A stretch of DNA of 64,000 nt from Rhodobium gokarnense (lineage in GTDB: Bacteria > Pseudomonadota > Alphaproteobacteria > Rhizobiales > Rhodobiaceae): contig NZ_JAOQNS010000005.1 in NCBI RefSeq assembly GCF_025961475.1, positions 62,001 to 126,000 on the forward strand, written 5' to 3'. Under the pieces are notes generated by a model. That model was not told the DNA's origin, did no database searches, and saw nothing but the letters and a program-made list of their open reading frames with translations. Shown here one piece after another: positions 1-64,000 of this stretch. Made by a program: the position numbers and the translations under genes. Numbering within the stretch: position 1 is the stretch's first letter; every line of letters starts with the position of its first letter.

Positions 1-677
1 TCGCGGTGCCGCCCTCGCTCAGCCCCTGGGCGACCAAGACGCTGACGGCAACGACCGTCCCGCACCATCCGGGGCTGCTGATCCGGATCATCGAGGGCCA
101 TCCGGTTCACATGATCGAATGGCTGCAGAAGGGCGAAATCGACCTCGCGCTTCTCTATGGGCCGGTGCAGAAGCTGCATTTCAAGCTGACGCCGCTGTTC
201 CGGGAGCCCCTTGTCCTGATCGCCAAGCGCTCCGCCGGCCTCGATCCGGCAAAGCCGGTCGAATTCCAGGAGCTCGGCCGGTTGCCGCTGATCTTGCCAA
301 GCCGGCCTTTCGGCATTCGTGCCGTCGTCGATCTGGCAGCGCAGCAGGCCGGCATCCGGGTTGCCCTTTTCCTTGAGTCCGATTCCGGCACGTCGATGCG
401 CTCCATGGCATCGGAGGGCCTCGGCTATGCGATCCAGCCGCAATCCGTCACGGTCGCCAGCGCCGAACAGATGCAATTGAGCTGGGCACCGCTCGTCAAT
501 CCCGCCCTGGAGCGCGAGGTGATCCTGGCCGAACCGTCGGATCGGGCACCTGGCCGCGCCGTGGAAGCGGCCACATCCATGCTGGCCGCAGCCGTCTGCG
601 ACCTGGAGAACGACCCGGCCTGGGACATTGCGGTCTCGCCGGTGTGCCGCCGCCTGGCGGCCAGCAGGAAGGCCTGA
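1..677 (+). CDS. LysR-family transcriptional regulator, C-terminal part (5' end outside window)
   Basis: The reading frame is open from the left edge, so the gene starts upstream; about 224 residues are visible. They form the periplasmic-binding-protein-like effector domain of a LysR regulator: a hinge-region segment, the stretch EIDLALLYGP, then PLVLIAKRS and the pocket-lining GTSMRSMASEGLGYAIQP, which are typical of this fold. The HTH domain is not in the window. The gene points toward hyuA, and a perfect inverted repeat lies in the gap between them, so it probably controls the hydantoinase/TRAP operon with a substrate-derived coinducer. The family call is firm; the target is inferred from position. 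Confidence 0.85.
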   Translation, partial: AVPPSLSPWATKTLTATTVPHHPGLLIRIIEGHPVHMIEWLQKGEIDLALLYGPVQKLHFKLTPLFREPLVLIAKRSAGLDPAKPVEFQELGRLPLILPSRPFGIRAVVDLAAQQAGIRVALFLESDSGTSMRSMASEGLGYAIQPQSVTVASAEQMQLSWAPLVNPALEREVILAEPSDRAPGRAVEAATSMLAAAVCDLENDPAWDIAVSPVCRRLAASRKA

Positions 678-691
678 CGTCAGGGCTCTGT

Positions 692-708
692 TATAAGATT
701 TTCTTATA
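692..708. promoter_or_regulatory. Perfect inverted repeat, candidate LysR operator
   Basis: TATAAGA, 3-bp spacer TTT, then TCTTATA: a perfect 7-bp dyad between the lysR stop (677) and the hyuA start (846). It contains the ATA-N9-TAT form of the T-N11-A LysR box and lies in an AT-rich patch within GC-rich DNA. A weak terminator for lysR is the alternative, but the stem is AT-rich with no following T-tract. Confidence 0.55.
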
Positions 709-845
709 TCTGCTATCGGATTCCGCCAGATAGTGGCGGATCGGGCCGCTTCGTAACATTCGGATCGACAGACATGGCGATTGTCCTCGACAAGAAGGGA
801 CTTTCGGCCCGTCTGCTGTTTTGTGTGACGCAGAAAGAACAGTTC

Positions 846-2888
846 ATGATCCGTATCGGCATCGACATTGGCGGCACCTTCACCGACTTCGTTGCCTGGC
901 GTGAAGGGGAGGACGAGGTCGGCCTGTCCTTCAAGCTGCCGTCGAGCCCCCCCGATTTCGACCGCACCGTCTGTGCGGGCTTCGACCGGATCGTCGACGA
1001 GATGAAACCGGACCACGGCGAAACCGTCATGGTGATGCACGGCACCACCGTCAGCACCAACATGGTGATCGAGCGGGCCGGCGCGCGGTTGGGCTTGCTG
1101 ACCACGGACGGTTTCCGCGACCTCATGGGGCTGCAGCGGCTACGATTGAAGGACCCGACGGGCCTCTTCAACGACCGGCCGACACCGCTCGTGCCGCGCC
1201 AGCACGTCTTTCCGGTCGCCGGCCGTATCGATGCCCATGGCCGCGAGATCGTTGCGCTGGATGAAGCCGCCATTGCCGATGCCGCACGGCAGGCGGCGAA
1301 GGCCGGTGTCGAAAGCCTTGCGATCGCGTTCATCAACAGCTTCCGGAATCCCGAACACGAACGCCGCGCCCGCGACATCGCCCGGAAGGCGGCTCCCGGC
1401 ATGGATGTCAGCCTGTCCTCCGACATCTGGCCGCAGATCGGCGAGTACGAGCGGGCGCTGATCGCCCTGCTCAACGGTTTCGTCAAGAAGCGGATGAGCG
1501 ACTATCTGACGGCGATCGAAACCCATATGGCATCGCGCCATGATAGGGCGCACCTGTTCGTGACCCGGTCGAACGGCGGTGCCATGTCCACGGCCGAAGC
1601 CAGGCGCGAGCCGGTGCACACCTTGCTCTCAGGCCCGGCTTCGGGCGTCGCCGCCGCCAGCTTCCTCGGGCGTCTTGCGAAGATCGAGGATCTCCTCACC
1701 TTCGACATGGGCGGCACCAGCACGGACATGTCGCTGATCCGCGACGGCCAGCCCACGGTGTCGCGCGAGGCGGAGGTCGGGGACTTTCCGCTGTCGATGC
1801 CGGTGACGGGCATTGAGGCGATCGGCGCCGGCGGCGGATCGGTGATTGCGGTTCGCGACGGGGTGCTGTCGGTCGGCCCGCAAAGCACCCAGTCCTATCC
1901 CGGTCCGGCCTGTTACGGCCGCGGCGGCACCCGGCCGGCACTCACCGATGCCTACCTGCTCTGCAACTATATCGACGAGCGGCATTTCCTCGGCGGCCAG
2001 ATGCCCCTGGACCGCGATGCGGCGCTGAAGGCGATGGCGCCCGTCGCCGATGCGCTCGGCCTCAGCATCGAGGCGGCGGCGGAAGCGGCGATCCGCGTGG
2101 CGACCGCCAACATGGTCGCCGCCGTCATGCCCTATCTGGCGCGCCTCGGCATGAACCCGGAACTGGTCAGCATGGTGCTCTTCGGCGGCGCCGGCGGCGT
2201 GCACGGACCGCTTCTTGCGGCGGAGATCGGCGTTCCGCGCATCGTCGTGCCGCAGACATCCTCGGTTTTCTGCGCATTCGGCGGGCTGATCAGCACGCTC
2301 ACCCACGACGTCGTGGAAAACGTCCACCGCCGTCCCCTCGGCGACGGGCTGCTCGCGGCATCCTTCGACGGCCTTGAGCGGCAGGCCCGGTCGTGGCTGT
2401 CCGAGCAGATCGATGCGGGGATGATCCTCGAGACCGACATCGAACATGTCGCGGCGATGCGCTATGCGGGCCAGTCCTTCGACATCGACGTGGTGCTCGA
2501 TGCCGCTGCGCGCGCCGGTGATGTCGCCGCTGCGTTCCGGCTTTTTCACGCCGAGCACGAACGCCTCTACGCCCATTGCGACCCCGAAGCGGATGTCGAG
2601 TTCATGACGCTCCGCGTCCGCATCCGCGGCAGCCTCGCCGGCCCGAAGGGAACGGGACGCAGGAGCATCTCCACCGGCAACAGGAACGGACTGGCACCGC
2701 GCGACCTGCGCATCGGCGGCGCGCTCCATGCCGGCGCGTCGGCCTTCCACCGGGACGGCATGGCCGCTGAGGACGCGATCGCCGGCCCGGCGGTCATCGA
2801 GCAGGACGACGCAACGACCCTGGTGCCGCCGGGATTCGTCGCCCGCCTCGGCCTGCAGCGCGAACTGATCATCGAAAGGCAGGCCTGA
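846..2888 (+). CDS. hyuA: Hydantoinase/oxoprolinase family protein, subunit A
   Basis: A 680-residue protein of the HyuA/5-oxoprolinase-N family, which performs ATP-dependent hydrolysis of cyclic amides (N-methylhydantoin, 5-oxoproline) or, in relatives, acetone carboxylation. The N-terminus MIRIGIDIGGTFTDF is the family's actin-like phosphate-binding loop. A second nucleotide signature, FDMGGTSTDMSLI, lies near residue 290, followed by the glycine-rich EAIGAGGGSVI and GPACYGRGG. An in-frame ATG at 774 would add 24 residues; I prefer 846 because the conserved N-terminus begins there. hyuB starts 2 nt after the stop, so the two are co-translated subunits. The exact substrate cannot be read from sequence. 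Confidence 0.85.
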   Translation: MIRIGIDIGGTFTDFVAWREGEDEVGLSFKLPSSPPDFDRTVCAGFDRIVDEMKPDHGETVMVMHGTTVSTNMVIERAGARLGLLTTDGFRDLMGLQRLRLKDPTGLFNDRPTPLVPRQHVFPVAGRIDAHGREIVALDEAAIADAARQAAKAGVESLAIAFINSFRNPEHERRARDIARKAAPGMDVSLSSDIWPQIGEYERALIALLNGFVKKRMSDYLTAIETHMASRHDRAHLFVTRSNGGAMSTAEARREPVHTLLSGPASGVAAASFLGRLAKIEDLLTFDMGGTSTDMSLIRDGQPTVSREAEVGDFPLSMPVTGIEAIGAGGGSVIAVRDGVLSVGPQSTQSYPGPACYGRGGTRPALTDAYLLCNYIDERHFLGGQMPLDRDAALKAMAPVADALGLSIEAAAEAAIRVATANMVAAVMPYLARLGMNPELVSMVLFGGAGGVHGPLLAAEIGVPRIVVPQTSSVFCAFGGLISTLTHDVVENVHRRPLGDGLLAASFDGLERQARSWLSEQIDAGMILETDIEHVAAMRYAGQSFDIDVVLDAAARAGDVAAAFRLFHAEHERLYAHCDPEADVEFMTLRVRIRGSLAGPKGTGRRSISTGNRNGLAPRDLRIGGALHAGASAFHRDGMAAEDAIAGPAVIEQDDATTLVPPGFVARLGLQRELIIERQA

Positions 2889-2890
2889 TC

Positions 2891-4894
2891 ATGGATCCGA
2901 TCCGTACCGCCATCATGTACAGCCGCTTTTCGGCAGTCGTCGAGGAAGCCTCGACCACCCTCCACCGCACGGCCCACACCACCTTCGTCAAGCTGGTCCA
3001 GGACTACCAGTGCGCCCTGGCGACGCCCGACGGCGACATCTTCGCCTATCCCTCGGGCTCGGGCGTCACGACCTTCATCGGACTGCCGCTTCACGGCGTC
3101 CTGCGCTGGCTCGATTTCGACACCTTGCAGCCCGGTGACGTGATCCTGACCAACGATCCCTTCGCGACGGACGGTGTGGTGACGCACCAGATGGACGTCA
3201 CCATGGTGCGTCCGATCTTTCGCGACGGCCGGCTGATCGCCTTTGCCTGGTCCTTCGTGCACGCCTCGGACATCGGCGGCGCCGTTGCCGGCAGCATCTC
3301 GCCGTCCTTCACGGAGTCCTATCAGGAGGGCCTGCGCCTGCGGCCGGTCCATCTCGTCAGGGCGGGGAAGATCGACGAGACGATCAAGAACATCCTGTTC
3401 GACAATTCGCGTGCTGCCGACGACGTCTGGGGCGACATGAAGGCGATGCTCGCCGCCATGGCCAGCATGGACCAGCGGCTGAACGCGCTCTGCGACCGGT
3501 TCGGAACCGAACAGGTCGAAGCCGGCATGCAGGACGTCATGGCCCTTGCCGAGCGCAAGGCGCGCAACGTCATCCGCGATATTCCCGACGGAACCTACGA
3601 CTTTTCCGATTTCGTCGAGGGCCTGGGCGAGGGCGAATATTACCAGGTCCATGTCAGCATGACGGTCGATGGCGATACGGTCCATTTCGACTTCGCCGGC
3701 ACCGACCCGCAGATGCCCTCCGCCTACAATTTCATCTGCGGCGACCGGACCCATCCCTATATCGTTCAGGGGCTGATGAACCTGATCCTGACGCGGGCAC
3801 CGGATGCGCCCAAGAATGCCGGCCTCCTGCGCCCGATCACCATGCATGCCCCGCGCGGCAGCCTGATCAATGCGGAGCTGCCGGCGGCCATGGGCTCGCG
3901 TGTCGCCTCCGGGCTCCGGGTCTACGATGCGGTGATCGGCTGCCTCAACAAGGCGCTGCCGGACGGGCTGATGGCCGCCGGCGCGGGCATGGCGGGCATC
4001 GTCGTCGTCAACGCCATCGACCCGGTGACCGGCAAGGAACGCGTCACGGTCGTCAATCCGATCTGCGGCGGCGGCGGCGGACGGCGGATCCGCGACGGTA
4101 TCGACGGCATCGACGGTCGCGTCGGCGGCCTGAAGTCGGTCCCCGCCGAAATCGTCGAGGCCGAGACCGTGCTCCGTGTCCGGCGTTTCGAACTGCTGCC
4201 CGACAGCCAGGCTCCCGGCAAATGGCGCAGCGGCGCGGCCGTCGTTCTGGAGCTGGAAAGCACCGGCATCAGCGCCCAGATCACCGCCCGCGGCATGAAC
4301 CGCTTCCACTTCCGCCCCTGGGGCGTGAAGGGCGGTGAAGCCGGGCGGCTCGCCAACATCTCGCTGACCCATGACGACGGCACGTCTGAGACGATCGACC
4401 GGATCACCGTCCTGCCGCTGAAGGAGGGCGACATCCTCACCGTGGAAACGCCGGCGGGCGGCAGCTACGGACCGGCCTTCGATCGCGATCCGGCATTGGT
4501 TCTGGCCGATGTCGAAGAGGGGCTTGTGAGCCGGGATAAAGCCCTGGAGGCCTATGGCGTGGTGATCGTCGACGGCCAAGTCGATGCCGATGCGACGGAG
4601 CGCGAACGCGAGGCGCGCCGGCCTGCCAATGCGGCCCCTGAGGACATCGTTTTCGGGCCGGAGCGGCAGGACTTCGATCGCCTGCGCCCCGAACCGGTGC
4701 GCGTGCATCTGGCCAACCGGCTGCTTCAGGAAAACACCGCGACCCGCGGCCAGCTCGTGAAGGTGATCCAGCCCGACCTCGCACGGCGGACAGCGCCTCT
4801 CGATATTGCCGCCGCCGACGACCTCGTGGAGCGGCATTTGCGCCGGATCAGAAATGTCGCGCCGGCGCCCGGCGCCTCCAACCAGATCAACTAG
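2891..4894 (+). CDS. hyuB: Hydantoinase/oxoprolinase family protein, subunit B
   Basis: A 667-residue HyuB/acetone-carboxylase-alpha-like subunit and partner of HyuA. Family landmarks are visible: VEEASTTLHRTAHT near the N-terminus, GDVILTNDPF with QMDVTMVRPIF after it, and the late HFRPWGVKGGEAG followed by a glycine-rich segment. The last ~100 residues, from about DIVFGPERQDFDRLRP, continue past the usual end of many HyuB proteins (commonly 520-600 aa) and form a charged extension. It lies between hyuA and a TRAP transporter, which implies that the imported substrate is hydrolysed by HyuAB in the cytoplasm. Confidence 0.85.
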   Translation: MDPIRTAIMYSRFSAVVEEASTTLHRTAHTTFVKLVQDYQCALATPDGDIFAYPSGSGVTTFIGLPLHGVLRWLDFDTLQPGDVILTNDPFATDGVVTHQMDVTMVRPIFRDGRLIAFAWSFVHASDIGGAVAGSISPSFTESYQEGLRLRPVHLVRAGKIDETIKNILFDNSRAADDVWGDMKAMLAAMASMDQRLNALCDRFGTEQVEAGMQDVMALAERKARNVIRDIPDGTYDFSDFVEGLGEGEYYQVHVSMTVDGDTVHFDFAGTDPQMPSAYNFICGDRTHPYIVQGLMNLILTRAPDAPKNAGLLRPITMHAPRGSLINAELPAAMGSRVASGLRVYDAVIGCLNKALPDGLMAAGAGMAGIVVVNAIDPVTGKERVTVVNPICGGGGGRRIRDGIDGIDGRVGGLKSVPAEIVEAETVLRVRRFELLPDSQAPGKWRSGAAVVLELESTGISAQITARGMNRFHFRPWGVKGGEAGRLANISLTHDDGTSETIDRITVLPLKEGDILTVETPAGGSYGPAFDRDPALVLADVEEGLVSRDKALEAYGVVIVDGQVDADATEREREARRPANAAPEDIVFGPERQDFDRLRPEPVRVHLANRLLQENTATRGQLVKVIQPDLARRTAPLDIAAADDLVERHLRRIRNVAPAPGASNQIN

Positions 4895-4930
4895 CAGAAA
4901 GACCCAGCACCAACCCAAAAGGGGAATATC

Positions 4931-5941
4931 ATGAAGAAGAACAGGATGATGCGTGGCTTCGTGGCGGTCGGTCTCACTCTCGGCCTCGCCCTGACATCGA
5001 CCTCGGCATTTGCCGAGACCTGGCGCATGGCCGTCGACCAGAGCCTGGAGAGCCCGGAAGGCAAGGGCGTCCAGCGGTTCGCCGACCTCGTCAAGGAGTA
5101 TTCGGGCGGCGATCTGACCATCCAGCTTTTCCCGTTCGAGCAGCTCGGCAAGACCGATGCCGTGATGGAACAGCTCGCCAGCAATGTCATCCAGATCCAG
5201 TCGGCCGGTCTCGTCCGGCTGATCAAGTGGAATCCGGACATTGCCTATATGAATGCCCCCTTCATGTTCGAGGGTCGCGACCACTGGGTCCGCTTCATGC
5301 ATTCCGATCTGGTCAAGGGCTGGTTCGACGGCATTGCCGAGAAAGCCCATGTCGCGGTCTTGGGCGATCCCACCATTTTCCTGCGCGGTCCCTATCGCGT
5401 GATGGTCTCCACCAAGCCGGTGCAGACGATCGACGATCTTTCCGGCTTGCGGCTCCGCATGCATCCCGACGATCTCGCGGTCGAAGCCTGGAAATATCTC
5501 GGCTGCGATGTCCGTATCATGGCCTGGAGCGAGGTCTATCAGGGCCTGTCGCGCTCCATGATCGACGCGGTCAACAGCCCGATCTCGCTGGTCGAGAGCA
5601 CGCGTTTCCAGGAAGCTGCCAAGAATGTTGCCGAGCATGACGAATACTGGCAGAGCGTCGGCTTCATGATGAACACGGACGCCTATGCTGCGCTCAGCGA
5701 AAAGGATCAGCAGGCGCTTCAGAAGGCCTATGTCGAAGCCTCGGCCTACGGTACGGAACTCGTTGAGAACTCCGTCGATGACTCCATCAAGCGCATGAAG
5801 GAGGAAGGCGTGACCTTCGGCAAGATGGAAACCGGGCCGATGGTTGCCAGGATGCAGCAGTTCTACGACGAGAAAGACGCGGCAGGCGCGCTGCCGGAAG
5901 GCTTCCTCGCCGCTGTTGCTGCGACCAGGTCCGCTCAATAG
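4931..5941 (+). CDS. dctP: TRAP transporter solute-binding protein (DctP family)
   Basis: A 336-residue periplasmic binding protein. A signal peptide occupies residues 1-28 (basic start, hydrophobic core, AFA before the mature ETWRM). The body shows the DctP pattern: EQLGKTDAVMEQLASNVIQIQ, a ligand-contact region around LSGLRLRMHPDDLAVEAWKYLG, and DAVNSPISL. A clear ribosome site (AGGGGA) precedes the ATG. It captures the substrate, probably an organic acid or amide ring compound, for the DctQ/DctM pair downstream. The ligand is inferred only from the hyuAB neighbours. Confidence 0.9.
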   Translation: MKKNRMMRGFVAVGLTLGLALTSTSAFAETWRMAVDQSLESPEGKGVQRFADLVKEYSGGDLTIQLFPFEQLGKTDAVMEQLASNVIQIQSAGLVRLIKWNPDIAYMNAPFMFEGRDHWVRFMHSDLVKGWFDGIAEKAHVAVLGDPTIFLRGPYRVMVSTKPVQTIDDLSGLRLRMHPDDLAVEAWKYLGCDVRIMAWSEVYQGLSRSMIDAVNSPISLVESTRFQEAAKNVAEHDEYWQSVGFMMNTDAYAALSEKDQQALQKAYVEASAYGTELVENSVDDSIKRMKEEGVTFGKMETGPMVARMQQFYDEKDAAGALPEGFLAAVAATRSAQ

Positions 5942-5969
5942 GGGTGCGCATCGCGGGAAGGGATCGACA

Positions 5970-6476
5970 ATGCCTAAGCGTCTTGGGCTGAAGCGTCTCG
6001 GGCATCTGTTCGACGTCCTCGCCGAGGCCTTTCAACAGGCCGCAACAGCCATTCTCGTCGCGATACTGGCGCTGAATGCCGCCAATATCCTGTACCGGCT
6101 GACGATGGGGACCGATATCGGTCCGGTCCTGCCGTGGACGATGCTGCTGTTTGTCTGGATGGTCTTTGTCGGTTTCTTCCCGCTCTGCCACATGGGCAAC
6201 GACGTTGCCGTCGAGTTTCTCACCAACCGCATGGGGCCGGCCGGTCGCAAGGTCATCGCCGTCGCGACCGACGTCCTGACCTTCCTCCTGACCGGCTTCC
6301 TGCTGTTGCAGGTTCAAAGGGTCATCGCGTCCCAGGTCGGCGAGCTGCCGATGGTCGGCCTCGAGCGCTACTGGCTTTCCGTGCCGCTGTTCATTTCCTG
6401 CGGCGCACTGATGGTCGACTCCGTCGTCCAGGCAGCCCTGCGCCTGACAGGCCGGAAGGCGGAGCGGCAGGCATGA
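5970..6476 (+). CDS. dctQ: TRAP transporter small permease (DctQ family)
   Basis: A 168-residue membrane protein with four predicted helices, the usual size and topology for DctQ. The motif-like stretch VLPWTMLLFVWMVFVG and the following charged loop match the family. The ATG at 5970 is chosen because a GGGAAGGGA ribosome site precedes it; a longer in-frame reading overlaps dctP. The stop overlaps the dctM start as ATGA, so the two permease subunits are translationally coupled. Confidence 0.88.
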   Translation: MPKRLGLKRLGHLFDVLAEAFQQAATAILVAILALNAANILYRLTMGTDIGPVLPWTMLLFVWMVFVGFFPLCHMGNDVAVEFLTNRMGPAGRKVIAVATDVLTFLLTGFLLLQVQRVIASQVGELPMVGLERYWLSVPLFISCGALMVDSVVQAALRLTGRKAERQA

Positions 6477-7753
6477 CCGGCGTCATTCTCTTCGGCGGCT
6501 TCGTCGCGCTCGTCGTCCTCGGCATACCGGTCATTCGGGCGCTCGCGTGTTCGGCGATCGCCGCCTTCCTCTATGCCGGCTTCGGCCGCACGTCCTTCCT
6601 CGTGCCGCAGCAGATACTGGAAGGCGTCGATGCCGCCTCGCTGCTGGCCATTCCGTTCTTCATCATGGCCGGCAACCTGATGAACGCGGCCGGCGTCTCC
6701 GATCGGATCTTCGCCTTCGCCTCCGCCGTCGTCGGCCGCTTCCGCGGCGGGCTGGCGCAGGTCAACATCCTTGCGTCCTTGATCTTTTCCGGCGCGTCCG
6801 GCTCCGCCCTTGCCGATATTGCCGGCCTCGGCACGATTGAAATCCGGGCCATGCGGCAGCGCGGATACAACGCCGATTTTTCGGCGGCGCTGACCATTGC
6901 GAGTTCCATGCTCGGCCCGCTGATCCCGCCGTCGATCGGGCTGATTGTCTATGCCTATCTGTCGGAAACGTCCGTTGTCCGCCTGTTTCTGGCGACCCTT
7001 CTGCCGGGCCTGCTTCTCGCCGCGATGATGATGGTCAACGTCGCCTGGCTCGCCAGGCGCCGGGAAATGCCGCGCGAAGAGCCCGCATCGCTCCGTGAGA
7101 TTGGAAGCACTGCCATTCACGGCATCGGCGCGCTGGTGTCCCCGGCGATCATTCTCGGCGCGATCTTCACAGGGGTGACGACGGCGACGGAAGCCGGCGT
7201 GCTCGCCTGCCTGTGGACCCTGTTTCTCGGATGGCTTTATCGCAGCCTGACCCTGCGCGACATCTGGAACGCGGCCCGCTCGACGGTGACGGCAACGGCC
7301 TTCATCATGATCATCGTCGGCTTTTCCGCGCTCGTCGGCTGGCTGGTCGCCATTCAGGCGCTTCCCCAGGCCCTCGCCGATTTCACCCTTGCCAACACCG
7401 ACAGCAAATTCGTGTTCATCGGCATCCTGTCCCTGTTTCTGCTGGTGATCGGCTGCTTCATCGAGAGCGTCCCGGCCAAGATCATCCTCGTGCCGATGTT
7501 GCTTCCCGTGCTCGACAAGTTCGGCGTGGACCGGATCCAGTTCGGCGTGCTTCTGACGCTCGCCCTGTCGATCGGCATCGCCACACCCCCCATGGGCGTC
7601 GGCCTGTTCATCGCCTCCAAGATCGCAAATCGCCCGATCGAGAACGTCGCCGCGGCCATCCTCCCGCTGATGCTGCCGCTCCTGCTCCTCCTCGTCATGA
7701 TCGCCTATTGGCCCGCGCTCACCCTATGGCTTCCCACGCTGGTCATGGGGTAG
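6473..7753 (+). CDS. dctM: TRAP transporter large permease (DctM family)
   Basis: A 426-residue protein with about 12 predicted membrane segments, the Na+/H+-driven translocation subunit. Family signatures include AIPFFIMAGNLMNAAGV near residue 60, SGASGSALADIAGLG near 115, ASSMLGPLIPPSIGLIVYA near 140 and the late ATPPMGVGLFIASKI. The start at 6473 overlaps the dctQ stop by 4 bp; longer upstream readings run through dctQ in another frame. It completes a lysR-hyuA-hyuB-dctPQM operon. The 184 bp that follow, up to the convergent AraC gene, hold no gene I can support. Confidence 0.9.
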   Translation: MTGVILFGGFVALVVLGIPVIRALACSAIAAFLYAGFGRTSFLVPQQILEGVDAASLLAIPFFIMAGNLMNAAGVSDRIFAFASAVVGRFRGGLAQVNILASLIFSGASGSALADIAGLGTIEIRAMRQRGYNADFSAALTIASSMLGPLIPPSIGLIVYAYLSETSVVRLFLATLLPGLLLAAMMMVNVAWLARRREMPREEPASLREIGSTAIHGIGALVSPAIILGAIFTGVTTATEAGVLACLWTLFLGWLYRSLTLRDIWNAARSTVTATAFIMIIVGFSALVGWLVAIQALPQALADFTLANTDSKFVFIGILSLFLLVIGCFIESVPAKIILVPMLLPVLDKFGVDRIQFGVLLTLALSIGIATPPMGVGLFIASKIANRPIENVAAAILPLMLPLLLLLVMIAYWPALTLWLPTLVMG

Positions 7754-7937
7754 GGATAAACGTCCCAGTTGCTGCCCCGCGCCATTATTTCGGATCGGGA
7801 TGTGAGCCACCGTCTCCCCTGGGGCAGGCCGTGATGGGTGATCTGTTCGTGCCGAGCGAGCGCCGGATGGTGCGGCTATTGCCGTATTTCTCCTTGTTCC
7901 ACGGCGGTCCGCGCGTCGACGACCGGCACCGCCGGGT

Positions 7938-8864
7938 TCAAGGGGTCCTGCTTCGGGCCCAGTTCGGCGGCATTCCGTAGGCTTTGCGGAAGGCGGTGGC
8001 GAAGTTGGCCGGGCTTGAATAGCCGGCGATATGGGCGGCCTCGGCGATCGAGACGCCCTGGTCCTGCAGCGCCTCATTGGCCCGTTTCAGGCGTTCGGCC
8101 CGAATATACTCGCGCACCGTCATTCCGAATTCGCGCTTGAAGGCGCGCTGGATGGAGCGGCGGTTGAGGCCGAACACCTGCTCCAGGTGACCCAGCGAGA
8201 GGTCGCCGTCGAGATTGGCGACGACATGGAGCCTGAGGCTCTCGTGGATCGCGCGCTGGGCGCCCGACACGGACCGGGCGGCCTCGTTGCGGCAATCGAT
8301 GATGGCGCGGCGCAGGATCTCAAGGCCGCGCGACATCCGGAACAGGCCCGCCTGGTGCTCGTCCTCGATCGGCGGCGGCGAGATGATCTGGGCGGCGAGC
8401 CGGCAGACGTCCTGGCACGGACGCCAGGTGACGTGGTGCAGATATCCGATCGAGCGCCTGCTGAGGATCGGACTGTCGCCGGAGCAGGCCCCCCGCTCGC
8501 GGCACAGCTCGGCCAGCGGACAGGCGGATGAGGTCCCTCCCCCGCAGTCGCGATGGAACTGCTCCAGCCAGTCGGGCGGCGCGGCGACCGAGATCTTGCG
8601 GAACGGATCGCCGTAGGAGCCGGCAAAGCGCAGCCGCGACAGCCGGTCGATGCGCATCAGGAAGGCGACCGGCCTGGTGTCGTCGCGGTCGCCGGCGACC
8701 AGCTCGATGCACTCGTCCTCAAGGTAGAATTTCTGGCGCCCGCGCAACAGCACGAGCAACTGCAGCTTCGGCGACAGCAGCGTCTCCGACGCATCGCCGA
8801 CACCATGCATTTTCTGGCTCAAGAAGCCGACCCGGAAATCGCCGGGGAAACGCTCAATGGTCAT
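7938..8864 (-). CDS. AraC-family regulator, PchR-like, with a cysteine cluster
   Basis: A 308-residue regulator if it starts at the ATG at 8864. A longer reading from 8969 would cover the putative operator at 8954-8973, so I prefer the shorter start. The C-terminal ~100 residues form the two HTH motifs of AraC: LGHLEQVFGLNRRSIQRAFKREFGMTV, then SIAEAAHIAGYSSPANFATAFRKAYG. The middle region contains C-x7-C-x5-C-x5-C followed by RPCQDVC (codons at 8484-8546 and 8403-8417), which is absent from the otherwise similar regulator at 21424. It is divergent from a siderophore receptor that it probably controls; PchR-type relatives respond to ferric siderophores. Metal or Fe-S sensing by the cysteines is inference. 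Confidence 0.85.
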   Translation of the reverse strand: MTIERFPGDFRVGFLSQKMHGVGDASETLLSPKLQLLVLLRGRQKFYLEDECIELVAGDRDDTRPVAFLMRIDRLSRLRFAGSYGDPFRKISVAAPPDWLEQFHRDCGGGTSSACPLAELCRERGACSGDSPILSRRSIGYLHHVTWRPCQDVCRLAAQIISPPPIEDEHQAGLFRMSRGLEILRRAIIDCRNEAARSVSGAQRAIHESLRLHVVANLDGDLSLGHLEQVFGLNRRSIQRAFKREFGMTVREYIRAERLKRANEALQDQGVSIAEAAHIAGYSSPANFATAFRKAYGMPPNWARSRTP

Positions 8865-8953
8865 CTCACTCTCAGCGTGGCTGCACCCTTCCGGCCCTCT
8901 TCGACGCGCGTTTCCATCCGTTTTGTCATTTCTACAAACAACAGAGTCGCTAT

Positions 8954-8984
8954 TGCAAACGAATTGCATCTAGCACTGTATACG
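8954..8984 (+). promoter_or_regulatory. Shared receptor-promoter element and candidate -10
   Basis: TGCAAACGAATTGCATCTAG at 8954-8973 matches 17 of 20 positions of an element upstream of the second receptor (21342-21361, other strand), in the same orientation relative to each receptor. A -10-like TATACG lies at 8979-8984 and no good -35 is present. That is the arrangement expected for an AraC-activated promoter. The element sits between the divergent regulator and the receptor at 9071. Confidence 0.6.
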
Positions 8985-9070
8985 GCCGGAAAATAGATTG
9001 ACCACCTCACAAAAAACAATTTCAGGCCGCCCCGCCGGTGCGCCCTGAAGGAAGGTGGATCGGAGTCGGC

Positions 9071-11203
9071 ATGAGCAGTACGCGTCGCATCGTTTTCGGG
9101 GTCTCGGCGGCCCTTTTGTCCTCAACCGTGATGACGCCGCTGGCCGCTGAAGAGGCGGTTCAACTCGATGCGGTGGTCGTGCAGGCGCCGGGCGGCGGCG
9201 AGGTCGGCGACGGGCCGGTCGACGGCTATGTGGCGAAACGCTCCGTCTCCGGCACCAAGACCGACACGCCGCTGGAGAAGACGCCGCAGACCATCAACGT
9301 GGTGCCGGCCGAGCAGATCGAAGACCAGGGCGCGACCTCGGTGGCCGAAGCCCTCACCTATACGCCGAACGTGCTGACCAACTACCGCGGCACCTCGAAC
9401 CTGCATGACGAGGTGTTCGTGCGCGGCTTCGAATATGCCGACAAATACGTCAACGGCATGGTCTTCGGCCAGAGCTCCTACGGCCAGCTCGATCCGTTCC
9501 TGATGGAGCGCGTGGAGGTGGTGAAGGGGCCGAACTCAGTGCTCTACGGCCAGATCCTGCCGGGCGGCATGGTCAACCAGATCCTCAAGCATCCGACCGG
9601 AGAGACCAGGCGGCGGGTGAGCGTCGGCTACGGCACGGACAACTACAAGAGCGTCGGCGCCGACCTTCAGGGCGTCTTCCTCAACGACGACTTCGCCTAT
9701 CGTGTCGTCGCCAAGGGCTGGCACAAGGAGCTGCAGGGCGACGACTACGTGCAGGACCGGTTCCTGATCATGCCGTCGGTGACCTGGAAGGCGACGCCCG
9801 ACACGGAGGTCACCGTCGACGTGCTCTACCAGCACGAGCCCGACGCCGGCTTCCGGAACTTCAACACCTATGAGGGCACGCTGGTGCCGACGGCAGGTGG
9901 CTACCGGATCCCGCGCGACCTCGTCTCCGTCTCGCCCGACTTCGACAATGTTTTCCGCCAGACCTTTTCGGCCGGCTACGAGGTGAAGCACCACTTCACC
10001 GACGCGTTCCAGGTCGTCCACAAGCTGCGCTACAACCGCATCCGCATGGACCATCGCGGGGTGATGATCGACAGCGTCGCCGGCGACGTCCTCAATCTCG
10101 GCGTCGTCCGGGTCGACGACGTCATGGAGCAGCTGACGACGGACAGCTACGTCACCTGGGATTTCGACACCTCCGGCGCCAGCCACACGCTGATGGTCGG
10201 CATCGACCACCAGGTGAGCTCCAAGGAGACCGACTACGCGTCCAACTGGGCGTCCGGCCTCACCTACGACCTCGCCAATCCGCACTTCGTCCCCGCGAGC
10301 CTTGCCCGGTCGGTGGTCCCCACCAACACCTATAACGAGGACCTCCGGCTGCGGCAGACCGGGCTCTATGTGCAGGAGCAGATGGAGCTCGGCCGGCTGA
10401 ACGTCGTCGCCGGTGCGCGCTATGACTGGGCCAACACCGACATCGTCGACCTGACCGGCGCGGCGCCGACCGCGACCTACAAGGACGAGGCACTGAGCGG
10501 CCGGGTCGGCGTCGCCTATAGCCTGCCCTTCGACGTGACGCCCTATGCGAGCTACTCGACATCGTTCCAGCCGGTGCTGCGCCAGGCGGCGCCCGGTTAC
10601 GGTCCGCTGGAGCCGAGCGAGGGCACGCAATACGAGGCCGGCGTCAAATGGGCGCCGCTCGGCGGCGACGTGCTGATAACGGCGTCCTATTTCGACATCG
10701 AGCAGACCAACCTTGCCGAATACGACTATGCCGCCGGCGGCTATGTGCCGATCGGCACCAGGCGCTCGCGCGGCGTCGAACTGGAAGGCCGGGCGCGGAT
10801 CACCGAGGCCTTCAGCCTGATCGCCTCCTACGGCTATGTGGACGCGGAGATCACCGACGGGGCCGACGCCGGCTACAAGGCCCAGCGGGTGCCGAAGCAG
10901 ACGGCCGCTTTGTGGGCGAAATACGGCTTCGACTTCGGCCTCGACGTGATGGCGGGCGTGCGCCACGTCGGCGAATCCTACGGCACCTGGGACAACAGCA
11001 TCACCGTTCCCTCCTATACGCTGGTCGATCTCGGCCTCGCCCTCGACCTCGGCGCCATCACGCCGGACATGGCAGGGGTGAAGGGAACGCTGAACGTCAC
11101 CAACGTCGCCGACAAGGAGTACGTCTCGTCCTGCTACAACGGCGCCTATTGCTGGTACGGCGAGGGGCGCAAGGTGATGGCCCATCTCAGCTACGAATGG
11201 TGA
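9071..11203 (+). CDS. TonB-dependent siderophore receptor (FhuA/FoxA-like)
   Basis: A 710-residue outer-membrane receptor. Its signal peptide ends at about PLAAEE. The plug domain includes TPQTINVVPAEQIEDQGATSVAEAL and the hallmark VEVVKGPNSVLYGQ-PGGMVNQI of hydroxamate-type siderophore receptors. The barrel ends with LNVTNVADKEYVSSCYNGAYCWYGEGR and a C-terminal aromatic (W), as expected for BAM-inserted barrels. ATG 9071 has a GGAG site upstream; a GTG at 9038 would add an unlikely leader before the signal peptide. An esterase gene follows 4 nt after the stop, suggesting that a siderophore is imported and then cleaved. The ligand is not determinable from sequence. Confidence 0.88.
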   Translation: MSSTRRIVFGVSAALLSSTVMTPLAAEEAVQLDAVVVQAPGGGEVGDGPVDGYVAKRSVSGTKTDTPLEKTPQTINVVPAEQIEDQGATSVAEALTYTPNVLTNYRGTSNLHDEVFVRGFEYADKYVNGMVFGQSSYGQLDPFLMERVEVVKGPNSVLYGQILPGGMVNQILKHPTGETRRRVSVGYGTDNYKSVGADLQGVFLNDDFAYRVVAKGWHKELQGDDYVQDRFLIMPSVTWKATPDTEVTVDVLYQHEPDAGFRNFNTYEGTLVPTAGGYRIPRDLVSVSPDFDNVFRQTFSAGYEVKHHFTDAFQVVHKLRYNRIRMDHRGVMIDSVAGDVLNLGVVRVDDVMEQLTTDSYVTWDFDTSGASHTLMVGIDHQVSSKETDYASNWASGLTYDLANPHFVPASLARSVVPTNTYNEDLRLRQTGLYVQEQMELGRLNVVAGARYDWANTDIVDLTGAAPTATYKDEALSGRVGVAYSLPFDVTPYASYSTSFQPVLRQAAPGYGPLEPSEGTQYEAGVKWAPLGGDVLITASYFDIEQTNLAEYDYAAGGYVPIGTRRSRGVELEGRARITEAFSLIASYGYVDAEITDGADAGYKAQRVPKQTAALWAKYGFDFGLDVMAGVRHVGESYGTWDNSITVPSYTLVDLGLALDLGAITPDMAGVKGTLNVTNVADKEYVSSCYNGAYCWYGEGRKVMAHLSYEW

Positions 11204-11207
11204 TTGA

Positions 11208-12857
11208 ATGATCAAACGACATCGCGCGGCGCTGCATCTTTGCAGCGCCGCCTGGCTTTTCATGACGGCGGCCGCGGCGACGGCCGCCGAAGCCGTTTCG
11301 GACCGTCCCGGAACGCCGATGGCGGCCAAGGAACAGATGCTCGATCTTGCCGCGTCGTCGACGCGGCGTCTTCGCATTTCGACCGAACCCGGTTCTTATG
11401 TGAAGGGGCTGGTGGAAAGCGCGGTGCCGGTCGATCTCGTCCTGCTCGGGCCGGACGGCGCGCCGGAAAGGGCGGTGCTTGAGGACGCGACCGGGCACCA
11501 CAATTTCTATTTCGTCGCCGGCAGCGATACCGCCGAACTGGCGCTGAGCACAAAGGCCCAGCCGGACGACGTCACCTTTGCCATCGTCGACAACATTCCA
11601 CCCGACAAGCAGCTTCCGCATCCGCCGGCCCGCGTCAGCACGGATCCGGAAAGTCCCGCTCTGAAAGTGTTGCTGAAGGCGCTTGCTGCCGGCGGCGCGA
11701 CGGAGGCCTTCTGGCAGGAACGCGCGCGCGAGGGAACGCCACTCGTCGAGCCGGCGCCGAGCGGCGCGGAGGGCACGTCCCTCCTCACCTTTTTGTGGCG
11801 CGGGGCGGAGAAGAACGTCCGGCTCTGGGGCGGTCCATCCGGCGATCACGCCTGGCTGGAACGGCTCGGCGACAGCGACGTCTGGTTCGCCTCGTTCGAG
11901 GTCCCCGACGCAACGCGGCTCTCCTATCGCTTCGCACCGGACATTCCGCTGGTTCCGGGCACCAGGCGCGAGCGCCGCTTCGCCATGCTCTCCGTCCTGC
12001 AGGCGGACCCGCTCAACAAATCCCCGCAGGAGCCGGAGGGAACCGACCGCTTCAACCAGCTCAGCTATGTGGAGCTTCCCGATGCGCCGCGCCAGCTCGG
12101 GCTGACGGGACCGGTGACGCATCCCGGCACGGTCACCGATTTCACCTATGAGAGCGAGCGGCTCGGCAACGCGCGGACCGTCTCGATCTATCGCCCGGCC
12201 GGGTTCGACCCCGAAAACCCGGACAACCTGCTGCTCTTCGTTTTCGACGGCAAGGAGTACCAGACGCGGGTGAAACTGCCGGCCATGCTCGACCGGCTGA
12301 TCGCCGCCGGAACGCTGCCGCCGGTGGTGGCCGTTTTCGTCGACCACATCGACCAGACAACGCGGGCGCGCGAGCTGCCGTGCAATGCCGACTTCGCCGA
12401 CGCCGTGGCGCTGGAGCTGTTGCCGGAGATCGCGCGTCGGACCGGGATTGAGGCAATGCCGGCACGAACCGCCGTCACCGGATCGAGCTATGGCGGTCTC
12501 GCCTCGGCGTGCATCGCCCACCGCCATCCGGAGCGGTTCGGCGCGTTCATCTCCCTCTCCGGCTCGTTCTGGTGGGCACCTAAGGACTATGAGGGCAAGG
12601 AGGCGTATGTCGCCTCGCTTTTCAGGGAGGCGCCGCAGCGGCCGATCAGGGCGTTCCTGTCGGCCGGCATTTTCGAGACCAGCCGGTTCCCGGATGAGCT
12701 CTCGATCATCGACTCCAACCGGCAGGTCGCCGAGACCCTGCGCGAAAAGGGCTACGAAACCGTCGTCCACCGGGAATATGCCGGCGGCCACGACTACGCC
12801 ATCTGGCGCGGCGCCCTCATCGACGGGCTGGTCGCTCTTTTCGCCCCCGAAAAATGA
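11208..12857 (+). CDS. Secreted enterochelin-esterase-like (Fes/IroE-type) hydrolase
   Basis: A 549-residue alpha/beta hydrolase. Residues 1-27 look like a signal peptide (AAWLFMTAAAATAAEA). A central beta-sandwich-like half (about 45-270) precedes the esterase domain. The catalytic signature is GSSYGG (nucleophile Ser), with the Fes-type RARELPCNADFADAVALELLPEI before it and GGHDYAIWRGAL at the end, supplying the catalytic His. It starts 4 nt after the receptor stop. It probably hydrolyses a siderophore or its iron complex in the periplasm, whereas classical Fes is cytoplasmic. Substrate unknown; family call strong. Confidence 0.85.
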   Translation: MIKRHRAALHLCSAAWLFMTAAAATAAEAVSDRPGTPMAAKEQMLDLAASSTRRLRISTEPGSYVKGLVESAVPVDLVLLGPDGAPERAVLEDATGHHNFYFVAGSDTAELALSTKAQPDDVTFAIVDNIPPDKQLPHPPARVSTDPESPALKVLLKALAAGGATEAFWQERAREGTPLVEPAPSGAEGTSLLTFLWRGAEKNVRLWGGPSGDHAWLERLGDSDVWFASFEVPDATRLSYRFAPDIPLVPGTRRERRFAMLSVLQADPLNKSPQEPEGTDRFNQLSYVELPDAPRQLGLTGPVTHPGTVTDFTYESERLGNARTVSIYRPAGFDPENPDNLLLFVFDGKEYQTRVKLPAMLDRLIAAGTLPPVVAVFVDHIDQTTRARELPCNADFADAVALELLPEIARRTGIEAMPARTAVTGSSYGGLASACIAHRHPERFGAFISLSGSFWWAPKDYEGKEAYVASLFREAPQRPIRAFLSAGIFETSRFPDELSIIDSNRQVAETLREKGYETVVHREYAGGHDYAIWRGALIDGLVALFAPEK

Positions 12858-12869
12858 CACCGCCGGGCT

Positions 12870-12892
12870 GCCGGTGCCGCGTCGGCACCGGC
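12870..12892. terminator. Hairpin between convergent esterase and tonB genes
   Basis: A perfect 9-bp stem, GCCGGTGCC / GGCACCGGC, with a 5-nt loop lies 13 bp after the esterase stop and 11 bp from the tonB stop. There is no T-run, so it is a candidate bidirectional transcription stop or mRNA 3'-end stabiliser. Confidence 0.5.
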
Positions 12893-12902
12893 GCCTTCGG
12901 CC

Positions 12903-13928
12903 CTATCGCGAGAAGCGGACCGGTGCGCTGAAGGTCATGCGGCTTTGCGTGACGGCGCTCGGAAAGCGCGGCATCGGCGAGGCCCGGCGCACCATGGCGA
13001 CGGCCTCGCGGTCGAGGACGTCGTGGCCGCTTGAGCGCACCAGACGCACGCCGCTGACGCCGCCGCCGCGGGACACGGTGAAGCGCACCACGGCCGTGCC
13101 CGTCAGGCCGCCCCTGCGCGCCGCCGCCGGATAGCGCTTTGCCCGCTGCAACCGGCGCAGCACCTTGCCTTTATAATTATCGGCGGCCGCCTTGCCGCCG
13201 CCGTCCGTCTTGCGGCGCGATCCGCCGGCGGCGTTGGAGGTGCCGCGCTGTGCGGTGATGCGCTCACCGCCGCGCCGCGCATTGGCCTTGCCGCCGCGGC
13301 GCACGCGCTTGGCGGCAAGGCGCTTCTTCTTCGCCGGCTTCTTCACCACCTTGCGCGGCGGGCGCGGTTTCACCTGCGGCACAGGTGTCATCGTTTCCGG
13401 GCGCACGGGCTCGGCCGCGTCCGGCGGCGGCGTGAGAGCCGCGACCTCGGTCGGGCGTTCCTGAGCCGCCTCCTGCGGCGTGACCTCCGCCGCCTCTTTG
13501 CGTTCGACCGGTTCGGCCTCGGTCACCGGCACCAGCGGAATGTCCGCAGCCATCACCGGCGCGACTTCTGTCGCCGGCTCCACCTCGGCGCTCGGTTGCG
13601 GCGTCACCGCCTCGGGCGGCGGCGGCACGGTCTCGACCGGCGTTGCCGGCTGTGCCGTGATCGGCGGCGCCGGCTCCGGCATCTCGACCGGTTCGGCCTC
13701 GGCGACCTCCGTCTCCACCGGCTCGGCTTCGCTCACCGGGTCGACGGGATCGAGTTCGGCATTGGCGCCGGCCACCATGTCTTCCAGGGAGCCGATGACC
13801 GAGACGGCGCCCCCCTGGGAGGCCGCCATTTCCACCTGGTCGTCCGGGCCGGCCAGCATCGCGAACCCCGCGACGTGGATGCCGAGGGAGAGGACGATGG
13901 AGACGGCGATGACGCGCCGGTTGATCAT
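12903..13928 (-). CDS. tonB: TonB energy transducer
   Basis: A 341-residue TonB. One N-terminal anchor helix (MINRRVIAVSIVLSLGIHVAGFAML) contains the Ser/His pair typical of TonB. A long Pro/Glu-rich spacer carries three EAEPVE repeats, then comes a Lys/Arg-rich stretch and the C-terminal domain: YKGKVLRRLQRAKRYPAAARRGGLTG, then VVRFTVSRGGGVSGVRLVRSSG. It is the last gene of the ten-gene iron operon; its start overlaps the upstream exbD stop by 4 bp. It couples the inner-membrane proton gradient to the two receptors in this region. Confidence 0.92.
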   Translation of the reverse strand: MINRRVIAVSIVLSLGIHVAGFAMLAGPDDQVEMAASQGGAVSVIGSLEDMVAGANAELDPVDPVSEAEPVETEVAEAEPVEMPEPAPPITAQPATPVETVPPPPEAVTPQPSAEVEPATEVAPVMAADIPLVPVTEAEPVERKEAAEVTPQEAAQERPTEVAALTPPPDAAEPVRPETMTPVPQVKPRPPRKVVKKPAKKKRLAAKRVRRGGKANARRGGERITAQRGTSNAAGGSRRKTDGGGKAAADNYKGKVLRRLQRAKRYPAAARRGGLTGTAVVRFTVSRGGGVSGVRLVRSSGHDVLDREAVAMVRRASPMPRFPSAVTQSRMTFSAPVRFSR

Positions 13929-14320
13929 GGCTGCTTCCGCCGCGTGATGAGGACGATTTCCCGGCCGCTCCCATTGAGCCGCGCCAGCATCTGCTTGAGG
14001 CGGTCTGCCGGCAGGCGGCCGTCGGCGGCAATCATCAGACGCCCACCTTCGGCATTGTCGACAAGGGCATTCGCGTCGAGGCTTTCCAGCGCTACCGGCT
14101 CGCCGTTGCGGGTAACGATACCCTCCTCATTGACGACGAGGGCGCCGGTGGAGCGGATGCGTTCATCCTCGGCAATACTCTGGGGCGGGTCGATCCCGGC
14201 GGCATCGTCGCGACTGACGGTGCCGGCAAAGAGGAAGAAGATCAGCATCAAGAAGACGATGTTGATGAGCGGCACGGTGTTGTCGGGCGGCGTGCGCCGC
14301 TGCGGCCTTGCGATCTTCAT
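13925..14320 (-). CDS. exbD: ExbD-family biopolymer transport protein (second copy)
   Basis: A 131-residue protein with one transmembrane helix near the N-terminus (VPLINIVFLMLIFFLFAG) and a periplasmic domain. ExbD normally has a conserved Asp in this helix (PLIDVVF). Here the sequence reads PLINIVFLML, with Asn in place of that Asp, whereas the neighbouring exbD at 14317 keeps it (SLIDVIFLLL). It overlaps exbD-1 and tonB by 4 bp each. It may act as a structural partner rather than a proton carrier. Confidence 0.85.
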   Translation of the reverse strand: MKIARPQRRTPPDNTVPLINIVFLMLIFFLFAGTVSRDDAAGIDPPQSIAEDERIRSTGALVVNEEGIVTRNGEPVALESLDANALVDNAEGGRLMIAADGRLPADRLKQMLARLNGSGREIVLITRRKQP

Positions 14321-14718
14321 CGGCCCTGCCCCGCGATCACCAGCGCCTCGCGTCCCGCCCCCCTGACGGCGACCAGCGCATCGACGACATGCTGGGTCGC
14401 GGCCTCGGGTCCGGACCAGATCGCCACCGGTTTCGCGCCCGCGTTGGAGCCTGCGCCTCCGGTCTCGCCGAGCCGTTCCGCAAGCTCTTCCAGCGTCACC
14501 GCCTCTCCGTTGAGGTCGATGCGGGTGGCGTCGTGGACGCGCAGGAGCAGCGGCCGGCTCGAAGAGTTGCCGGCGCCGGAGATCCCGGCGCTCACCGGCA
14601 GCGCCTGGTAGCGGGAGAAGCTGGAGGCCAGCATGAAGAACAGCAGCAACAGGAAGATCACGTCGATCAGCGACGTGATCCCGATCGGCCGCCGGCGCCG
14701 GGCGCGTTCAAGCTTCAT
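14317..14718 (-). CDS. exbD: ExbD-family biopolymer transport protein (first copy)
   Basis: A 133-residue ExbD. Its single helix, IGITSLIDVIFLLLLFFML, carries the conserved proton-pathway Asp. The periplasmic part ends with VVDALVAVRGAGREALVIAG. It lies immediately downstream of exbB with a 4-bp overlap and would form the ExbB/ExbD motor with it. Tandem exbD pairs occur in other alphaproteobacterial heme/siderophore operons. Confidence 0.9.
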   Translation of the reverse strand: MKLERARRRRPIGITSLIDVIFLLLLFFMLASSFSRYQALPVSAGISGAGNSSSRPLLLRVHDATRIDLNGEAVTLEELAERLGETGGAGSNAGAKPVAIWSGPEAATQHVVDALVAVRGAGREALVIAGQGR

Positions 14719-15428
14719 GTCGCGGATCGTCTGCGACGCTGGTCGATCGCCACCACCGTCAGCGCGCCGCGTTCGGTCGGCGCGCCGGTGAAGAACGCCG
14801 TCACCAGCGCTTCCATCGCCGCCTGCTCGCGCTCGATGCGGCCGTCGAACCAGCCGACGATGGCGCTCGCCGGAATGGCGATGGCAAGGCCGACGGCGGT
14901 GGTGAGAAGCGCCACCCAGATGCCGCCGGCAAGCACGGACGGGTCGACCGTCGCGCCCGCGCCCTGCATCGCCCGGAACGCCTCGATCATGCCGATGACG
15001 GTGCCGAAGAGGCCGATCAGCGGCGCCGTCTGGGCGATCATGTCGATCGGCCTCAGAAGCGCCTTCAGCCGGCCGAGGCGGGCCATGCAGACGCGCTCGA
15101 TGTCCTCGCGCAGATGTTCCTCCCGGGTCGCCGGCTGCGCGGCGCCCTGGAACAGGTGATGGACGATGTCGCCGACGAGGGAGCGGTCGCCGCGCAGGTG
15201 CCCGCTCGCCTCCTCGCGATTGCCGGAGAGCCAGAGATTGAGCGCGGCGCGGGCGCGGCGGTGGCGGCCGACGCGGAGCCTTGCAAACTGCACCAGCTTG
15301 GCGATGACGAGGCCGAGCGCGATGACGGACAGGACGATGAGCAGCATGACGACCGGGCCGCCGCGGACGGCAAGCTGGATCAGCGGATCGAGGAAGGAAG
15401 CGCCGACTGGCGCGAGCGTTTCGGGCAT
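14715..15428 (-). CDS. exbB: ExbB/TolQ-family proton channel protein
   Basis: A 237-residue MotA/TolQ/ExbB protein with three helices: GGPVVMLLIVLSVIALGLVIAKL, then TAPLIGLFGTVIGMIEAF (the conserved LLGLLGTVxGMI element), then WVALLTTAVGLAIAIP. The ATG at 15428 is chosen because it begins directly before the first helix; longer readings run into the upstream gene in another frame. It stands with two exbD copies and tonB at the end of the operon. Confidence 0.92.
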   Translation of the reverse strand: MPETLAPVGASFLDPLIQLAVRGGPVVMLLIVLSVIALGLVIAKLVQFARLRVGRHRRARAALNLWLSGNREEASGHLRGDRSLVGDIVHHLFQGAAQPATREEHLREDIERVCMARLGRLKALLRPIDMIAQTAPLIGLFGTVIGMIEAFRAMQGAGATVDPSVLAGGIWVALLTTAVGLAIAIPASAIVGWFDGRIEREQAAMEALVTAFFTGAPTERGALTVVAIDQRRRRSAT

Positions 15429-15439
15429 GTGGCTCTCCC

Positions 15440-15853
15440 TTAGAGTGCGAAGTCGATGTCGAGGCGCGAGGACGGCGCCAGGAGGCCGAGGCATTCGGCC
15501 TCGCCGCCCTCGCCGCATTTGCGGATGTCGTTGATCAGGAGGCGGGAGATCTCCGCGCAGGGCATCTCGGCGATGTCGTATTGCCGGACGCGCATCTTGC
15601 CGGCCGGCAGGGCGCCGAAATTGAGCGCCGAATAGCCGGCGACGCCGCCCTCCCTGTCGAACACGACAACGTCGACGGATAGCGCCGACAGCGGCCGCGC
15701 GAGGCCGTTGCGCACGACCATCGTGACCCGGCACTTGCCGGCAACGGTCGCCGCCTTGTTGAGCTCCAGCGGCAGGCTTTCCGCGGCAGCAACGGGCGAG
15801 ACCATGGAGACGGCAAGGAGGACAAGGAGGGAGAGGACGGTTCGTTGGATCAT
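15440..15853 (-). CDS. Small secreted protein of unknown function in iron operon
   Basis: A 137-residue protein with a clear signal peptide (MIQRTVLSLLVLLAVSMVSPVAAAES). The mature part is a probable all-beta domain (CRVTMVVRNGLARPLSALSVDVVVFD) with four cysteines that could form two disulfides (CRV, MPCAE, RKCGEG, AECLG). No enzymatic motif is visible. It sits 4 nt after the ABC ATPase gene and 11 nt before exbB, so it is co-expressed with the uptake system. A periplasmic chaperone or accessory role is a guess; I do not recognise the family with certainty. Confidence 0.6.
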   Translation of the reverse strand: MIQRTVLSLLVLLAVSMVSPVAAAESLPLELNKAATVAGKCRVTMVVRNGLARPLSALSVDVVVFDREGGVAGYSALNFGALPAGKMRVRQYDIAEMPCAEISRLLINDIRKCGEGGEAECLGLLAPSSRLDIDFAL

Positions 15854-15857
15854 GGCT

Positions 15858-16661
15858 TTACCCGGGACTGGCTGTGGAGGTGGCGGTAGAGGTCGGGCGG
15901 TCGGCGAGCAGCACCGGGAAGCCGGCGCTGCAGGTCTCGACGCGGGCGGCGACGCCGTAGACTTCGGCGATGAGGTCGGGGCTGACGATGTCGGCCGGCG
16001 CCCCGGCGGCAACCAGCCGACCGTGCTTCAGGACGGCGATCTCGTCGGAGAACCGGAGGGCGAGGTTGACGTCGTGCAGCGCCATCACGGCCGTGGCCCC
16101 GTTCCTGTCGAGATAGCCGCGGACCATGGAGATCGCGGCCAGTTGCCAATGCAGGTCGAGGGCGCTGGTCGGCTCGTCGAGGAGCAGGATCGCCGGCTGG
16201 TGGATGACGGTGAGGCAGAGCCCGACGAGTTGCCGCTTGCCGCCGGAGAGCACCTGCATCGGCCGGTGCGCATCGTCCATCAGCCCGAGCATGGAGAAGA
16301 GCTCGGCGATGCGCCGGTCGAGGTCGGGGCTGGACAGCGCCAGCTCGGTGGCGCGGGCATAGCTGCGGGCCAGTTCGTAGGGCGACAGGGACGAGCCCTG
16401 GGGCACCGCCTGGGGCATATAGGACAGGAGGCCGCGCCTTGTGTGCCGGTCGATGTTGCGCACCTCCGTGCCGTCGATCGCGATGGTGCCGCGCGCCGGG
16501 ATCGCACCGATGAGCGCCCGCAACAGCGTCGACTTGCCGGCCGCGTTCGGCCCGATCAGCGCCGTCAGCCGACCGGGCTGCAACGGCGGCAGGCTCACTT
16601 GTGAGAGGATCGGCCGGCCGCCGAGCCGGACATCCACGTCGCGGACCGTCATCACCGCCAT
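15858..16661 (-). CDS. Iron-siderophore/heme ABC importer, ATP-binding protein
   Basis: A 267-residue ATPase of the FecE/HmuV type. Walker A is GPNAAGKST near residue 37, the signature is LSGGKRQL, Walker B is ILLLDEPTSALD, and MALHDVNLALRF carries the switch His. The start at ATG 16661 gives a 10-bp overlap with the permease stop; longer readings cover the permease in another frame. It powers the permease and binding protein encoded just upstream. Confidence 0.92.
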   Translation of the reverse strand: MAVMTVRDVDVRLGGRPILSQVSLPPLQPGRLTALIGPNAAGKSTLLRALIGAIPARGTIAIDGTEVRNIDRHTRRGLLSYMPQAVPQGSSLSPYELARSYARATELALSSPDLDRRIAELFSMLGLMDDAHRPMQVLSGGKRQLVGLCLTVIHQPAILLLDEPTSALDLHWQLAAISMVRGYLDRNGATAVMALHDVNLALRFSDEIAVLKHGRLVAAGAPADIVSPDLIAEVYGVAARVETCSAGFPVLLADRPTSTATSTASPG

Positions 16662-17731
16662 GCCGCCTCCCCCCGCCGCGCGGCGATCAGCACCAGGAAA
16701 ACCGGCACGCCGACGATCGCCGTGACGACGCCGACGGGAATGATGACGCCGGGCAGCAGCACCTTCGACAGGAAGGAGGCGAGCGAGAGCATCGCCGCCC
16801 CGGTGAGACAGGCGCCGGGAATGAGATAGCGGTGGTCCTCGCCGAGGAGCATGCGGGCGATGTGCGGGCCGACGAGGCCGACGAAGGCGATGGCGCCGAC
16901 GAAACAAACGCCGATGGCGGCGAGCAGCGCTACCCGCGCCATGACGGCGATCCGCACCCGGCCGACGGCGATGCCGGCGCTCGCGGCCAGCACCTCGCCG
17001 CCGCGCAGGGCCGTCAGCACCCAGACATGGCGCAGGCTCAGCGGCAGCACGAGGAGGAAGACGGCGGTGACGATCCCCACCTCCGTCCAGCCGGCCTTGG
17101 TCAGGTTGCCGACGGTCCAGAAGACGACCCGCTCCACGGCCTCGGCGCTGGCGAAATACTGCAGGGCCGATGTCAGGGCGTTGCACAGGAAATGCAGGGC
17201 AATGCCGTAGAGGATGACCGTGCTGGTGGCGCCGCCATGGAGCGAGGACAGGGCGAGGATGAGAAGCGCGGCCCCGAAGGAAAAGGCGAATGCCGTGAAC
17301 GGCAGCACCGCCGTGACCGGCATGAAGGAGAGCACCGGCTCCAGGACGATGGCCATGGCGGCGCCGAAGGAGGCGGCCGCGGAAATGCCGAGCGTGTAAG
17401 GGCTGGCGAGCGGATTGTTGAGGACGGTCTGGGTCTCCAGGCCGGCAAGGCCGAGGGCGGCGCCGACCGCAAGGGCGATCAGCGCGTCCGGCAGCCGGAC
17501 CTGCCAGAGAATGATCCGCGTGCGCACGTCGAGGCCTGCCGGATCGAGGATGCCGCCGACGATCTCGGCAAAATCGATCCGCGCCGGCCCGGTGGTGAGA
17601 TCGAGGGCCAGCGCGACCAGAAGGATGACGGCGAGAAGGACGAGCATCGCGATGCGGCGCGTCGCGATGCGCCGGTGGCCGGCCGCCAGGTCCCGTGCGG
17701 CCAGCGCCGTGTCGCTGAAGGCGCTACTCAT
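16652..17731 (-). CDS. Iron-siderophore/heme ABC importer, FecCD-family permease
   Basis: A 359-residue membrane protein with about ten helices. FecCD hallmarks are visible: VRLPDALIALAVGAALGLAGLETQTVLNNPLASPYTLG (split by its usual GxxLAxxGxxxQ element) and the late FVGLVGPHIARMLLG with DHRYLIP, which contacts the ATPase. ATG 17731 is preferred over a TTG two codons upstream. It overlaps the binding-protein stop by 8 bp. Confidence 0.92.
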   Translation of the reverse strand: MSSAFSDTALAARDLAAGHRRIATRRIAMLVLLAVILLVALALDLTTGPARIDFAEIVGGILDPAGLDVRTRIILWQVRLPDALIALAVGAALGLAGLETQTVLNNPLASPYTLGISAAASFGAAMAIVLEPVLSFMPVTAVLPFTAFAFSFGAALLILALSSLHGGATSTVILYGIALHFLCNALTSALQYFASAEAVERVVFWTVGNLTKAGWTEVGIVTAVFLLVLPLSLRHVWVLTALRGGEVLAASAGIAVGRVRIAVMARVALLAAIGVCFVGAIAFVGLVGPHIARMLLGEDHRYLIPGACLTGAAMLSLASFLSKVLLPGVIIPVGVVTAIVGVPVFLVLIAARRGEAAWR

Positions 17732-18869
17732 CGCCAAGGCTCACGCTGTAAAGGCCGTTAAGCGGATAGCCGAGGAACCGGCGATGGATTTCCGCAAGCG
17801 TTTCGTCGGGATCGAGATCGGCGAACAGGTGCGGATGGATCCATTTGGCGAAGGATTCCAGCGCATAGATGTTGAGCGGCGAGTTGTAGAAATTGTGCCA
17901 GATGGCATGCGCCCGCCCGGCCTGCACGGCCGACAAGGCTTCCAGACCGTCCGCCTCGAGGGCAGCCTGCAGGGAGGCGTGGGCGATCTCCCCGTTGGAT
18001 TTGGTGCCGAGGACGACGATCGGCCGCCCGGCCTCAAAGTCCTCCAGCGAGCCCGAGGCGGTGCCGATCCACACGTCCGGATCCTCGGCAAGAACGAATT
18101 CCAGGGTGTGCCGGCCGACGACGGCGGGCGTTACCGCGGCGGAAATGTTGCGCCCGCCGGCGAGCGTCACGAACGGACCGAGCATGCCGTTTGCCATGCC
18201 GACGCAGCAGTCGAAGCGGCCGGGATGGGCGTGCAGGAACACCGTCGGCCGCTCACCGGTGAAACCGGCGACGCGCTCCGCGATCCGCGCCCGGTGCGCC
18301 TCGTAGAAGTCGGTGTATTCCCTCGCCTCGTCCTCGCGGCCGAGCAGCTTGCCGAGGAGGATGATCGACGGCACCGTGTTTTCCATCGGATGCTGGCGGA
18401 AGTCGATGAAGACGACGGTCGTGCCGGCCTCTTCCAGTTGCGCGATCAGCTCGGTGTTGCTGGCACCCGGCCCGTGGTCCTGGAGGCCGAAAACCGCCGC
18501 GTCGGGCGCCAGCGAGATGATCGTCTCGGCCGACACCGAATCGCCCTTTCCGGCGTAGATCGGCAGCGTCTTCATGCGCTCGAAATGCCTGGAAAGGGTC
18601 GACAGCAGGTCGCCGTCGGTAAGCCGCAGGTCGGAGAGCAGCGCCTTGACCCTGTGCAGCGGGTCTTTCCGGTCGAGAAGCGCGATGGCGGAGAGGATGC
18701 GGCCGTCGCCGACGACGATGGTCTCCGCCGGTTTTTCGATCGTCACGGTGCGGCCGGCAAGGTCCGTGACCTCCTCAGCATGCGCAAGGGAGGCCGCGAG
18801 GACGGCCCAGCAAAGCAGGAACGACCGCAGGGCCGCGCCGGTTCTCTTGGAAAGCGCCCTCACCGTCAT
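17724..18869 (-). CDS. Iron-siderophore/heme ABC importer, periplasmic binding protein
   Basis: A 381-residue class III binding protein (FecB/BtuF type). Its signal peptide ends at about LAHAEE, and the mature protein starts with the classic VTDLAGRTVTIEKPAETIVVGDG. The two lobes are joined by a long helix. A cysteine pair (RFDCCVGM) lies in the middle. ATG 18869 is chosen for its signal peptide and because it forms an ATGA overlap with the DUF2218 gene. The ligand is presumably the ferric chelate or heme carried by the receptor at 19221. Confidence 0.9.
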   Translation of the reverse strand: MTVRALSKRTGAALRSFLLCWAVLAASLAHAEEVTDLAGRTVTIEKPAETIVVGDGRILSAIALLDRKDPLHRVKALLSDLRLTDGDLLSTLSRHFERMKTLPIYAGKGDSVSAETIISLAPDAAVFGLQDHGPGASNTELIAQLEEAGTTVVFIDFRQHPMENTVPSIILLGKLLGREDEAREYTDFYEAHRARIAERVAGFTGERPTVFLHAHPGRFDCCVGMANGMLGPFVTLAGGRNISAAVTPAVVGRHTLEFVLAEDPDVWIGTASGSLEDFEAGRPIVVLGTKSNGEIAHASLQAALEADGLEALSAVQAGRAHAIWHNFYNSPLNIYALESFAKWIHPHLFADLDPDETLAEIHRRFLGYPLNGLYSVSLGDE

Positions 18870-19150
18870 GCCGCCACCCAGTCGATCGACAGCTCCTCGC
18901 GCCAGGCGAAGCGTTCCAGGTGGGTGGCGATCACCGCCTGCATGCGTTCGGCGGCCTCCGCGTTGTCCGCCTCGCAATGGATGGTCAGCGCGGCACCGGT
19001 CGCGGCCATCCGGCAAAGGCCGAAGGGAAAGCGCACATGGCCGGCGGCGCTGTCGAATTCGGCCGGGACCTTGTGGGCGAAATGCTTGCAGAGCTGCTGC
19101 AGGTATTTCGAGGCCGCCTTGGTGGCGATTTCGGTCGAGGTGACGGGCAT
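18866..19150 (-). CDS. DUF2218 family protein
   Basis: A 94-residue protein of the DUF2218 family: STEIATKAASKYLQQLCKHFAHKVPAEFD near the start, FPFGLCRM in the middle and the closing ERFAWREELSIDWVA. The family has no signal peptide here and is frequently encoded within siderophore or heme uptake operons; its function is unknown. It lies between the receptor and the ABC binding protein, overlapping the latter by 4 bp. Conserved His and Cys residues (LCKHFAHK) could suggest iron or heme handling, but this is inference. Confidence 0.82.
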   Translation of the reverse strand: MPVTSTEIATKAASKYLQQLCKHFAHKVPAEFDSAAGHVRFPFGLCRMAATGAALTIHCEADNAEAAERMQAVIATHLERFAWREELSIDWVAA

Positions 19151-19181
19151 GGCGTCCTTTCGCGATACGGTCCCAAGGGAA

Positions 19182-19214
19182 CCGGCCCGGACGCCGCGAG
19201 GACGCCCGGGCCGG
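19182..19214 (-). terminator. Intercistronic hairpin after TonB receptor gene
   Basis: A GC-only 9-bp stem, CCGGCCCGG / CCGGGCCGG, with a 15-nt loop lies in the 70-bp gap between the receptor stop (19221) and the DUF2218 start (19150). With no T-tract it is more likely an mRNA stabiliser or attenuator that lets the receptor outnumber the downstream products. Confidence 0.5.
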
Positions 19215-19220
19215 CAGGGC

Positions 19221-21209
19221 TCAGAATTTTGCCGTTGCGGTGACGAGGAAGGAGCGGCCCTGCTCGTAGACCGGCTCGATGCCGCGCACCGGAAGCTGGT
19301 AGTAGCCGCCGCGGCGCATGTACTGCTCGTCGAAGACGTTGTTGACCTCGCCGCGCAGCGTGATGTGCGCCAGTTCCTCGAGCGGCGGCTGCCACTCGGC
19401 GAACAGGCTGACCACCTCGTAGCCTTCCAGATCGGAGAAGCCCGCGTCCCGCAGGTCCTCGTCGGAAAAGTCGAAGGCGACCTCCGCCTGGGCACCGACG
19501 GTGACGCCCCAGTCGCGGAAGGTATAGGAGCCGTCGAAGGTCAGGATGTCGCCGACCACATTGGCCGAGTTCGGGCTTGAGTTCGGTAGCGCCGTCAGCC
19601 CGTCGACCTCCGGCTTGGTGTGGCTGTAGGCGATGGAGAGATAGGTGGTCTCGCTGCGATAGCGGGCGAACAGATCGAAGCCGTAGGTGACGAGTTCCGG
19701 CCCGTTGACCCGGGCCGCCACGGGGCCGGTGTAGTCGTAGGCGAGGATGTTATCCATCTCCGTGTAGAACAGGTTGGCGCCGACCGTGATGCCGCCGCGG
19801 CTGAACTCGGCGCCGACATTGGCGTTGTGCGCCCAGGTCGGGTCGAGGTCGCGGTCATAGACGTAGTCCCTTGCGTGGTAGAGCGCCGTCTGCGGGTGCT
19901 CCAGGCCGCCGAAGACATAGGCGTAGCCACTCTTCAGTTTGACCCCGTCGATGATCTCGAAGGCCGCGCTGATATTCGGCGAAAGGCCGAAATTGTCGAA
20001 GGTGTGGCCGTCGACGGCGTGGTAGCTCTGGAAGTCGGCGCGTGCGCCGGTGGAGATCTCCAGCCGCTCGCTCGCCTCGATGCGCGCCTGCAGATAGGCG
20101 CCGACATCGGCGATGCGCTCCGACACGTCGTTGGAGAAATGGAAGCGCTCGATCTCCGTCCTGTTGTTGGAGAAATCGGTGCCGGCCGTCAGCGAGCCCC
20201 AGTCAAAGCGGAAGCGGTTCTGGATCTTGCCGCCGAACTCGCCATTGTCGGAATTGAAGTCGCCGCTCGGCCCCGCATAGCCGGCACGGTTCGGCCGCTC
20301 CAGGCTGTTGCGGTTGTAGTAGAGGAGGACTTCCGGATCGTAGGTGTCCGTTGGCTGGGTGGTGGTGTAGCGGAACGTGGTCGTCCAGCGCTCCGCCAGG
20401 CTGTAGTTGAAGAGCGGCATCGACAACAGGTTGAGATTCGCCCGCAGACGGCGCATGCCGGCGTCGCGGTAGTACTCGGTGGAAAGCATGAAGCGGTGGC
20501 CGGCCTCGCTCTCGTAGCCGAATTTCGCAAGCCCGTTCCACAGGTCGTTGGCGGTGCCCGGCTCCGTGATGCCGTCGCCGTTGGTGTAGTCCTGGCCTTC
20601 GGAGCGCTTGAGGATGCCGAGCACCTCAAAGCCCTGGTGGACCCGGTAGGCGGCCGTCGTGGAGGTGAAGGTCTCGCTGTCGGTGTCGTAGCTGCCGCGC
20701 ACCGTGCCGCCCCAGGTCCGACCCGGCAGCAGCATGTCCCTGGCGTCCTTGGTCTGGAAGCGGACCGAGCCGCCGAGCGCGCCGGGCCCGGCATCGGCCG
20801 GCGCCACGCCGGCGTCGACCTCGACCTGCTTCAGGAAATAGGGATCGATGCCGAAGTCGCCATTGTGGTGCCAGACGCTGTTGCGCTGGCGCGCGCCGTC
20901 GACCTGCACGTTGAGCTTCGACTGCTCGACGCCGTTGACGAACATCTTCTGCGTCGCCGTGCTGCCGCCCGTCACCTGGACCGAAGGTTCGGCCTGGAAA
21001 AGCTGGCGCAGCGTCTGCGGATTGCGCCGGTCGATATCTTCCTCGGTGATCTGGACGTCCGTTTCCACCTCTTTGGCGACGGCGCCGCTCTCGTCGGAGA
21101 CGACGATCGTGTCCAGCGGGACGCTGTCCTGGGCCACCGCTGCCGACGCGAGCGCGGCAAGGCTGACGCCCGCCAGGAGGAGGCCGACGAATGGCTGACT
21201 GTACTGCAT
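19221..21209 (-). CDS. TonB-dependent receptor (heme/siderophore type)
   Basis: A 662-residue outer-membrane receptor. Its signal peptide ends at AVAQ and a TonB-box-like DTIVVSD follows. The plug shows NPQTLRQLFQAEPSVQV, then QVDGARQRNSVWHHNGDFGIDP and VEVDAGVAPADAGPGALGGSV. The barrel ends with VNNVFDEQYMRRGGYY and a C-terminal Phe. The plug resembles HmuR/ChuA-like and some catecholate receptors, so the ligand (heme or ferric siderophore) is unsettled. It is the first gene of the operon that also encodes its own ABC importer and TonB-ExbBD motor. Confidence 0.88.
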   Translation of the reverse strand: MQYSQPFVGLLLAGVSLAALASAAVAQDSVPLDTIVVSDESGAVAKEVETDVQITEEDIDRRNPQTLRQLFQAEPSVQVTGGSTATQKMFVNGVEQSKLNVQVDGARQRNSVWHHNGDFGIDPYFLKQVEVDAGVAPADAGPGALGGSVRFQTKDARDMLLPGRTWGGTVRGSYDTDSETFTSTTAAYRVHQGFEVLGILKRSEGQDYTNGDGITEPGTANDLWNGLAKFGYESEAGHRFMLSTEYYRDAGMRRLRANLNLLSMPLFNYSLAERWTTTFRYTTTQPTDTYDPEVLLYYNRNSLERPNRAGYAGPSGDFNSDNGEFGGKIQNRFRFDWGSLTAGTDFSNNRTEIERFHFSNDVSERIADVGAYLQARIEASERLEISTGARADFQSYHAVDGHTFDNFGLSPNISAAFEIIDGVKLKSGYAYVFGGLEHPQTALYHARDYVYDRDLDPTWAHNANVGAEFSRGGITVGANLFYTEMDNILAYDYTGPVAARVNGPELVTYGFDLFARYRSETTYLSIAYSHTKPEVDGLTALPNSSPNSANVVGDILTFDGSYTFRDWGVTVGAQAEVAFDFSDEDLRDAGFSDLEGYEVVSLFAEWQPPLEELAHITLRGEVNNVFDEQYMRRGGYYQLPVRGIEPVYEQGRSFLVTATAKF

Positions 21210-21341
21210 TGCACTACCCCGTTTTCCCGGCGGATTTCCGCCGGGTACCCCGTTCCCGTCCGCCGCGGCACCGTCGATGCTGCAGCGCGGGAACCATTTC
21301 AGTTACCGTCAGGATTCGTTACACGAGCCTCCCCATGCGGC

Positions 21342-21361
21342 CTAGATGCTACTCATTTGCA
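21342..21361 (-). promoter_or_regulatory. Shared receptor-promoter element, second copy
   Basis: Read on the minus strand this is TGCAAATGAGTAGCATCTAG, 17/20 identical to 8954-8973 and in the same orientation toward the receptor gene. Further TGCAAATG-like sequence lies immediately beyond it (21362-21373), giving a direct-repeat appearance typical of AraC-family operators. Confidence 0.6.
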
Positions 21362-21423
21362 TTTGCATCAAATACCTTTGCGCAGTAGGAAAGGCTATCC
21401 GAAACACTACGAACGGGATTGGC

Positions 21424-22476
21424 ATGGCGACCCTCCGACAGCCGGAAACGATGGCCCCGCGGCGCCTTGCGCGCGCCGCACGCGGCCGGGCCCACGGCGC
21501 CGAGCAGGTGGTCACCGCCGGCGATTTCTACGACCGCGACGGCGATGCCCCCTCGCGCACGCTGAAGGGCGACCATCGCCGGTCCGAGGGCTTGTTGCGC
21601 GGCCGCAGCGGCGTCATGCGCCTGCGCGACGGCCTGTCGGTGCATTTCTCCGATGCGGAGGACCTGAAGGATTTCGTCATCGAGCGCGATTGCGCGCCCA
21701 ATCTCGGCGTCAAGATCTTCCTGGAAGGCGCGGTCGAGGCGACCGTCGGCGGCGTCCCGGTGCCGATGCCGGAAAAGGCGGAGAGCGGCTGGCAGCCGAT
21801 CGGCTGCATCTTCGCCCAGTCGCGCACCGAGCGGTTCGTCCGGCGCACGCGCAAGGGCGTCCATGTGCGCAAGGTGTCGATCGCCATCACGCCGGAGTGG
21901 CTGGAAGCAGGCGCTGCCGACACCGGCTTCGATCTGGACAAGATCCGGCGCTTTGCGAGCTGCCACCTGGCCTGGCGCACCTGGCGGCCGAGCAACCGGG
22001 CGATCGCCATGGCCGAACAGATCATCAACCCGCCCGATCAGCCGCCGGTGCTTTCCGGGCTCTACCTGGAAAGCCGGGTGCTGGCGCTGGTCGCGGAAGC
22101 GTTCGAACAGATCCTGTCGGTTGCCCCGGGCGCGGACGACGCAAGGCTCAGGCCGCACGACCGCAAGCGCCTGCGCCGCGTCGAGGAATGGCTGTCGGCC
22201 CACAGCGAGGGGCCGGTGAGCGCCGACCGGCTGGCGAGCGAGATCGGCTCCAGCACCAACACCCTGCAGCGGCTGTTCCAAGCCGCCTATGGCATGTCGG
22301 TCTACAGCTATATCCGGCTGTGGAAGCTGAGACAGGCCCGCCAGGCGCTGGAGGCCGGCGGCATCAGCATCGCCGAGGCGGCCTATCTTGCCGGCTACGC
22401 CAGCCCGGCCAATTTCGCCACCGCCTTCAAGCGGCAGTTCGGCCTGTCACCGCGCGACGTCCAGGTCGCCCTCTAG
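21424..22476 (+). CDS. AraC-family regulator, PchR-like
   Basis: A 350-residue regulator. The C-terminal AraC DNA-binding domain is clear: SADRLASEIGSSTNTLQRLFQAAYGMSV, then SIAEAAYLAGYASPANFATAFKRQFG, which is nearly identical in its second HTH to the regulator at 7938. The N-terminal domain (SGVMRLRDGLSVHFSD, then KIFLEGAVEATVGG) is the PchR-type effector domain. ATG 21424 is preferred over an upstream start at 21346 that lies inside the operator-like element. It is divergent from the receptor operon and probably activates it under iron limitation with the cognate siderophore. Confidence 0.85.
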   Translation: MATLRQPETMAPRRLARAARGRAHGAEQVVTAGDFYDRDGDAPSRTLKGDHRRSEGLLRGRSGVMRLRDGLSVHFSDAEDLKDFVIERDCAPNLGVKIFLEGAVEATVGGVPVPMPEKAESGWQPIGCIFAQSRTERFVRRTRKGVHVRKVSIAITPEWLEAGAADTGFDLDKIRRFASCHLAWRTWRPSNRAIAMAEQIINPPDQPPVLSGLYLESRVLALVAEAFEQILSVAPGADDARLRPHDRKRLRRVEEWLSAHSEGPVSADRLASEIGSSTNTLQRLFQAAYGMSVYSYIRLWKLRQARQALEAGGISIAEAAYLAGYASPANFATAFKRQFGLSPRDVQVAL

Positions 22477-22533
22477 GCGCCGCGGCGGGAACGGGCGGAC
22501 AGTTACACCGCGCGCACCTCGCCGCTAAGAATC

Positions 22534-24201
22534 TCAGAGAATGCCCGGAAGATTGAGCCCCTGCTCGCGGGCGCAGTCGAGGGCGATGTCGTAGCCGGCG
22601 TCGGCGTGGCGCATGACGCCGGTGGCCGGGTCGTTCCATAGCACCCGCTGCAGGCGCCGGGCCGCGTCGTCCGTGCCGTCGGCGCAGATCACCATGCCGG
22701 CGTGCTGGGAAAAGCCCATGCCGACGCCGCCGCCATGGTGCAGCGACACCCAGGTGGCGCCGGAGGCGGTGTTCAGGAGCGCGTTGAGCAGCGGCCAGTC
22801 CGACACCGCGTCGGAGCCGTCGCGCATCGCCTCGGTCTCCCGGTTCGGCGAGGCGACCGAGCCGGAATCGAGATGGTCGCGGCCGATCACCACCGGCGCC
22901 GACAACTCGCCGCTGCGGACCATCTCGTTGAAGGCAAGGCCGGCGCGATGGCGCTCGCCGAGCCCGATCCAGCAGATGCGCGAGGGCAGTCCCTGGAAGG
23001 CGATACGCTCGCGGGCCATGTCGAGCCAGGTGTGAAGGTGCGTGTTCTCGGGGAACAGCTCCTTCATCTTGGCATCGGTCCTGTAGATATCCTCAGGGTC
23101 GCCGGACAGGGCGCACCAGCGGAAGGGACCGATGCCCCGGCAGAACAGCGGGCGGATATAGGCCGGTACGAAGCCCGGGAAGGCAAAGGCATTGTCGAGC
23201 CCCTCGTCCTTGGCCACCTGGCGGATGTTGTTGCCGTAGTCGAGAGTCGGGATGCCCCGCTCCCAGAACGCCACCATGGCCGCGACATGCTCCTTCATCG
23301 ACGCGCGCGCGGCCGTCTCGACCGCCTTGGGATCGCTTTCGCGCCTGTCGTGCCACTCGGCCAGCGTCCAGCCCTTCGGCAGATAGCCGTTGAGCGGGTC
23401 GTGGGCCGAGGTCTGGTCGGTGACGATGTCGGGGCGGATACCGCGCCGGACGAGTTCCGGGAAGACGTCGGCGGCGTTGCCGAGGAGGCCGACGGACCGC
23501 GCCTCGCCGGCCTTCGTCCAGCGGTCGATCTTTTCCAGCGCTTCGTCGAGGGTCTCCGCCTTTTCGTCGAGATAGCGGGTGCGCAGCCGGAAATCGATGC
23601 GGGTCGGATCGCATTCGACCGCAAGGCACGAGGCTCCGGCCATCACGGCGGCCAGCGGCTGGGCGCCGCCCATGCCGCCAAGGCCCGCGGTCAGGATCCA
23701 TTTGCCCGTGAGGTCGCCGTCATAGTGCTGGCGCCCGGCCTCGGCGAAGGTCTCGTAGGTGCCCTGGACGATGCCTTGCGTGCCGATATAGATCCACGAG
23801 CCGGCCGTCATCTGGCCGTACATCATCAGGCCCTTGCGGTCGAGTTCGTGGAAGTGGTCCCAGGTCGCCCAATGGGGGACGATGTTGGAATTGGCGATCA
23901 GCACGCGCGGCGCATCGGCATGGGTCCTGAAGACGCCGACCGGCTTTCCCGACTGGACGAGCAGCGTCTCGTCCGCTTCCAGCGTCTTCAAGGCGGCGAC
24001 GATCCGGTCGAAATCCTCCCAGGACCGCGCGGCCCGGCCGATGCCGCCATAGACCACCAGTTCATGGGGATTTTCGGCGACGTCCGGATGCAAATTGTTC
24101 ATCAGCATGCGCATCGGCGCTTCGGTGAGCCAGGACTTGGCCGTGATCTCCGGTCCGGTCGGCGGAAAGACGTCGCGGGTGTTCTTGCGGCTGTGGGTCA
24201 T
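22534..24201 (-). CDS. hutU: Urocanate hydratase (urocanase)
   Basis: A 555-residue enzyme, full length for the family. It converts urocanate to imidazolonepropionate using tightly bound NAD+. Visible landmarks: [22 protein letters not shown], the NAD-binding [19 protein letters not shown] and the conserved [13 protein letters not shown]. Near the C-terminus are [20 protein letters not shown] and [17 protein letters not shown]. It starts 3 nt after hutG and is the last gene of hutI-H-G-U. Confidence 0.97.
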
Positions 24202-24204
24202 GGA

Positions 24205-25017
24205 TCACGCCTCCCTGGCGGTCGCCGGCGCCTTGGCCAGCGCAATGAGTGTGTCGAGAATGGTCTTCAGATGCGGGCGAATGCGCCCTGCCCTCGCCTC
24301 GTCATAGGCGAAGGGCAGCGCCTCGCTGGCGAGATAGGCCGATTGGGCCAGTTCCATCTGGACAGCGTGAACGCCGTCTTCGGGCCGGCCGTAGTGCCGG
24401 GTCGTCCAGCCGCCCTTGAAGCGGCCGTTGACGACGCTCGTGTAGCCGTTCGCGCTGGCACAGATCTCGGCGACCGCCGTTTCCATCTTTGCCGCGCAGG
24501 CAAGGCCGCCATTGGTGCCGATGTTGAAGTCGGGCAGCACGCCTTCGAACAGGAACGGGATGCGCGAGCGGATCGAATGGCAGTCGTAGAGCACCGCGAC
24601 GCCATGGGCGTCCCTCACCCGCTCCAGTTCGCGCGCGAGCGCCGCGTGATAGGGCGCGTGGAAGGCGCGCCGGCGGCGCTCGATCTCGGCGGCATCGGGT
24701 TCCCGGCCGTCCCGGTAGATCGCTGCGCCATCGAAATCCGTCACCGGGCAGAGCCCGGTCGTGTTCTGGCCGGGATAGAGGCTGCGGCCCTCCGGATCCC
24801 GGTTGGCGTCAATGGCGTAGCGGTGGAAATTGGCGCGCACGATCGTCGCATCGGGCACGAGGTCCGCATAGAGCCGGTCGACGTGCCAGTCCGTATCGGC
24901 CAGCGCGCGGCCGCGGTCATTGAGCGCGCCCTGCACCTCTTCCGGCAGCCACGTTCCGGTATGCGGCATTGCAAGGACGAGGCAGCTCTCGCCCCGGGTT
25001 ACGGTCACGGGATCCAT
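24205..25017 (-). CDS. hutG: N-formylglutamate deformylase
   Basis: A 270-residue FGase-family hydrolase that releases formate and glutamate in the last step of the HutF-type pathway. Recognisable elements are LVLAMPHTGTWLPEEV near the N-terminus, VRANFHRYAIDANRDPEG, and LYDCHSIRS, which with the early His supplies metal ligands. The ATG at 25017 shares one base with the hutH stop (TGATG). The pairing with hutF across the operon boundary supports formylglutamate rather than formamide chemistry. Confidence 0.93.
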   Translation of the reverse strand: MDPVTVTRGESCLVLAMPHTGTWLPEEVQGALNDRGRALADTDWHVDRLYADLVPDATIVRANFHRYAIDANRDPEGRSLYPGQNTTGLCPVTDFDGAAIYRDGREPDAAEIERRRRAFHAPYHAALARELERVRDAHGVAVLYDCHSIRSRIPFLFEGVLPDFNIGTNGGLACAAKMETAVAEICASANGYTSVVNGRFKGGWTTRHYGRPEDGVHAVQMELAQSAYLASEALPFAYDEARAGRIRPHLKTILDTLIALAKAPATAREA

Positions 25018-26552
25018 CAATTTCCTCCGAGCACGAGACGATCGGCGAGGCCGACGGCCTCAACGAGGGCGCCGCTCCGCACCAGGGCGGCGGCGCTTGC
25101 CATGTCGTTCGCCAGATAGCGGTCCTGCCCGAGCGCGTCGCAATCGCGCCGCAGGCGGGAGATTGCGGCGGCAAGGGGCGGACTTGTGTTGAGGCCGTCG
25201 CGCAGCTCGACGCCTTGCGCGGCGCAGAGCATCTCGATGCCGAGAATGTGGGAGAGGTTCTCGTTCATGCGTGCCAGGCGCCGGGCGCCGTGCGCGGCCA
25301 TGGAGACGTGGTCCTCCTGGTTGGCGCTGGTCGGCGTGGAGTCCGTCGAGCACGGGTTCGCTAGGTGCTTGTTCTCGCTCATCAGTGCGGCAGAGGTGAC
25401 TTCCGCGATCATGTAGCCGGAGTTGAGGCCCGGATCGGGGGTCAGGAAGGGCGGCAGGTCGAAGGAGAGCGCCGGGTCGACCATCAGCGCGACGCGGCGC
25501 TGGGCGATGGCGCCGATCTCGGCGATGGCGAGCGCGATCTGGTCGGCGGCGAAGGCGACCGGTTCCGCATGGAAGTTGCCGCCCGACGTGATCGTTCCCG
25601 TCGAGGTCAGCACCAGCGGATTGTCGGTGACGGCGTTGGCCTCTGTTTCCAGCGTGAAGGCGGCCTGCCGTAACAGGTCGATGCAGGCGCCCGTCACCTG
25701 CGGCTGGCAGCGGATGCAATAGGGATCCTGCACCCGCTTGTCGCCCTCGCGATGGCTCTCGCGGATCGCCGAGCCCTCCATCAGGTGCCGCAGCGCCGCA
25801 CTCACCTCGATCTGGCCGCGATGGCCGCGAAGGGTGTGAATCTCCTCAACGAAAGGCGCCGTGGAGCCCATGATCGCGTCGGTGGAGAGCGCGCCGGCGA
25901 CGACGGCCGCGCGGGCATTGGCCCAGGCCTCGAACAGCCCCGCCAGCGCGAAGGCGGTGGAGAATTGCGTCCCGTTGATCAGCGCCAGCCCCTCCTTGGG
26001 GCCGAGCACGACGGGTTCCAGCCCGGCGGCCCTGAACGCCTTCTCGGCGGGAACGGTGCGGCCGTCATGGTCGACCTCGCCGGCGCCGATCATCGCCGCG
26101 CTCATATGGGCGAGCGGCGCAAGATCGCCGGAGGCCCCGACCGAGCCCTGCGCGGGCACGACCGGAACGATGCCGTTGGCGAGCATTCCTTCGAGGAGCT
26201 CGATGATGTCCCAGCGGACGCCCGACGCGCCGCGCCCGAGGGAGAGCAGCTTCAAGGCCATCATCAGGCGGACGATGGGCGCGGGCGTGCGCTCGCCGAC
26301 GCCGCAGCAATGGGACAGGATCAGGTTGCGCTGCAGTTGCGCGGTGTCCTTGGGCGCGATGCGCACGCTGGCGAGCTTGCCGAAGCCCGTGTTCACTCCG
26401 TAGACGGCATCCTCGCCGTTCGCGGCCTCGGCGACGCGCGCGGCCGCGGCCTCGATCGCCGGCCGGAAGGACCGCTCGAGCGTGACGGCCGAGGGCGTGC
26501 GGTAGATTTCCTCAAGCTGGGCGAGCGTTGCCGAACCGGGGGTGAGGATCAT
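25017..26552 (-). CDS. hutH: Histidine ammonia-lyase
   Basis: A 511-residue aromatic amino-acid lyase, the standard HutH length. The ASG triad at residues 140-142 ([15 protein letters not shown]) forms the MIO electrophile; Y51 in [10 protein letters not shown] is the catalytic Tyr region. The late QEDHVSM element is also present. ATG 26552 gives the normal N-terminus ([10 protein letters not shown]); a longer reading overlaps hutI. It deaminates histidine to urocanate, the first step. It is adjacent to hutI with one base between. Confidence 0.97.
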
Positions 26553-26553
26553 C

Positions 26554-27750
26554 TCAGAGCGCTCCCGCGAAAATGCGCCTGTGGAGCGCGTTGAATCCGA
26601 TGCGATAGGAAAGTTCGGCCGGATGGCCGGCATCCCAGATGGCAAGGTCGGCGCGCATGCCGGCGCGAATGACGCCGCTGTCGGTAAGGCCGAGGGCCTT
26701 CGCCGCGTTGCGCGTGACGCCGGCAAGCGCCTCTTCCGGGGTCAGTCTGAAGAGGGTCGCGGCCATGTTCATGGCAAGGAGGATGGAGGCGAGCGGCGAG
26801 GTGCCCGGATTGCAGTCGGTCGCCACCGCCATCGGAACGCCGCGGCTGCGGAAGAGCTCGATCGGCGGCAATTGGGTTTCGCGCAGGGTGTAGAAGGCGC
26901 CCGGCAAGAGGACCGCGCAGGTCCCCGATGCCGCCATGGCGGTCACGCCGGCCGCATCGAGATATTCCAGGTGGTCGGCCGAAAGCCCGCCGTGGCGCGC
27001 GGCGAGCGCCGCCCCGCCCTGGTTGGAGAGCTGCTCGGCGTGAAGCTTGACCGGCAGCCCAAGGGCCGCCGCCTTGTCGAAGACCCTGCCGATCTGCTCG
27101 GCGGAAAAGGCAACGGTCTCGCAAAAGCCGTCGACGGCATCGACGAGCCCTTCGCGGTGCGCAGCCTCAAGGCCCGGGATGACGACCTCGTCCAGATAGG
27201 CGTCCGCCCTGCCCTTGTATTCCGGCGGCACGGAATGGGCCGCGAGATAGCTTGTCACGACGCGCACCGGACGTTCCTCGCCGATGCGCCGGGCGATCCG
27301 CAGCATCTTCCGTTCGGTCTCGATATCGAGGCCGTAGCCGGACTTGACCTCGATCGTCGCAACGCCTTCGGCGATGAGCGCGTCGACGCGGGTCAGCGCG
27401 TCCGCCAGCAGGTCCGCCTCCGTTGCCGCCCGGGTCGCCGAGACCGTCGAGACGATGCCGCCGCCGGCCCGCGCGACCTCCTCGTAGCTCGCGCCTTGCA
27501 GGCGCTGCTCGAACTCGCGCGCCCGGTTGCCGCCATAGACGAGATGGGTGTGGCAGTCGATGAGCGCCGGCGTCACCAGCCGCCCGCCGAGATCCACGCG
27601 CTCGTCGTCACGGTATTCGGCCGGCAGGTCGCGGAGCGGTCCACACCAGGCGATGCGGGCGCCGTCGAGCGCGACCGCCCCGTCCTCCACCAGCCCGTAG
27701 GGCGCGGCACCCGTTTCCATCGTCGCCAGACGGGCGTCGACCAGCAGCAT
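26554..27750 (-). CDS. hutI: Imidazolonepropionase
   Basis: A 398-residue amidohydrolase. The metal site shows in [12 protein letters not shown] (H67, H69), and later [18 protein letters not shown] and ATDCNPGTS are diagnostic for HutI. It opens the imidazolone ring to formiminoglutamate. A strong ribosome site (GGAGG) lies just before ATG 27750. It is the first gene of the minus-strand hut operon, divergent from hutF. Confidence 0.96.
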
Positions 27751-27792
27751 TTCGCCTCCGATAGCGCTTGCTTAAGTTGCGTTTAATAGTAT

Positions 27793-27806
27793 TATGTCCA
27801 TACATA
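27793..27806. promoter_or_regulatory. Candidate HutC operator between hutI and hutF
   Basis: TATGTCCATACATA: a 5-bp dyad TATGT/ACATA around a 4-bp centre, the only AT-rich palindrome in the 80-bp gap between the divergent hutI and hutF starts. GntR/HutC-type repressors commonly bind TGTNNNNACA-like dyads. One site could control both directions. Confidence 0.65.
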
Positions 27807-27830
27807 AAAACCTGTCAACGGAAATTCGCG

Positions 27831-29195
27831 ATGCAGACCATCCAGGCAGAACAGGCGCTCGTTCGCGGCGCGTGGATGCGCGACGTCACCGTCGAGATCG
27901 ACGCCGACGGGCGGATCGGCGCCATAGGGCAGGAGGCTGCGCCGGGCGCGATCCGCGTCGGCGCGCTGCTTCCCGCACCCGCCAACCTGCATTCGCACGC
28001 CTTCCAGCGCGCCATGGCCGGCATGACGGAACGGCGGGGCCCGACGGGCCGGGACACGTTCTGGACCTGGCGCAAGCTGATGTTCCGGTTCCTCGACGCG
28101 CTGACGCCGGACGACATCGAGGCGATCGCGGCCTTCGTGCAGATGGAGATGCTGGAGGCCGGCTTTTCCGCGGTGGGCGAATTCCACTATGTCCATCACC
28201 AGCCGGACGGCAGGCCCTACGGGGACCTTGCGGAGCTTTCCGGGCGCATCGCGGCGGCGGCGGAGGACAGCGGCATCGGCCTGACGCTCCTGCCCGTCCT
28301 CTACCAGCAGGCCGGCTGCGACGGCGCGCCCCTCGGTCCCGGCCAGGTGCGGTTCGGCAATCATATCGACCGCTTCGCGCGGCTTCTCGACGGAGCAGCG
28401 GAACGCGTCGCCGGCCTCCCAGCCGACACGAGGGTCGGCGTCGCCCCGCACTCCCTGCGCGCGGTCAGCCCGGACGGCCTCGCGGCCGCGATCGACCTTG
28501 CGCCGGGCGGCCCGATCCACATGCATCTGGCCGAGCAGACCGGAGAGGTCGACGAGGTCCTTGCGGCTTACGGACGACGGCCGGTCGAATGGCTCCTCGA
28601 TAACCACGATGTCGATGCGCGCTGGTGCCTCGTTCACTGCACCCAGATGACGGACGGCGAGACCGCCGCTCTGGCCGCGACCGGCGCGGTCGCCGGCCTC
28701 TGCCCGATCACGGAATCGAGCCTCGGCGACGGCATCTTCAACGGTGTTGCCTATCTCGCCGATGGCGGCCGGTTCGGCATCGGATCGGATTCCGACATCC
28801 GCATCGCGCTTGCCGAGGAACTGAGGACGCTGGAATACTCCCAGCGCCTGCGCGACCGGGGCCGCGCGATACTGGCCTCGGACACGAAATCCACCGGCCG
28901 GGTGCTGTTCGAGGGCGCGGCGCGCGGCGGTGCGCAGGCAACGGGCCGCGGCTCCGGCGAGATCGACGTCGGGCAATGGGCCGATCTCGTCGCACTCGAC
29001 ACAGGCCATGCCGACCTGGAAGACAGGCGCGGCGACGACCTGCTGGACAGTTTCATCTTCGCGGGCGACAACGGAATGGTTGCCGACCTGTGGTCCGCCG
29101 GGCGGCATGTCGTGCGCGGCGGACGCCATATCCGCCGGGACGCGATCGAGCGGGGCTACCGCATGACGATGCGGTCACTGAGGGAACGCATTTGA
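27831..29195 (+). CDS. hutF: Formimidoylglutamate deiminase
   Basis: A 454-residue amidohydrolase that converts formiminoglutamate to formylglutamate plus ammonia. The metal-binding NLHSHAFQRAMAG (H54, H56) is characteristic of HutF, as are FHYVHHQPDG, PIHMHLAEQTGEV and LCPITESSLGDGIF. ATG 27831 is chosen since the recognisable N-terminus starts there; an upstream reading crosses the operator. The stop overlaps the hutC start. Together with HutG it defines the five-step pathway without a formiminoglutamase. Confidence 0.95.
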   Translation: MQTIQAEQALVRGAWMRDVTVEIDADGRIGAIGQEAAPGAIRVGALLPAPANLHSHAFQRAMAGMTERRGPTGRDTFWTWRKLMFRFLDALTPDDIEAIAAFVQMEMLEAGFSAVGEFHYVHHQPDGRPYGDLAELSGRIAAAAEDSGIGLTLLPVLYQQAGCDGAPLGPGQVRFGNHIDRFARLLDGAAERVAGLPADTRVGVAPHSLRAVSPDGLAAAIDLAPGGPIHMHLAEQTGEVDEVLAAYGRRPVEWLLDNHDVDARWCLVHCTQMTDGETAALAATGAVAGLCPITESSLGDGIFNGVAYLADGGRFGIGSDSDIRIALAEELRTLEYSQRLRDRGRAILASDTKSTGRVLFEGAARGGAQATGRGSGEIDVGQWADLVALDTGHADLEDRRGDDLLDSFIFAGDNGMVADLWSAGRHVVRGGRHIRRDAIERGYRMTMRSLRERI

Positions 29196-29893
29196 CCGAC
29201 ACCGACACCAACTCCTGGCGCGGCGTGCAGAGCGAACTGCTGCGGCGCATCAACGAGAAGGAGTGGCCGGCCGGCAGTCTCGTCCCCAACGAGGTCGATC
29301 TTGCCGAGGAGTTCGGCTGCGCCCGCACAACGGTGAACCGCGCGATGCGCGAGCTTGCGGACGCCGGCCTCCTGGTGCGCCGGCGCAAGGCCGGAACGCG
29401 CGTTGCGACCCATCCGGCGAGCCGGGTCGTCCTCGACATCCCGATCATCCGGCTGGAGGTCGAGCAGCGCAACGCGGAGTGGCGCCAGAGCCTGATCGAA
29501 AAGACCGCCTGCGTTCCGCCGGTCAGGATCACCAGCCGCCTCGGGCTCGATCCGGACGCGCAGATGCTGCATGTGCGCAGCCTGCACTTTGCCGACAACC
29601 ATCCGTTCCTGCATGAGGACCGGTGGATGAACATCGCCGCCCTGCCCGGGGTCGAGCGCGTCGATTTCAGCGCCGTCAGCTCCAACGAGTGGCTGATCGA
29701 AAACGCGCCCTACACGACCGGCGATATCGCATTTTCGGCCATGAACGCCGACGCCGCCCTCGCCGACCTCCTGGAGGCGCCACTCGGCGCGGCGATCTTC
29801 GTCGTCGACCGGATCACCTGGGACAAGGACATCCCGATCACCTCGGTCAGGCTGTCCTATGCGCCGGGCTACCGGATGAACACCAAGATCTAG
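29192..29893 (+). CDS. hutC: Histidine utilisation repressor HutC (GntR/UTRA)
   Basis: A 233-residue GntR-family regulator. The N-terminal winged HTH reads LAEEFGCARTTVNRAMRELADAGLLVRRR, followed by a UTRA effector domain that in HutC binds urocanate. The start is a TTG at 29192 whose last two bases share the hutF stop (TTGA); no in-frame ATG precedes the HTH, so a non-ATG start is required. It probably represses both hut transcripts at the 27793-27806 dyad. Confidence 0.92.
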   Translation: MTDTDTNSWRGVQSELLRRINEKEWPAGSLVPNEVDLAEEFGCARTTVNRAMRELADAGLLVRRRKAGTRVATHPASRVVLDIPIIRLEVEQRNAEWRQSLIEKTACVPPVRITSRLGLDPDAQMLHVRSLHFADNHPFLHEDRWMNIAALPGVERVDFSAVSSNEWLIENAPYTTGDIAFSAMNADAALADLLEAPLGAAIFVVDRITWDKDIPITSVRLSYAPGYRMNTKI

Positions 29894-30441
29894 AGCGTTT
29901 CCTTGCGCACGGCCTCCACGATGGTCGCGACGGCCTTTTCCACATCGGCGCCCTCGGCATCGCTTCCAGAACCCGCTTCACAGAACCGCAGGAACTCGGC
30001 CAGCACATTCCGATAGTCCGTCGTCGCGGGCGCCCGCGCGGGCTCGCCCCAGGACGCGACCTCGGCCTCCAGCGCCATCAGCTCAATGCGCTCCGCTTCC
30101 AGTTCCAGAGCCTTGATGCCGTCGCGCAGCGCGGGAACGGCCGCATGGGTCTCCATCCAGTCCCGCCCCTTGATCCAGCGGCGCGCCTTGCGGAGCGGCA
30201 TGACGACCTCGCTCCGCCAGTCCCTGCAAAGCGTGTCGAGCCGCTCCATTCGGCCCCGGTCGGGCGCCATGCCCCGGCCGGCCGCGAACAGCACCGCCAG
30301 CATCAGGGGGACGTCGGCGCCGCAGCGATCCTGCAGGCAGAGGCAGGCCTCGGCAACGCCGCGCCGGCCGTAGACCGCGAGCGCGAACGCCCAAAGTGCG
30401 CCCTCCGGCCCGTCCGCGGGTGTTTGCTCCTGCCCCGTCAT
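29890..30441 (-). CDS. TIGR02444 family protein
   Basis: A 183-residue protein whose N-terminal part, ALWAFALAVYGRRGVAEACLCLQDRCGADVPLMLAVLFAA, is the TIGR02444 signature: a helical domain of unknown function with conserved Cys and Asp residues. It has no signal peptide or transmembrane helix. ATG 30441 overlaps the ABC permease stop by 4 bp, which makes it the last gene of the minus-strand catabolic operon. Its stop codon overlaps the hutC stop by 4 bp on the opposite strand. Function unknown. Confidence 0.8.
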   Translation of the reverse strand: MTGQEQTPADGPEGALWAFALAVYGRRGVAEACLCLQDRCGADVPLMLAVLFAAGRGMAPDRGRMERLDTLCRDWRSEVVMPLRKARRWIKGRDWMETHAAVPALRDGIKALELEAERIELMALEAEVASWGEPARAPATTDYRNVLAEFLRFCEAGSGSDAEGADVEKAVATIVEAVRKETL

Positions 30442-31232
30442 CCGCGCATGACCCGGCGCAGGCCCGCGAACCGGTCGATCAGAACCATCGCGATGGCCGA
30501 GAGCACGATCAGCGAACTCGCCAGGGCGGCGGCGACGGCGTCGTACTGGAACTTGATGTAGGAGAACAACTCGACCGGCAGCGGCGTCCATCCGGGCGGC
30601 GCCAGGAAGACGGAAATGGGGAAGTCGTTCCACGACAGGATGAAGCACAGGGCGAAGCTGGAGACCAGCCCGGTGCGGATCGTCGGCAGCGTGATCGACA
30701 CCAGCGTCCTGAGCCGGCCGGCGCCGACATTGCGCGCCGCCTCTTCCAGGGACGGATCGAACCGGTGCAGGCTGGCGCTCTGGATGCGCATGGCGAAGGG
30801 CAGCACATGGATCGTGTGGCCGACGAGGAGCGGCAGCAGGCCGGACCCGTATCCGATCCGCACGAAGTAGATGTACAGCGCCAGGCTGAAAATGGTGGTC
30901 GGGATCAGCATCGGCGACATGATGAAGAGGCTCACCGCCCCCTTGCCGCGAAACTCGTTGCGCACCAGCGCCATGGACGCGGGCAGCGCCAGGGCATTGG
31001 CGATCAGCGAGGCGCTGACCCCGAGGACGAGGCTGACGCCCATGCCGCGCAGGAAGGTCTCAGAGGTCCAGGCCGCGCGGAACCACTCGAAGGTGATCCC
31101 GGTCGGCGGCAGCAGGAACTCGCGCGGGTTCAACGACACGATCAGGGTCACCCCGATCGGGAAGATCAGGAACAGCATCATCAGCGCGGTGAAGAGGCGC
31201 AGCGCCATTCCCCCGAGATCGAAGCGCGTCAT
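30438..31232 (-). CDS. ABC transporter permease, spermidine/putrescine (PotC) type
   Basis: A 264-residue MetI-like permease with six predicted helices. The EAA loop reads EEAARNVGAGRLRTLVSITLP, where the cytoplasmic ATPase docks. Its length and the partner genes match the PotC subunit of PotABCD-type importers. ATG 31232 overlaps the upstream permease stop by 4 bp. Confidence 0.9.
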   Translation of the reverse strand: MTRFDLGGMALRLFTALMMLFLIFPIGVTLIVSLNPREFLLPPTGITFEWFRAAWTSETFLRGMGVSLVLGVSASLIANALALPASMALVRNEFRGKGAVSLFIMSPMLIPTTIFSLALYIYFVRIGYGSGLLPLLVGHTIHVLPFAMRIQSASLHRFDPSLEEAARNVGAGRLRTLVSITLPTIRTGLVSSFALCFILSWNDFPISVFLAPPGWTPLPVELFSYIKFQYDAVAAALASSLIVLSAIAMVLIDRFAGLRRVMRG

Positions 31233-32089
31233 CGATCGGACTCCAGCTTGCGCAGAATGAGCCGCCCGAACAGCGCCGCCATGCCGACCAGGATCAGCGC
31301 GTTGACGGCGATCATGATCACCGACAGCGCCGATGCGAAGGGCAGATCGTTGTTGAGCAGCGCCTCGCGGTAGATGACGAGGCCGATCATCTGGGTCGAC
31401 GTGTCGCCGACCATCAGGGGCACGGCGAAGGCCGCGAAGTTCAGCGAGAACACGATCACCAGCCCGGCATAGAGCCCCGGCATCGTCAGGGGAAAGACGA
31501 TCTTCCAGAACGCGGTCCAGCGGCTGGCGCCGACATTGCGCGCGGCCTCGACGAGGTAGGGGCTGATCTTCTCGATCGAGTCCAGCAGCGACAGCACGAT
31601 ATAGGGCGTGCCGATATAGACCAGCAGGATGACGACCCCCTTGATGTTCCACATGTAGCGGACCGGTTCGTCATAGACGTGCAGCGCGATCATCAGCGAA
31701 TTGAGCAGCCCGCCGCCGCGGAAGATCACGATCCAGCCATAGACGAGCGTCACCAGGCCGATCAGCAGCGGCGCCATGATCAGGGTCATCAGGATGTTGC
31801 GCTGCAGGCCGTGGGTTCGCGCGACATAGAGCGCGACGGGATAGGCGCAGACGACCGAAATCGCCGTCGTCACCACGGCGATCCGGATCGAGAACCACAG
31901 CGTGTTCATCAGGTACCAGGGATTGCCCAGGAACCGCGTGTAGTTCTTCAGCGTCAGCGCGTCGACCATGTAGGCGCCGTCGACGAGCTCGTTGAAGCTG
32001 GTGCGGAACACCCACAGCATCGGCGCGACCACGAAGATCAGCAGGACGATGACGACAGGGACCAGCGGCGGCGCGATCCTACGCAGCAT
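31229..32089 (-). CDS. ABC transporter permease, spermidine/putrescine (PotB) type
   Basis: A 286-residue MetI-like permease beginning with a helix (PPLVPVVIVLLIFVVAPMLW) and carrying the EAA loop VEAARNVGASRWTAFWKIVFP. It pairs with the permease at 30438. It overlaps the ATPase stop by 11 bp. The family transports polyamines, opines, iron chelates or other small cations; substrate is not fixed by sequence. Confidence 0.9.
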   Translation of the reverse strand: MLRRIAPPLVPVVIVLLIFVVAPMLWVFRTSFNELVDGAYMVDALTLKNYTRFLGNPWYLMNTLWFSIRIAVVTTAISVVCAYPVALYVARTHGLQRNILMTLIMAPLLIGLVTLVYGWIVIFRGGGLLNSLMIALHVYDEPVRYMWNIKGVVILLVYIGTPYIVLSLLDSIEKISPYLVEAARNVGASRWTAFWKIVFPLTMPGLYAGLVIVFSLNFAAFAVPLMVGDTSTQMIGLVIYREALLNNDLPFASALSVIMIAVNALILVGMAALFGRLILRKLESDR

Positions 32090-33182
32090 CGCGGCCTCGC
32101 CCGTCGAGGGGAATGACGCGAAGATGCTCGGGCGGAACCCGCACTTGCACCGGGGCGCCGTTTTCCAGGAACCGGTCGAAATTGTGGACTTCCAGGCGCA
32201 GCACGTCGCCGGAGTCGAGCCGGATCGTGTAGCGCAGCACGGCGCCGAAATATTCGGACAGCTCGACCCGTCCGCCCAGCACGTTGGGGCCGTCTTCCGG
32301 CTCGGCCAGAAGGATGATCCGCTCCGGCCGGATCAGCGCCCGGACAACGTCGCCCGGCTTGCCGGCGCTCGCCTCCCCGGCGCGGGCCTTCAGGACCTGC
32401 CCCGAGGCGAGGCGCACCTCGTCCCAGCCGTCGGCGCACTGCACCAGCGTGCCCTCGAAGAAATTGGTGATGCCGACGAAATCCGCAACGAAGCTGCTGG
32501 CCGGGGCCTCATAGAGCGCATAGGGCTCGGCGATCTGCTCGACGCGTCCGCCATTCATGATGACGACGCGGTTCGACATGGACAGCGCTTCTTCCTGGTC
32601 GTGGGTGACGTAGAGCGTCGTCATCTTCATGCGGCTCTGCAACTGCTTGAGCTCGCGGCGCATGGAGACGCGCAGCGCCCGGTCGAGATTGCTGAGCGGC
32701 TCGTCCATGAGCAGCAGTTGCGGCTCGAGCGCGAGGGCGCGGGCCAACGCCACGCGCTGCTGCTGGCCGCCGGAGAGCCGCTTCGGCAGGCGGTCCTCGT
32801 AGCCGGTGAGCCCGGTCACCGCCAGCACTTCCTCGATCTTGTTGCGGATGAAGGCGCGTTTCTTGCGGCGCAGCTTCAGTCCGAAGGCAACGTTCTCGGC
32901 GACCGTCATGTGCGGCCACAGCGCGTAATTCTGGAACACGAAGCCGACATCGCGCTTGTCGGGGGGAAGATGGGTCACCTCGCGGCCGTTGATGCGGATC
33001 GACCCGCCGGACGGATCGATGAAGCCCGCGATCATGCGCAGCGTCGTGGTCTTGCCGCAGCCGCTCGGCCCCAGAAGCGAGGTGAACTCTCCCTGCCTGA
33101 CATCGAAGGAGACGTCGTCGACCGCCTTCACAGTACCGTAGAGCTTCTGGATTCCGTTCACCTGAATGGCGTGGTCGGACAT
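32079..33182 (-). CDS. ABC transporter ATP-binding protein, PotA type
   Basis: A 367-residue ATPase: Walker A GPSGCGKTT near residue 37, Q-loop FQNYALWPHMTV, signature LSGGQQQRVALARAL, Walker B LLLMDEPLSNLD and switch His in VTHDQEEAL. The C-terminal ~100 residues form the TOBE regulatory domain of PotA/UgpC-like proteins. ATG 33182 has a GGTGAAGAG site in front; a longer reading is unlikely. Confidence 0.93.
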   Translation of the reverse strand: MSDHAIQVNGIQKLYGTVKAVDDVSFDVRQGEFTSLLGPSGCGKTTTLRMIAGFIDPSGGSIRINGREVTHLPPDKRDVGFVFQNYALWPHMTVAENVAFGLKLRRKKRAFIRNKIEEVLAVTGLTGYEDRLPKRLSGGQQQRVALARALALEPQLLLMDEPLSNLDRALRVSMRRELKQLQSRMKMTTLYVTHDQEEALSMSNRVVIMNGGRVEQIAEPYALYEAPASSFVADFVGITNFFEGTLVQCADGWDEVRLASGQVLKARAGEASAGKPGDVVRALIRPERIILLAEPEDGPNVLGGRVELSEYFGAVLRYTIRLDSGDVLRLEVHNFDRFLENGAPVQVRVPPEHLRVIPLDGRGRDAA

Positions 33183-33246
33183 CTCTTCACCGTATCCGTT
33201 TGACTGGCCAGCCGGGTGCCGGACCCGCCCGGGGACGGGCCGGCAT

Positions 33247-33277
33247 GGCGTCACGGACTTGAAAAGCCCGTGACGCC
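33247..33277 (-). terminator. Intercistronic hairpin after ABC binding-protein gene
   Basis: A perfect 10-bp stem, GGCGTCACGG / CCGTGACGCC, with an 11-nt loop begins 7 bp beyond the binding-protein stop (33285) and ends 65 bp before the ATPase start. Such structures commonly allow the binding protein to be made in excess over the membrane subunits. No T-tract. Confidence 0.65.
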
Positions 33278-33284
33278 GACTGCG

Positions 33285-34304
33285 TTACTTCTTCGTCATC
33301 TCGTTGAGTTCCTGCTGCCATTCCGCCTTGTGGGCGGTGATCTTTTCCTGGTCCGGCAGGAAGAGACGGCCGAAGGCCTCGTTCTGCACAAGCAAGTCGC
33401 CGAACTCGAAGTCCTCCGGGATCGGCGCGTTCTTGACGGTCGGCGCGTAGAGGTTCCGCGTCGCGAAGGCGAGCTGCACTTCGGGGCTGAGGATGTAGTC
33501 GACGAAGGCCGCCGCCATTGCGGGATCGTTCGCGGTCTTGGGGATGTTGATGGTCGTGATCAGCGGGAAGGTGCCTTCCTCCGGCCGGGTGAACTTGACA
33601 TTGGTGACGCCCTTGCCGAGCAGCTCCTTCATCCGCCCGGTCGCCAGCATGCCGAGCCAGGCGTCCTCGGTCTGGAACAGGGAGACCATCTGGCTTTCCA
33701 CGTCGAGCCCGCCGATCAGGTTGCCGCTGTTGACCAGTTCGGCCATGCGTTTCAGGCCCGGCTCGATCTCGTCGACGCCGCCGCCGCCCTGCTCGGCCTT
33801 GAGGACCATCAGGCTGAGCGTCGGGATGTGGTCGAAGCCGTAGATCAGGACGTGGTTCTTGTAGTCCGGGTTCCACAGCGCATCCCAGCTCTCAGGGGCG
33901 TCCGGGATGTGGTCCGTGTTGTAGGCGAGGACATAGTCGCCGACATTGGCGAAGATGGTGTAGGGCGAGTACTTGGCGTTGTCGTAGAGGTTGGCCATGT
34001 TCGGGATCTTGGAGGCGTCGAGCTCCATCCACAGGCCTTCCTTCTCACCGGCGATTGAGTTCAGGAGCGTGTTGGTCGTCACGTCGACCTGGCCGAGCCG
34101 CGACTTGATCAGGTGATCGGGGCTCGACCCCACGACCCACTGGATCTCGCAATTGTGCTCCTGTTCGAATTTTTCGGCGACCATTTCGTAGGTGGCCTGG
34201 TAGCTGCCGCCCCACGTGGTGACGCGCAGGGCGCAATCCTGGGCCGCTGCCGTACCGACGGTCAACGCCACCAGGGCTGTCGAGATAATGAGGGTAGTTC
34301 GCAT
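33285..34304 (-). CDS. ABC transporter periplasmic binding protein, PotD/F type
   Basis: A 339-residue extracellular solute-binding protein (family 1/8). The signal peptide ends at AAAQ; the mature protein opens with CALRVTTWGGSYQATYEMVAEKFEQ. Two ATGs lie two codons apart; AGGAGG is 1 nt from the first (34310) but 7 nt from the second (34304), so the latter is chosen. Similarity in style is to PotD/PotF and opine-binding proteins, where acidic residues bind an amine. It is co-transcribed with the ThDP enzyme and aldehyde dehydrogenase. Confidence 0.9.
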   Translation of the reverse strand: MRTTLIISTALVALTVGTAAAQDCALRVTTWGGSYQATYEMVAEKFEQEHNCEIQWVVGSSPDHLIKSRLGQVDVTTNTLLNSIAGEKEGLWMELDASKIPNMANLYDNAKYSPYTIFANVGDYVLAYNTDHIPDAPESWDALWNPDYKNHVLIYGFDHIPTLSLMVLKAEQGGGGVDEIEPGLKRMAELVNSGNLIGGLDVESQMVSLFQTEDAWLGMLATGRMKELLGKGVTNVKFTRPEEGTFPLITTINIPKTANDPAMAAAFVDYILSPEVQLAFATRNLYAPTVKNAPIPEDFEFGDLLVQNEAFGRLFLPDQEKITAHKAEWQQELNEMTKK

Positions 34305-34394
34305 TCGCATGCCTCCTATTGGAAGGTTTGGACATTGCTGTCCGGTGAAACGCCGGTCCGCTTCTGCGGCGGGCTCGGCGCGATCGCATTCCGT

Positions 34395-36101
34395 TCAGGT
34401 CTTCTCGCGCGCAGCACGACGCGCTCTGAGATCACTGAGCGAATAGCGGCAATGGATCGCCTCGGGGTCGACGATCATCTCGATGAGGGCGGGCTTTCCG
34501 GCTTCCAGGCAGCGCTCGAAGGCGGGGGCGAAATCTTCGGTTTTCTCCACCCTCTCGGCATGGGCGCCGTATGACTTCGCCCACAGGCAGAAATCCGGGT
34601 TCACCAGATCGGTGCCGTTGGCGCGCCCTTGCAGGCGGTTTTCCTCGTGGATGCGGATGGTGCCGTAGAGGCTGTTGTTGAAGAGGATGACGATCACGTT
34701 GGCGCCGTACTGGACGGCGGTCGCCATCTCCTCGCAGCTCATCTGGAAACAGCCGTCGCCGACCAGGTTGACGACAGTGCGCTCCGGAAAGGTCAGCTTG
34801 GCCGAGATCGCGGCGGGCAGCGAATAGCCCATCGAGCCGGAGATCGGGCCGAGCTGGGTGTGCATCCGGTAGTGCGGGAAATAGCGCTGGCTCCAGGTCG
34901 CGTAGGCGCCGACGCCGTTGGTGACGATGGCGTCCTCGGCCAGCCGCTCGCGCAGCCACAGCATGACGGCCGGCAGATCGATGTCGCCGGGGCAAGGCTG
35001 CGGCTGGCGCTCCTCGTTCAGCGTGGCGCGCAGCCGCGCGCTCCACTCCGCGTGACCGGGCCTCGGCGTAAAGGGATGCGCCGCCAGGGCCTCGGCGAAG
35101 CGCTCGGTATCCTGGACCAGCGCCATATCGACCTGGAACACCCGGTTGAGGTCGTCGCCCGAGGGCATGACGTGGACCACCTTCTGCTTCGGATGCGGGA
35201 TGTCGAAGAGCGTGAACCCTTCCATGTAGCCCGCCCCGATCGTGTTCACGTCGCTCAGCGCATCGTTCAGCATCAGCACGAAATCGGCGTCGCGGATGTG
35301 CGCCAGAAGTGCAGGGTTCGAGCCGATCCCGATCTCGCCGACATAGCAGTCGAGGCGGTGGTCGATGATGTCCCGGCGCCGGAAGGTGGTGACCACCGGC
35401 AGTCCCGCGGCGGTGGCGAAGCGCTGGACGGCCTCGCGCCCGGCCTCGGTCCATCCCGAGCCGCCGACCACGATCAGCGGATGCTCGGACGCCTCCAGCA
35501 TGGCAAAGATGCGGGCGAGGTCCTCCGCCGCGGGCGCACCGGCCCGTGTGAGCCCGGCCGGCCCGCTCTCCTCGACGTCGGCGCCTTCTTCCAGCACGTC
35601 CTCCGGCACGACCAGCACGACCGGCCCGGGCCGGCCCGACATCGCGGTGGCGTAGGCGCGCTGCACGAATTCCGGGATGCGCGCCGGATCGTCGATCTGC
35701 GCGACCCATTTCGTCATCGGCGCGAACATGGTGCGGAAATCGTAGGCCATGAACGCTTCGCGCTCGAGGATCGAGCGCTTGACCTGGCCGACGATCAGGA
35801 TCATCGGCGAGGCATCCTGATAGGCGGTGTGGACACCGTTGACCGCGTTGGTGGCGCCGGGGCTGCGGGTGACGAAGGCGATGCCGGGACGGCCGGTCAG
35901 CTTGCCGTAGGCCTCAGCCATCTGCGCCGCGCCGTTCTCGTGGCGGCAACCGACCAGGCGGATGTCGCCGTGCCGGGTCGCCAGCGCGTCGAGAGCCACC
36001 AAGAAGCTCTCGCCCGGCACGTGGTAGACGAGCTCCGCGCCGTTCAGGCGCAACTCGTCGGCCAGGATTTCGGCGCCTTTCCTCATACTCATTTTCCTCA
36101 T
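34395..36101 (-). CDS. Thiamine-diphosphate-dependent enzyme (acetolactate synthase/2-ketoacid decarboxylase-like)
   Basis: A 568-residue three-domain ThDP enzyme. The activating Glu is E31 (HVPGESFL), the ThDP/Mg motif GDG at 448-450 closes with NN at 475-476, and PGATNAVNGVHTAYQD belongs to the N-terminal domain. The FAD-contact and quinone-related features are not diagnostic, so it could be an acetolactate-synthase homologue, benzoylformate or other 2-ketoacid decarboxylase, or sulfoacetaldehyde-type enzyme. Its start overlaps the aldehyde dehydrogenase stop (ATGA), which favours a decarboxylase that yields an aldehyde for it. Confidence 0.85.
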   Translation of the reverse strand: MRKMSMRKGAEILADELRLNGAELVYHVPGESFLVALDALATRHGDIRLVGCRHENGAAQMAEAYGKLTGRPGIAFVTRSPGATNAVNGVHTAYQDASPMILIVGQVKRSILEREAFMAYDFRTMFAPMTKWVAQIDDPARIPEFVQRAYATAMSGRPGPVVLVVPEDVLEEGADVEESGPAGLTRAGAPAAEDLARIFAMLEASEHPLIVVGGSGWTEAGREAVQRFATAAGLPVVTTFRRRDIIDHRLDCYVGEIGIGSNPALLAHIRDADFVLMLNDALSDVNTIGAGYMEGFTLFDIPHPKQKVVHVMPSGDDLNRVFQVDMALVQDTERFAEALAAHPFTPRPGHAEWSARLRATLNEERQPQPCPGDIDLPAVMLWLRERLAEDAIVTNGVGAYATWSQRYFPHYRMHTQLGPISGSMGYSLPAAISAKLTFPERTVVNLVGDGCFQMSCEEMATAVQYGANVIVILFNNSLYGTIRIHEENRLQGRANGTDLVNPDFCLWAKSYGAHAERVEKTEDFAPAFERCLEAGKPALIEMIVDPEAIHCRYSLSDLRARRAAREKT

Positions 36102-37588
36102 CCTATGACGAAGGGATTCTCGATCTCTTCGGCGGTCGACAGCCAGACCGCCTTGGTCTGGAGATACTCGTAGATCCCGGCGACGCCGTTCTCGCGCCCG
36201 ACACCGCTTTTCTTGTAGCCGCCGAACGGCGTGGTGTAGGAAATGTCGCGATAGGTGTTGACCCAGACGCTGCCCGCCTCGAGCCGTTCGGACATCTTCA
36301 GCGCCATCCGCATGTCCGACGTCCAGACGCCGGCGGCAAGGCCGAATTCGCTGTCATTGGCGATCGCTACCGCCTCTTCCGGCTCGTCGAAGGCGATCGC
36401 GGCAAGCACCGGGCCGAACACCTCCTCGCGGGCGATGCGCATGTCGTTGTCGACGCCGGCGAAGATGGTCGGCTCGACGAAGAAGCCGGTGCCGCATTCC
36501 TCCAGATCCGGGCGCTGGCCGCCCATCAGCAGCTCGGCACCCTCCTGCCGGGCGATGTCGATGTAGCCGAGGATGCGGTCGTACTGCATCTGGTTCGCGA
36601 TCGGGCCGATCTGGGTCTCCCGCTTGCGCGGATCGCCGATCCGGGCCTGCCGGGTGAAGGCGGCCAGCTTGTCGAGGAATTCGTCATGCACCGAGCGGTG
36701 CACGAGCAGGCGCGATCCGGCGATGCAGGTCTGGCCCGTCGCCCCGAAGATGCCGCCGACGACGCCGCGCACCGCATTGTCGAGGTCGGCATCGGCGAAG
36801 ACGATGTTGGGGGACTTGCCGCCGAGTTCCAGGCTGACGCGCTTGATGTCCCTGGCGGCCAGCGCATAGAGGTGCGCGCCGGTCTTCGTGGAACCGGTGA
36901 AGCCGAGATGCCGGGTCAGCGGATGCGCGACCAGCGGCTCGCCGACCTCCGGGCCGAAGCCGGTGACGACGTTGATCACGCCCTTCGGGAAGCCCGCCTG
37001 CTCGACCAGCTCCATCAGCTTCAGCGCCGTCGCCGAGGTGTGCTCGGCCGGCTTCATGACGATGGTGTTTCCGGCCGCCAGCGCCGGCGCGGCCTTCAGC
37101 GAGAACAGCAGCAGAGGCGCGTTCCACGGCACGATGCCGACGCACACGCCGAGCGGCTCATGCCGCGAAAAGCTCAACGCCGGCTTGTCGCAGGGATGCA
37201 CGGTGCCCTCGATCTTGTCGGCCATGCCCGCATAGTAGTGATACCAGTGCGGGATGTAACGGATCTGGTGCTTCATCTCCTCCAGCAGGCGCCCGTTGTC
37301 GCGCACCTCGACCTCGGCCAGGGCGTCGGCGTGCTCCTCGATCAGTTCCGCGAAGCGCTGGATGATCCGGCCGCGCGCCGTGGGGTGCATCCGCCCCCAC
37401 TCCCCTTCCTTGAAAGCGCGATGCGCGGCCCGAATCGCGCGATCGGCATCTTCGGCATTGCCGCGCGGCACCAGCGCCCACGGCTGCGCAGTGAAGGGAT
37501 CCACTGTCTCGAAATAGTCCCCGGACGCCGGAGCCACCCATTCCCCATCGATGTACATGGACAGCTTGGACAAGACTTGTTCGGGCAT
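36098..37588 (-). CDS. NAD(P)-dependent aldehyde dehydrogenase
   Basis: A 496-residue ALDH with all catalytic residues: N155 (VPWNAPLL), K179 (MKPAEHT), E254 (LELGGKSPN) and nucleophile C288 (GATGQTCIAG). The late FGGYKKSGVGRE motif is also present. ATG 37588 has AGGAG upstream. It is the first gene of a seven-gene minus-strand operon, divergent from a GntR regulator. The substrate is probably the aldehyde released by the adjacent ThDP enzyme; betaine-, benzaldehyde- or semialdehyde-type activity cannot be told apart here. Confidence 0.92.
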   Translation of the reverse strand: MPEQVLSKLSMYIDGEWVAPASGDYFETVDPFTAQPWALVPRGNAEDADRAIRAAHRAFKEGEWGRMHPTARGRIIQRFAELIEEHADALAEVEVRDNGRLLEEMKHQIRYIPHWYHYYAGMADKIEGTVHPCDKPALSFSRHEPLGVCVGIVPWNAPLLLFSLKAAPALAAGNTIVMKPAEHTSATALKLMELVEQAGFPKGVINVVTGFGPEVGEPLVAHPLTRHLGFTGSTKTGAHLYALAARDIKRVSLELGGKSPNIVFADADLDNAVRGVVGGIFGATGQTCIAGSRLLVHRSVHDEFLDKLAAFTRQARIGDPRKRETQIGPIANQMQYDRILGYIDIARQEGAELLMGGQRPDLEECGTGFFVEPTIFAGVDNDMRIAREEVFGPVLAAIAFDEPEEAVAIANDSEFGLAAGVWTSDMRMALKMSERLEAGSVWVNTYRDISYTTPFGGYKKSGVGRENGVAGIYEYLQTKAVWLSTAEEIENPFVIG

Positions 37589-37644
37589 TCTGGCTCCTTT
37601 CACAGCGGCGGCGGGCGGGGCTCCGCAGCCGCGCAGCGCTTTTC

Positions 37645-37679
37645 GATATCTCTTTACCAGATAAACTGATATCATTATT
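37645..37679. promoter_or_regulatory. GATATC-containing imperfect dyad near ALDH start
   Basis: GATATC at 37645-37650 and GATATCATTATT at 37668-37679 flank an AT-rich, imperfectly symmetric core (tctttaccagataaact). The second half-site recurs before the divergent GntR gene at 37852-37862, making both good GntR operator candidates. Confidence 0.5.
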
Positions 37680-37851
37680 GCTTGTCAATAACCCTGCTAT
37701 GGGTTCAAGCACGATTGTTGAGATGCATAAAATTTGTGCATAAAACGGCGACTTGAGGGAAAAAACACGCTATGCCATAAGGGAGTGCTTGTGTCGGCCG
37801 TTCCAGTGCGGGCCGGACACGCTCGATCCGATACCGAACCCCTCTAAAACA

Positions 37852-37862
37852 GATATCATTAT
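37852..37862. promoter_or_regulatory. GATATCATTAT repeat before GntR gene
   Basis: An 11-of-11 repeat of the motif at 37668-37678, 11 bp before the GntR start. The repeat in the two flanks of a 285-bp divergent intergenic region suggests autorepression plus control of the ALDH operon. Apart from these sites and the AT-rich stretch 37660-37745 I see no gene in this gap. Confidence 0.55.
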
Positions 37863-37873
37863 CCAAGAGCGCC

Positions 37874-38629
37874 ATGCCCCAAGCCGACAACCCTCTCTAC
37901 GAGCAGATCAAGAACGCCATCGACCGCCGGATCGAAGCCGCGGAGTGGCCCGCCAACTTCCAGGTCCCGTCGGAAATAAAACTGGCCGAGGAGTTCGGCG
38001 CGTCGCAGCTGACCGTTCGCCGGGCGTTGCGCGAGCTGCAGACGGAAGGCGTGCTGATCCGGATCCAGGGGCGCGGCACCTTCGTGGTCGGCCCGCGCAT
38101 GCAGTGCGCGGTCTTCAACCTTCCGGACATGTCCGAGGAGATCGCGATGAACGGCGGCGCCCACAGCAGCCGCGTCATCGCGCTTTGCGCGCTGCCGCCC
38201 GACAGCGCCCGGCGGAACATGCTGCAGGTCGGCCCCGGCACGCCGATCTTCCACTCCCGCCTCCTGCATCTGGAAGACGGAACGCCGATCCAGCTCGAGG
38301 ACCGTTTCGTCAACGGCGAGGAAGCCCCGGATTACTTGGAGCAGGACTTCACCAAGGTGACGCCGCAGGCCTACCTGATCCGCGAGACGACGGTCACCTA
38401 TGTCGACAACACGATCCGGGCAATCCGCGCCGACGACGAGGCACGCCAGCTCCTTGAGATCGAGGCCAGCCAGCCCTGCCTGCTGCTCGACCGCTCGACA
38501 TGGCGCGACGGCATTCCGGTGACCCGCAGCCGCTTCCTCTATCCCGGCGACCGCTACCGGCTGCGCAGTTCGCACGAGGCGCGCATCAACCGCATCGTCT
38601 CCCCCACGCCGAACATGAAGGGCCGCTGA
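37874..38629 (+). CDS. GntR-family regulator with UTRA domain (HutC subfamily)
   Basis: A 251-residue regulator. The winged HTH, LAEEFGASQLTVRRALRELQTEGVLIRIQGRGTFV, is followed by a UTRA ligand-binding domain (from about residue 90) ending with RSRFLYPGDRYRLR. It is a paralogue of the HutC at 29192. It is divergent from the ALDH operon and followed 6 nt later by ubiD, so it probably governs both arms of this catabolic region. Confidence 0.92.
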   Translation: MPQADNPLYEQIKNAIDRRIEAAEWPANFQVPSEIKLAEEFGASQLTVRRALRELQTEGVLIRIQGRGTFVVGPRMQCAVFNLPDMSEEIAMNGGAHSSRVIALCALPPDSARRNMLQVGPGTPIFHSRLLHLEDGTPIQLEDRFVNGEEAPDYLEQDFTKVTPQAYLIRETTVTYVDNTIRAIRADDEARQLLEIEASQPCLLLDRSTWRDGIPVTRSRFLYPGDRYRLRSSHEARINRIVSPTPNMKGR

Positions 38630-38635
38630 GGACCA

Positions 38636-39964
38636 ATGAGAGAATTCGTAGCGAAGCTGCAGGACCGCGGCGATCTTCTGGTCGTCGACAGGGAGATCGA
38701 TCCGGCCCACGAACTGGCCGCGGTGACCCATCATGCCCAGAAGGCCTGGGCCAAGGCGGTGCTGTTCACGAATGTGAAGGGCACGCGGTTTCCGGTCGTG
38801 AGCAATGTCTATGGCACCAGGGAGCGCCTCGCCGAGGTAATCGACATCAAGGCCGAGGACTTCTGCCGGCAGTGGAGCAACCTCTCCTCCCTCGGCGCAG
38901 GCACCTTGCGCGAGCCGCTGGTGCCGGCGGGCGACACCGGGATCGAGTATGAGGAGGTCAAGCTCTCCGACCTGCCGCTGATCACCTATTCCGACCGCGA
39001 TGGTGGCGCCTATTTCACATCGGCGATGTTCATCGCCAAGGATCCGGAAACCGGCGTCGGCAACCTCTCCTACCACCGTTCGATGTATATCAGCGATGCC
39101 GAGCTTCGCTGCCGCCTGGCGCCGCGCCATCACCTGACGATCTACCACGAGAAGGCCGAAAAGATGGGCAGGCCGCTCGAGGCCGCGATGCTGATCGGTC
39201 CTCCGGCCCACGCCTTTCTGACGGCGGCGGCGCCCCTGCCCTATGACGTCGACGAGCTGGAGGTGGCCGCCCAGTTGCGCGGCACGCCGATCGCGATGCG
39301 CAAGTGCAACCATATCGACCTGGAGGTCCCGGCCGAAACCGAGGTGGTGATCGAGGGTCGCTTCCTGCCCAACGAACGCCGCCCGGAAGGCCCGTTCGGC
39401 GAGTTCATGGGCTATTACGTGCCGGTTGGCCCGAACGCCGTGTTCGAGGTCCTCGGCGTGACCGTGCGCAGGGATGCGCTGTTCCATTCGATCCTGTGCG
39501 GCTCGCCGGAAGAGGTGCTGACGCTTGAGCTCTCCGTGTCGGCCAGCATCTACCAGCGCCTCAGCGCCGCGCTGCCGGGCATCGTCAACGTCACCTGCCA
39601 GCCCTTCGTCAACCACGCCATCGTCCAGATCGAGCCGCAGTTCGAGGGCCATGCGCGCCAGGTCATGCTGGCCACCATCGGCGCCGAGCCGATCTGGGCC
39701 AAGCAGATCACCGTCGTCGATACCGATGTCGACATCTACGACATGGACGACGTGCAGTGGGCGATCCTCACCCGGTCGCGTCCGGACAAGGACACGATCA
39801 TCATTCCCGACACCCCGTCCTTCTACCGCGACGAGCAGAAGGATCACTGGGGCCGGATGCTGATCGACGCCACCAAGCCCTGGGGACGCGAGGACGAATT
39901 CCTGCGCAAGAAGCTGCGCATGGCGGACGAGATACGCCTGTCCGACTGGTTCGAGGGAGCTTGA
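38636..39964 (+). CDS. UbiD-family prenylated-FMN-dependent decarboxylase
   Basis: A 442-residue UbiD-like enzyme. The active-site triad of the family is visible as R148 (NLSYHRSM) and the E251-x4-E256 pair in EGPFGEFMGYY, with the metal-binding region NLSYHR. It is somewhat shorter than E. coli UbiD (~500 aa) and lies outside a quinone context: the next gene is its flavin prenyltransferase and the neighbours are catabolic. A reversible decarboxylase of an aromatic or alpha,beta-unsaturated acid is likely; substrate unknown. Confidence 0.9.
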   Translation: MREFVAKLQDRGDLLVVDREIDPAHELAAVTHHAQKAWAKAVLFTNVKGTRFPVVSNVYGTRERLAEVIDIKAEDFCRQWSNLSSLGAGTLREPLVPAGDTGIEYEEVKLSDLPLITYSDRDGGAYFTSAMFIAKDPETGVGNLSYHRSMYISDAELRCRLAPRHHLTIYHEKAEKMGRPLEAAMLIGPPAHAFLTAAAPLPYDVDELEVAAQLRGTPIAMRKCNHIDLEVPAETEVVIEGRFLPNERRPEGPFGEFMGYYVPVGPNAVFEVLGVTVRRDALFHSILCGSPEEVLTLELSVSASIYQRLSAALPGIVNVTCQPFVNHAIVQIEPQFEGHARQVMLATIGAEPIWAKQITVVDTDVDIYDMDDVQWAILTRSRPDKDTIIIPDTPSFYRDEQKDHWGRMLIDATKPWGREDEFLRKKLRMADEIRLSDWFEGA

Positions 39965-40560
39965 TGGACGCGCGGCAAAGGCTCGTCGTCGGGATTTCCG
40001 GGGCCTCGGGCGCGGTCTACGGGATCCGCTCGCTGGAACTCGCCCGCGCGGCCGGGATCGAGACGCATCTGGTGGTCAGCCGCGCGGCGCTCCTGACGCT
40101 GCACCAGGAACTCGGCCTTCAGAAGGACGACCTGGAGACCAAGGCGGACATCGTCCACCCGGTGCAGGATATCGGCGCTTCCATTGCCAGCGGGTCGTTT
40201 CGGACCATGGGCATGCTGATCGCGCCGTGCTCGGTGCGCACCATGTCCGAAATCGCCTCGGGCGTGACGTCGAGCCTGATGAGCCGCGCCGCCGACGTGG
40301 TGCTGAAGGAACGGCGGCGCCTGGTGCTGATGGTGCGCGAGACGCCGCTGCATCTCGGTCACCTGCGGACCATGACCGCGCTGACCGAGATGGGCGCCGC
40401 GATCATGCCGCCGGTGCCCGCCTTCTATGCCCATCCCGGCTCGCTCGACGAGATGGTCACCCACTCCTCAGCCCGTGCGCTCGACCTCTTCGGGATCGAC
40501 ACCGATGCCATCCAGCGCTGGGGCGGCCTGAAGGACGCCCTGACGGAGAACGCCCCGTGA
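39964..40560 (+). CDS. ubiX: Flavin prenyltransferase (UbiX/Pad1 family)
   Basis: A 198-residue UbiX. It begins with the FMN-binding GISGASGAVYG (residues 10-20) and contains APCSVRTMSEIASGVTSSLMSRAADVVLKE, RRLVLMVRETPL and the later PPVPAFYAHP. It prenylates FMN to activate the UbiD encoded just upstream. The ATG shares one base with the ubiD stop (TGATG), so the pair is co-translated. Confidence 0.93.
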   Translation: MDARQRLVVGISGASGAVYGIRSLELARAAGIETHLVVSRAALLTLHQELGLQKDDLETKADIVHPVQDIGASIASGSFRTMGMLIAPCSVRTMSEIASGVTSSLMSRAADVVLKERRRLVLMVRETPLHLGHLRTMTALTEMGAAIMPPVPAFYAHPGSLDEMVTHSSARALDLFGIDTDAIQRWGGLKDALTENAP

Positions 40561-41270
40561 CATCCGCGCGCCGCACGGTTCATGGCACGACGATCGGGAT
40601 CATCGTGCTCGATACCGCGTTCGAACGCCTGCCCGGCGACATTGCCCATGCGGAGACCTGGCCGTTCCCGGTCCAGTTCCGCGTCGTTCGCGGCGTGCGC
40701 CCGGCCGATGTGATCGAGGGTGATGCGAGCCTGGCGCTCGCCGCCTTTCACGAGGCGATCGACGACCTGGTCTCGCTCGGCGCCAGGGCCATCACCACGA
40801 GTTGCGGGTTCCTGGCGGCCGTGCAGGACGAGCTGACCCGGTATTCGCCGGTGCCCTTTTTCGCCTCGGCGCTGCTGCAGATCCCGCTGATCGAACGCAG
40901 CCTGCCTGCCGGCCGGCGCGTCGGACTGGTCGTGTCGGACGCAAACGCCCTGCAGGAGCGGCATTTCCGGAATGTCGGCGCAGAGCCCGGCCTGCCGATC
41001 GCCGAACTGCCGGCCGACGGCCCGATCCGTGCCAACATGCGGGACAACGCGCAACAGGTCGACCGGGCCGCGCAGGAGCGCGATGCGCTGGAGACGGTCG
41101 AACGGCTTCTCGCCGCGCATCCCGATGTCGGGGCAATCGTTCTGGAATGCGCGAACCTGCCGCCCTATTCCGACGCCATCGCGCGTCGCTTCGGCCTGCC
41201 GGTCTACGACATCGTCACCCTCGTCACCTGGCTCCACAACGCCCTGGTTCCGCCCCGGTACCGGGTATGA
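40557..41270 (+). CDS. Asp/Glu racemase-superfamily protein
   Basis: A 237-residue protein with the two catalytic cysteines of the Asp/Glu/hydantoin racemase fold: C83 in [11 protein letters not shown] and C198 in [11 protein letters not shown]. The start is GTG 40557, overlapping the ubiX stop as GTGA; the preceding in-frame region is ubiX in another frame. Relatives include racemases, maleate isomerase and arylmalonate decarboxylase. Given the UbiD and the flavin dehydrogenase beside it, isomerisation or decarboxylation of an acid intermediate is plausible but not established. Confidence 0.8.
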
Positions 41271-42382
41271 GCGAGGGGGTCGACCTCGCCGTCATCGGCG
41301 GTGGGCTGATCGGCTCGTCGATCGCCTGGGGCGCCGCCCGCGCGGGCGCCGACGTCCTTCTGCTGGACGAGGGCGACCTGGCGCTGCGCGCCACACGCGG
41401 CAATTTCGGGCTGGTCTGGCTTCAGGGCAAGGGGCTCGGACATCCCGACTACATGCATTGGTCGATCCGGGCCGGGCGCCTCTGGCCGGAGCTCGACCGT
41501 CTGTTGCGCGAGGAAACCGGGCTCGACAGCGGCTGGCGCGGCGGTGGCGGATTGAACTTCTGCCTGTCCGATGCCGACCTTGAGGCCCGGCGCGACATGA
41601 TCGCCCGCACCGCCGCGGAGGGCGGCGACATCTCGATCCGGCTGCTGGACCGCGACGAGGTCGCTTCCATCGCGCCCGGCATCGGGCCCGAGGTCCTCGG
41701 GGCCTCGATCTCCGACCTCGACGGCGAGGCGAACCCGCTCTCGACGCTGCGCGCCTTCCAGGTGGGCTTTCAACGGCACGGCGGCACGCTGCGAAACAAG
41801 TCACCCGTGCAAGGCCTCCGCCCGGCGCCGGGTGGCGGATTTCAGATCACATGCGCCGATGGCGACCGGCTCCGGGCGCGCAAAGTCGTCATCGCCGCCG
41901 GCCTCGGGACGACGGACCTCGCCGCCCAGGTCGGGCTTCACCTGCCCCTGTCGCCCGAGCGCGGGCAGATCGTGGTGACCGAGCGGGTCGCGCCGTTCCT
42001 GAACCGTCCCACCAACACAGTCCGCCAGACCCGGGAGGGAACGGTCCTCATCGGCAGTTCCCACGAGGATGCGGGGTTTTCCACCGGCACCGACGTCGCC
42101 ACGATCGCGCGGCTCTGCCGCATCGGCGTTCGCACCTTTCCGGCGCTGGCTTCGGCGCGGCTGGTGCGCGCCTGGGGCGCCGTGCGGATCATGACCGCCG
42201 ACGGACTACCGGTCTACGACGAGGCGTCGGACTATCCCGGCGCGTTCGTCGTCACCTGCCACAGCGGCGTGACGCTGGCGAGCGTGCATGCGCTGGAGCT
42301 CGGCCCGGCGCTGGCCGCCGGCACCCTCGGCCCCGCGCCCGGCAACATGAGGAGCACACGCTTTGCGCCTTCGCCGCGTTGA
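41267..42382 (+). CDS. FAD-dependent oxidoreductase, DAO family (HcnC/OoxB-like subunit)
   Basis: A 371-residue D-amino-acid-oxidase-fold protein. The dinucleotide motif is [19 protein letters not shown] (residues 9-27) and the C-terminal half has [22 protein letters not shown] with the family's closing glycine-rich loop. It resembles the beta subunits of heterotrimeric dye-linked dehydrogenases for hydroxyproline, opines or glycine (HcnC). ATG 41267 overlaps the racemase stop by 4 bp. It would carry out the C-N oxidation. Confidence 0.85.
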
Positions 42383-42680
42383 TCCCGCCCCCGCCGGCGG
42401 GCAGTTCTTCTTCGAGGGCCGCCCGGTGCCCTTCCGCGAGGGCGACAGCGTGGCCAGCGCGCTTATGGCCGCCGGCATCGCCACCTTTCGCGCAACGCCC
42501 GTCACCGGCGCAGCGCGGGCGCCCTACTGCCTGATGGGCGTCTGCTACGACTGCCTGGTGCGCATCGACGGCGCCGACAACCAGCGCGCCTGCATGACGC
42601 CCTGCGGCGAGGGACTGCGGGTGGAACGGCAAGCCGGCGTCGCGGGCTCGCCCGGCAGCGACGAGCGGGGCGCGCGATGA
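42363..42680 (+). CDS. (2Fe-2S)-binding protein (HcnA-like subunit), TTG start
   Basis: A 105-residue small subunit with a plant-type [2Fe-2S] site: C56, C61, C64 and C77 in [18 protein letters not shown] and QRACMTP. The start must be TTG 42363: there is a GAGGAG site at 42349-42354 with 8-nt spacing and no in-frame ATG or GTG. It overlaps the DAO gene by 20 bp and the next gene by 4 bp. It is the gamma-type electron carrier of the heterotrimer. Confidence 0.85.
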
Positions 42681-44086
42681 CGCTCACCGCCTCGACGAAC
42701 TGGGACGTCATCGTCATCGGGACTGGGCCCGCGGGCATCGGCGGCGCGACCGCGCTGGCCGAGCGCGGGCTGCGGGTGCTCGCGCTCGACGAGGCGCCGG
42801 CGCCCGGCGGCCTCATCTGGCGCGGCATCGAACGGTCTCCAGCGGCCCGCGCCGCGCTCCTCGGACCGGATTACCTGGCGGGGCGCGACCCCGTCGCGCG
42901 CCTGCGCGCCAGCGGGGCGACGCTGGCCTTCTCGACCGGGCTCTGGCGCGCCGAGGCCGACGGCACCGTCTGGCTGCGCGGCGCCGACGGCATCTCGCGT
43001 CATCACGGCCGCCAACTGCTGCTCGCGACCGGCGCGATGGAACGTCCGGCCCCCTGCCCGGGCTGGACGCTGCCCGGCGTCACCACGGTCGGAGGCCTGC
43101 AACTCCTGCTGAAGCGCGAGGGCCTCTTGCCCGAAGGGCCACTGGTGCTGGCGGGCACCGGGCCGCTCGTCTATCTCTTTGCCGCGCAATGCGTTGCGGC
43201 GGGCAAGCGGGACCTCACGCTGCTCGACACGGCCGATCCGGCCGCGATGATGCCCGCCCTCGCCCACCTGCAGCAGGCGCTTTTCGGTAAGGGCGCCGGC
43301 TATCTGACCAAGGGCCTGCGCCTGCTGCTGACCTTGCGCCGCGCCGGGATCGTCCACCACACCCGCGTCCGCGATCTCAGGATCGAGGCCGGGCCTGAGG
43401 ACGGGCTGACCATCGACTGCCGGATCGGCAGGCGGCGGCGGCGCTTCGAGGCGGCCCGGATCGGCCTGCACGAGGGCGTGATCCCCGAGACCCACCTGTC
43501 CCGATCCCTCGGCTGCGCCCATGACTGGTCGCAGGAGGCCCAGGCTTTCCTGCCGCGCCGCGATACGGAGCTGCGGAGTTCGCTGGAGCGCGTCTTCATT
43601 GCCGGCGACGGCGGCCGCATCGGCGGCGCGATGGCGGCGCTTCTGGAAGGCCGGCTGGCCGCCTGCGGAATCCTCTCGCGCGACGGCCGGGGCTCTGCCT
43701 CCGACGCCGAACGGGAGGCGCGGCGGCTGCGCAAGGAGATCGCGGCCCATCTCGCGCCGCGACCCTTCCTCGATCGCCTGTATCGTCCGCGCGCCGAGAC
43801 CCTTGCTCCGCCGAACGAGGCGATCGTCTGCCGCTGCGAGGAGGTCCGCGCGGAAGATATCCGCGCCGCCATCGCGGACGGGGCGAGCGGACCGAACCAG
43901 ATCAAGGCATTCCTGCGGACCGGGATGGGCCCCTGCCAGGGCCGCATGTGCGGTCCCGTGCTCAGCGCGCTCTGTTCATCGGAACGCGCGCAGGCGATGG
44001 ACGATGTCGGCATGCTGACCGTCCGCGACCCCCTCCGCCCGATCAGCGTGGGCGAACTCGCGGCGCTCGACGAAGGCGACTGCTGA
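42677..44086 (+). CDS. FAD/NAD(P)-binding oxidoreductase with BFD-like [2Fe-2S] domain (HcnB-like)
   Basis: A 469-residue pyridine-nucleotide-disulfide-oxidoreductase-fold protein: GTGPAGIGGATALAERG near residue 15, LLLATGAMERPAPCPGW and LVLAGTGPLVYLFAA. The C-terminal BFD-like domain has C385-x-C387 (VCRCEEV) and C420-x4-C425 (GPCQGRMCG) for a [2Fe-2S] cluster. It corresponds to HcnB/OoxA. With the preceding two subunits it makes a membrane-linked dehydrogenase. Gene order here is C-A-B instead of hcnABC. Confidence 0.88.
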   Translation: MTLTASTNWDVIVIGTGPAGIGGATALAERGLRVLALDEAPAPGGLIWRGIERSPAARAALLGPDYLAGRDPVARLRASGATLAFSTGLWRAEADGTVWLRGADGISRHHGRQLLLATGAMERPAPCPGWTLPGVTTVGGLQLLLKREGLLPEGPLVLAGTGPLVYLFAAQCVAAGKRDLTLLDTADPAAMMPALAHLQQALFGKGAGYLTKGLRLLLTLRRAGIVHHTRVRDLRIEAGPEDGLTIDCRIGRRRRRFEAARIGLHEGVIPETHLSRSLGCAHDWSQEAQAFLPRRDTELRSSLERVFIAGDGGRIGGAMAALLEGRLAACGILSRDGRGSASDAEREARRLRKEIAAHLAPRPFLDRLYRPRAETLAPPNEAIVCRCEEVRAEDIRAAIADGASGPNQIKAFLRTGMGPCQGRMCGPVLSALCSSERAQAMDDVGMLTVRDPLRPISVGELAALDEGDC

Positions 44087-44128
44087 AAGTCGGCGCGCGC
44101 CCGTGCCGGATCACATCCGCGACTGTCC

Positions 44129-44941
44129 TCAGAACCGGAGCCAGACCGCGGAAAACACGCCGCGTTCGCGAAGGGCGTTCCGGCCGTAGACGGTGCCGAG
44201 GCCGCCGACCTGGAGCGAGACGCTGTCGTTGATGTCGTAGACGGCGCTGAGCTGCAGCTTGTGCTCCCGGGTGCGGCGGAAGATCCCCTCCGGATCGCTG
44301 ACGCTGATCGTGTTGAAGGTCTGGCCGAGCAGCAGGAGGTCGGGGCGCGGGCGGAACCCGAGCGTGCCGTCGAGGCGCAGTTCGTCCGCCGGGTCGCCGG
44401 TGCGCAGGCGATAGCCGGCCTGGCCGTCGACGAAAGCCTCCTTTTCCCCGATCTTGAAGCCGTGGCCGATCATGCCGCGGAGTTCGTATTCCGTATCGGT
44501 GTTGCCGACATTGGCGAGGATGTCGTTGCGGCGCGTGCCGGGAATGCGCGTCAGCCCCTGGAGCGAGACCACCGTCCCCTCCTTCTGGAACACCCGGTAT
44601 CGCGCGCCGAACTCGGTGTATCCGGGCCGGCTGCTGCTGGAGATGTCGCCGATGGAGGCATGGCGGAAGCTCGGCGTCAGCATCAGCGTCAGGTCCGAGG
44701 TCAGCCCGTACTCCATCAGAAGCGAGGCTTCGGCCTTCGTGTAGTCCTCGATGTCGACGACGTTGCCGTGGTCGTCGAAGCCGCGCGTGCTGTTCGAATA
44801 CATGAAGGTGCCGATGACCTGGCCGCTTCCCTTCTCGTGGGTCCAGGCGCCGGCGCGGGCCTCGGAGGCAGGGACCACCAGGCCGGCGAGCAGTCCGGCC
44901 GCGACGGCGGCCGGCGCGAGAAGGTCACGCAATCTCGACAT
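44129..44941 (-). CDS. Outer-membrane beta-barrel-like protein (XagA-like), end of EPS operon
   Basis: A 270-residue exported protein. The signal peptide runs to about SEARAG; the mature part is beta-rich with regularly spaced aromatic/charged strands and ends VWLRF, a C-terminal Phe typical of outer-membrane barrels. It overlaps the response regulator stop by 17 bp. From memory it resembles proteins labelled XagA that accompany the glycosyltransferase XagB; I am moderately sure. A role as polysaccharide export or surface-anchoring pore is inference. Confidence 0.65.
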   Translation of the reverse strand: MSRLRDLLAPAAVAAGLLAGLVVPASEARAGAWTHEKGSGQVIGTFMYSNSTRGFDDHGNVVDIEDYTKAEASLLMEYGLTSDLTLMLTPSFRHASIGDISSSSRPGYTEFGARYRVFQKEGTVVSLQGLTRIPGTRRNDILANVGNTDTEYELRGMIGHGFKIGEKEAFVDGQAGYRLRTGDPADELRLDGTLGFRPRPDLLLLGQTFNTISVSDPEGIFRRTREHKLQLSAVYDINDSVSLQVGGLGTVYGRNALRERGVFSAVWLRF

Positions 44942-45908
44942 GGCTGTCACCGTGGCTCCATTGGCGCCCGAACTCGGCCAGCAGATGGGCCGGCAGGTCG
45001 ACGAGCGCGTCGGCCGTTCCCAGCGACGCCGCGGACGAGGCGGTGACGAAGGCGTTGTGGATGGAATTGCCATGGCGAATCTCCAGATCGGCGATACGGC
45101 GGCGGGCGAACTCACATGTCTTGTGCATGGTGAATGCGTCGCGGGCGTTCGGCTCCACGATCATGAAGGCTCCCGGCTCGTAGGCGGTCAGAACCGCCGT
45201 CAGGGGCGCCGGCACGCGGGCGATCGCGGCAGCGACCCTGCGGAGCAGGTCGTCAGTCGCCTCGTCGCCGTGGAGGGCCCGGAATGCGGCGAACTCATCG
45301 ATCTGGATCAGGGCGAGGCAGGCGCTGGCGCCGCTCTCCATGCAACTGCGCAGGGTGACGTCCATGACGAACGGGCTCGCGAGCCTGGTCAACGGATCGA
45401 CGAGCGTGCCGCCGAGTTCCCCGCGCGCCAGTTCCTCGTGTCTTTGTTGCAGCTCGACCTCGCGAAGCTGGCGCCGTTCCTGCTCGCGCTTGAAGCGAAG
45501 CAGCGTGCGCACGCGCGCCGTCAGGTCGATCTGGCTGACCGGCTTGCCGACGAAATCGTTGGCTCCTGCAATGAAGGCCTGATTGAGCGCGTCGGTATCG
45601 CGCATGCCCGACAGCATCAGGACCGGCAGGTCCCTGCCCGCCGGATGCAGGCGGATGCGCGCGCAGGCTTCGATGCCGTCGACCTCCGGCATCATGATGT
45701 CCATGATCACGAGGTCGAACGTATCGGCATCGGCATCGGCATCGCTATCGCGTCCGGACGGCTCCACGCCCAGCATCGCAAAGGCGTCGGTGGCCGAACG
45801 GGCGAACTGAATGTCCGCGAACCCGCTGTCTTCGAGATAGGCGGCGGTGATGTCTGCCGCGTCCTCGGAATCGTCGACGATCAGGATTCTTGAAACGGAG
45901 GCGTTCAT
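44925..45908 (-). CDS. Response regulator with degenerate GGDEF domain
   Basis: A 327-residue protein. The receiver domain (1-140) is intact: D12/D13, phosphoacceptor D70 in LVIMDIMMPEVDG and K122. A coiled coil (FKREQERRQLREVELQQRHEEL, 139-160) leads into a GGDEF-like domain that starts DPLTRLASP (171-179), but the catalytic RYGGEEF position reads AYEPGAFMI (242-250), so cyclase activity should be lost. A (GAT)-like repeat encodes DSDADADAD at 55-61. It overlaps both neighbours and shares an operon with an Hpt protein and a polysaccharide synthase. Confidence 0.85.
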   Translation of the reverse strand: MNASVSRILIVDDSEDAADITAAYLEDSGFADIQFARSATDAFAMLGVEPSGRDSDADADADTFDLVIMDIMMPEVDGIEACARIRLHPAGRDLPVLMLSGMRDTDALNQAFIAGANDFVGKPVSQIDLTARVRTLLRFKREQERRQLREVELQQRHEELARGELGGTLVDPLTRLASPFVMDVTLRSCMESGASACLALIQIDEFAAFRALHGDEATDDLLRRVAAAIARVPAPLTAVLTAYEPGAFMIVEPNARDAFTMHKTCEFARRRIADLEIRHGNSIHNAFVTASSAASLGTADALVDLPAHLLAEFGRQWSHGDSHVEIA

Positions 45909-47377
45909 GACCGGTCCTCTCCGATCGCCCGATAGGCGCGCCAGGTGGGACCGTCGAAGACCATCCGGTAGCCGGGCGCCCCTTTCTCGAACAATTCGGG
46001 AAAGGCGCGCCCGACCTTGTCCATGCCGAGGGCGGAGGCGGCGTTGCGGACCACGACGACGGGCCAGGTCATCTCGCGCCGCGTCGACGCGATGCGCACG
46101 GCGAATGCGTCGGCGCTGAGGAGGCCGTCGGCGCTGCCGCGCATGGCGACCACCGCGCCGGCTGCCTCGGCATCGAGGAGAATGTCCCTGCTGTCCGCCA
46201 GCAGGCGTGCCAGCAGAGCGTTTTCTTCCTCCATGCGCCCTTGCTCCGCGCCGAGCGCAGCGCTGAGCCATTGCCTCGTTTGCGGCGATGCGTCGCCGAC
46301 AAGGATGACCGTCGCGCCGAAGAATCCTGCGACCAGCCAAAGCATGATCGCCCGCCGGTGGAGGCGGCTGTCGGGCCAGTACACCGTACAAGCCGCAGCG
46401 ATGACCGCAGCGGGCCCCAGCGCCAGGGCGAGAGGCGGCGCGACGCCGAGGAGGGCGGCAAAGACGATGGCCGACACCAGCATGGCGCAAAGACCGATGG
46501 TCGCCAGCAACAGCGGCTGCAAGGTCCGCGCCTGCATGGCCATGACGATGGTGATCGGAGCCGCCACCAGCGTGCCGGCTGCCGCCAGCGCCGCCACGAC
46601 CAGCATGTTTGGCGGGAAGACGGCACCGCTGCGATCGCTCATGGAGGCGACGTTCGCCGCCGCTCGTGCCAGGAAGTGAAACGCGTCTCCCGCCAGTATC
46701 CAGTTGACGAAGATGAAGCTCAGGACAGAGAACGCCAACGGAAACAGCAGAACGAGGAAAACGCTGATCGGCGATCTCTCGAGCAGGTCGGGGGGAGCGA
46801 CGAGCGCCAGAAACGGGATGCTGGCGATCGCCAGCACTGCCCCGAAGGGATGGGAAAAGGCCAGAACGACAAGTGCGATCGAGACCAGCATGATGTCGTT
46901 GACGCGGTAGGACCGGCGCAGGTTGAAGATGCCGAGCGCCAGCAGCCACACGCCCAGCAGAACGAGAACGCCGCCCGTCCCCTCGGTGACCGCCCGCACG
47001 AATATCGGGTTGAACGCCAGCAGCGCCGTCACCGCCAGGCTGGCGGCAAGGCCGAATTTGGCCTTGCGGAGCATGACGAACCAGGTCGTGACCAGCCAGG
47101 CGGCAAGCAGGGCCACCAGCAGTGAGAGCGCCAACGGCCCGAGGCCGGGCAAGAGCCAGTTGACGCTGACCGCCACCATCTGCGGCAATGGCGGGAAAGC
47201 GGTCGCTGCCGTCTCGAACGGGACGACGCCGGCATTGACGAGCAATGCCCGGCCCCACAGATCGCGTTCGCCGACGGCGGCATAGCCATGCGCGCGCAGG
47301 AACAGCGACAGCGCGAGCATCGCAGAGGTCGCAGCGGCCATGACGAGCAGTGCCACATGTCTGCCGCGGAGCGTCAT
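45905..47377 (-). CDS. Multi-pass membrane protein, GT-C/ArnT-like, of EPS operon
   Basis: A 490-residue membrane protein with about ten predicted helices and a C-terminal soluble domain of ~130 residues. The early GERDLWGRALLVNAGVVPFETAATAFPPLPQM resembles the charged loop and PP motif of GT-C lipid-linked glycosyltransferases. It has no signal for a known family that I can name with certainty. ATG 47377 overlaps the GT2 stop by 4 bp. It could add a decoration or move lipid-linked sugar for the polymer. Confidence 0.65.
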   Translation of the reverse strand: MTLRGRHVALLVMAAATSAMLALSLFLRAHGYAAVGERDLWGRALLVNAGVVPFETAATAFPPLPQMVAVSVNWLLPGLGPLALSLLVALLAAWLVTTWFVMLRKAKFGLAASLAVTALLAFNPIFVRAVTEGTGGVLVLLGVWLLALGIFNLRRSYRVNDIMLVSIALVVLAFSHPFGAVLAIASIPFLALVAPPDLLERSPISVFLVLLFPLAFSVLSFIFVNWILAGDAFHFLARAAANVASMSDRSGAVFPPNMLVVAALAAAGTLVAAPITIVMAMQARTLQPLLLATIGLCAMLVSAIVFAALLGVAPPLALALGPAAVIAAACTVYWPDSRLHRRAIMLWLVAGFFGATVILVGDASPQTRQWLSAALGAEQGRMEEENALLARLLADSRDILLDAEAAGAVVAMRGSADGLLSADAFAVRIASTRREMTWPVVVVRNAASALGMDKVGRAFPELFEKGAPGYRMVFDGPTWRAYRAIGEDRS

Positions 47378-49266
47378 GCCGCCTTTTCCTCCGTCTGACG
47401 GGCCGCGATGGCGATGGCGGCGGCTGTATGGTTGGACAGGCCGTGGTGCGTCTTTTCCCAGTAGAACGGTTTGGTGATGAGCTGCACGGCGGCCTTCCAG
47501 GCGGCGACGGACATCAGAACCCAGTACCAGAGTGCGGTCAGACTGAACGGAATGAGCTCGAACCATCTCCTCCTGAACGGCGCCAGCATCATGAGAAACG
47601 TGATGAGGGCGTTGCCGGCGAGCAGGTTGAACAGGGCGAGATAGAGCAGGACCGGCGGGAACAGTTGGTCGAAGCCCGAGGTCTGGGTGATCACCCAGAC
47701 GACGAACATGCCCCAGAAGATCGGGTTGAGGACACCGGACAGCATCGTGCCGCCGATGAAGAACACGAAGCCCAGAACACCCAGCGGGCCGATCGTGCGC
47801 ATGAGGTGAATCGGGCGCCGGGTATGGACCAGGAAGGTCTGCATGTAGCCCTTGATCCAGCGCGAGCGCTGGCGGATCCAGTTCGCGTGCGAGACGTTGG
47901 CCTCTTCGAAGGTCGTGGATTCGATGAGCCAGACGCCGTAGCCCTTCTGGGTCATGCGGATGCCGAGATCGGCGTCCTCGGTGACGTTGAAGGGGTCCCA
48001 GGCATGCAGTTCGCGCAGCACCTCGATCCGGAAGTGATTGGAGGTGCCGCCGAGCGGGATCGGCACGCCGAGCCGTTCCAGGCCCGGCAGCATGAGGTCG
48101 AACCACAGCGAATAGTCGAGCGTGAACAGGCGGGTCAGCCAGTTTTCGTCGCGGTTGAAATAGTTCAGCCGGCACTGCACGCAGGCGATGTGGTCCGGCG
48201 CCTGGCGGAACGCGGCAACGACCTTCTTGAGCTGGTCGGGCTCGGGCTTGTCCTCGGCATCGTAGATGACGACGTAGTCGCCGCGCGCGAAACGCAAAGC
48301 ATAGTTGCAGGCCTTCGGCTTGGTCTGCGGCTCTGACGGCGGCACCCGGATGATTTCGAAAATGCCCTCAAGACCGAGCGCCATTGCCGCGTCGATCGTC
48401 TCGGTGTCGCCTTCCTCCAGCACGATCTTGATGTCGAGGCGCGAGGTCGGATAGTCGAGGTGCCGCAGCGCATTGGTGATGATCGGCAGGACCTCGGGCT
48501 CGCGGAACATCGGCACCAGCACCGTGTAGATCGGCAGGTCCTCGTCGCGCAGCATCCGGACGCCCGCGTCCACCTCGCGTGTCCGGCTCGTCTGGTGGTT
48601 GCCTCCGGCCCAGATCAGGATCGCCTTGAACAGGAAATTGCCGAAATAAAAGAGCGACAACACCAGATTGATGGCGATCAGGCTGACCACCGGCGCAAAG
48701 GCGAGCCCGAGCGCGGCCGCCGACATCAGGAACCAGCCGACGATGATCTGTGTCGGCGTGAACACGGTCTGGGCCGACATGACGGGATCGCGCTCGGCCA
48801 GTTCGAACACGGCCCGTTGCGAATACTGATCGGAAAAGACGTTCTGGACGGCCCAGTGAATGTCGAACTTGCTGGTGACGACGAAGGAGACGTCGCGTCC
48901 CCAGCGCCGGCGGCTGAACAGGATGCATTCCGGGCCCGGGCGGGCCGTTGCGACGACGATGCGTCCGTCGCGCTTGCGCCAGGGCATCGCCAGCTCGCGC
49001 ATGTATTCGGAGACGTCGTCTTCCTTGAGGAGGTCCGGATCGGGCAGCGCCTCGCGAATGCTGACGAATTCGATGTCGAAGCGCTCCGACAGCGAGCGGT
49101 AGTACTCGGCCGGGTCGATCCAGTTCCGGGCGAGCAGAACATCGATGAGGCTGGCGTTCCATTGCTCCGCCAGGCGTCTGGCCTGGTCGAACTGGGAAAG
49201 GCTGATGAGGCCCTGCTCGACCAGGTGGTCGCCGGTCCAGATATCGCTCTCGGTCAAGGTCGCCAT
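47374..49266 (-). CDS. Processive family-2 glycosyltransferase with N-terminal MshEN/T2SSE-N-like domain
   Basis: A 630-residue protein. Residues 10-150 look like the N-terminal domain of GspE/MshE ATPases: LVEQGLISLSQF, then NASLIDVLLARNWID; in MshE this fold binds c-di-GMP. Two helices follow (~172-222). The GT2 core has DAED at 336-339, TED at 429-431 and QRSRW at 466-470, which is the DxD/TED/QxxRW set of cellulose and hyaluronan synthases. Further helices end the protein. The XagB proteins of Xanthomonas share this architecture as far as I recall. It lies 2 nt after the BcsB-like gene. Confidence 0.85.
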   Translation of the reverse strand: MATLTESDIWTGDHLVEQGLISLSQFDQARRLAEQWNASLIDVLLARNWIDPAEYYRSLSERFDIEFVSIREALPDPDLLKEDDVSEYMRELAMPWRKRDGRIVVATARPGPECILFSRRRWGRDVSFVVTSKFDIHWAVQNVFSDQYSQRAVFELAERDPVMSAQTVFTPTQIIVGWFLMSAAALGLAFAPVVSLIAINLVLSLFYFGNFLFKAILIWAGGNHQTSRTREVDAGVRMLRDEDLPIYTVLVPMFREPEVLPIITNALRHLDYPTSRLDIKIVLEEGDTETIDAAMALGLEGIFEIIRVPPSEPQTKPKACNYALRFARGDYVVIYDAEDKPEPDQLKKVVAAFRQAPDHIACVQCRLNYFNRDENWLTRLFTLDYSLWFDLMLPGLERLGVPIPLGGTSNHFRIEVLRELHAWDPFNVTEDADLGIRMTQKGYGVWLIESTTFEEANVSHANWIRQRSRWIKGYMQTFLVHTRRPIHLMRTIGPLGVLGFVFFIGGTMLSGVLNPIFWGMFVVWVITQTSGFDQLFPPVLLYLALFNLLAGNALITFLMMLAPFRRRWFELIPFSLTALWYWVLMSVAAWKAAVQLITKPFYWEKTHHGLSNHTAAAIAIAARQTEEKAA

Positions 49267-49268
49267 GG

Positions 49269-51278
49269 TCAGCCCTTCGACCGTCTGGCGCGCGAGATGC
49301 CGCGCAGGAGCAGGACGAATCCGACCGTGGCGATCAGCCAGCCGCCGCCGATCATGCCGAGCCTGTATTGCTCGAGATACTGCGCAAGGCCGCCGGCGTC
49401 GGGGTAGCGGATCTGGATCAGCCGATCGCGCTTGGTGGAAAATGCCAGGCTGATGCCCTGGCGATCGAGGAACGCGACGTTGCCAAGGCCGAGCTCCGGC
49501 GGCTCCGCGCTGTCGACGGGCTCATCGAAGGACGTGCCGGGACGTATCCAGAGGACCTGCCTGCCGTCGGCGGCCAGAAGCTGTACAGCCGTCTGCGACT
49601 GCAGCACCGCGCCATCCATCAGAACGGCGCCGCCGGTATCGGCGAGCCGGACCGGACCGGCATCGAAACGGATCGCGGGCGTGCCTTGGGGCGGCGCCGT
49701 GTCGGACACCCAGACATAGGGACCTTCCGTCGGCGCGCTGCGGTAGCGGACGCGCACCGGTGTCCGTTCGTCCAGAAGGCCGCGCAGGAGGCGGGCCGTA
49801 CCGCCGAGCATCGCCGGGTCCTGAAGGACGACCGTGACGCCTTCGGCAAAGTGCGGTCCGAGTTCAAAGAAATCGTCGACCGGCCCGGCATCGCCGAGGA
49901 CGAAATGGCTGGAGGGCAGCAGTTGCGCGTCGTAGCCTTGAGGCGCATGGGTGCAATCGCCGCCGCGCACCTGGCGCACCGCGGAAATCTCGACCGAGTT
50001 GCTGGTGGTCATCAGGCCGGACGGCAGGTCGACATCGAGCCGGACCCTGTCGCGGTCCTGCACCACGACGCTTGCGAGCAGGAGACCGTTCATGGTCACG
50101 CTGACGACCGGCGGCGTCTTCCCGCCATTGCCGGCAACCGACATGTCGACGACCATGCCGGAAATGCGTTTTCCCGGCGGAACGCGCGTCACCGGCAGGG
50201 AGACGGTCCAACTGCCGCGATCGACGACCTGGAGGATCGCCGGATCGCTGCCCAGGTCGCTGAAGTCCAGGCGGTCGGGCGCGCTGCGGTCCGACCGGTG
50301 CAACCGATCGACCTCGGGTGACGTCGCCAATGCGCGCCAACGGCTCTGCAGCAGGTGCGCTGCCGCCAGCGGATCGTCGCCGCCGAGGGCGATGGACGGC
50401 ATGGCCCCGCCGCGCGCCTGCAGGGCGGGCGCGTCCCGTCCGTCCAGGACGATCCGGCCCCTTCTCCAACGGCCGCCTGCGGGGGCGCGAGCGGTGGTCG
50501 CCAGGGCAGCGTTCGGGTTGCCGGCGACCAGCGCCAGCGCCGCCGCGGCCTGGGCCTCACTCGGAGTTGAGGGGATGACGATGTCGAGATCGCGCGGCAT
50601 CATCGCCGCCACGTCCGCGACGGACGTCAGGGCGTCCCTGTTGAGCGTGGCGATGATACCGCCCGCCGGCGCCAGCGACAGATAGGCGCCCGACAGGCGT
50701 TCGTCGACGCACCGATCGTCCGTCATGGCACCGGAATATTCGATGCGCACATGGACGAAGCCGTTCTGCACGACGTCCCGGTCGATGAGGATCTCGATCT
50801 CTCCCGATCGCTCCTCCACGCCCAGCGGTCTGGTCAGACGCGGCCGGTCCGCGACGCTCACCTTGACGTAGCGCCGGCTCTCGAAGGCGGCGGCAGACCG
50901 ATAGGGCAGCAGCAGGCGGAGGCTGTCGACGGTGGACGGCCGCGGGATCGGGAAATAGAGATCGCGCACGCCGGAAAGGCCCGTCAGTTCGATCCCTTGG
51001 GCAAAGCCGAGTTCGGAGAGCGATATCGTGCGCTGGAGCGTGGCATCCGCGCGCGGGGATTTTACGGCGTCGGCGGCCGGCGGGTCGTGCCGTTGCGTGG
51101 TCGGCTCCGCAGCGCCGGCGGCCCCCACGGTGCGCCGCAGGGCGGTATCCGCGAACAGGGGTTTGGCAGCGGGCAGAATGTCCTGCCGTTGTGTCGTCGG
51201 TTGCTCGGCGCCGGCGGCGCCCGCCGATGCCAGCAAGGCGAGCACCGCCGCCGACACGCGCGGCCATGTCATGGGCAT
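49269..51278 (-). CDS. BcsB-like cellulose-synthase regulatory-subunit-family protein
   Basis: A 669-residue secreted or anchored protein. It has a signal peptide to about AAGAEQ, an unusual N-terminal two-copy repeat (GAAGAEQPTTQRQD / GAAGAAEPTTQRHD), then beta-rich carbohydrate-binding-like modules (DLYFPIPRPSTVDSLRLLLPY, VDMSVAGNGGKTPPVVSVTMNG) and a single C-terminal helix (MIGGGWLIATVGFVLLLRG). This is BcsB layout. The start could be GTG 51281 or ATG 51278, both overlapping the Hpt stop. Likely guides a nascent glycan through the periplasm. Confidence 0.75.
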   Translation of the reverse strand: MPMTWPRVSAAVLALLASAGAAGAEQPTTQRQDILPAAKPLFADTALRRTVGAAGAAEPTTQRHDPPAADAVKSPRADATLQRTISLSELGFAQGIELTGLSGVRDLYFPIPRPSTVDSLRLLLPYRSAAAFESRRYVKVSVADRPRLTRPLGVEERSGEIEILIDRDVVQNGFVHVRIEYSGAMTDDRCVDERLSGAYLSLAPAGGIIATLNRDALTSVADVAAMMPRDLDIVIPSTPSEAQAAAALALVAGNPNAALATTARAPAGGRWRRGRIVLDGRDAPALQARGGAMPSIALGGDDPLAAAHLLQSRWRALATSPEVDRLHRSDRSAPDRLDFSDLGSDPAILQVVDRGSWTVSLPVTRVPPGKRISGMVVDMSVAGNGGKTPPVVSVTMNGLLLASVVVQDRDRVRLDVDLPSGLMTTSNSVEISAVRQVRGGDCTHAPQGYDAQLLPSSHFVLGDAGPVDDFFELGPHFAEGVTVVLQDPAMLGGTARLLRGLLDERTPVRVRYRSAPTEGPYVWVSDTAPPQGTPAIRFDAGPVRLADTGGAVLMDGAVLQSQTAVQLLAADGRQVLWIRPGTSFDEPVDSAEPPELGLGNVAFLDRQGISLAFSTKRDRLIQIRYPDAGGLAQYLEQYRLGMIGGGWLIATVGFVLLLRGISRARRSKG

Positions 51279-51616
51279 CACTGCACTCCCGTCGCGGGAA
51301 CGGTTTCCCGGAGCGCCAGGGCCATGGAGCGAAGGGCGGCAAGATCCTGATCGGTCGGGGGCCCGGACATGGCCTTGATCTCCAGGAGCCGTATCTCGGC
51401 CTCCCGGGCCCGGGCGCCCAGGTCCTTGTAGCCAAGTGGCGGCGCCGTGCCCGCCAGTTCATGCAAGGCCACCAGGAGGGCCTCCATTTCGGGCGCGTAG
51501 GTTTCTTGCGACAGCGCGTTGGCGTGTGCCTCCAACTGCTCGAGGCGCGACGGCAACCGCGCTGCAAATCGCGCCGCAATACGTTCCAGGGCAGGACCAA
51601 TAGGGGATTGTGCCAT
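51278..51616 (-). CDS. Hpt (histidine phosphotransfer) domain protein
   Basis: A 112-residue, all-helical protein. The Hpt motif ALHELAGTAPPLGYKDLGARAREAE places the phosphorylatable His at residue 52, followed by the usual A/G-T and the later LEIK helix. It is the first gene of the polysaccharide operon and overlaps the BcsB-like gene. No kinase is encoded nearby. It could pass phosphate to the response regulator at 44925. Confidence 0.8.
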   Translation of the reverse strand: MAQSPIGPALERIAARFAARLPSRLEQLEAHANALSQETYAPEMEALLVALHELAGTAPPLGYKDLGARAREAEIRLLEIKAMSGPPTDQDLAALRSMALALRETVPATGVQ

Positions 51617-51679
51617 GACTATTCCCGAACAACAGGACTCAATTCTTGGGCTTCATGACATCGTAAAATTGATAATAAT

Positions 51680-51708
51680 AGTTTAAGTTGCACACCTTAA
51701 TATTTCAA
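51680..51708 (-). promoter_or_regulatory. Candidate sigma70-type promoter of EPS operon
   Basis: On the minus strand TTGAAA (51708-51703) is followed 17 nt later by TAAACT (51685-51680), 64 nt before the Hpt start. The whole 51640-51790 stretch is AT-rich in an otherwise GC-rich region and carries no gene; this is the space between the EPS operon and the nir operon's last gene. Confidence 0.5.
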
Positions 51709-51783
51709 CCGGAGTAATCATTGTATAATTCTAATAAATATTTCCGGGTCTCGGTCATCTTTGTTCAACGCTACGTTTTTTAT

Positions 51784-52059
51784 TTAAGGACCGATGCCGC
51801 CGGCCTCAATCGGCGGGATCTCGATCCAAGCATGATGCCGGTTGACCGGCAGGTCTTGGAGACCGCGGGGCGCATCGGCCGGCGACCGCGCCACCTCCGG
51901 CAAGGCCTGTGAGGCCGACAGGTGCCGTAACTGGCCAAATGCGCGCAAGATCAAGCCCGTCGCACTGACGAAGGCACCCGAAACCAACCCTATCCACTTG
52001 ACCGCATGGCCTATCGCCGTTGCGATATCGTGGCGCCCGCGTTCGGCCGACGATGTCAT
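51784..52059 (-). CDS. Small predicted membrane protein, end of nir operon
   Basis: A 91-residue ORF with one predicted helix (HAVKWIGLVSGAFVSATGLIL) and a proline-rich tail. I recognise no family. Support for its being real is the ATGA overlap with the preceding small gene, a plausible start and codon use like its neighbours. It is the most distal gene of the nirS transcript if no terminator intervenes. Confidence 0.4.
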   Translation of the reverse strand: MTSSAERGRHDIATAIGHAVKWIGLVSGAFVSATGLILRAFGQLRHLSASQALPEVARSPADAPRGLQDLPVNRHHAWIEIPPIEAGGIGP

Positions 52060-52259
52060 CGCCGGGGGGCGCGCGGCGGAGCGTCGCCGGGCGCGGCAGG
52101 ACATTCGGCCCCGGCCTTCGATGTTTGCCGGCGGGCAGCGTCCCGTGCGTGCCGCTGCTCAGCCGGTTCGAGCCCGAGATAGGCCGGGTCCAACTCGTGC
52201 AGGAAGCAGGGCGGCGAGGCGAAGCCGTCAGGCTGGGTGTCGTCGTCGGGTGTCGTCAT
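52056..52259 (-). CDS. Small protein with SPPCFLHELDPAY motif
   Basis: A 67-residue ORF. The N-terminal half includes FASPPCFLHELDPAYLGLEP; similar SPPC-xLHE-DPxY stretches occur in small proteins of alphaproteobacterial nitrogen-oxide or respiratory gene clusters, as I recall, though I cannot name a family. GGGAG precedes the ATG by 9 nt. The stop overlaps the next gene (ATGA). It lies 110 nt after the DsrC-like gene. The ligand-like Cys/His pair could bind metal. Confidence 0.5.
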   Translation of the reverse strand: MTTPDDDTQPDGFASPPCFLHELDPAYLGLEPAEQRHARDAARRQTSKAGAECPAAPGDAPPRAPRR

Positions 52260-52369
52260 GTGGCGAGGGCTCCCATGCGCGGGCGGTGTTCCGCCGGGCT
52301 CCATCCGGTCCCGGCGAGACCTCTTCGGGACGGTCCGTTTTCTCTTTGCGGCCACCGAACGGGCCTCCC

Positions 52370-52735
52370 TCACCCCGTGCTCCAGGCCCGCGGCTGTTTC
52401 ATGCCGGCGATCTTGCAGGCCTGTTTGACGTAGCCGTAGGGAAAAAGGGCAAAGAAGCGGCGCCTTGCCGCCGCTTCGCTCTCACCGTGGCGCGCGGCGA
52501 GGAAACGAAAGGCAAAACGGGCATCGGGCGCGACGCCGGATTCGGCGAGAAACTCCCGCATGAAGGCAAGGACCGCCCAATGCTCCTCGCCGAGTTCGAC
52601 GCCCTCCTCTTCGGCAAATTTTTCGGCAACAGCCGCGTCCCAATCCTCCGGATCGACGAGATATCCGGCTTCGTCGCGGCGGACGGTCCGGTCTCCGACG
52701 ACGTCTTCGGTCACCACGTCGGGTCGTGTCCTCAT
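52370..52735 (-). CDS. DsrC/TusE-family sulfur-relay-like protein lacking the C-terminal cysteine
   Basis: A 121-residue protein. DEAGYLVDPEDWDAAVAEKFAEEEG and HWAVLAFMREFL match TusE/DsrC, as does the tail LFPYGYVKQACKIAG. In DsrC the penultimate Cys (CysA) is 11 residues after the ACK cysteine (CysB); here that position is Trp (CKIAGMKQPRAW) and the protein ends STG. So only CysB remains, unlike TusE, which keeps CysA. ATG 52735 has an excellent GGGAGGGAAGG site. Its position behind nirN suggests a role in nitrite reduction or heme d1 assembly instead of tRNA thiolation. Confidence 0.85.
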   Translation of the reverse strand: MRTRPDVVTEDVVGDRTVRRDEAGYLVDPEDWDAAVAEKFAEEEGVELGEEHWAVLAFMREFLAESGVAPDARFAFRFLAARHGESEAAARRRFFALFPYGYVKQACKIAGMKQPRAWSTG

Positions 52736-52785
52736 GGCCTTCCCTCCCCTTCTTGTTGTCTGCGGCACCGGTCTTTGCCGTGCCG

Positions 52786-53052
52786 TCAATCGTCCTCTGC
52801 CTCTGCGATCAGCCGGCGCACCCAGCGCGCCGCGAGCCAGGCAGCGGGGACGCCGAGGGCGATGGACCAGGCGACGGAAACGGCCGGCGACAGCACCGGC
52901 AGGCCAATGGCCTGCCCCATCAGCGACAGCATGAAGAGGTTGATCGCCACGGCTGCCGCCGCGAAGGGGTAGAGCAAGAGGCCGAGCCGCCACAGCGGGC
53001 GGCCCGGTCGCGGCGTCCCGGCGCCGCCCCCGGCGTCAGTGGCTCGTGCCAT
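52786..53052 (-). CDS. Small two-helix membrane protein in nir operon
   Basis: An 88-residue protein with two predicted transmembrane helices (LLLYPFAAAAVAINLFMLSLMGQAIG and PAVSVAWSIALGVPAAWLAARWV). It overlaps the nirN end by 17 bp and precedes the DsrC-like gene by 50 nt. I recognise no family; a membrane anchor for a nir assembly factor is a guess. Confidence 0.6.
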   Translation of the reverse strand: MARATDAGGGAGTPRPGRPLWRLGLLLYPFAAAAVAINLFMLSLMGQAIGLPVLSPAVSVAWSIALGVPAAWLAARWVRRLIAEAEDD

Positions 53053-54619
53053 CGGAAAACGTGATCTTGTTCCAGACATTGTATTTGCCCGAGGGTTTCT
53101 TCATCGGCAGCCGCCGGACCTCTTCCAGTGTCCGTGCGTCGTAGACGAGGAGCGCGCCGTTGTCCTCCCAGACCGAGACCAGCGCATAGCGGCCGTCGCG
53201 GGTGAACTCGGTATGGGCGACCGTTGCCCCCGGCACAGGCTTCAGCGTCTTCACGATCTTGAGCGTCTCCTTGTCGATGACGTGCATGACGTCCCTGTTC
53301 GGGCCGAAGAAGACGTCGGCCCAGACGTAAGGCGAGTTCTCGTGGCTGCGCAGGAAGAAGCCCGGGCCGCCGGTCCTGATGGTGCCGACCACGGTCCAGT
53401 CGTCGATGTCGATCACCGAGATGACGCCCTCGCGCAGGTGCGGCGTTGCCATTACCCGGCGGCCCTTGGAGGTCCAGACAATGCCCGATCCCAGATGCGG
53501 CATGCCCGGCAGCGGCAGGCTGGCGATTTCCCGCCCGACATCGAGATTGACGACGACGCCTTGGTCGCCGGCACGGTTGGTGCCGATGAGGTTGCGGTAG
53601 TCGGGGGTGAAGAAGAAGTCGTCGAGGGGCTCGTCGATGGCGATGCGCCGGCGGGCAAAGAGGCCCTTTTCGGCCGCCAGCGCCTCTTTCATGCCGGCCT
53701 CGTAGCTGTGCACGAAGCCGTCGTGGAAGGGACCGGCGCCGGGGTCGGTGGCGATCTCCCAAATCTCAGGCGCGTCCTTCAGGGCTAGGATGAAGCTCTT
53801 GCGCTGGGGCGCCTGGTAGACGGCGGAGACCCGCGACTTCTCGCCGTTCCTGGCGACGACGTCGACGACCTTGACGACGCTGAGGTCGGCGGTGGAGAGG
53901 ATCGTCAGCGTCTTCGGCAGATAGTTGGCGACGGCCAGCCAGCGCCCGTCATGGCTCATGGCGATGTTGCGGCTGTTGAGGCCGGCGCGCACCCGGCCGA
54001 CCTCCTTGAGGGACCAGAGGTCGTATTTCTGGACCCAGCCGTCGCGCGACATGATGAAGACGAAATGCCCGTCGGGGGAGAATTTCGGCCCGCCATGGAC
54101 GGCGAACGGGGTGGCGAACCGGTCGAGGACGTCGAAGGTGTCGCCGTCCAGCACGCTGACATGGTGGTCGCCGGTTTCAACGACGAGGGTGACGTTCATC
54201 GGATCGGCGGCAAAGACGGGCGCCGGCGCAGGCATATAGTCCTCGGCCATCTCGCGGCTTTCAGCGATCTCGTTCGGTCCCCAGGCCGGGATGTCGGCGA
54301 GCGGCGTGCGCAGATACGCGGCGAGCGCTGCGATCTCGTCGGCCTTCAGGACGTCGGCAAAACCCTCCATCTGGGTCGCCGGGCGGCCATGGGCGATCAC
54401 CTCTTCCAGCACCGGACCGCGGATGCGCTTCAGCGTTTCCGGGATCAGCGCCGGTCCGATGCCGCCGAGCCGGCTTTCGGCATGGCATTCGGCGCAATGC
54501 TCGCGGTAGAGCGCACCAGCGTCCGGATCGGCGTGCACGGGCGCAGCCGCATAAAGCCCGGCCGCCGCCGCCAGCATTGCGATCGTCGGGGCCCTAAAGG
54601 AATTCATGGGCCGGATCAT
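53036..54619 (-). CDS. nirN: NirN, c-type cytochrome d1-domain protein (dihydro-heme d1 dehydrogenase)
   Basis: A 527-residue periplasmic protein: signal peptide to about VHADPD, a cytochrome c domain with CAECH (C42, C45, H46), then an eight-bladed beta-propeller of the cytochrome d1 type ([42 protein letters not shown]). It is shorter than NirS and follows nirJ, matching NirN, which oxidises the last heme d1 precursor. The first ATG at 54619 has a GGGGGAAGAG site; a second lies at 54607. It overlaps nirJ by 26 bp. Confidence 0.92.
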
Positions 54620-55814
54620 GGCTCTTCCCCCGGAATGGCGTGACGGTCAGCCGGTCGGCATCGCCGGCAATGCCGATCTCCTCGGCGCGGAGATAGCAGG
54701 CCGGGTCCTCGGCCCATGGATCGCCGGAGACCTGCAGGGCGCGGATGCGGGTGTTGCCGCCGCAGACCTTTTGGAAGGCACAAGCACCGCAGCGTCCCTT
54801 CAGCGGCCGCGGCCGCTGGCGTAACAGCGCGAGCATCGGATCGTCGCCCGTCCACAGCGCAGAGAACGGCGCAACGCGGACGCTGCCGACCGTGTAGTCC
54901 GACCAGTAGGTGTCGGGGTGGACGTTGCCTTGCGTGTCGATATTGGCAACGCCGAGGCCGGAGGAATTGCCGCCCCAGGCCTCCAGATGCGCGCGGACAT
55001 GGGCGACCATATCGGCCGGGAAGCGCGCCGCGACCCAGCCCAGGAAGTAGACCGCATCGGCGTCGTTGTTGCCGGTGACGATCTCCAGCGGGCGGCCGTT
55101 CCGCAATGCGTCCCAGCCGCGCTCGATCACGAGGTCCATCGCGGTGCGGGTTCGGGCGTGCTCGGCGTCCTCGCCGCGGTGCTTGTCGCCGCGCCCGGCA
55201 TAGACCAGGTGCGACAGGTAGAGCTTGTCGACCCCTTCGGCCTCGCAGAGGTCGATCATTGCCGGCAGGTGCTCGGCGGTACCCTCCGTCAGGGTGAAGC
55301 GCAGGCCGACCTTGATGCCGCGCGCCTTGCAGGCGCGCACGCCGGCAAGCGCTTCGTCGAAGGCGCCGTCGACGCCGCGGAACCAGTCATGGACCCTGCC
55401 GATGCCGTCGAGCGAAATGCCGACATAGTCGAAGCCGAGAGCGGCGATGCGGTCGGCGTTGTCGCCGGTGATCCTGGTGCCGTTGGTGGAGAGCGCCAGA
55501 TGGCGGAAGCCGAGGTCGCGGGCGCGCGTCGCCAGATCGAAGAAATCGAAGCGCAGCAGCGGCTCGCCACCGGACAGGATCAGCGCCGGAACGCCGAAGG
55601 CGGCAAGGTCGTCGAGGACGCCGAGCGCCTCGTCATGGGTCAGCTCGCCCGGGAACGGCACGTCGGCCGAGGCCGTGTAGCAGTGGCGGCAGCGCAGATT
55701 GCAGCGCCGGGTGAGGTTCCAGATGACGACGGGCTTGACGGCGGCGACGCTCCGGCGCGCACGCACCGGGGTCGGCTCCAGGAGCTCTTTCATGTACTGG
55801 GTCAGCCGGAACAT
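54594..55814 (-). CDS. nirJ: NirJ, heme d1 biosynthesis radical SAM protein
   Basis: A 406-residue radical SAM enzyme. The [4Fe-4S]-SAM motif is C38-x3-C42-x2-C45 ([10 protein letters not shown]), with [11 protein letters not shown] and the C-terminal SPASM-like cysteines ([21 protein letters not shown]). It converts didecarboxysiroheme to the dioxo precursor of heme d1 by removing propionates. It lies 3 nt after nirH and before nirN, as in Paracoccus and Pseudomonas. Confidence 0.96.
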
Positions 55815-55817
55815 CGC

Positions 55818-56306
55818 TCACCTCCCGTTTTTTGCAAGCCGCATGCCCGTCTTCTTCAGGATGCGGGTGGAATAAAGGATGTCGCTGCCGCGGCAGGCGG
55901 CGCCGAGGAGCCGGGCGATCTCGCCGCGCTTTTCCTCCACTTCGGCGCGGCTTTCGCCATGGACCATGGCAAAGAGATTGTAGGGCCAGTCGGGCAGCGC
56001 CCGCGGCCGCAGATAGCAGTGGCTGACGAAGGGGAGCGCGCCGACCTCCGGCCCGAGCCGGGCGACCGCGTCGTCGGCGACGTCCCAGACGCTCATGCCG
56101 TTGGCGACCATGCCGAGGGCGTAGTGGTTGGGGGCAATCGCGATGCGGCGGACGATGCCGCGGGCCTGCAGCGCCGCCAGTCGCTCGCGGACCGCGGCCT
56201 CGGCAATGCCGAGCCGGCGGCCGATCTCCGCATAGGGCTCCGGCACCAGGGGCAGCCCCGCCTGGGTCTCGGCGATCAGCCTGCGGTCGGTCTCGTCGAT
56301 CCTCAT
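55818..56306 (-). CDS. nirH: NirH, siroheme decarboxylase subunit
   Basis: A 162-residue Lrp/AsnC-like protein of the NirDLGH siroheme decarboxylase complex. An N-terminal HTH-like fold (DETDRRLIAETQAGLPL, then GIAEAAVRERLAAL) is followed by the ligand domain with HYALGMVANGMSVWDV and the basic RILKKTGMRL end. It does not act as a regulator. It overlaps nirG by 4 bp. Confidence 0.92.
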   Translation of the reverse strand: MRIDETDRRLIAETQAGLPLVPEPYAEIGRRLGIAEAAVRERLAALQARGIVRRIAIAPNHYALGMVANGMSVWDVADDAVARLGPEVGALPFVSHCYLRPRALPDWPYNLFAMVHGESRAEVEEKRGEIARLLGAACRGSDILYSTRILKKTGMRLAKNGR

Positions 56307-56776
56307 GCGCTCACCCGGAAGCCGATGTAGAACTCGGCGAGCTTGGGAAAGGTCAGGACGGCGATGCCGGTCTCCGCCTCGATCTCTTTCGCGATGCGGG
56401 CGATGTCGTCAGGCTTCTCGACCGCCAGCACGAACCACATGTTGAGCCGGTGGTCGCGCTCGTAATTGTGGGCGACTTCCCGGCGGGCATTGACGGCTTC
56501 GGCGACCGCCTCGAAGCGCTCGGCCGGCACGGCCATGGCGCAGAGGCAGAAATCGCCGCCCATCGCCGCGGCATCGAAGAACGGGCCGAAGCGGGTAATC
56601 GCGCCGATGTCGCGCAGCCTGGCGATGCGGGCGATCAGGTCGTCCTCGGCAAGGCCGAGTTCGGCGCCGGCATCCGCGAAGGGCCGCGGCGTCAGCGGAA
56701 AGCCGTCCTGCAAGGCGTTGATGATGCGCCGGTCGATATCGTCGAGGGCGTCGGGGGGAAGCGGTGCGTGCCTCAT
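56303..56776 (-). CDS. nirG: NirG, siroheme decarboxylase subunit
   Basis: A 157-residue member of the same family: DDIDRRIINALQDGFPLTPRPFAD, then ITRFGPFFDAAAMGGDFCLCAMAVP and HNYERDHRLNMWFVLAVE, with the YERxH..NMWF element that carries the catalytic His region. Product: decarboxylation of siroheme with its partners NirD, L and H. It overlaps nirH and nirDL. Confidence 0.9.
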   Translation of the reverse strand: MRHAPLPPDALDDIDRRIINALQDGFPLTPRPFADAGAELGLAEDDLIARIARLRDIGAITRFGPFFDAAAMGGDFCLCAMAVPAERFEAVAEAVNARREVAHNYERDHRLNMWFVLAVEKPDDIARIAKEIEAETGIAVLTFPKLAEFYIGFRVSA

Positions 56777-57765
56777 GCGGCGGCCTCCCCTTGCAGAAGG
56801 GCGGCCGTCTGCTTGTAGCAGCGGGTGGAGAACAGCACCTGGCGGCGGATGCCGGCGAGTTCCGGCAGATCTTCGGCGGCCGCCAGCACGCCGAGGGTCT
56901 CGGTGCGGCTGCGACCATGGATCATGGAAAAGAGCGCGTAGGGCCAGATGCCCGGCACCGTGCGGCGCTGGTAGCAGAGCGTGACGCCGGCGAGCGAGCA
57001 GAGCGCCGTTCCCGCCGCCTCGATGCGCTCTTCCGGCACCTGCCAGACGACCATGGCGTTGGCGCGCCAGCCGAGCGCCCGGTGGCGGACGATGACGCCG
57101 ATGCGGGTGAGGATGCGCGCGCCGGCAAGGATCGCAATGCGCTCCAGCACGGACGCTTCATCGCGGCCGAGGGCCTTGCCGAGCGCCGCGAACGGTCGGG
57201 GCACGAGATCGAGCCCGTCGGCAAGGGCGGCAAGGATCGGCCGGTCCTCCTCGCAAAGGACGGAGACGTCGGCCGCGCAGCAGGTGGAGAGCGGCTTGCG
57301 CGGCCCGCGCATGGAGAAGCCGAGATCGACATTGAAGGCGCGCACGAGGCGCAGGTCGAGGAGCGGCAGGCCGGTGTCTTGCTCGATCCGGTGAAGGCTC
57401 GCGGCGAGGTCGTAGGCATCGCGCGCGGTGGCGACGAACCAGAGATTCCAGGCATGCTCGCGCAGATAGCTGTGGTTGACGCCGGGCTCGGCGCCGACGA
57501 TGGCGGCGACCTCCTCGATGCGCGGCTCCGGCACGGCGAGGGCCGCAAGCGTCGAGGCGCCGGCGGTGTTCGGACGGAAGGTGGCGCCGACGCGGGAGAC
57601 GGCACCGGCCGCCTTCAGGGCCCGCAAGCGGTCGAGTACCGTCTCTTCGTCCACGCCGAGCCGCCCGGCCATCGCCGCGAACGGCGCGGCGACGAGCGGC
57701 AGGTCGCGCTGAAAATCCTCCAGGAGTGCGCGGTCGAGGGATGAGAGCCGGTCGATCATCGTCAC
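56773..57765 (-). CDS. nirDL: NirD-NirL fusion, siroheme decarboxylase subunits
   Basis: A 330-residue fusion of two AsnC-like modules. The first (1-~155, NirD-like) shows FQRDLPLVAAPFAAMAGRLG and VNHSYLREHAWNLWFVATA. The second (~175-330, NirL-like) shows LADGLDLVPRPFAALGKALG, IVRHRALGWRANAMVVW and RTVPGIWPYALFSMIHGRS. A GTG at 57765 overlaps the nirF stop (GTGA); an ATG two codons downstream (57759) is an alternative. Elsewhere nirD and nirL may be separate genes. Confidence 0.9.
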   Translation of the reverse strand: MTMIDRLSSLDRALLEDFQRDLPLVAAPFAAMAGRLGVDEETVLDRLRALKAAGAVSRVGATFRPNTAGASTLAALAVPEPRIEEVAAIVGAEPGVNHSYLREHAWNLWFVATARDAYDLAASLHRIEQDTGLPLLDLRLVRAFNVDLGFSMRGPRKPLSTCCAADVSVLCEEDRPILAALADGLDLVPRPFAALGKALGRDEASVLERIAILAGARILTRIGVIVRHRALGWRANAMVVWQVPEERIEAAGTALCSLAGVTLCYQRRTVPGIWPYALFSMIHGRSRTETLGVLAAAEDLPELAGIRRQVLFSTRCYKQTAALLQGEAAA

Positions 57766-58940
57766 AATCCGATCCTGTGCGCGCGGGCGGTGAAGAAGAT
57801 GCCGGACGGGCTCTTGGCCGTGATCTCGCCGAGCTTTTCGAAGGTCACGGCGTCATAGATGTCGACCCGGTCGGCATCGCGCACCGAGACCCAGACCTCG
57901 GTGCCGCGGGCGGTGAATTCCATGTGCAGCACCGCCGGCCCCGGCGTCAGTTCGTGGACGATCTCGTGGCTCTGGCTGTCGATGACCTGGATCGTGTCGT
58001 TGAGGGGATGGGCGTAGTTCACCCAGACCTGGCGGCCGCCCGGCCGGGCCATGGCGAAGACCGGCTGGCCGTGGGTCGGCGTGCGCGCGACCTCGCGGAA
58101 GTCGCGGGCATCCATCCACAGCACCTCGTGCTGGCCGACGGCCGGCAGCACGAACTGGTCGCCGGCGAGCGCCCAGCCCTCCAGATGGGGCATCTTGTAG
58201 ACTGGCAGCTTTTCGCGGCCGCGGCCGTAATGGGGCAGGATGCGTTCAGGCTTCGGCCTCTTTGCCCACAGGTCGATGCGGACAAGGCCGTCCTCGCCGA
58301 AGAGGCCGGCGATATAGGTGCGCCCGTCGCCGGTGATCAGCCCGTCATAGGGGTTGGTGCCGACGCCGGCGAGCTTTGTGATTGCCGGCGCCGCGCCGGA
58401 CATGTCGGCGATCCAGGTCGCGCCGGCATCCCAGAGCGAGAAGACGAAGCGCCGCCCCGGCGCGTCGACGAGGCCGACGGTCTTCGACCCGGTCGGGATG
58501 TCGGCGACCATGTCTAGGGTGTCGGCGTCGAACACCCGCACGCCGCCCGGCTCGTAGTTGGAAACCGCGACGAGCCGGCCATCATCGGAGATGGCGCCGC
58601 CGATGGAGTTGCCGGCCTGCACCACGCGCTTGACGATGGTTCTCGCGAGGATATCGACCTTGGTGAGGCCGCCGTCGCGGCCGAAGACGAAGGCGTAGCG
58701 CTCGTCGGGCGAATAGACGAGGCTGGCATGGGAGAGGTCGCCGAGGCCCTCGATGCGGCCGACGGCGGCGCGCTCGGACTGGTCGACGACGATCAGGGAG
58801 CCGGTGGCACGCTCCACGATGAGGCCGAGGTCGCCTGTGGCGCAGCAGGGCGTCTCGGCGCGGGCGGTCGCGGCGGCAAGCAGGCCGGCCGCAGCAAGGC
58901 CGAGGACGGCGCGGCGCGACAGGGGGGCGATCGATGTCAT
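57762..58940 (-). CDS. nirF: NirF, heme d1 biosynthesis protein
   Basis: A 392-residue propeller protein related to the NirS d1 domain but without a cytochrome c domain. The N-terminus MTSIAPLSRRAVLGLAAAGLLAAATARAE looks like a Tat-type export signal (SRRAVLG). Inside are AAVGRIEGLGDLSHASLVYSPDERYAFV and LHMEFTARGTEVWVSVRD, typical NirF segments. ATG 58940 overlaps nirC (4 bp) and has GGAGGAG upstream. It is needed for d1 maturation in the periplasm. Confidence 0.93.
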   Translation of the reverse strand: MTSIAPLSRRAVLGLAAAGLLAAATARAETPCCATGDLGLIVERATGSLIVVDQSERAAVGRIEGLGDLSHASLVYSPDERYAFVFGRDGGLTKVDILARTIVKRVVQAGNSIGGAISDDGRLVAVSNYEPGGVRVFDADTLDMVADIPTGSKTVGLVDAPGRRFVFSLWDAGATWIADMSGAAPAITKLAGVGTNPYDGLITGDGRTYIAGLFGEDGLVRIDLWAKRPKPERILPHYGRGREKLPVYKMPHLEGWALAGDQFVLPAVGQHEVLWMDARDFREVARTPTHGQPVFAMARPGGRQVWVNYAHPLNDTIQVIDSQSHEIVHELTPGPAVLHMEFTARGTEVWVSVRDADRVDIYDAVTFEKLGEITAKSPSGIFFTARAHRIGL

Positions 58941-59254
58941 TCGGCCGGCTCCTCCAAAAGATAGTTGGCGATCCACAGCGCCTCGGTCTCGGTCAAGAGC
59001 GGGCGCCAGGGCGGCATTGCCGTCCCCGGCAGACCGTCGAGGATGATGCCGGCGATCGCGTGCGGGTCGGCGCCGCCCAGCGCCTCGCGGGTCAGCGGGC
59101 TGCCGAGGCCACCCTTTCGCGTGAGGCCGTGGCAGGAGCCGCAGTCCTGCAGTACCAGATGCTGCAGCCGTGCCGCGCGGTCGGGCGAGACCTCATCCGC
59201 CGCCGCCGGGCCGGCCAACAGCATCAGTGCGAGGACGGCGGCGAGCCTAGCCAT
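58937..59254 (-). CDS. nirC: NirC, periplasmic c-type cytochrome
   Basis: A 105-residue monoheme cytochrome: signal peptide to about AAADE, heme site CGSCH (C38, C41, H42), then a Met-ligand candidate in GTAMPPWRPLL. It is thought to donate electrons to NirS or take part in heme d1 maturation. ATG 59254 overlaps nirE by 8 bp. Confidence 0.93.
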   Translation of the reverse strand: MARLAAVLALMLLAGPAAADEVSPDRAARLQHLVLQDCGSCHGLTRKGGLGSPLTREALGGADPHAIAGIILDGLPGTAMPPWRPLLTETEALWIANYLLEEPAE

Positions 59255-60032
59255 GGCCGGCGACCCGGGTTTCGGCCAGCATGGCGGCGACTGGCAGGCA
59301 GTCGGGCAGGTCTCGGTAGAGCGAGACAACCCGGCCGATGATGAAGAGGACCGGTGCTTCAAGGCGATTGAGAGCAACGTCCGCGCCGATCCGGTCAAGC
59401 TGGGAGACCAGCCTCTGTTCGCGCGGCGTGGTAGCGTTGGCGATTGCCATCACCGGCGTCTCGGCCGACAGGCCGTGGGCGGTGAGCCCGGCGGCGATCT
59501 CGGCAATGTTGGCAACGCCCATATAGACCACCAGCGTCGTCTCGTCGTCGGCAAGGCTCCGCCAGTCGAGGTCGAGCGGCATGTTGCGGGCGCGGTGGCC
59601 GGTGACATAGCGAACGCCGCAGGCAAGACCGCGATGGGTGAGCGGGATGCCGGTCGCGGCGGCCGCCCCTTGCGCGGCGGTGATGCCGGGCACGTAGTCG
59701 ACGGCAATACCGGCGTCGGCGAGTGCGGCGGCCTCCTCGCTGCCCCTGCCAAAGACGAGCGGGTCGCCGCCCTTCAGCCGGGCGACCGTCAGGCCGCGCG
59801 CTGCAAGGTCGACGAGAATGGCGTTGATGCGGTCCTGGGGGACGGCATGGGCGTTCGGCGCCTTGCCGACGTCGATCCGGCGCACGTCCGGCGGGACCAT
59901 GGCAAGGATTTCCGGCGATACCAGGCGGTCGAACACCACCACGTCGGCCTCCCGCAGCACCCTCAGCGCCTTCAGCGTCAGATATTCCGGGTCGCCGGGG
60001 CCTGCGCCGATCAGGAACACTTTTCCGGACAT
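59247..60032 (-). CDS. nirE: NirE, uroporphyrinogen-III C-methyltransferase
   Basis: A 261-residue SUMT. It has VFLIGAGPGDPEYLTLKALRVL at the N-terminus, DVVVFDRLVSPEI, ARLKGGDPLVFGRGSEE and VVYMGVANI. It methylates uroporphyrinogen III to precorrin-2, the entry to heme d1. It is the first biosynthetic gene after nirS and starts 77 nt beyond the nirS stop. Confidence 0.95.
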   Translation of the reverse strand: MSGKVFLIGAGPGDPEYLTLKALRVLREADVVVFDRLVSPEILAMVPPDVRRIDVGKAPNAHAVPQDRINAILVDLAARGLTVARLKGGDPLVFGRGSEEAAALADAGIAVDYVPGITAAQGAAAATGIPLTHRGLACGVRYVTGHRARNMPLDLDWRSLADDETTLVVYMGVANIAEIAAGLTAHGLSAETPVMAIANATTPREQRLVSQLDRIGADVALNRLEAPVLFIIGRVVSLYRDLPDCLPVAAMLAETRVAGHG

Positions 60033-60074
60033 GGGACCAGCCCTTTCGTCTCGCGTTCAATGGCGGGCGGGACC

Positions 60075-60098
60075 GGGGAGGACCGGACGGCCCTCCCC
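60075..60098 (-). terminator. Intercistronic hairpin between nirS and nirE
   Basis: GGGGAGG (60075-60081) and CCTCCCC (60092-60098) form a 7-bp GC stem with a 10-nt loop, 11 nt downstream of the nirS stop. No T-tract. It could lower transcription into nirE or protect the nirS message, which would match the high need for NirS relative to its assembly enzymes. Confidence 0.55.
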
Positions 60099-60109
60099 GA
60101 CCGGCGTCG

Positions 60110-64000
<3,891 letters not shown>

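Follow-up and report, generated by a model that had tools for sequence, protein, structure and literature searches.

Synthases that are partnered by BcsB or that carry an MshEN domain are usually regarded as c-di-GMP-controlled. Degenerate GGDEF domains are found in PelD and PopA, which act in polysaccharide or other regulatory pathways, and receptors of this type bind c-di-GMP via RxxD. To our knowledge, the Syp locus of Vibrio fischeri is not of the BcsB/MshEN-synthase type. In that species, SypE is described as acting on SypA, below transcription (PMC12369376). In E. coli, the cyclase DgcJ is reported to bind and copurify with the MshEN synthase NfrB, which DgcJ serves (PMC8669469). The c-di-GMP-binding motif of MshEN domains is given as RLGxx(L/V/I)(L/V/I)xxG(L/V/I)(L/V/I)xxxxLxxxLxxQ, present twice, and a Gly11-to-Ile change in motif 1 of MshE abolished c-di-GMP binding (PMC5013675). 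A related synthase core is that of the xag-like or sfz genes, which were proposed for the stalks of iron oxidisers (Kato 2015, PMC4643136; 2021, PMC8250860).

Here we describe a locus of Rhodobium gokarnense, located in a stretch of 64,000 nucleotides of contig NZ_JAOQNS010000005.1 (hereafter the window), in which a synthase core of this kind is accompanied by genes for an Hpt protein and a response regulator (RR). The core is already known as xag/sfz, and the version bearing Hpt and RR appears, by sequence comparison, to be new; no published description of an Hpt/RR-bearing BcsB or MshEN synthase was found among open-licence papers, within the matches listed. On balance, we consider it probable that a phosphorelay sets the activity of the exopolysaccharide synthase post-translationally, by contact between RR and the synthase. 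Labels L001-L065 denote the synthase loci compared, G numbers denote genomes, and OMP stands for outer-membrane protein.

Organisation of the locus

The presence of six genes that include an Hpt protein and a receiver is confirmed (Table 1). The preliminary description had called the genes overlapping; all six ORFs, their coordinates and the minus strand were recovered, and four of the five junctions do overlap (by 4, 4, 4 and 17 nt), the exception being the BcsB/GT2 junction with its 2-nt gap. The proposed layout, with the Hpt gene first and the RR gene fifth of six, before the OMP gene, agreed with the ORF coordinates. Pfam backed each of the identities given to the Hpt, BcsB-like, GT2 and receiver proteins, the Hpt protein scoring 27 bits with PF01627 (cut-off 24.6) and the BcsB subunit 43.1 bits with PF03170 (cut-off 21). 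The GT2 protein also matched the cellulose synthase structure 5ej1 (E 1.2e-12). Two domains that had gone unmentioned were detected by Pfam as well, namely MshEN at the start of GT2 and a GGDEF-family domain at the end of RR; both are decayed in the window and have a direct bearing on mechanism. Residues H52, G56, A58 and G62 of Hpt were unchanged across all eight aligned orthologues. The receiver of the window RR has D12, D13, D70 and K122, and D70 had been correctly placed as its phospho-acceptor.

Table 1. Coordinates of the locus and of its domains and key residues in the window
Feature	Position	Strand	Evidence or remark
Whole six-gene set	44129-51616	minus	ORFs
Hpt protein, 112 aa	51278..51616	minus	PF01627 E 5.3e-6
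Hpt phospho-acceptor H52 codon	51461-51463	minus	HELAG motif
BcsB-like periplasmic synthase subunit, 670 aa, GTG start	49269..51281	minus	PF03170 E 2.4e-11
GT2 processive synthase, 630 aa	47374..49266	minus	DAED336, TED429, QRSRW466; Pfam GT2 E 7e-25
MshEN-type N-terminal domain of GT2	48826..49239	minus	Pfam 1.4e-9
Polytopic membrane protein (GTC), 490 aa	45905..47377	minus	GT-C-like predicted fold; place of Sfz3/XagC-like genes
Response regulator (RR), 327 aa	44925..45908	minus	Pfam REC + GGDEF
REC domain of RR	45507..45887	minus	Pfam receiver E 1.4e-23
D70 phospho-acceptor codon of RR	45699-45701	minus	Receiver site
Degenerate GGDEF domain of RR	45030..45404	minus	PF00990 E 1.9e-9
Outer-membrane protein (OMP), 270 aa	44129..44941	minus	Predicted 12-strand barrel, likely exit channel

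GTC and OMP were without matches in Pfam (E<=1) and in NCBIfam (E<=0.1). The AlphaFold model of GTC (pLDDT 91.2, from an alignment of 21 of the 24 relatives found) came closest to the GT-C enzymes AftA, DPY19, OST and PglB (E 1e-4 to 3e-3), with TM values of 0.43-0.48 and a large rmsd of 8.6-13 to the best PDB matches. The model thereby supports the GT-C-like label given earlier to this membrane protein, at fold level only. The label of outer-membrane protein was borne out by the OMP model (pLDDT 84.5), a predicted 12-strand outer-membrane channel which was closest to the COG4313 channel 4rl8 (TM 0.73), followed by FapF (up to 0.66).

Genes resembling manC, recognised from sequence pattern only, are present at L012:3346-4851, L041:4210-5727 and L028:8803-10245; those of L012 and L041 stand alongside a GH113-like gene. 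They hint at a mannose-containing polymer in the GH113- or manC-bearing lineages. GH113 had zero matches in the genome of the window, being present in 7 of the 12 genomes searched, and scanning the 16-kb stretch of the window by pattern revealed no manC-like gene; a mannose polymer is therefore left unclaimed for the window.

Upstream of the synthase locus, also on the minus strand, are genes for a DsrC-like protein (52370-52993) and a cytochrome c / cytochrome d1-domain protein (53036-54619), apparently a separate respiratory gene group. The same genome has a second GT2 paralogue on contig 2 (L036:4228-6939), a 904-aa frame with 37% identity over 540 columns, in which Pfam shows GT2 domains only and the MshEN match is absent.

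Distribution of the synthase and co-inheritance of the response regulator

A contig scan yielded 33 loci, chiefly from Alphaproteobacteria and Mariprofundus/Zetaproteobacteria. The nearest named record was that of Rhodobium orientis DSM 11290, with a 92% identical GT2. The synthase was found in 5 of 397 genomes of the order (E<=1e-150) and in 11 of 385 genomes of the class, the own genome being counted in both, and in 10 of 397 genomes of the family of G777 (E<=1e-200; G777 counted). This sparse spread, together with the placement of Rhodobium among Sphingomonadales and Henriciella in the GT2 tree, points to horizontal transfer of the synthase locus. A plasmid-borne module as the rule was considered and rejected, since RR had zero plasmid matches at 1e-25 and GT2 at 1e-140 returned a single plasmid-search record, CP131057.1, of the same length and place as L040.

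The loci were annotated with purpose-built, iterated profiles, L060-L065 lying outside the annotated set. The GT2 tree had 52 rows, from which L030 and L036 (same gene as L002) were excluded and L053 (duplicate of L010), L013 and L033 (partial) and L001 and L050 (the window itself) were dropped; a second tree was built from 45 chosen rows. In the 52-row tree, the window GT2 falls in a clade of 22 rows (support 95/91), inside which four Niveispirillum-type loci (L012, L040, L041 and L042; 100/100) are set against an 18-locus group (100/99). The 18 and the four loci stayed split (100/99) when the MshEN part was removed, the other 23 rows being uncounted there.

Profile annotation revealed a full-length RR at all 22 loci of this clade. 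When the trees of RR and of GT2 were compared across the 22 loci, 14 of 19 splits were common to both; after label shuffling (500 rounds) the mean was 0.19 and the maximum 3. An RR search at E<=1e-30 gave a single match in four of five genomes and zero in the fifth, that of L012, whose RR is about 29% identical. These comparisons indicate that RR accompanies the synthase and shares its history across one GT2 clade. At L043, the BcsB, GT2, GTC and OMP genes are present and RR is absent.

Occurrence of Hpt at the synthase loci

Conserved synteny had been named in the preliminary description as a check on the idea of a built-in relay, which absence of Hpt and RR from orthologous loci would contradict. 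The idea withstood this check, RR being present throughout the clade and Hpt at 11 of its 22 loci, with a twelfth locus having Hpt nearby. Eight of the eleven are stand-alone proteins and three are fused, the fused ones having weak scores. The stand-alone Hpt gene lies immediately 5' of BcsB on the same strand in the window, in R. orientis, where it sits on a separate contig (L051, genome G060), and at L004, L005, L007, L011, L037 and L052. At L008, L010 and L054, an Hpt-like segment forms the end of a divergent neighbour protein, which is of PAS-HK-REC type at the first two and of TM-REC type without the kinase part at L054. Pfam shows zero Hpt at E<=0.01 in the L010 kinase and gives the L054 segment 19.2 bits, below its cut-off of 24.6, and an Hpt profile predating the fused members gave E values of 6e-4 (L010) and 4e-3 (L008), the fused assignments thus resting on profile and motif.

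At the twelfth locus, L040, an Hpt ORF (Pfam 1.6e-8) lies past a GH113-like gene and runs in the opposite direction. Since the purpose-built Hpt profile missed this ORF, which Pfam detected, further Hpts may be overlooked. At the remaining 10 loci, Hpt was not found within the locus stretch examined, which reached 7.6 kb or more to either side of the GT2 frame at nine of them and 3.8 and 5.3 kb at L009; by-eye inspection upstream of L006, L009, L040 and L041 was partial. Parsimony on the GT2 tree gave four changes for stand-alone Hpt, for example one gain and three losses. When 16 genomes were searched with the Hpt alignment, E values below 1e-30 were obtained solely in G781, G777, G017 and G779, whose Hpts are themselves members of the alignment. 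In the genomes of L055-L059 the best matches were 3e-7 to 1e-8, mostly within frames of about 1200 aa, and because of these weaker matches Hpt may be present elsewhere in those genomes. Neither a full RR nor Hpt was found in the stretches of the 14 Mariprofundus/Zetaproteobacteria rows, that of L018 being just 5.2 kb.

The 10 loci without visible Hpt, and the broken RR receiver of L009 described below, would be expected if Hpt and RR were operon passengers with no action on the synthase. We give this reading hardly any credence in view of the constant presence of RR at the 22 loci, the common history of the RR and GT2 trees, the tight gene junctions and the retention of H52 in all eight Hpts.

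Candidate source kinase

The source kinase had been described as missing, and indeed the 16-kb stretch of the window yielded no kinase core; the loci of relatives, however, carry a kinase which, judged from sequence, is a candidate for it. L037 presents a one-strand run of kinase, receiver, Hpt, BcsB, GT2, GTC, RR and OMP, the kinase combining 5TM-5TMR_LYT, PAS, HisKA and HATPase domains with two receivers. In R. orientis, a 5TM-5TMR_LYT-PAS-HK kinase without its own receiver adjoins the OMP gene, and shows 47% identity with the L037 kinase over residues 11-567. The divergent PAS-HK-REC kinase with an Hpt-like end occurs at L008 and L010, and such a kinase is found together with stand-alone Hpt at L007. 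Within the stretches examined, 9 of the 22 clade loci, all of them outside the window, have one or more kinase cores; some of these may not be cognate, and those at L005, L011, L012 and L040 may be unrelated. In the genome of the window, which is 98.8% complete, a full-length match to the kinase was not found and only kinase-core matches were obtained, the best with 48% identity over residues 314-579. The OMP gene is separated from the next gene by 42 bases, and therefore a kinase remnant cannot fit there.

These arrangements also bear on the direction of phosphate flow. Hpt could be a phosphate sink which drains RR, with a kinase elsewhere phosphorylating RR directly, as the receiver-less R. 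orientis kinase beside the locus could do; the lack of a kinase core in the 16-kb stretch would be in keeping with this. We regard the sink as unlikely, given the receivers placed between kinase and Hpt at L037 and the kinase-receiver-Hpt-like fusions of L007, L008 and L010.

Receiver and degenerate GGDEF domain of the response regulator

At all 12 loci with Hpt at or near them the receiver retains an intact acidic pair, Asp and Lys, and so it does at 9 of the 10 loci without. The exception is the RR of L009 (L009:7075-8085), in which SH replaces the acidic pair and Arg replaces Lys, and no Hpt was seen at that locus. As L009 comes from a MAG and its upstream stretch is short, its receiver loss counts as one suggestive case.

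The GG[DE]EF active site is absent from all 25 RRs compared (the 22 of the clade and those of L044, L046 and L049), and Pfam found no DNA-binding domain in the window RR. An active diguanylate cyclase was rejected for want of the GGDEF motif, and a transcription factor was rejected for want of a DNA-binding domain by Pfam. Since both are lacking, a switch at the protein level is favoured; inherited as it is together with the synthase, and served by an adjacent Hpt at many loci, RR most likely acts via protein contact. The earlier suggestion of post-translational switching is thus partly supported by the make-up of RR, but is qualified by the finding that Hpt is not universal at these loci.

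RxxD is retained at the inhibitory-site position in 6 of the 25 RRs (L012, L041, L042, L037, L044 and L049), QLGD (L040) and SLGD (L046) are near misses, and the window RR has PLTA in place of RxxD. The REC-GGDEF layout, the best NCBIfam score being that of PleD (95 bits), and the RxxD kept by the RRs of L012, L041, L042 and L037 would suit a phosphorylation-controlled c-di-GMP effector or diguanylate cyclase in the style of PleD, PopA or PelD. Such a role seems to us quite improbable, as the PleD score is far below its cut-off of 474, none of the RRs has the active-site motif and the window RR has lost RxxD.

Close to the related synthase of L046, a receiver-domain gene (L046:10561-12288, plus strand) is followed by several tandem, partial and decaying copies of itself, two frames of which are 326 bases apart.

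Decay of the MshEN domain

Decay of MshEN was scored at five positions per motif, 10 in total. The window GT2, with its two 24-residue motifs at residues 10-33 and 39-62, keeps 3 of the 10: Arg and Gln are missing from both motifs, and motif 2 has lost both Gly, with Ile at the first Gly position. Its score with the NCBIfam c-di-GMP motif model was 23.9 (cut-off 38). Of these positions, 8-9 are kept in the 14 Mariprofundus/Zetaproteobacteria rows and 7-8 at the four Niveispirillum-type loci; L037 and L011 have 4 left, and the 15 companions of the window in its 16-locus subgroup have 2-3. Both c-di-GMP sites, MshEN and RxxD, are thus weak or lost in the subgroup of the window, and the Niveispirillum-type loci have preserved them better. 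The Mariprofundus/Zetaproteobacteria GT2 proteins (L014-L023, L026, L032, L034 and L035) have an additional MshEN-like motif segment that precedes the main copy, seen as a second GT2 profile match at about residues 15-74.

The synthase might still be switched by c-di-GMP via MshEN, with Hpt and RR forming a second layer or serving another target. The domain is, after all, recognised by Pfam, and in NfrB, which binds c-di-GMP, more than one change seemed to be needed to block binding fully (PMC8669469). We nevertheless give this little weight, because the window keeps so few of the positions retained in the Mariprofundus/Zetaproteobacteria rows, the motif-model score is below its cut-off, and the Ile at the motif 2 Gly recalls the change which abolished binding in MshE, though in motif 1 there (PMC5013675).

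MshEN decay took three changes on the 45-row tree, and has thus occurred also in lineages where no Hpt was found at the locus (L044, L046, L049 and L038). Two independent pairs on well-supported branches were available for comparing decay with Hpt, and Hpt differs in neither. Because the c-di-GMP sites seem to have been lost, and Hpt to have arrived, in a single event, it is by inference that we suggest that a phosphate switch may have replaced the usual c-di-GMP control in the branch of the window.

Proposed mechanism and its implications

In the phosphorelay that we favour, GT2 would polymerise the sugar chain and pass it across the inner membrane, BcsB would guide the chain in the periplasm, the GT-C-like protein might modify or assist it, and the 12-strand OMP barrel would release the polymer. 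A sensor kinase, by way of a receiver if there is one, would phosphorylate H52 of Hpt, which would hand the phosphate to D70 of RR. The dead GGDEF domain of RR would then dock on the synthase, most plausibly on the decayed MshEN, thereby opening or closing the synthase. With NfrB-DgcJ as a model, the analogy suggests that contact between RR and synthase was retained while the c-di-GMP chemistry was lost. A more far-reaching version, in which a local c-di-GMP module of REC-GGDEF and MshEN became a purely phosphate-driven switch, the dead pair docking and the Hpt-fed receiver gating, is offered tentatively and strikes us as somewhat doubtful. The target of RR could also be something other than the synthase, and the rival readings overlap one another.

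If the proposal is true, a synthase with its own Hpt and receiver and with both c-di-GMP sites decayed would represent a natural swap of control logic. Apparent living intermediates would be the Niveispirillum-type loci, with a good MshEN and RxxD in three of four, and L037, where all the relay domains and RxxD occur together with a weakened MshEN. The stalk genes of iron oxidisers would thereby be tied to alphaproteobacterial surface polymers.

Comparison with known systems

The xag/sfz clusters, as described (PMC4643136, PMC8250860), resemble the window in having BcsB, an MshEN-GT2 (EpsE-like there) and a third membrane gene (Sfz3-type) in the same order, and the Mariprofundus/Zetaproteobacteria GT2 proteins are 48-52% identical to that of the window. 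They differ in their Sfz4-type gene and Sfz5-type outer-membrane gene, in keeping 8-9 of 10 MshEN positions, and in that Hpt or a full RR was not found in their stretches; the main text of PMC8250860 has no mention of Hpt. The Sfz4-type gene is GH113-like by Pfam in L016, the sole one tested, and by profile in 13 of 14 rows, L018 being too short.

The cellulose synthase BcsA-BcsB shares with the window a GT2 with TED and QxxRW and a BcsB partner. An ordinary cellulose synthase was rejected for the window GT2, which scored 54.6 bits with TIGR03030 (cut-off 699.1) and had no match to a PilZ domain by Pfam. PelD and PopA have a dead GGDEF domain in common with the window RR, which unlike them is without RxxD.

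The Syp system of V. fischeri is similar in that an Hpt-bearing kinase, SypF, and a regulator, SypE, are described as steering polysaccharide below transcription, but the target of SypE is SypA (PMC12369376), in contrast to the synthase contact proposed here. E. coli NfrB-DgcJ, described in PMC8669469 as a synthase activated by c-di-GMP, likewise joins a GT2 fused to MshEN with a GGDEF protein that serves it. Compared with that pair, the MshEN of the window is decayed and N-terminal, the GGDEF motif has been lost, a phosphorylation input has been added and BcsB is present.
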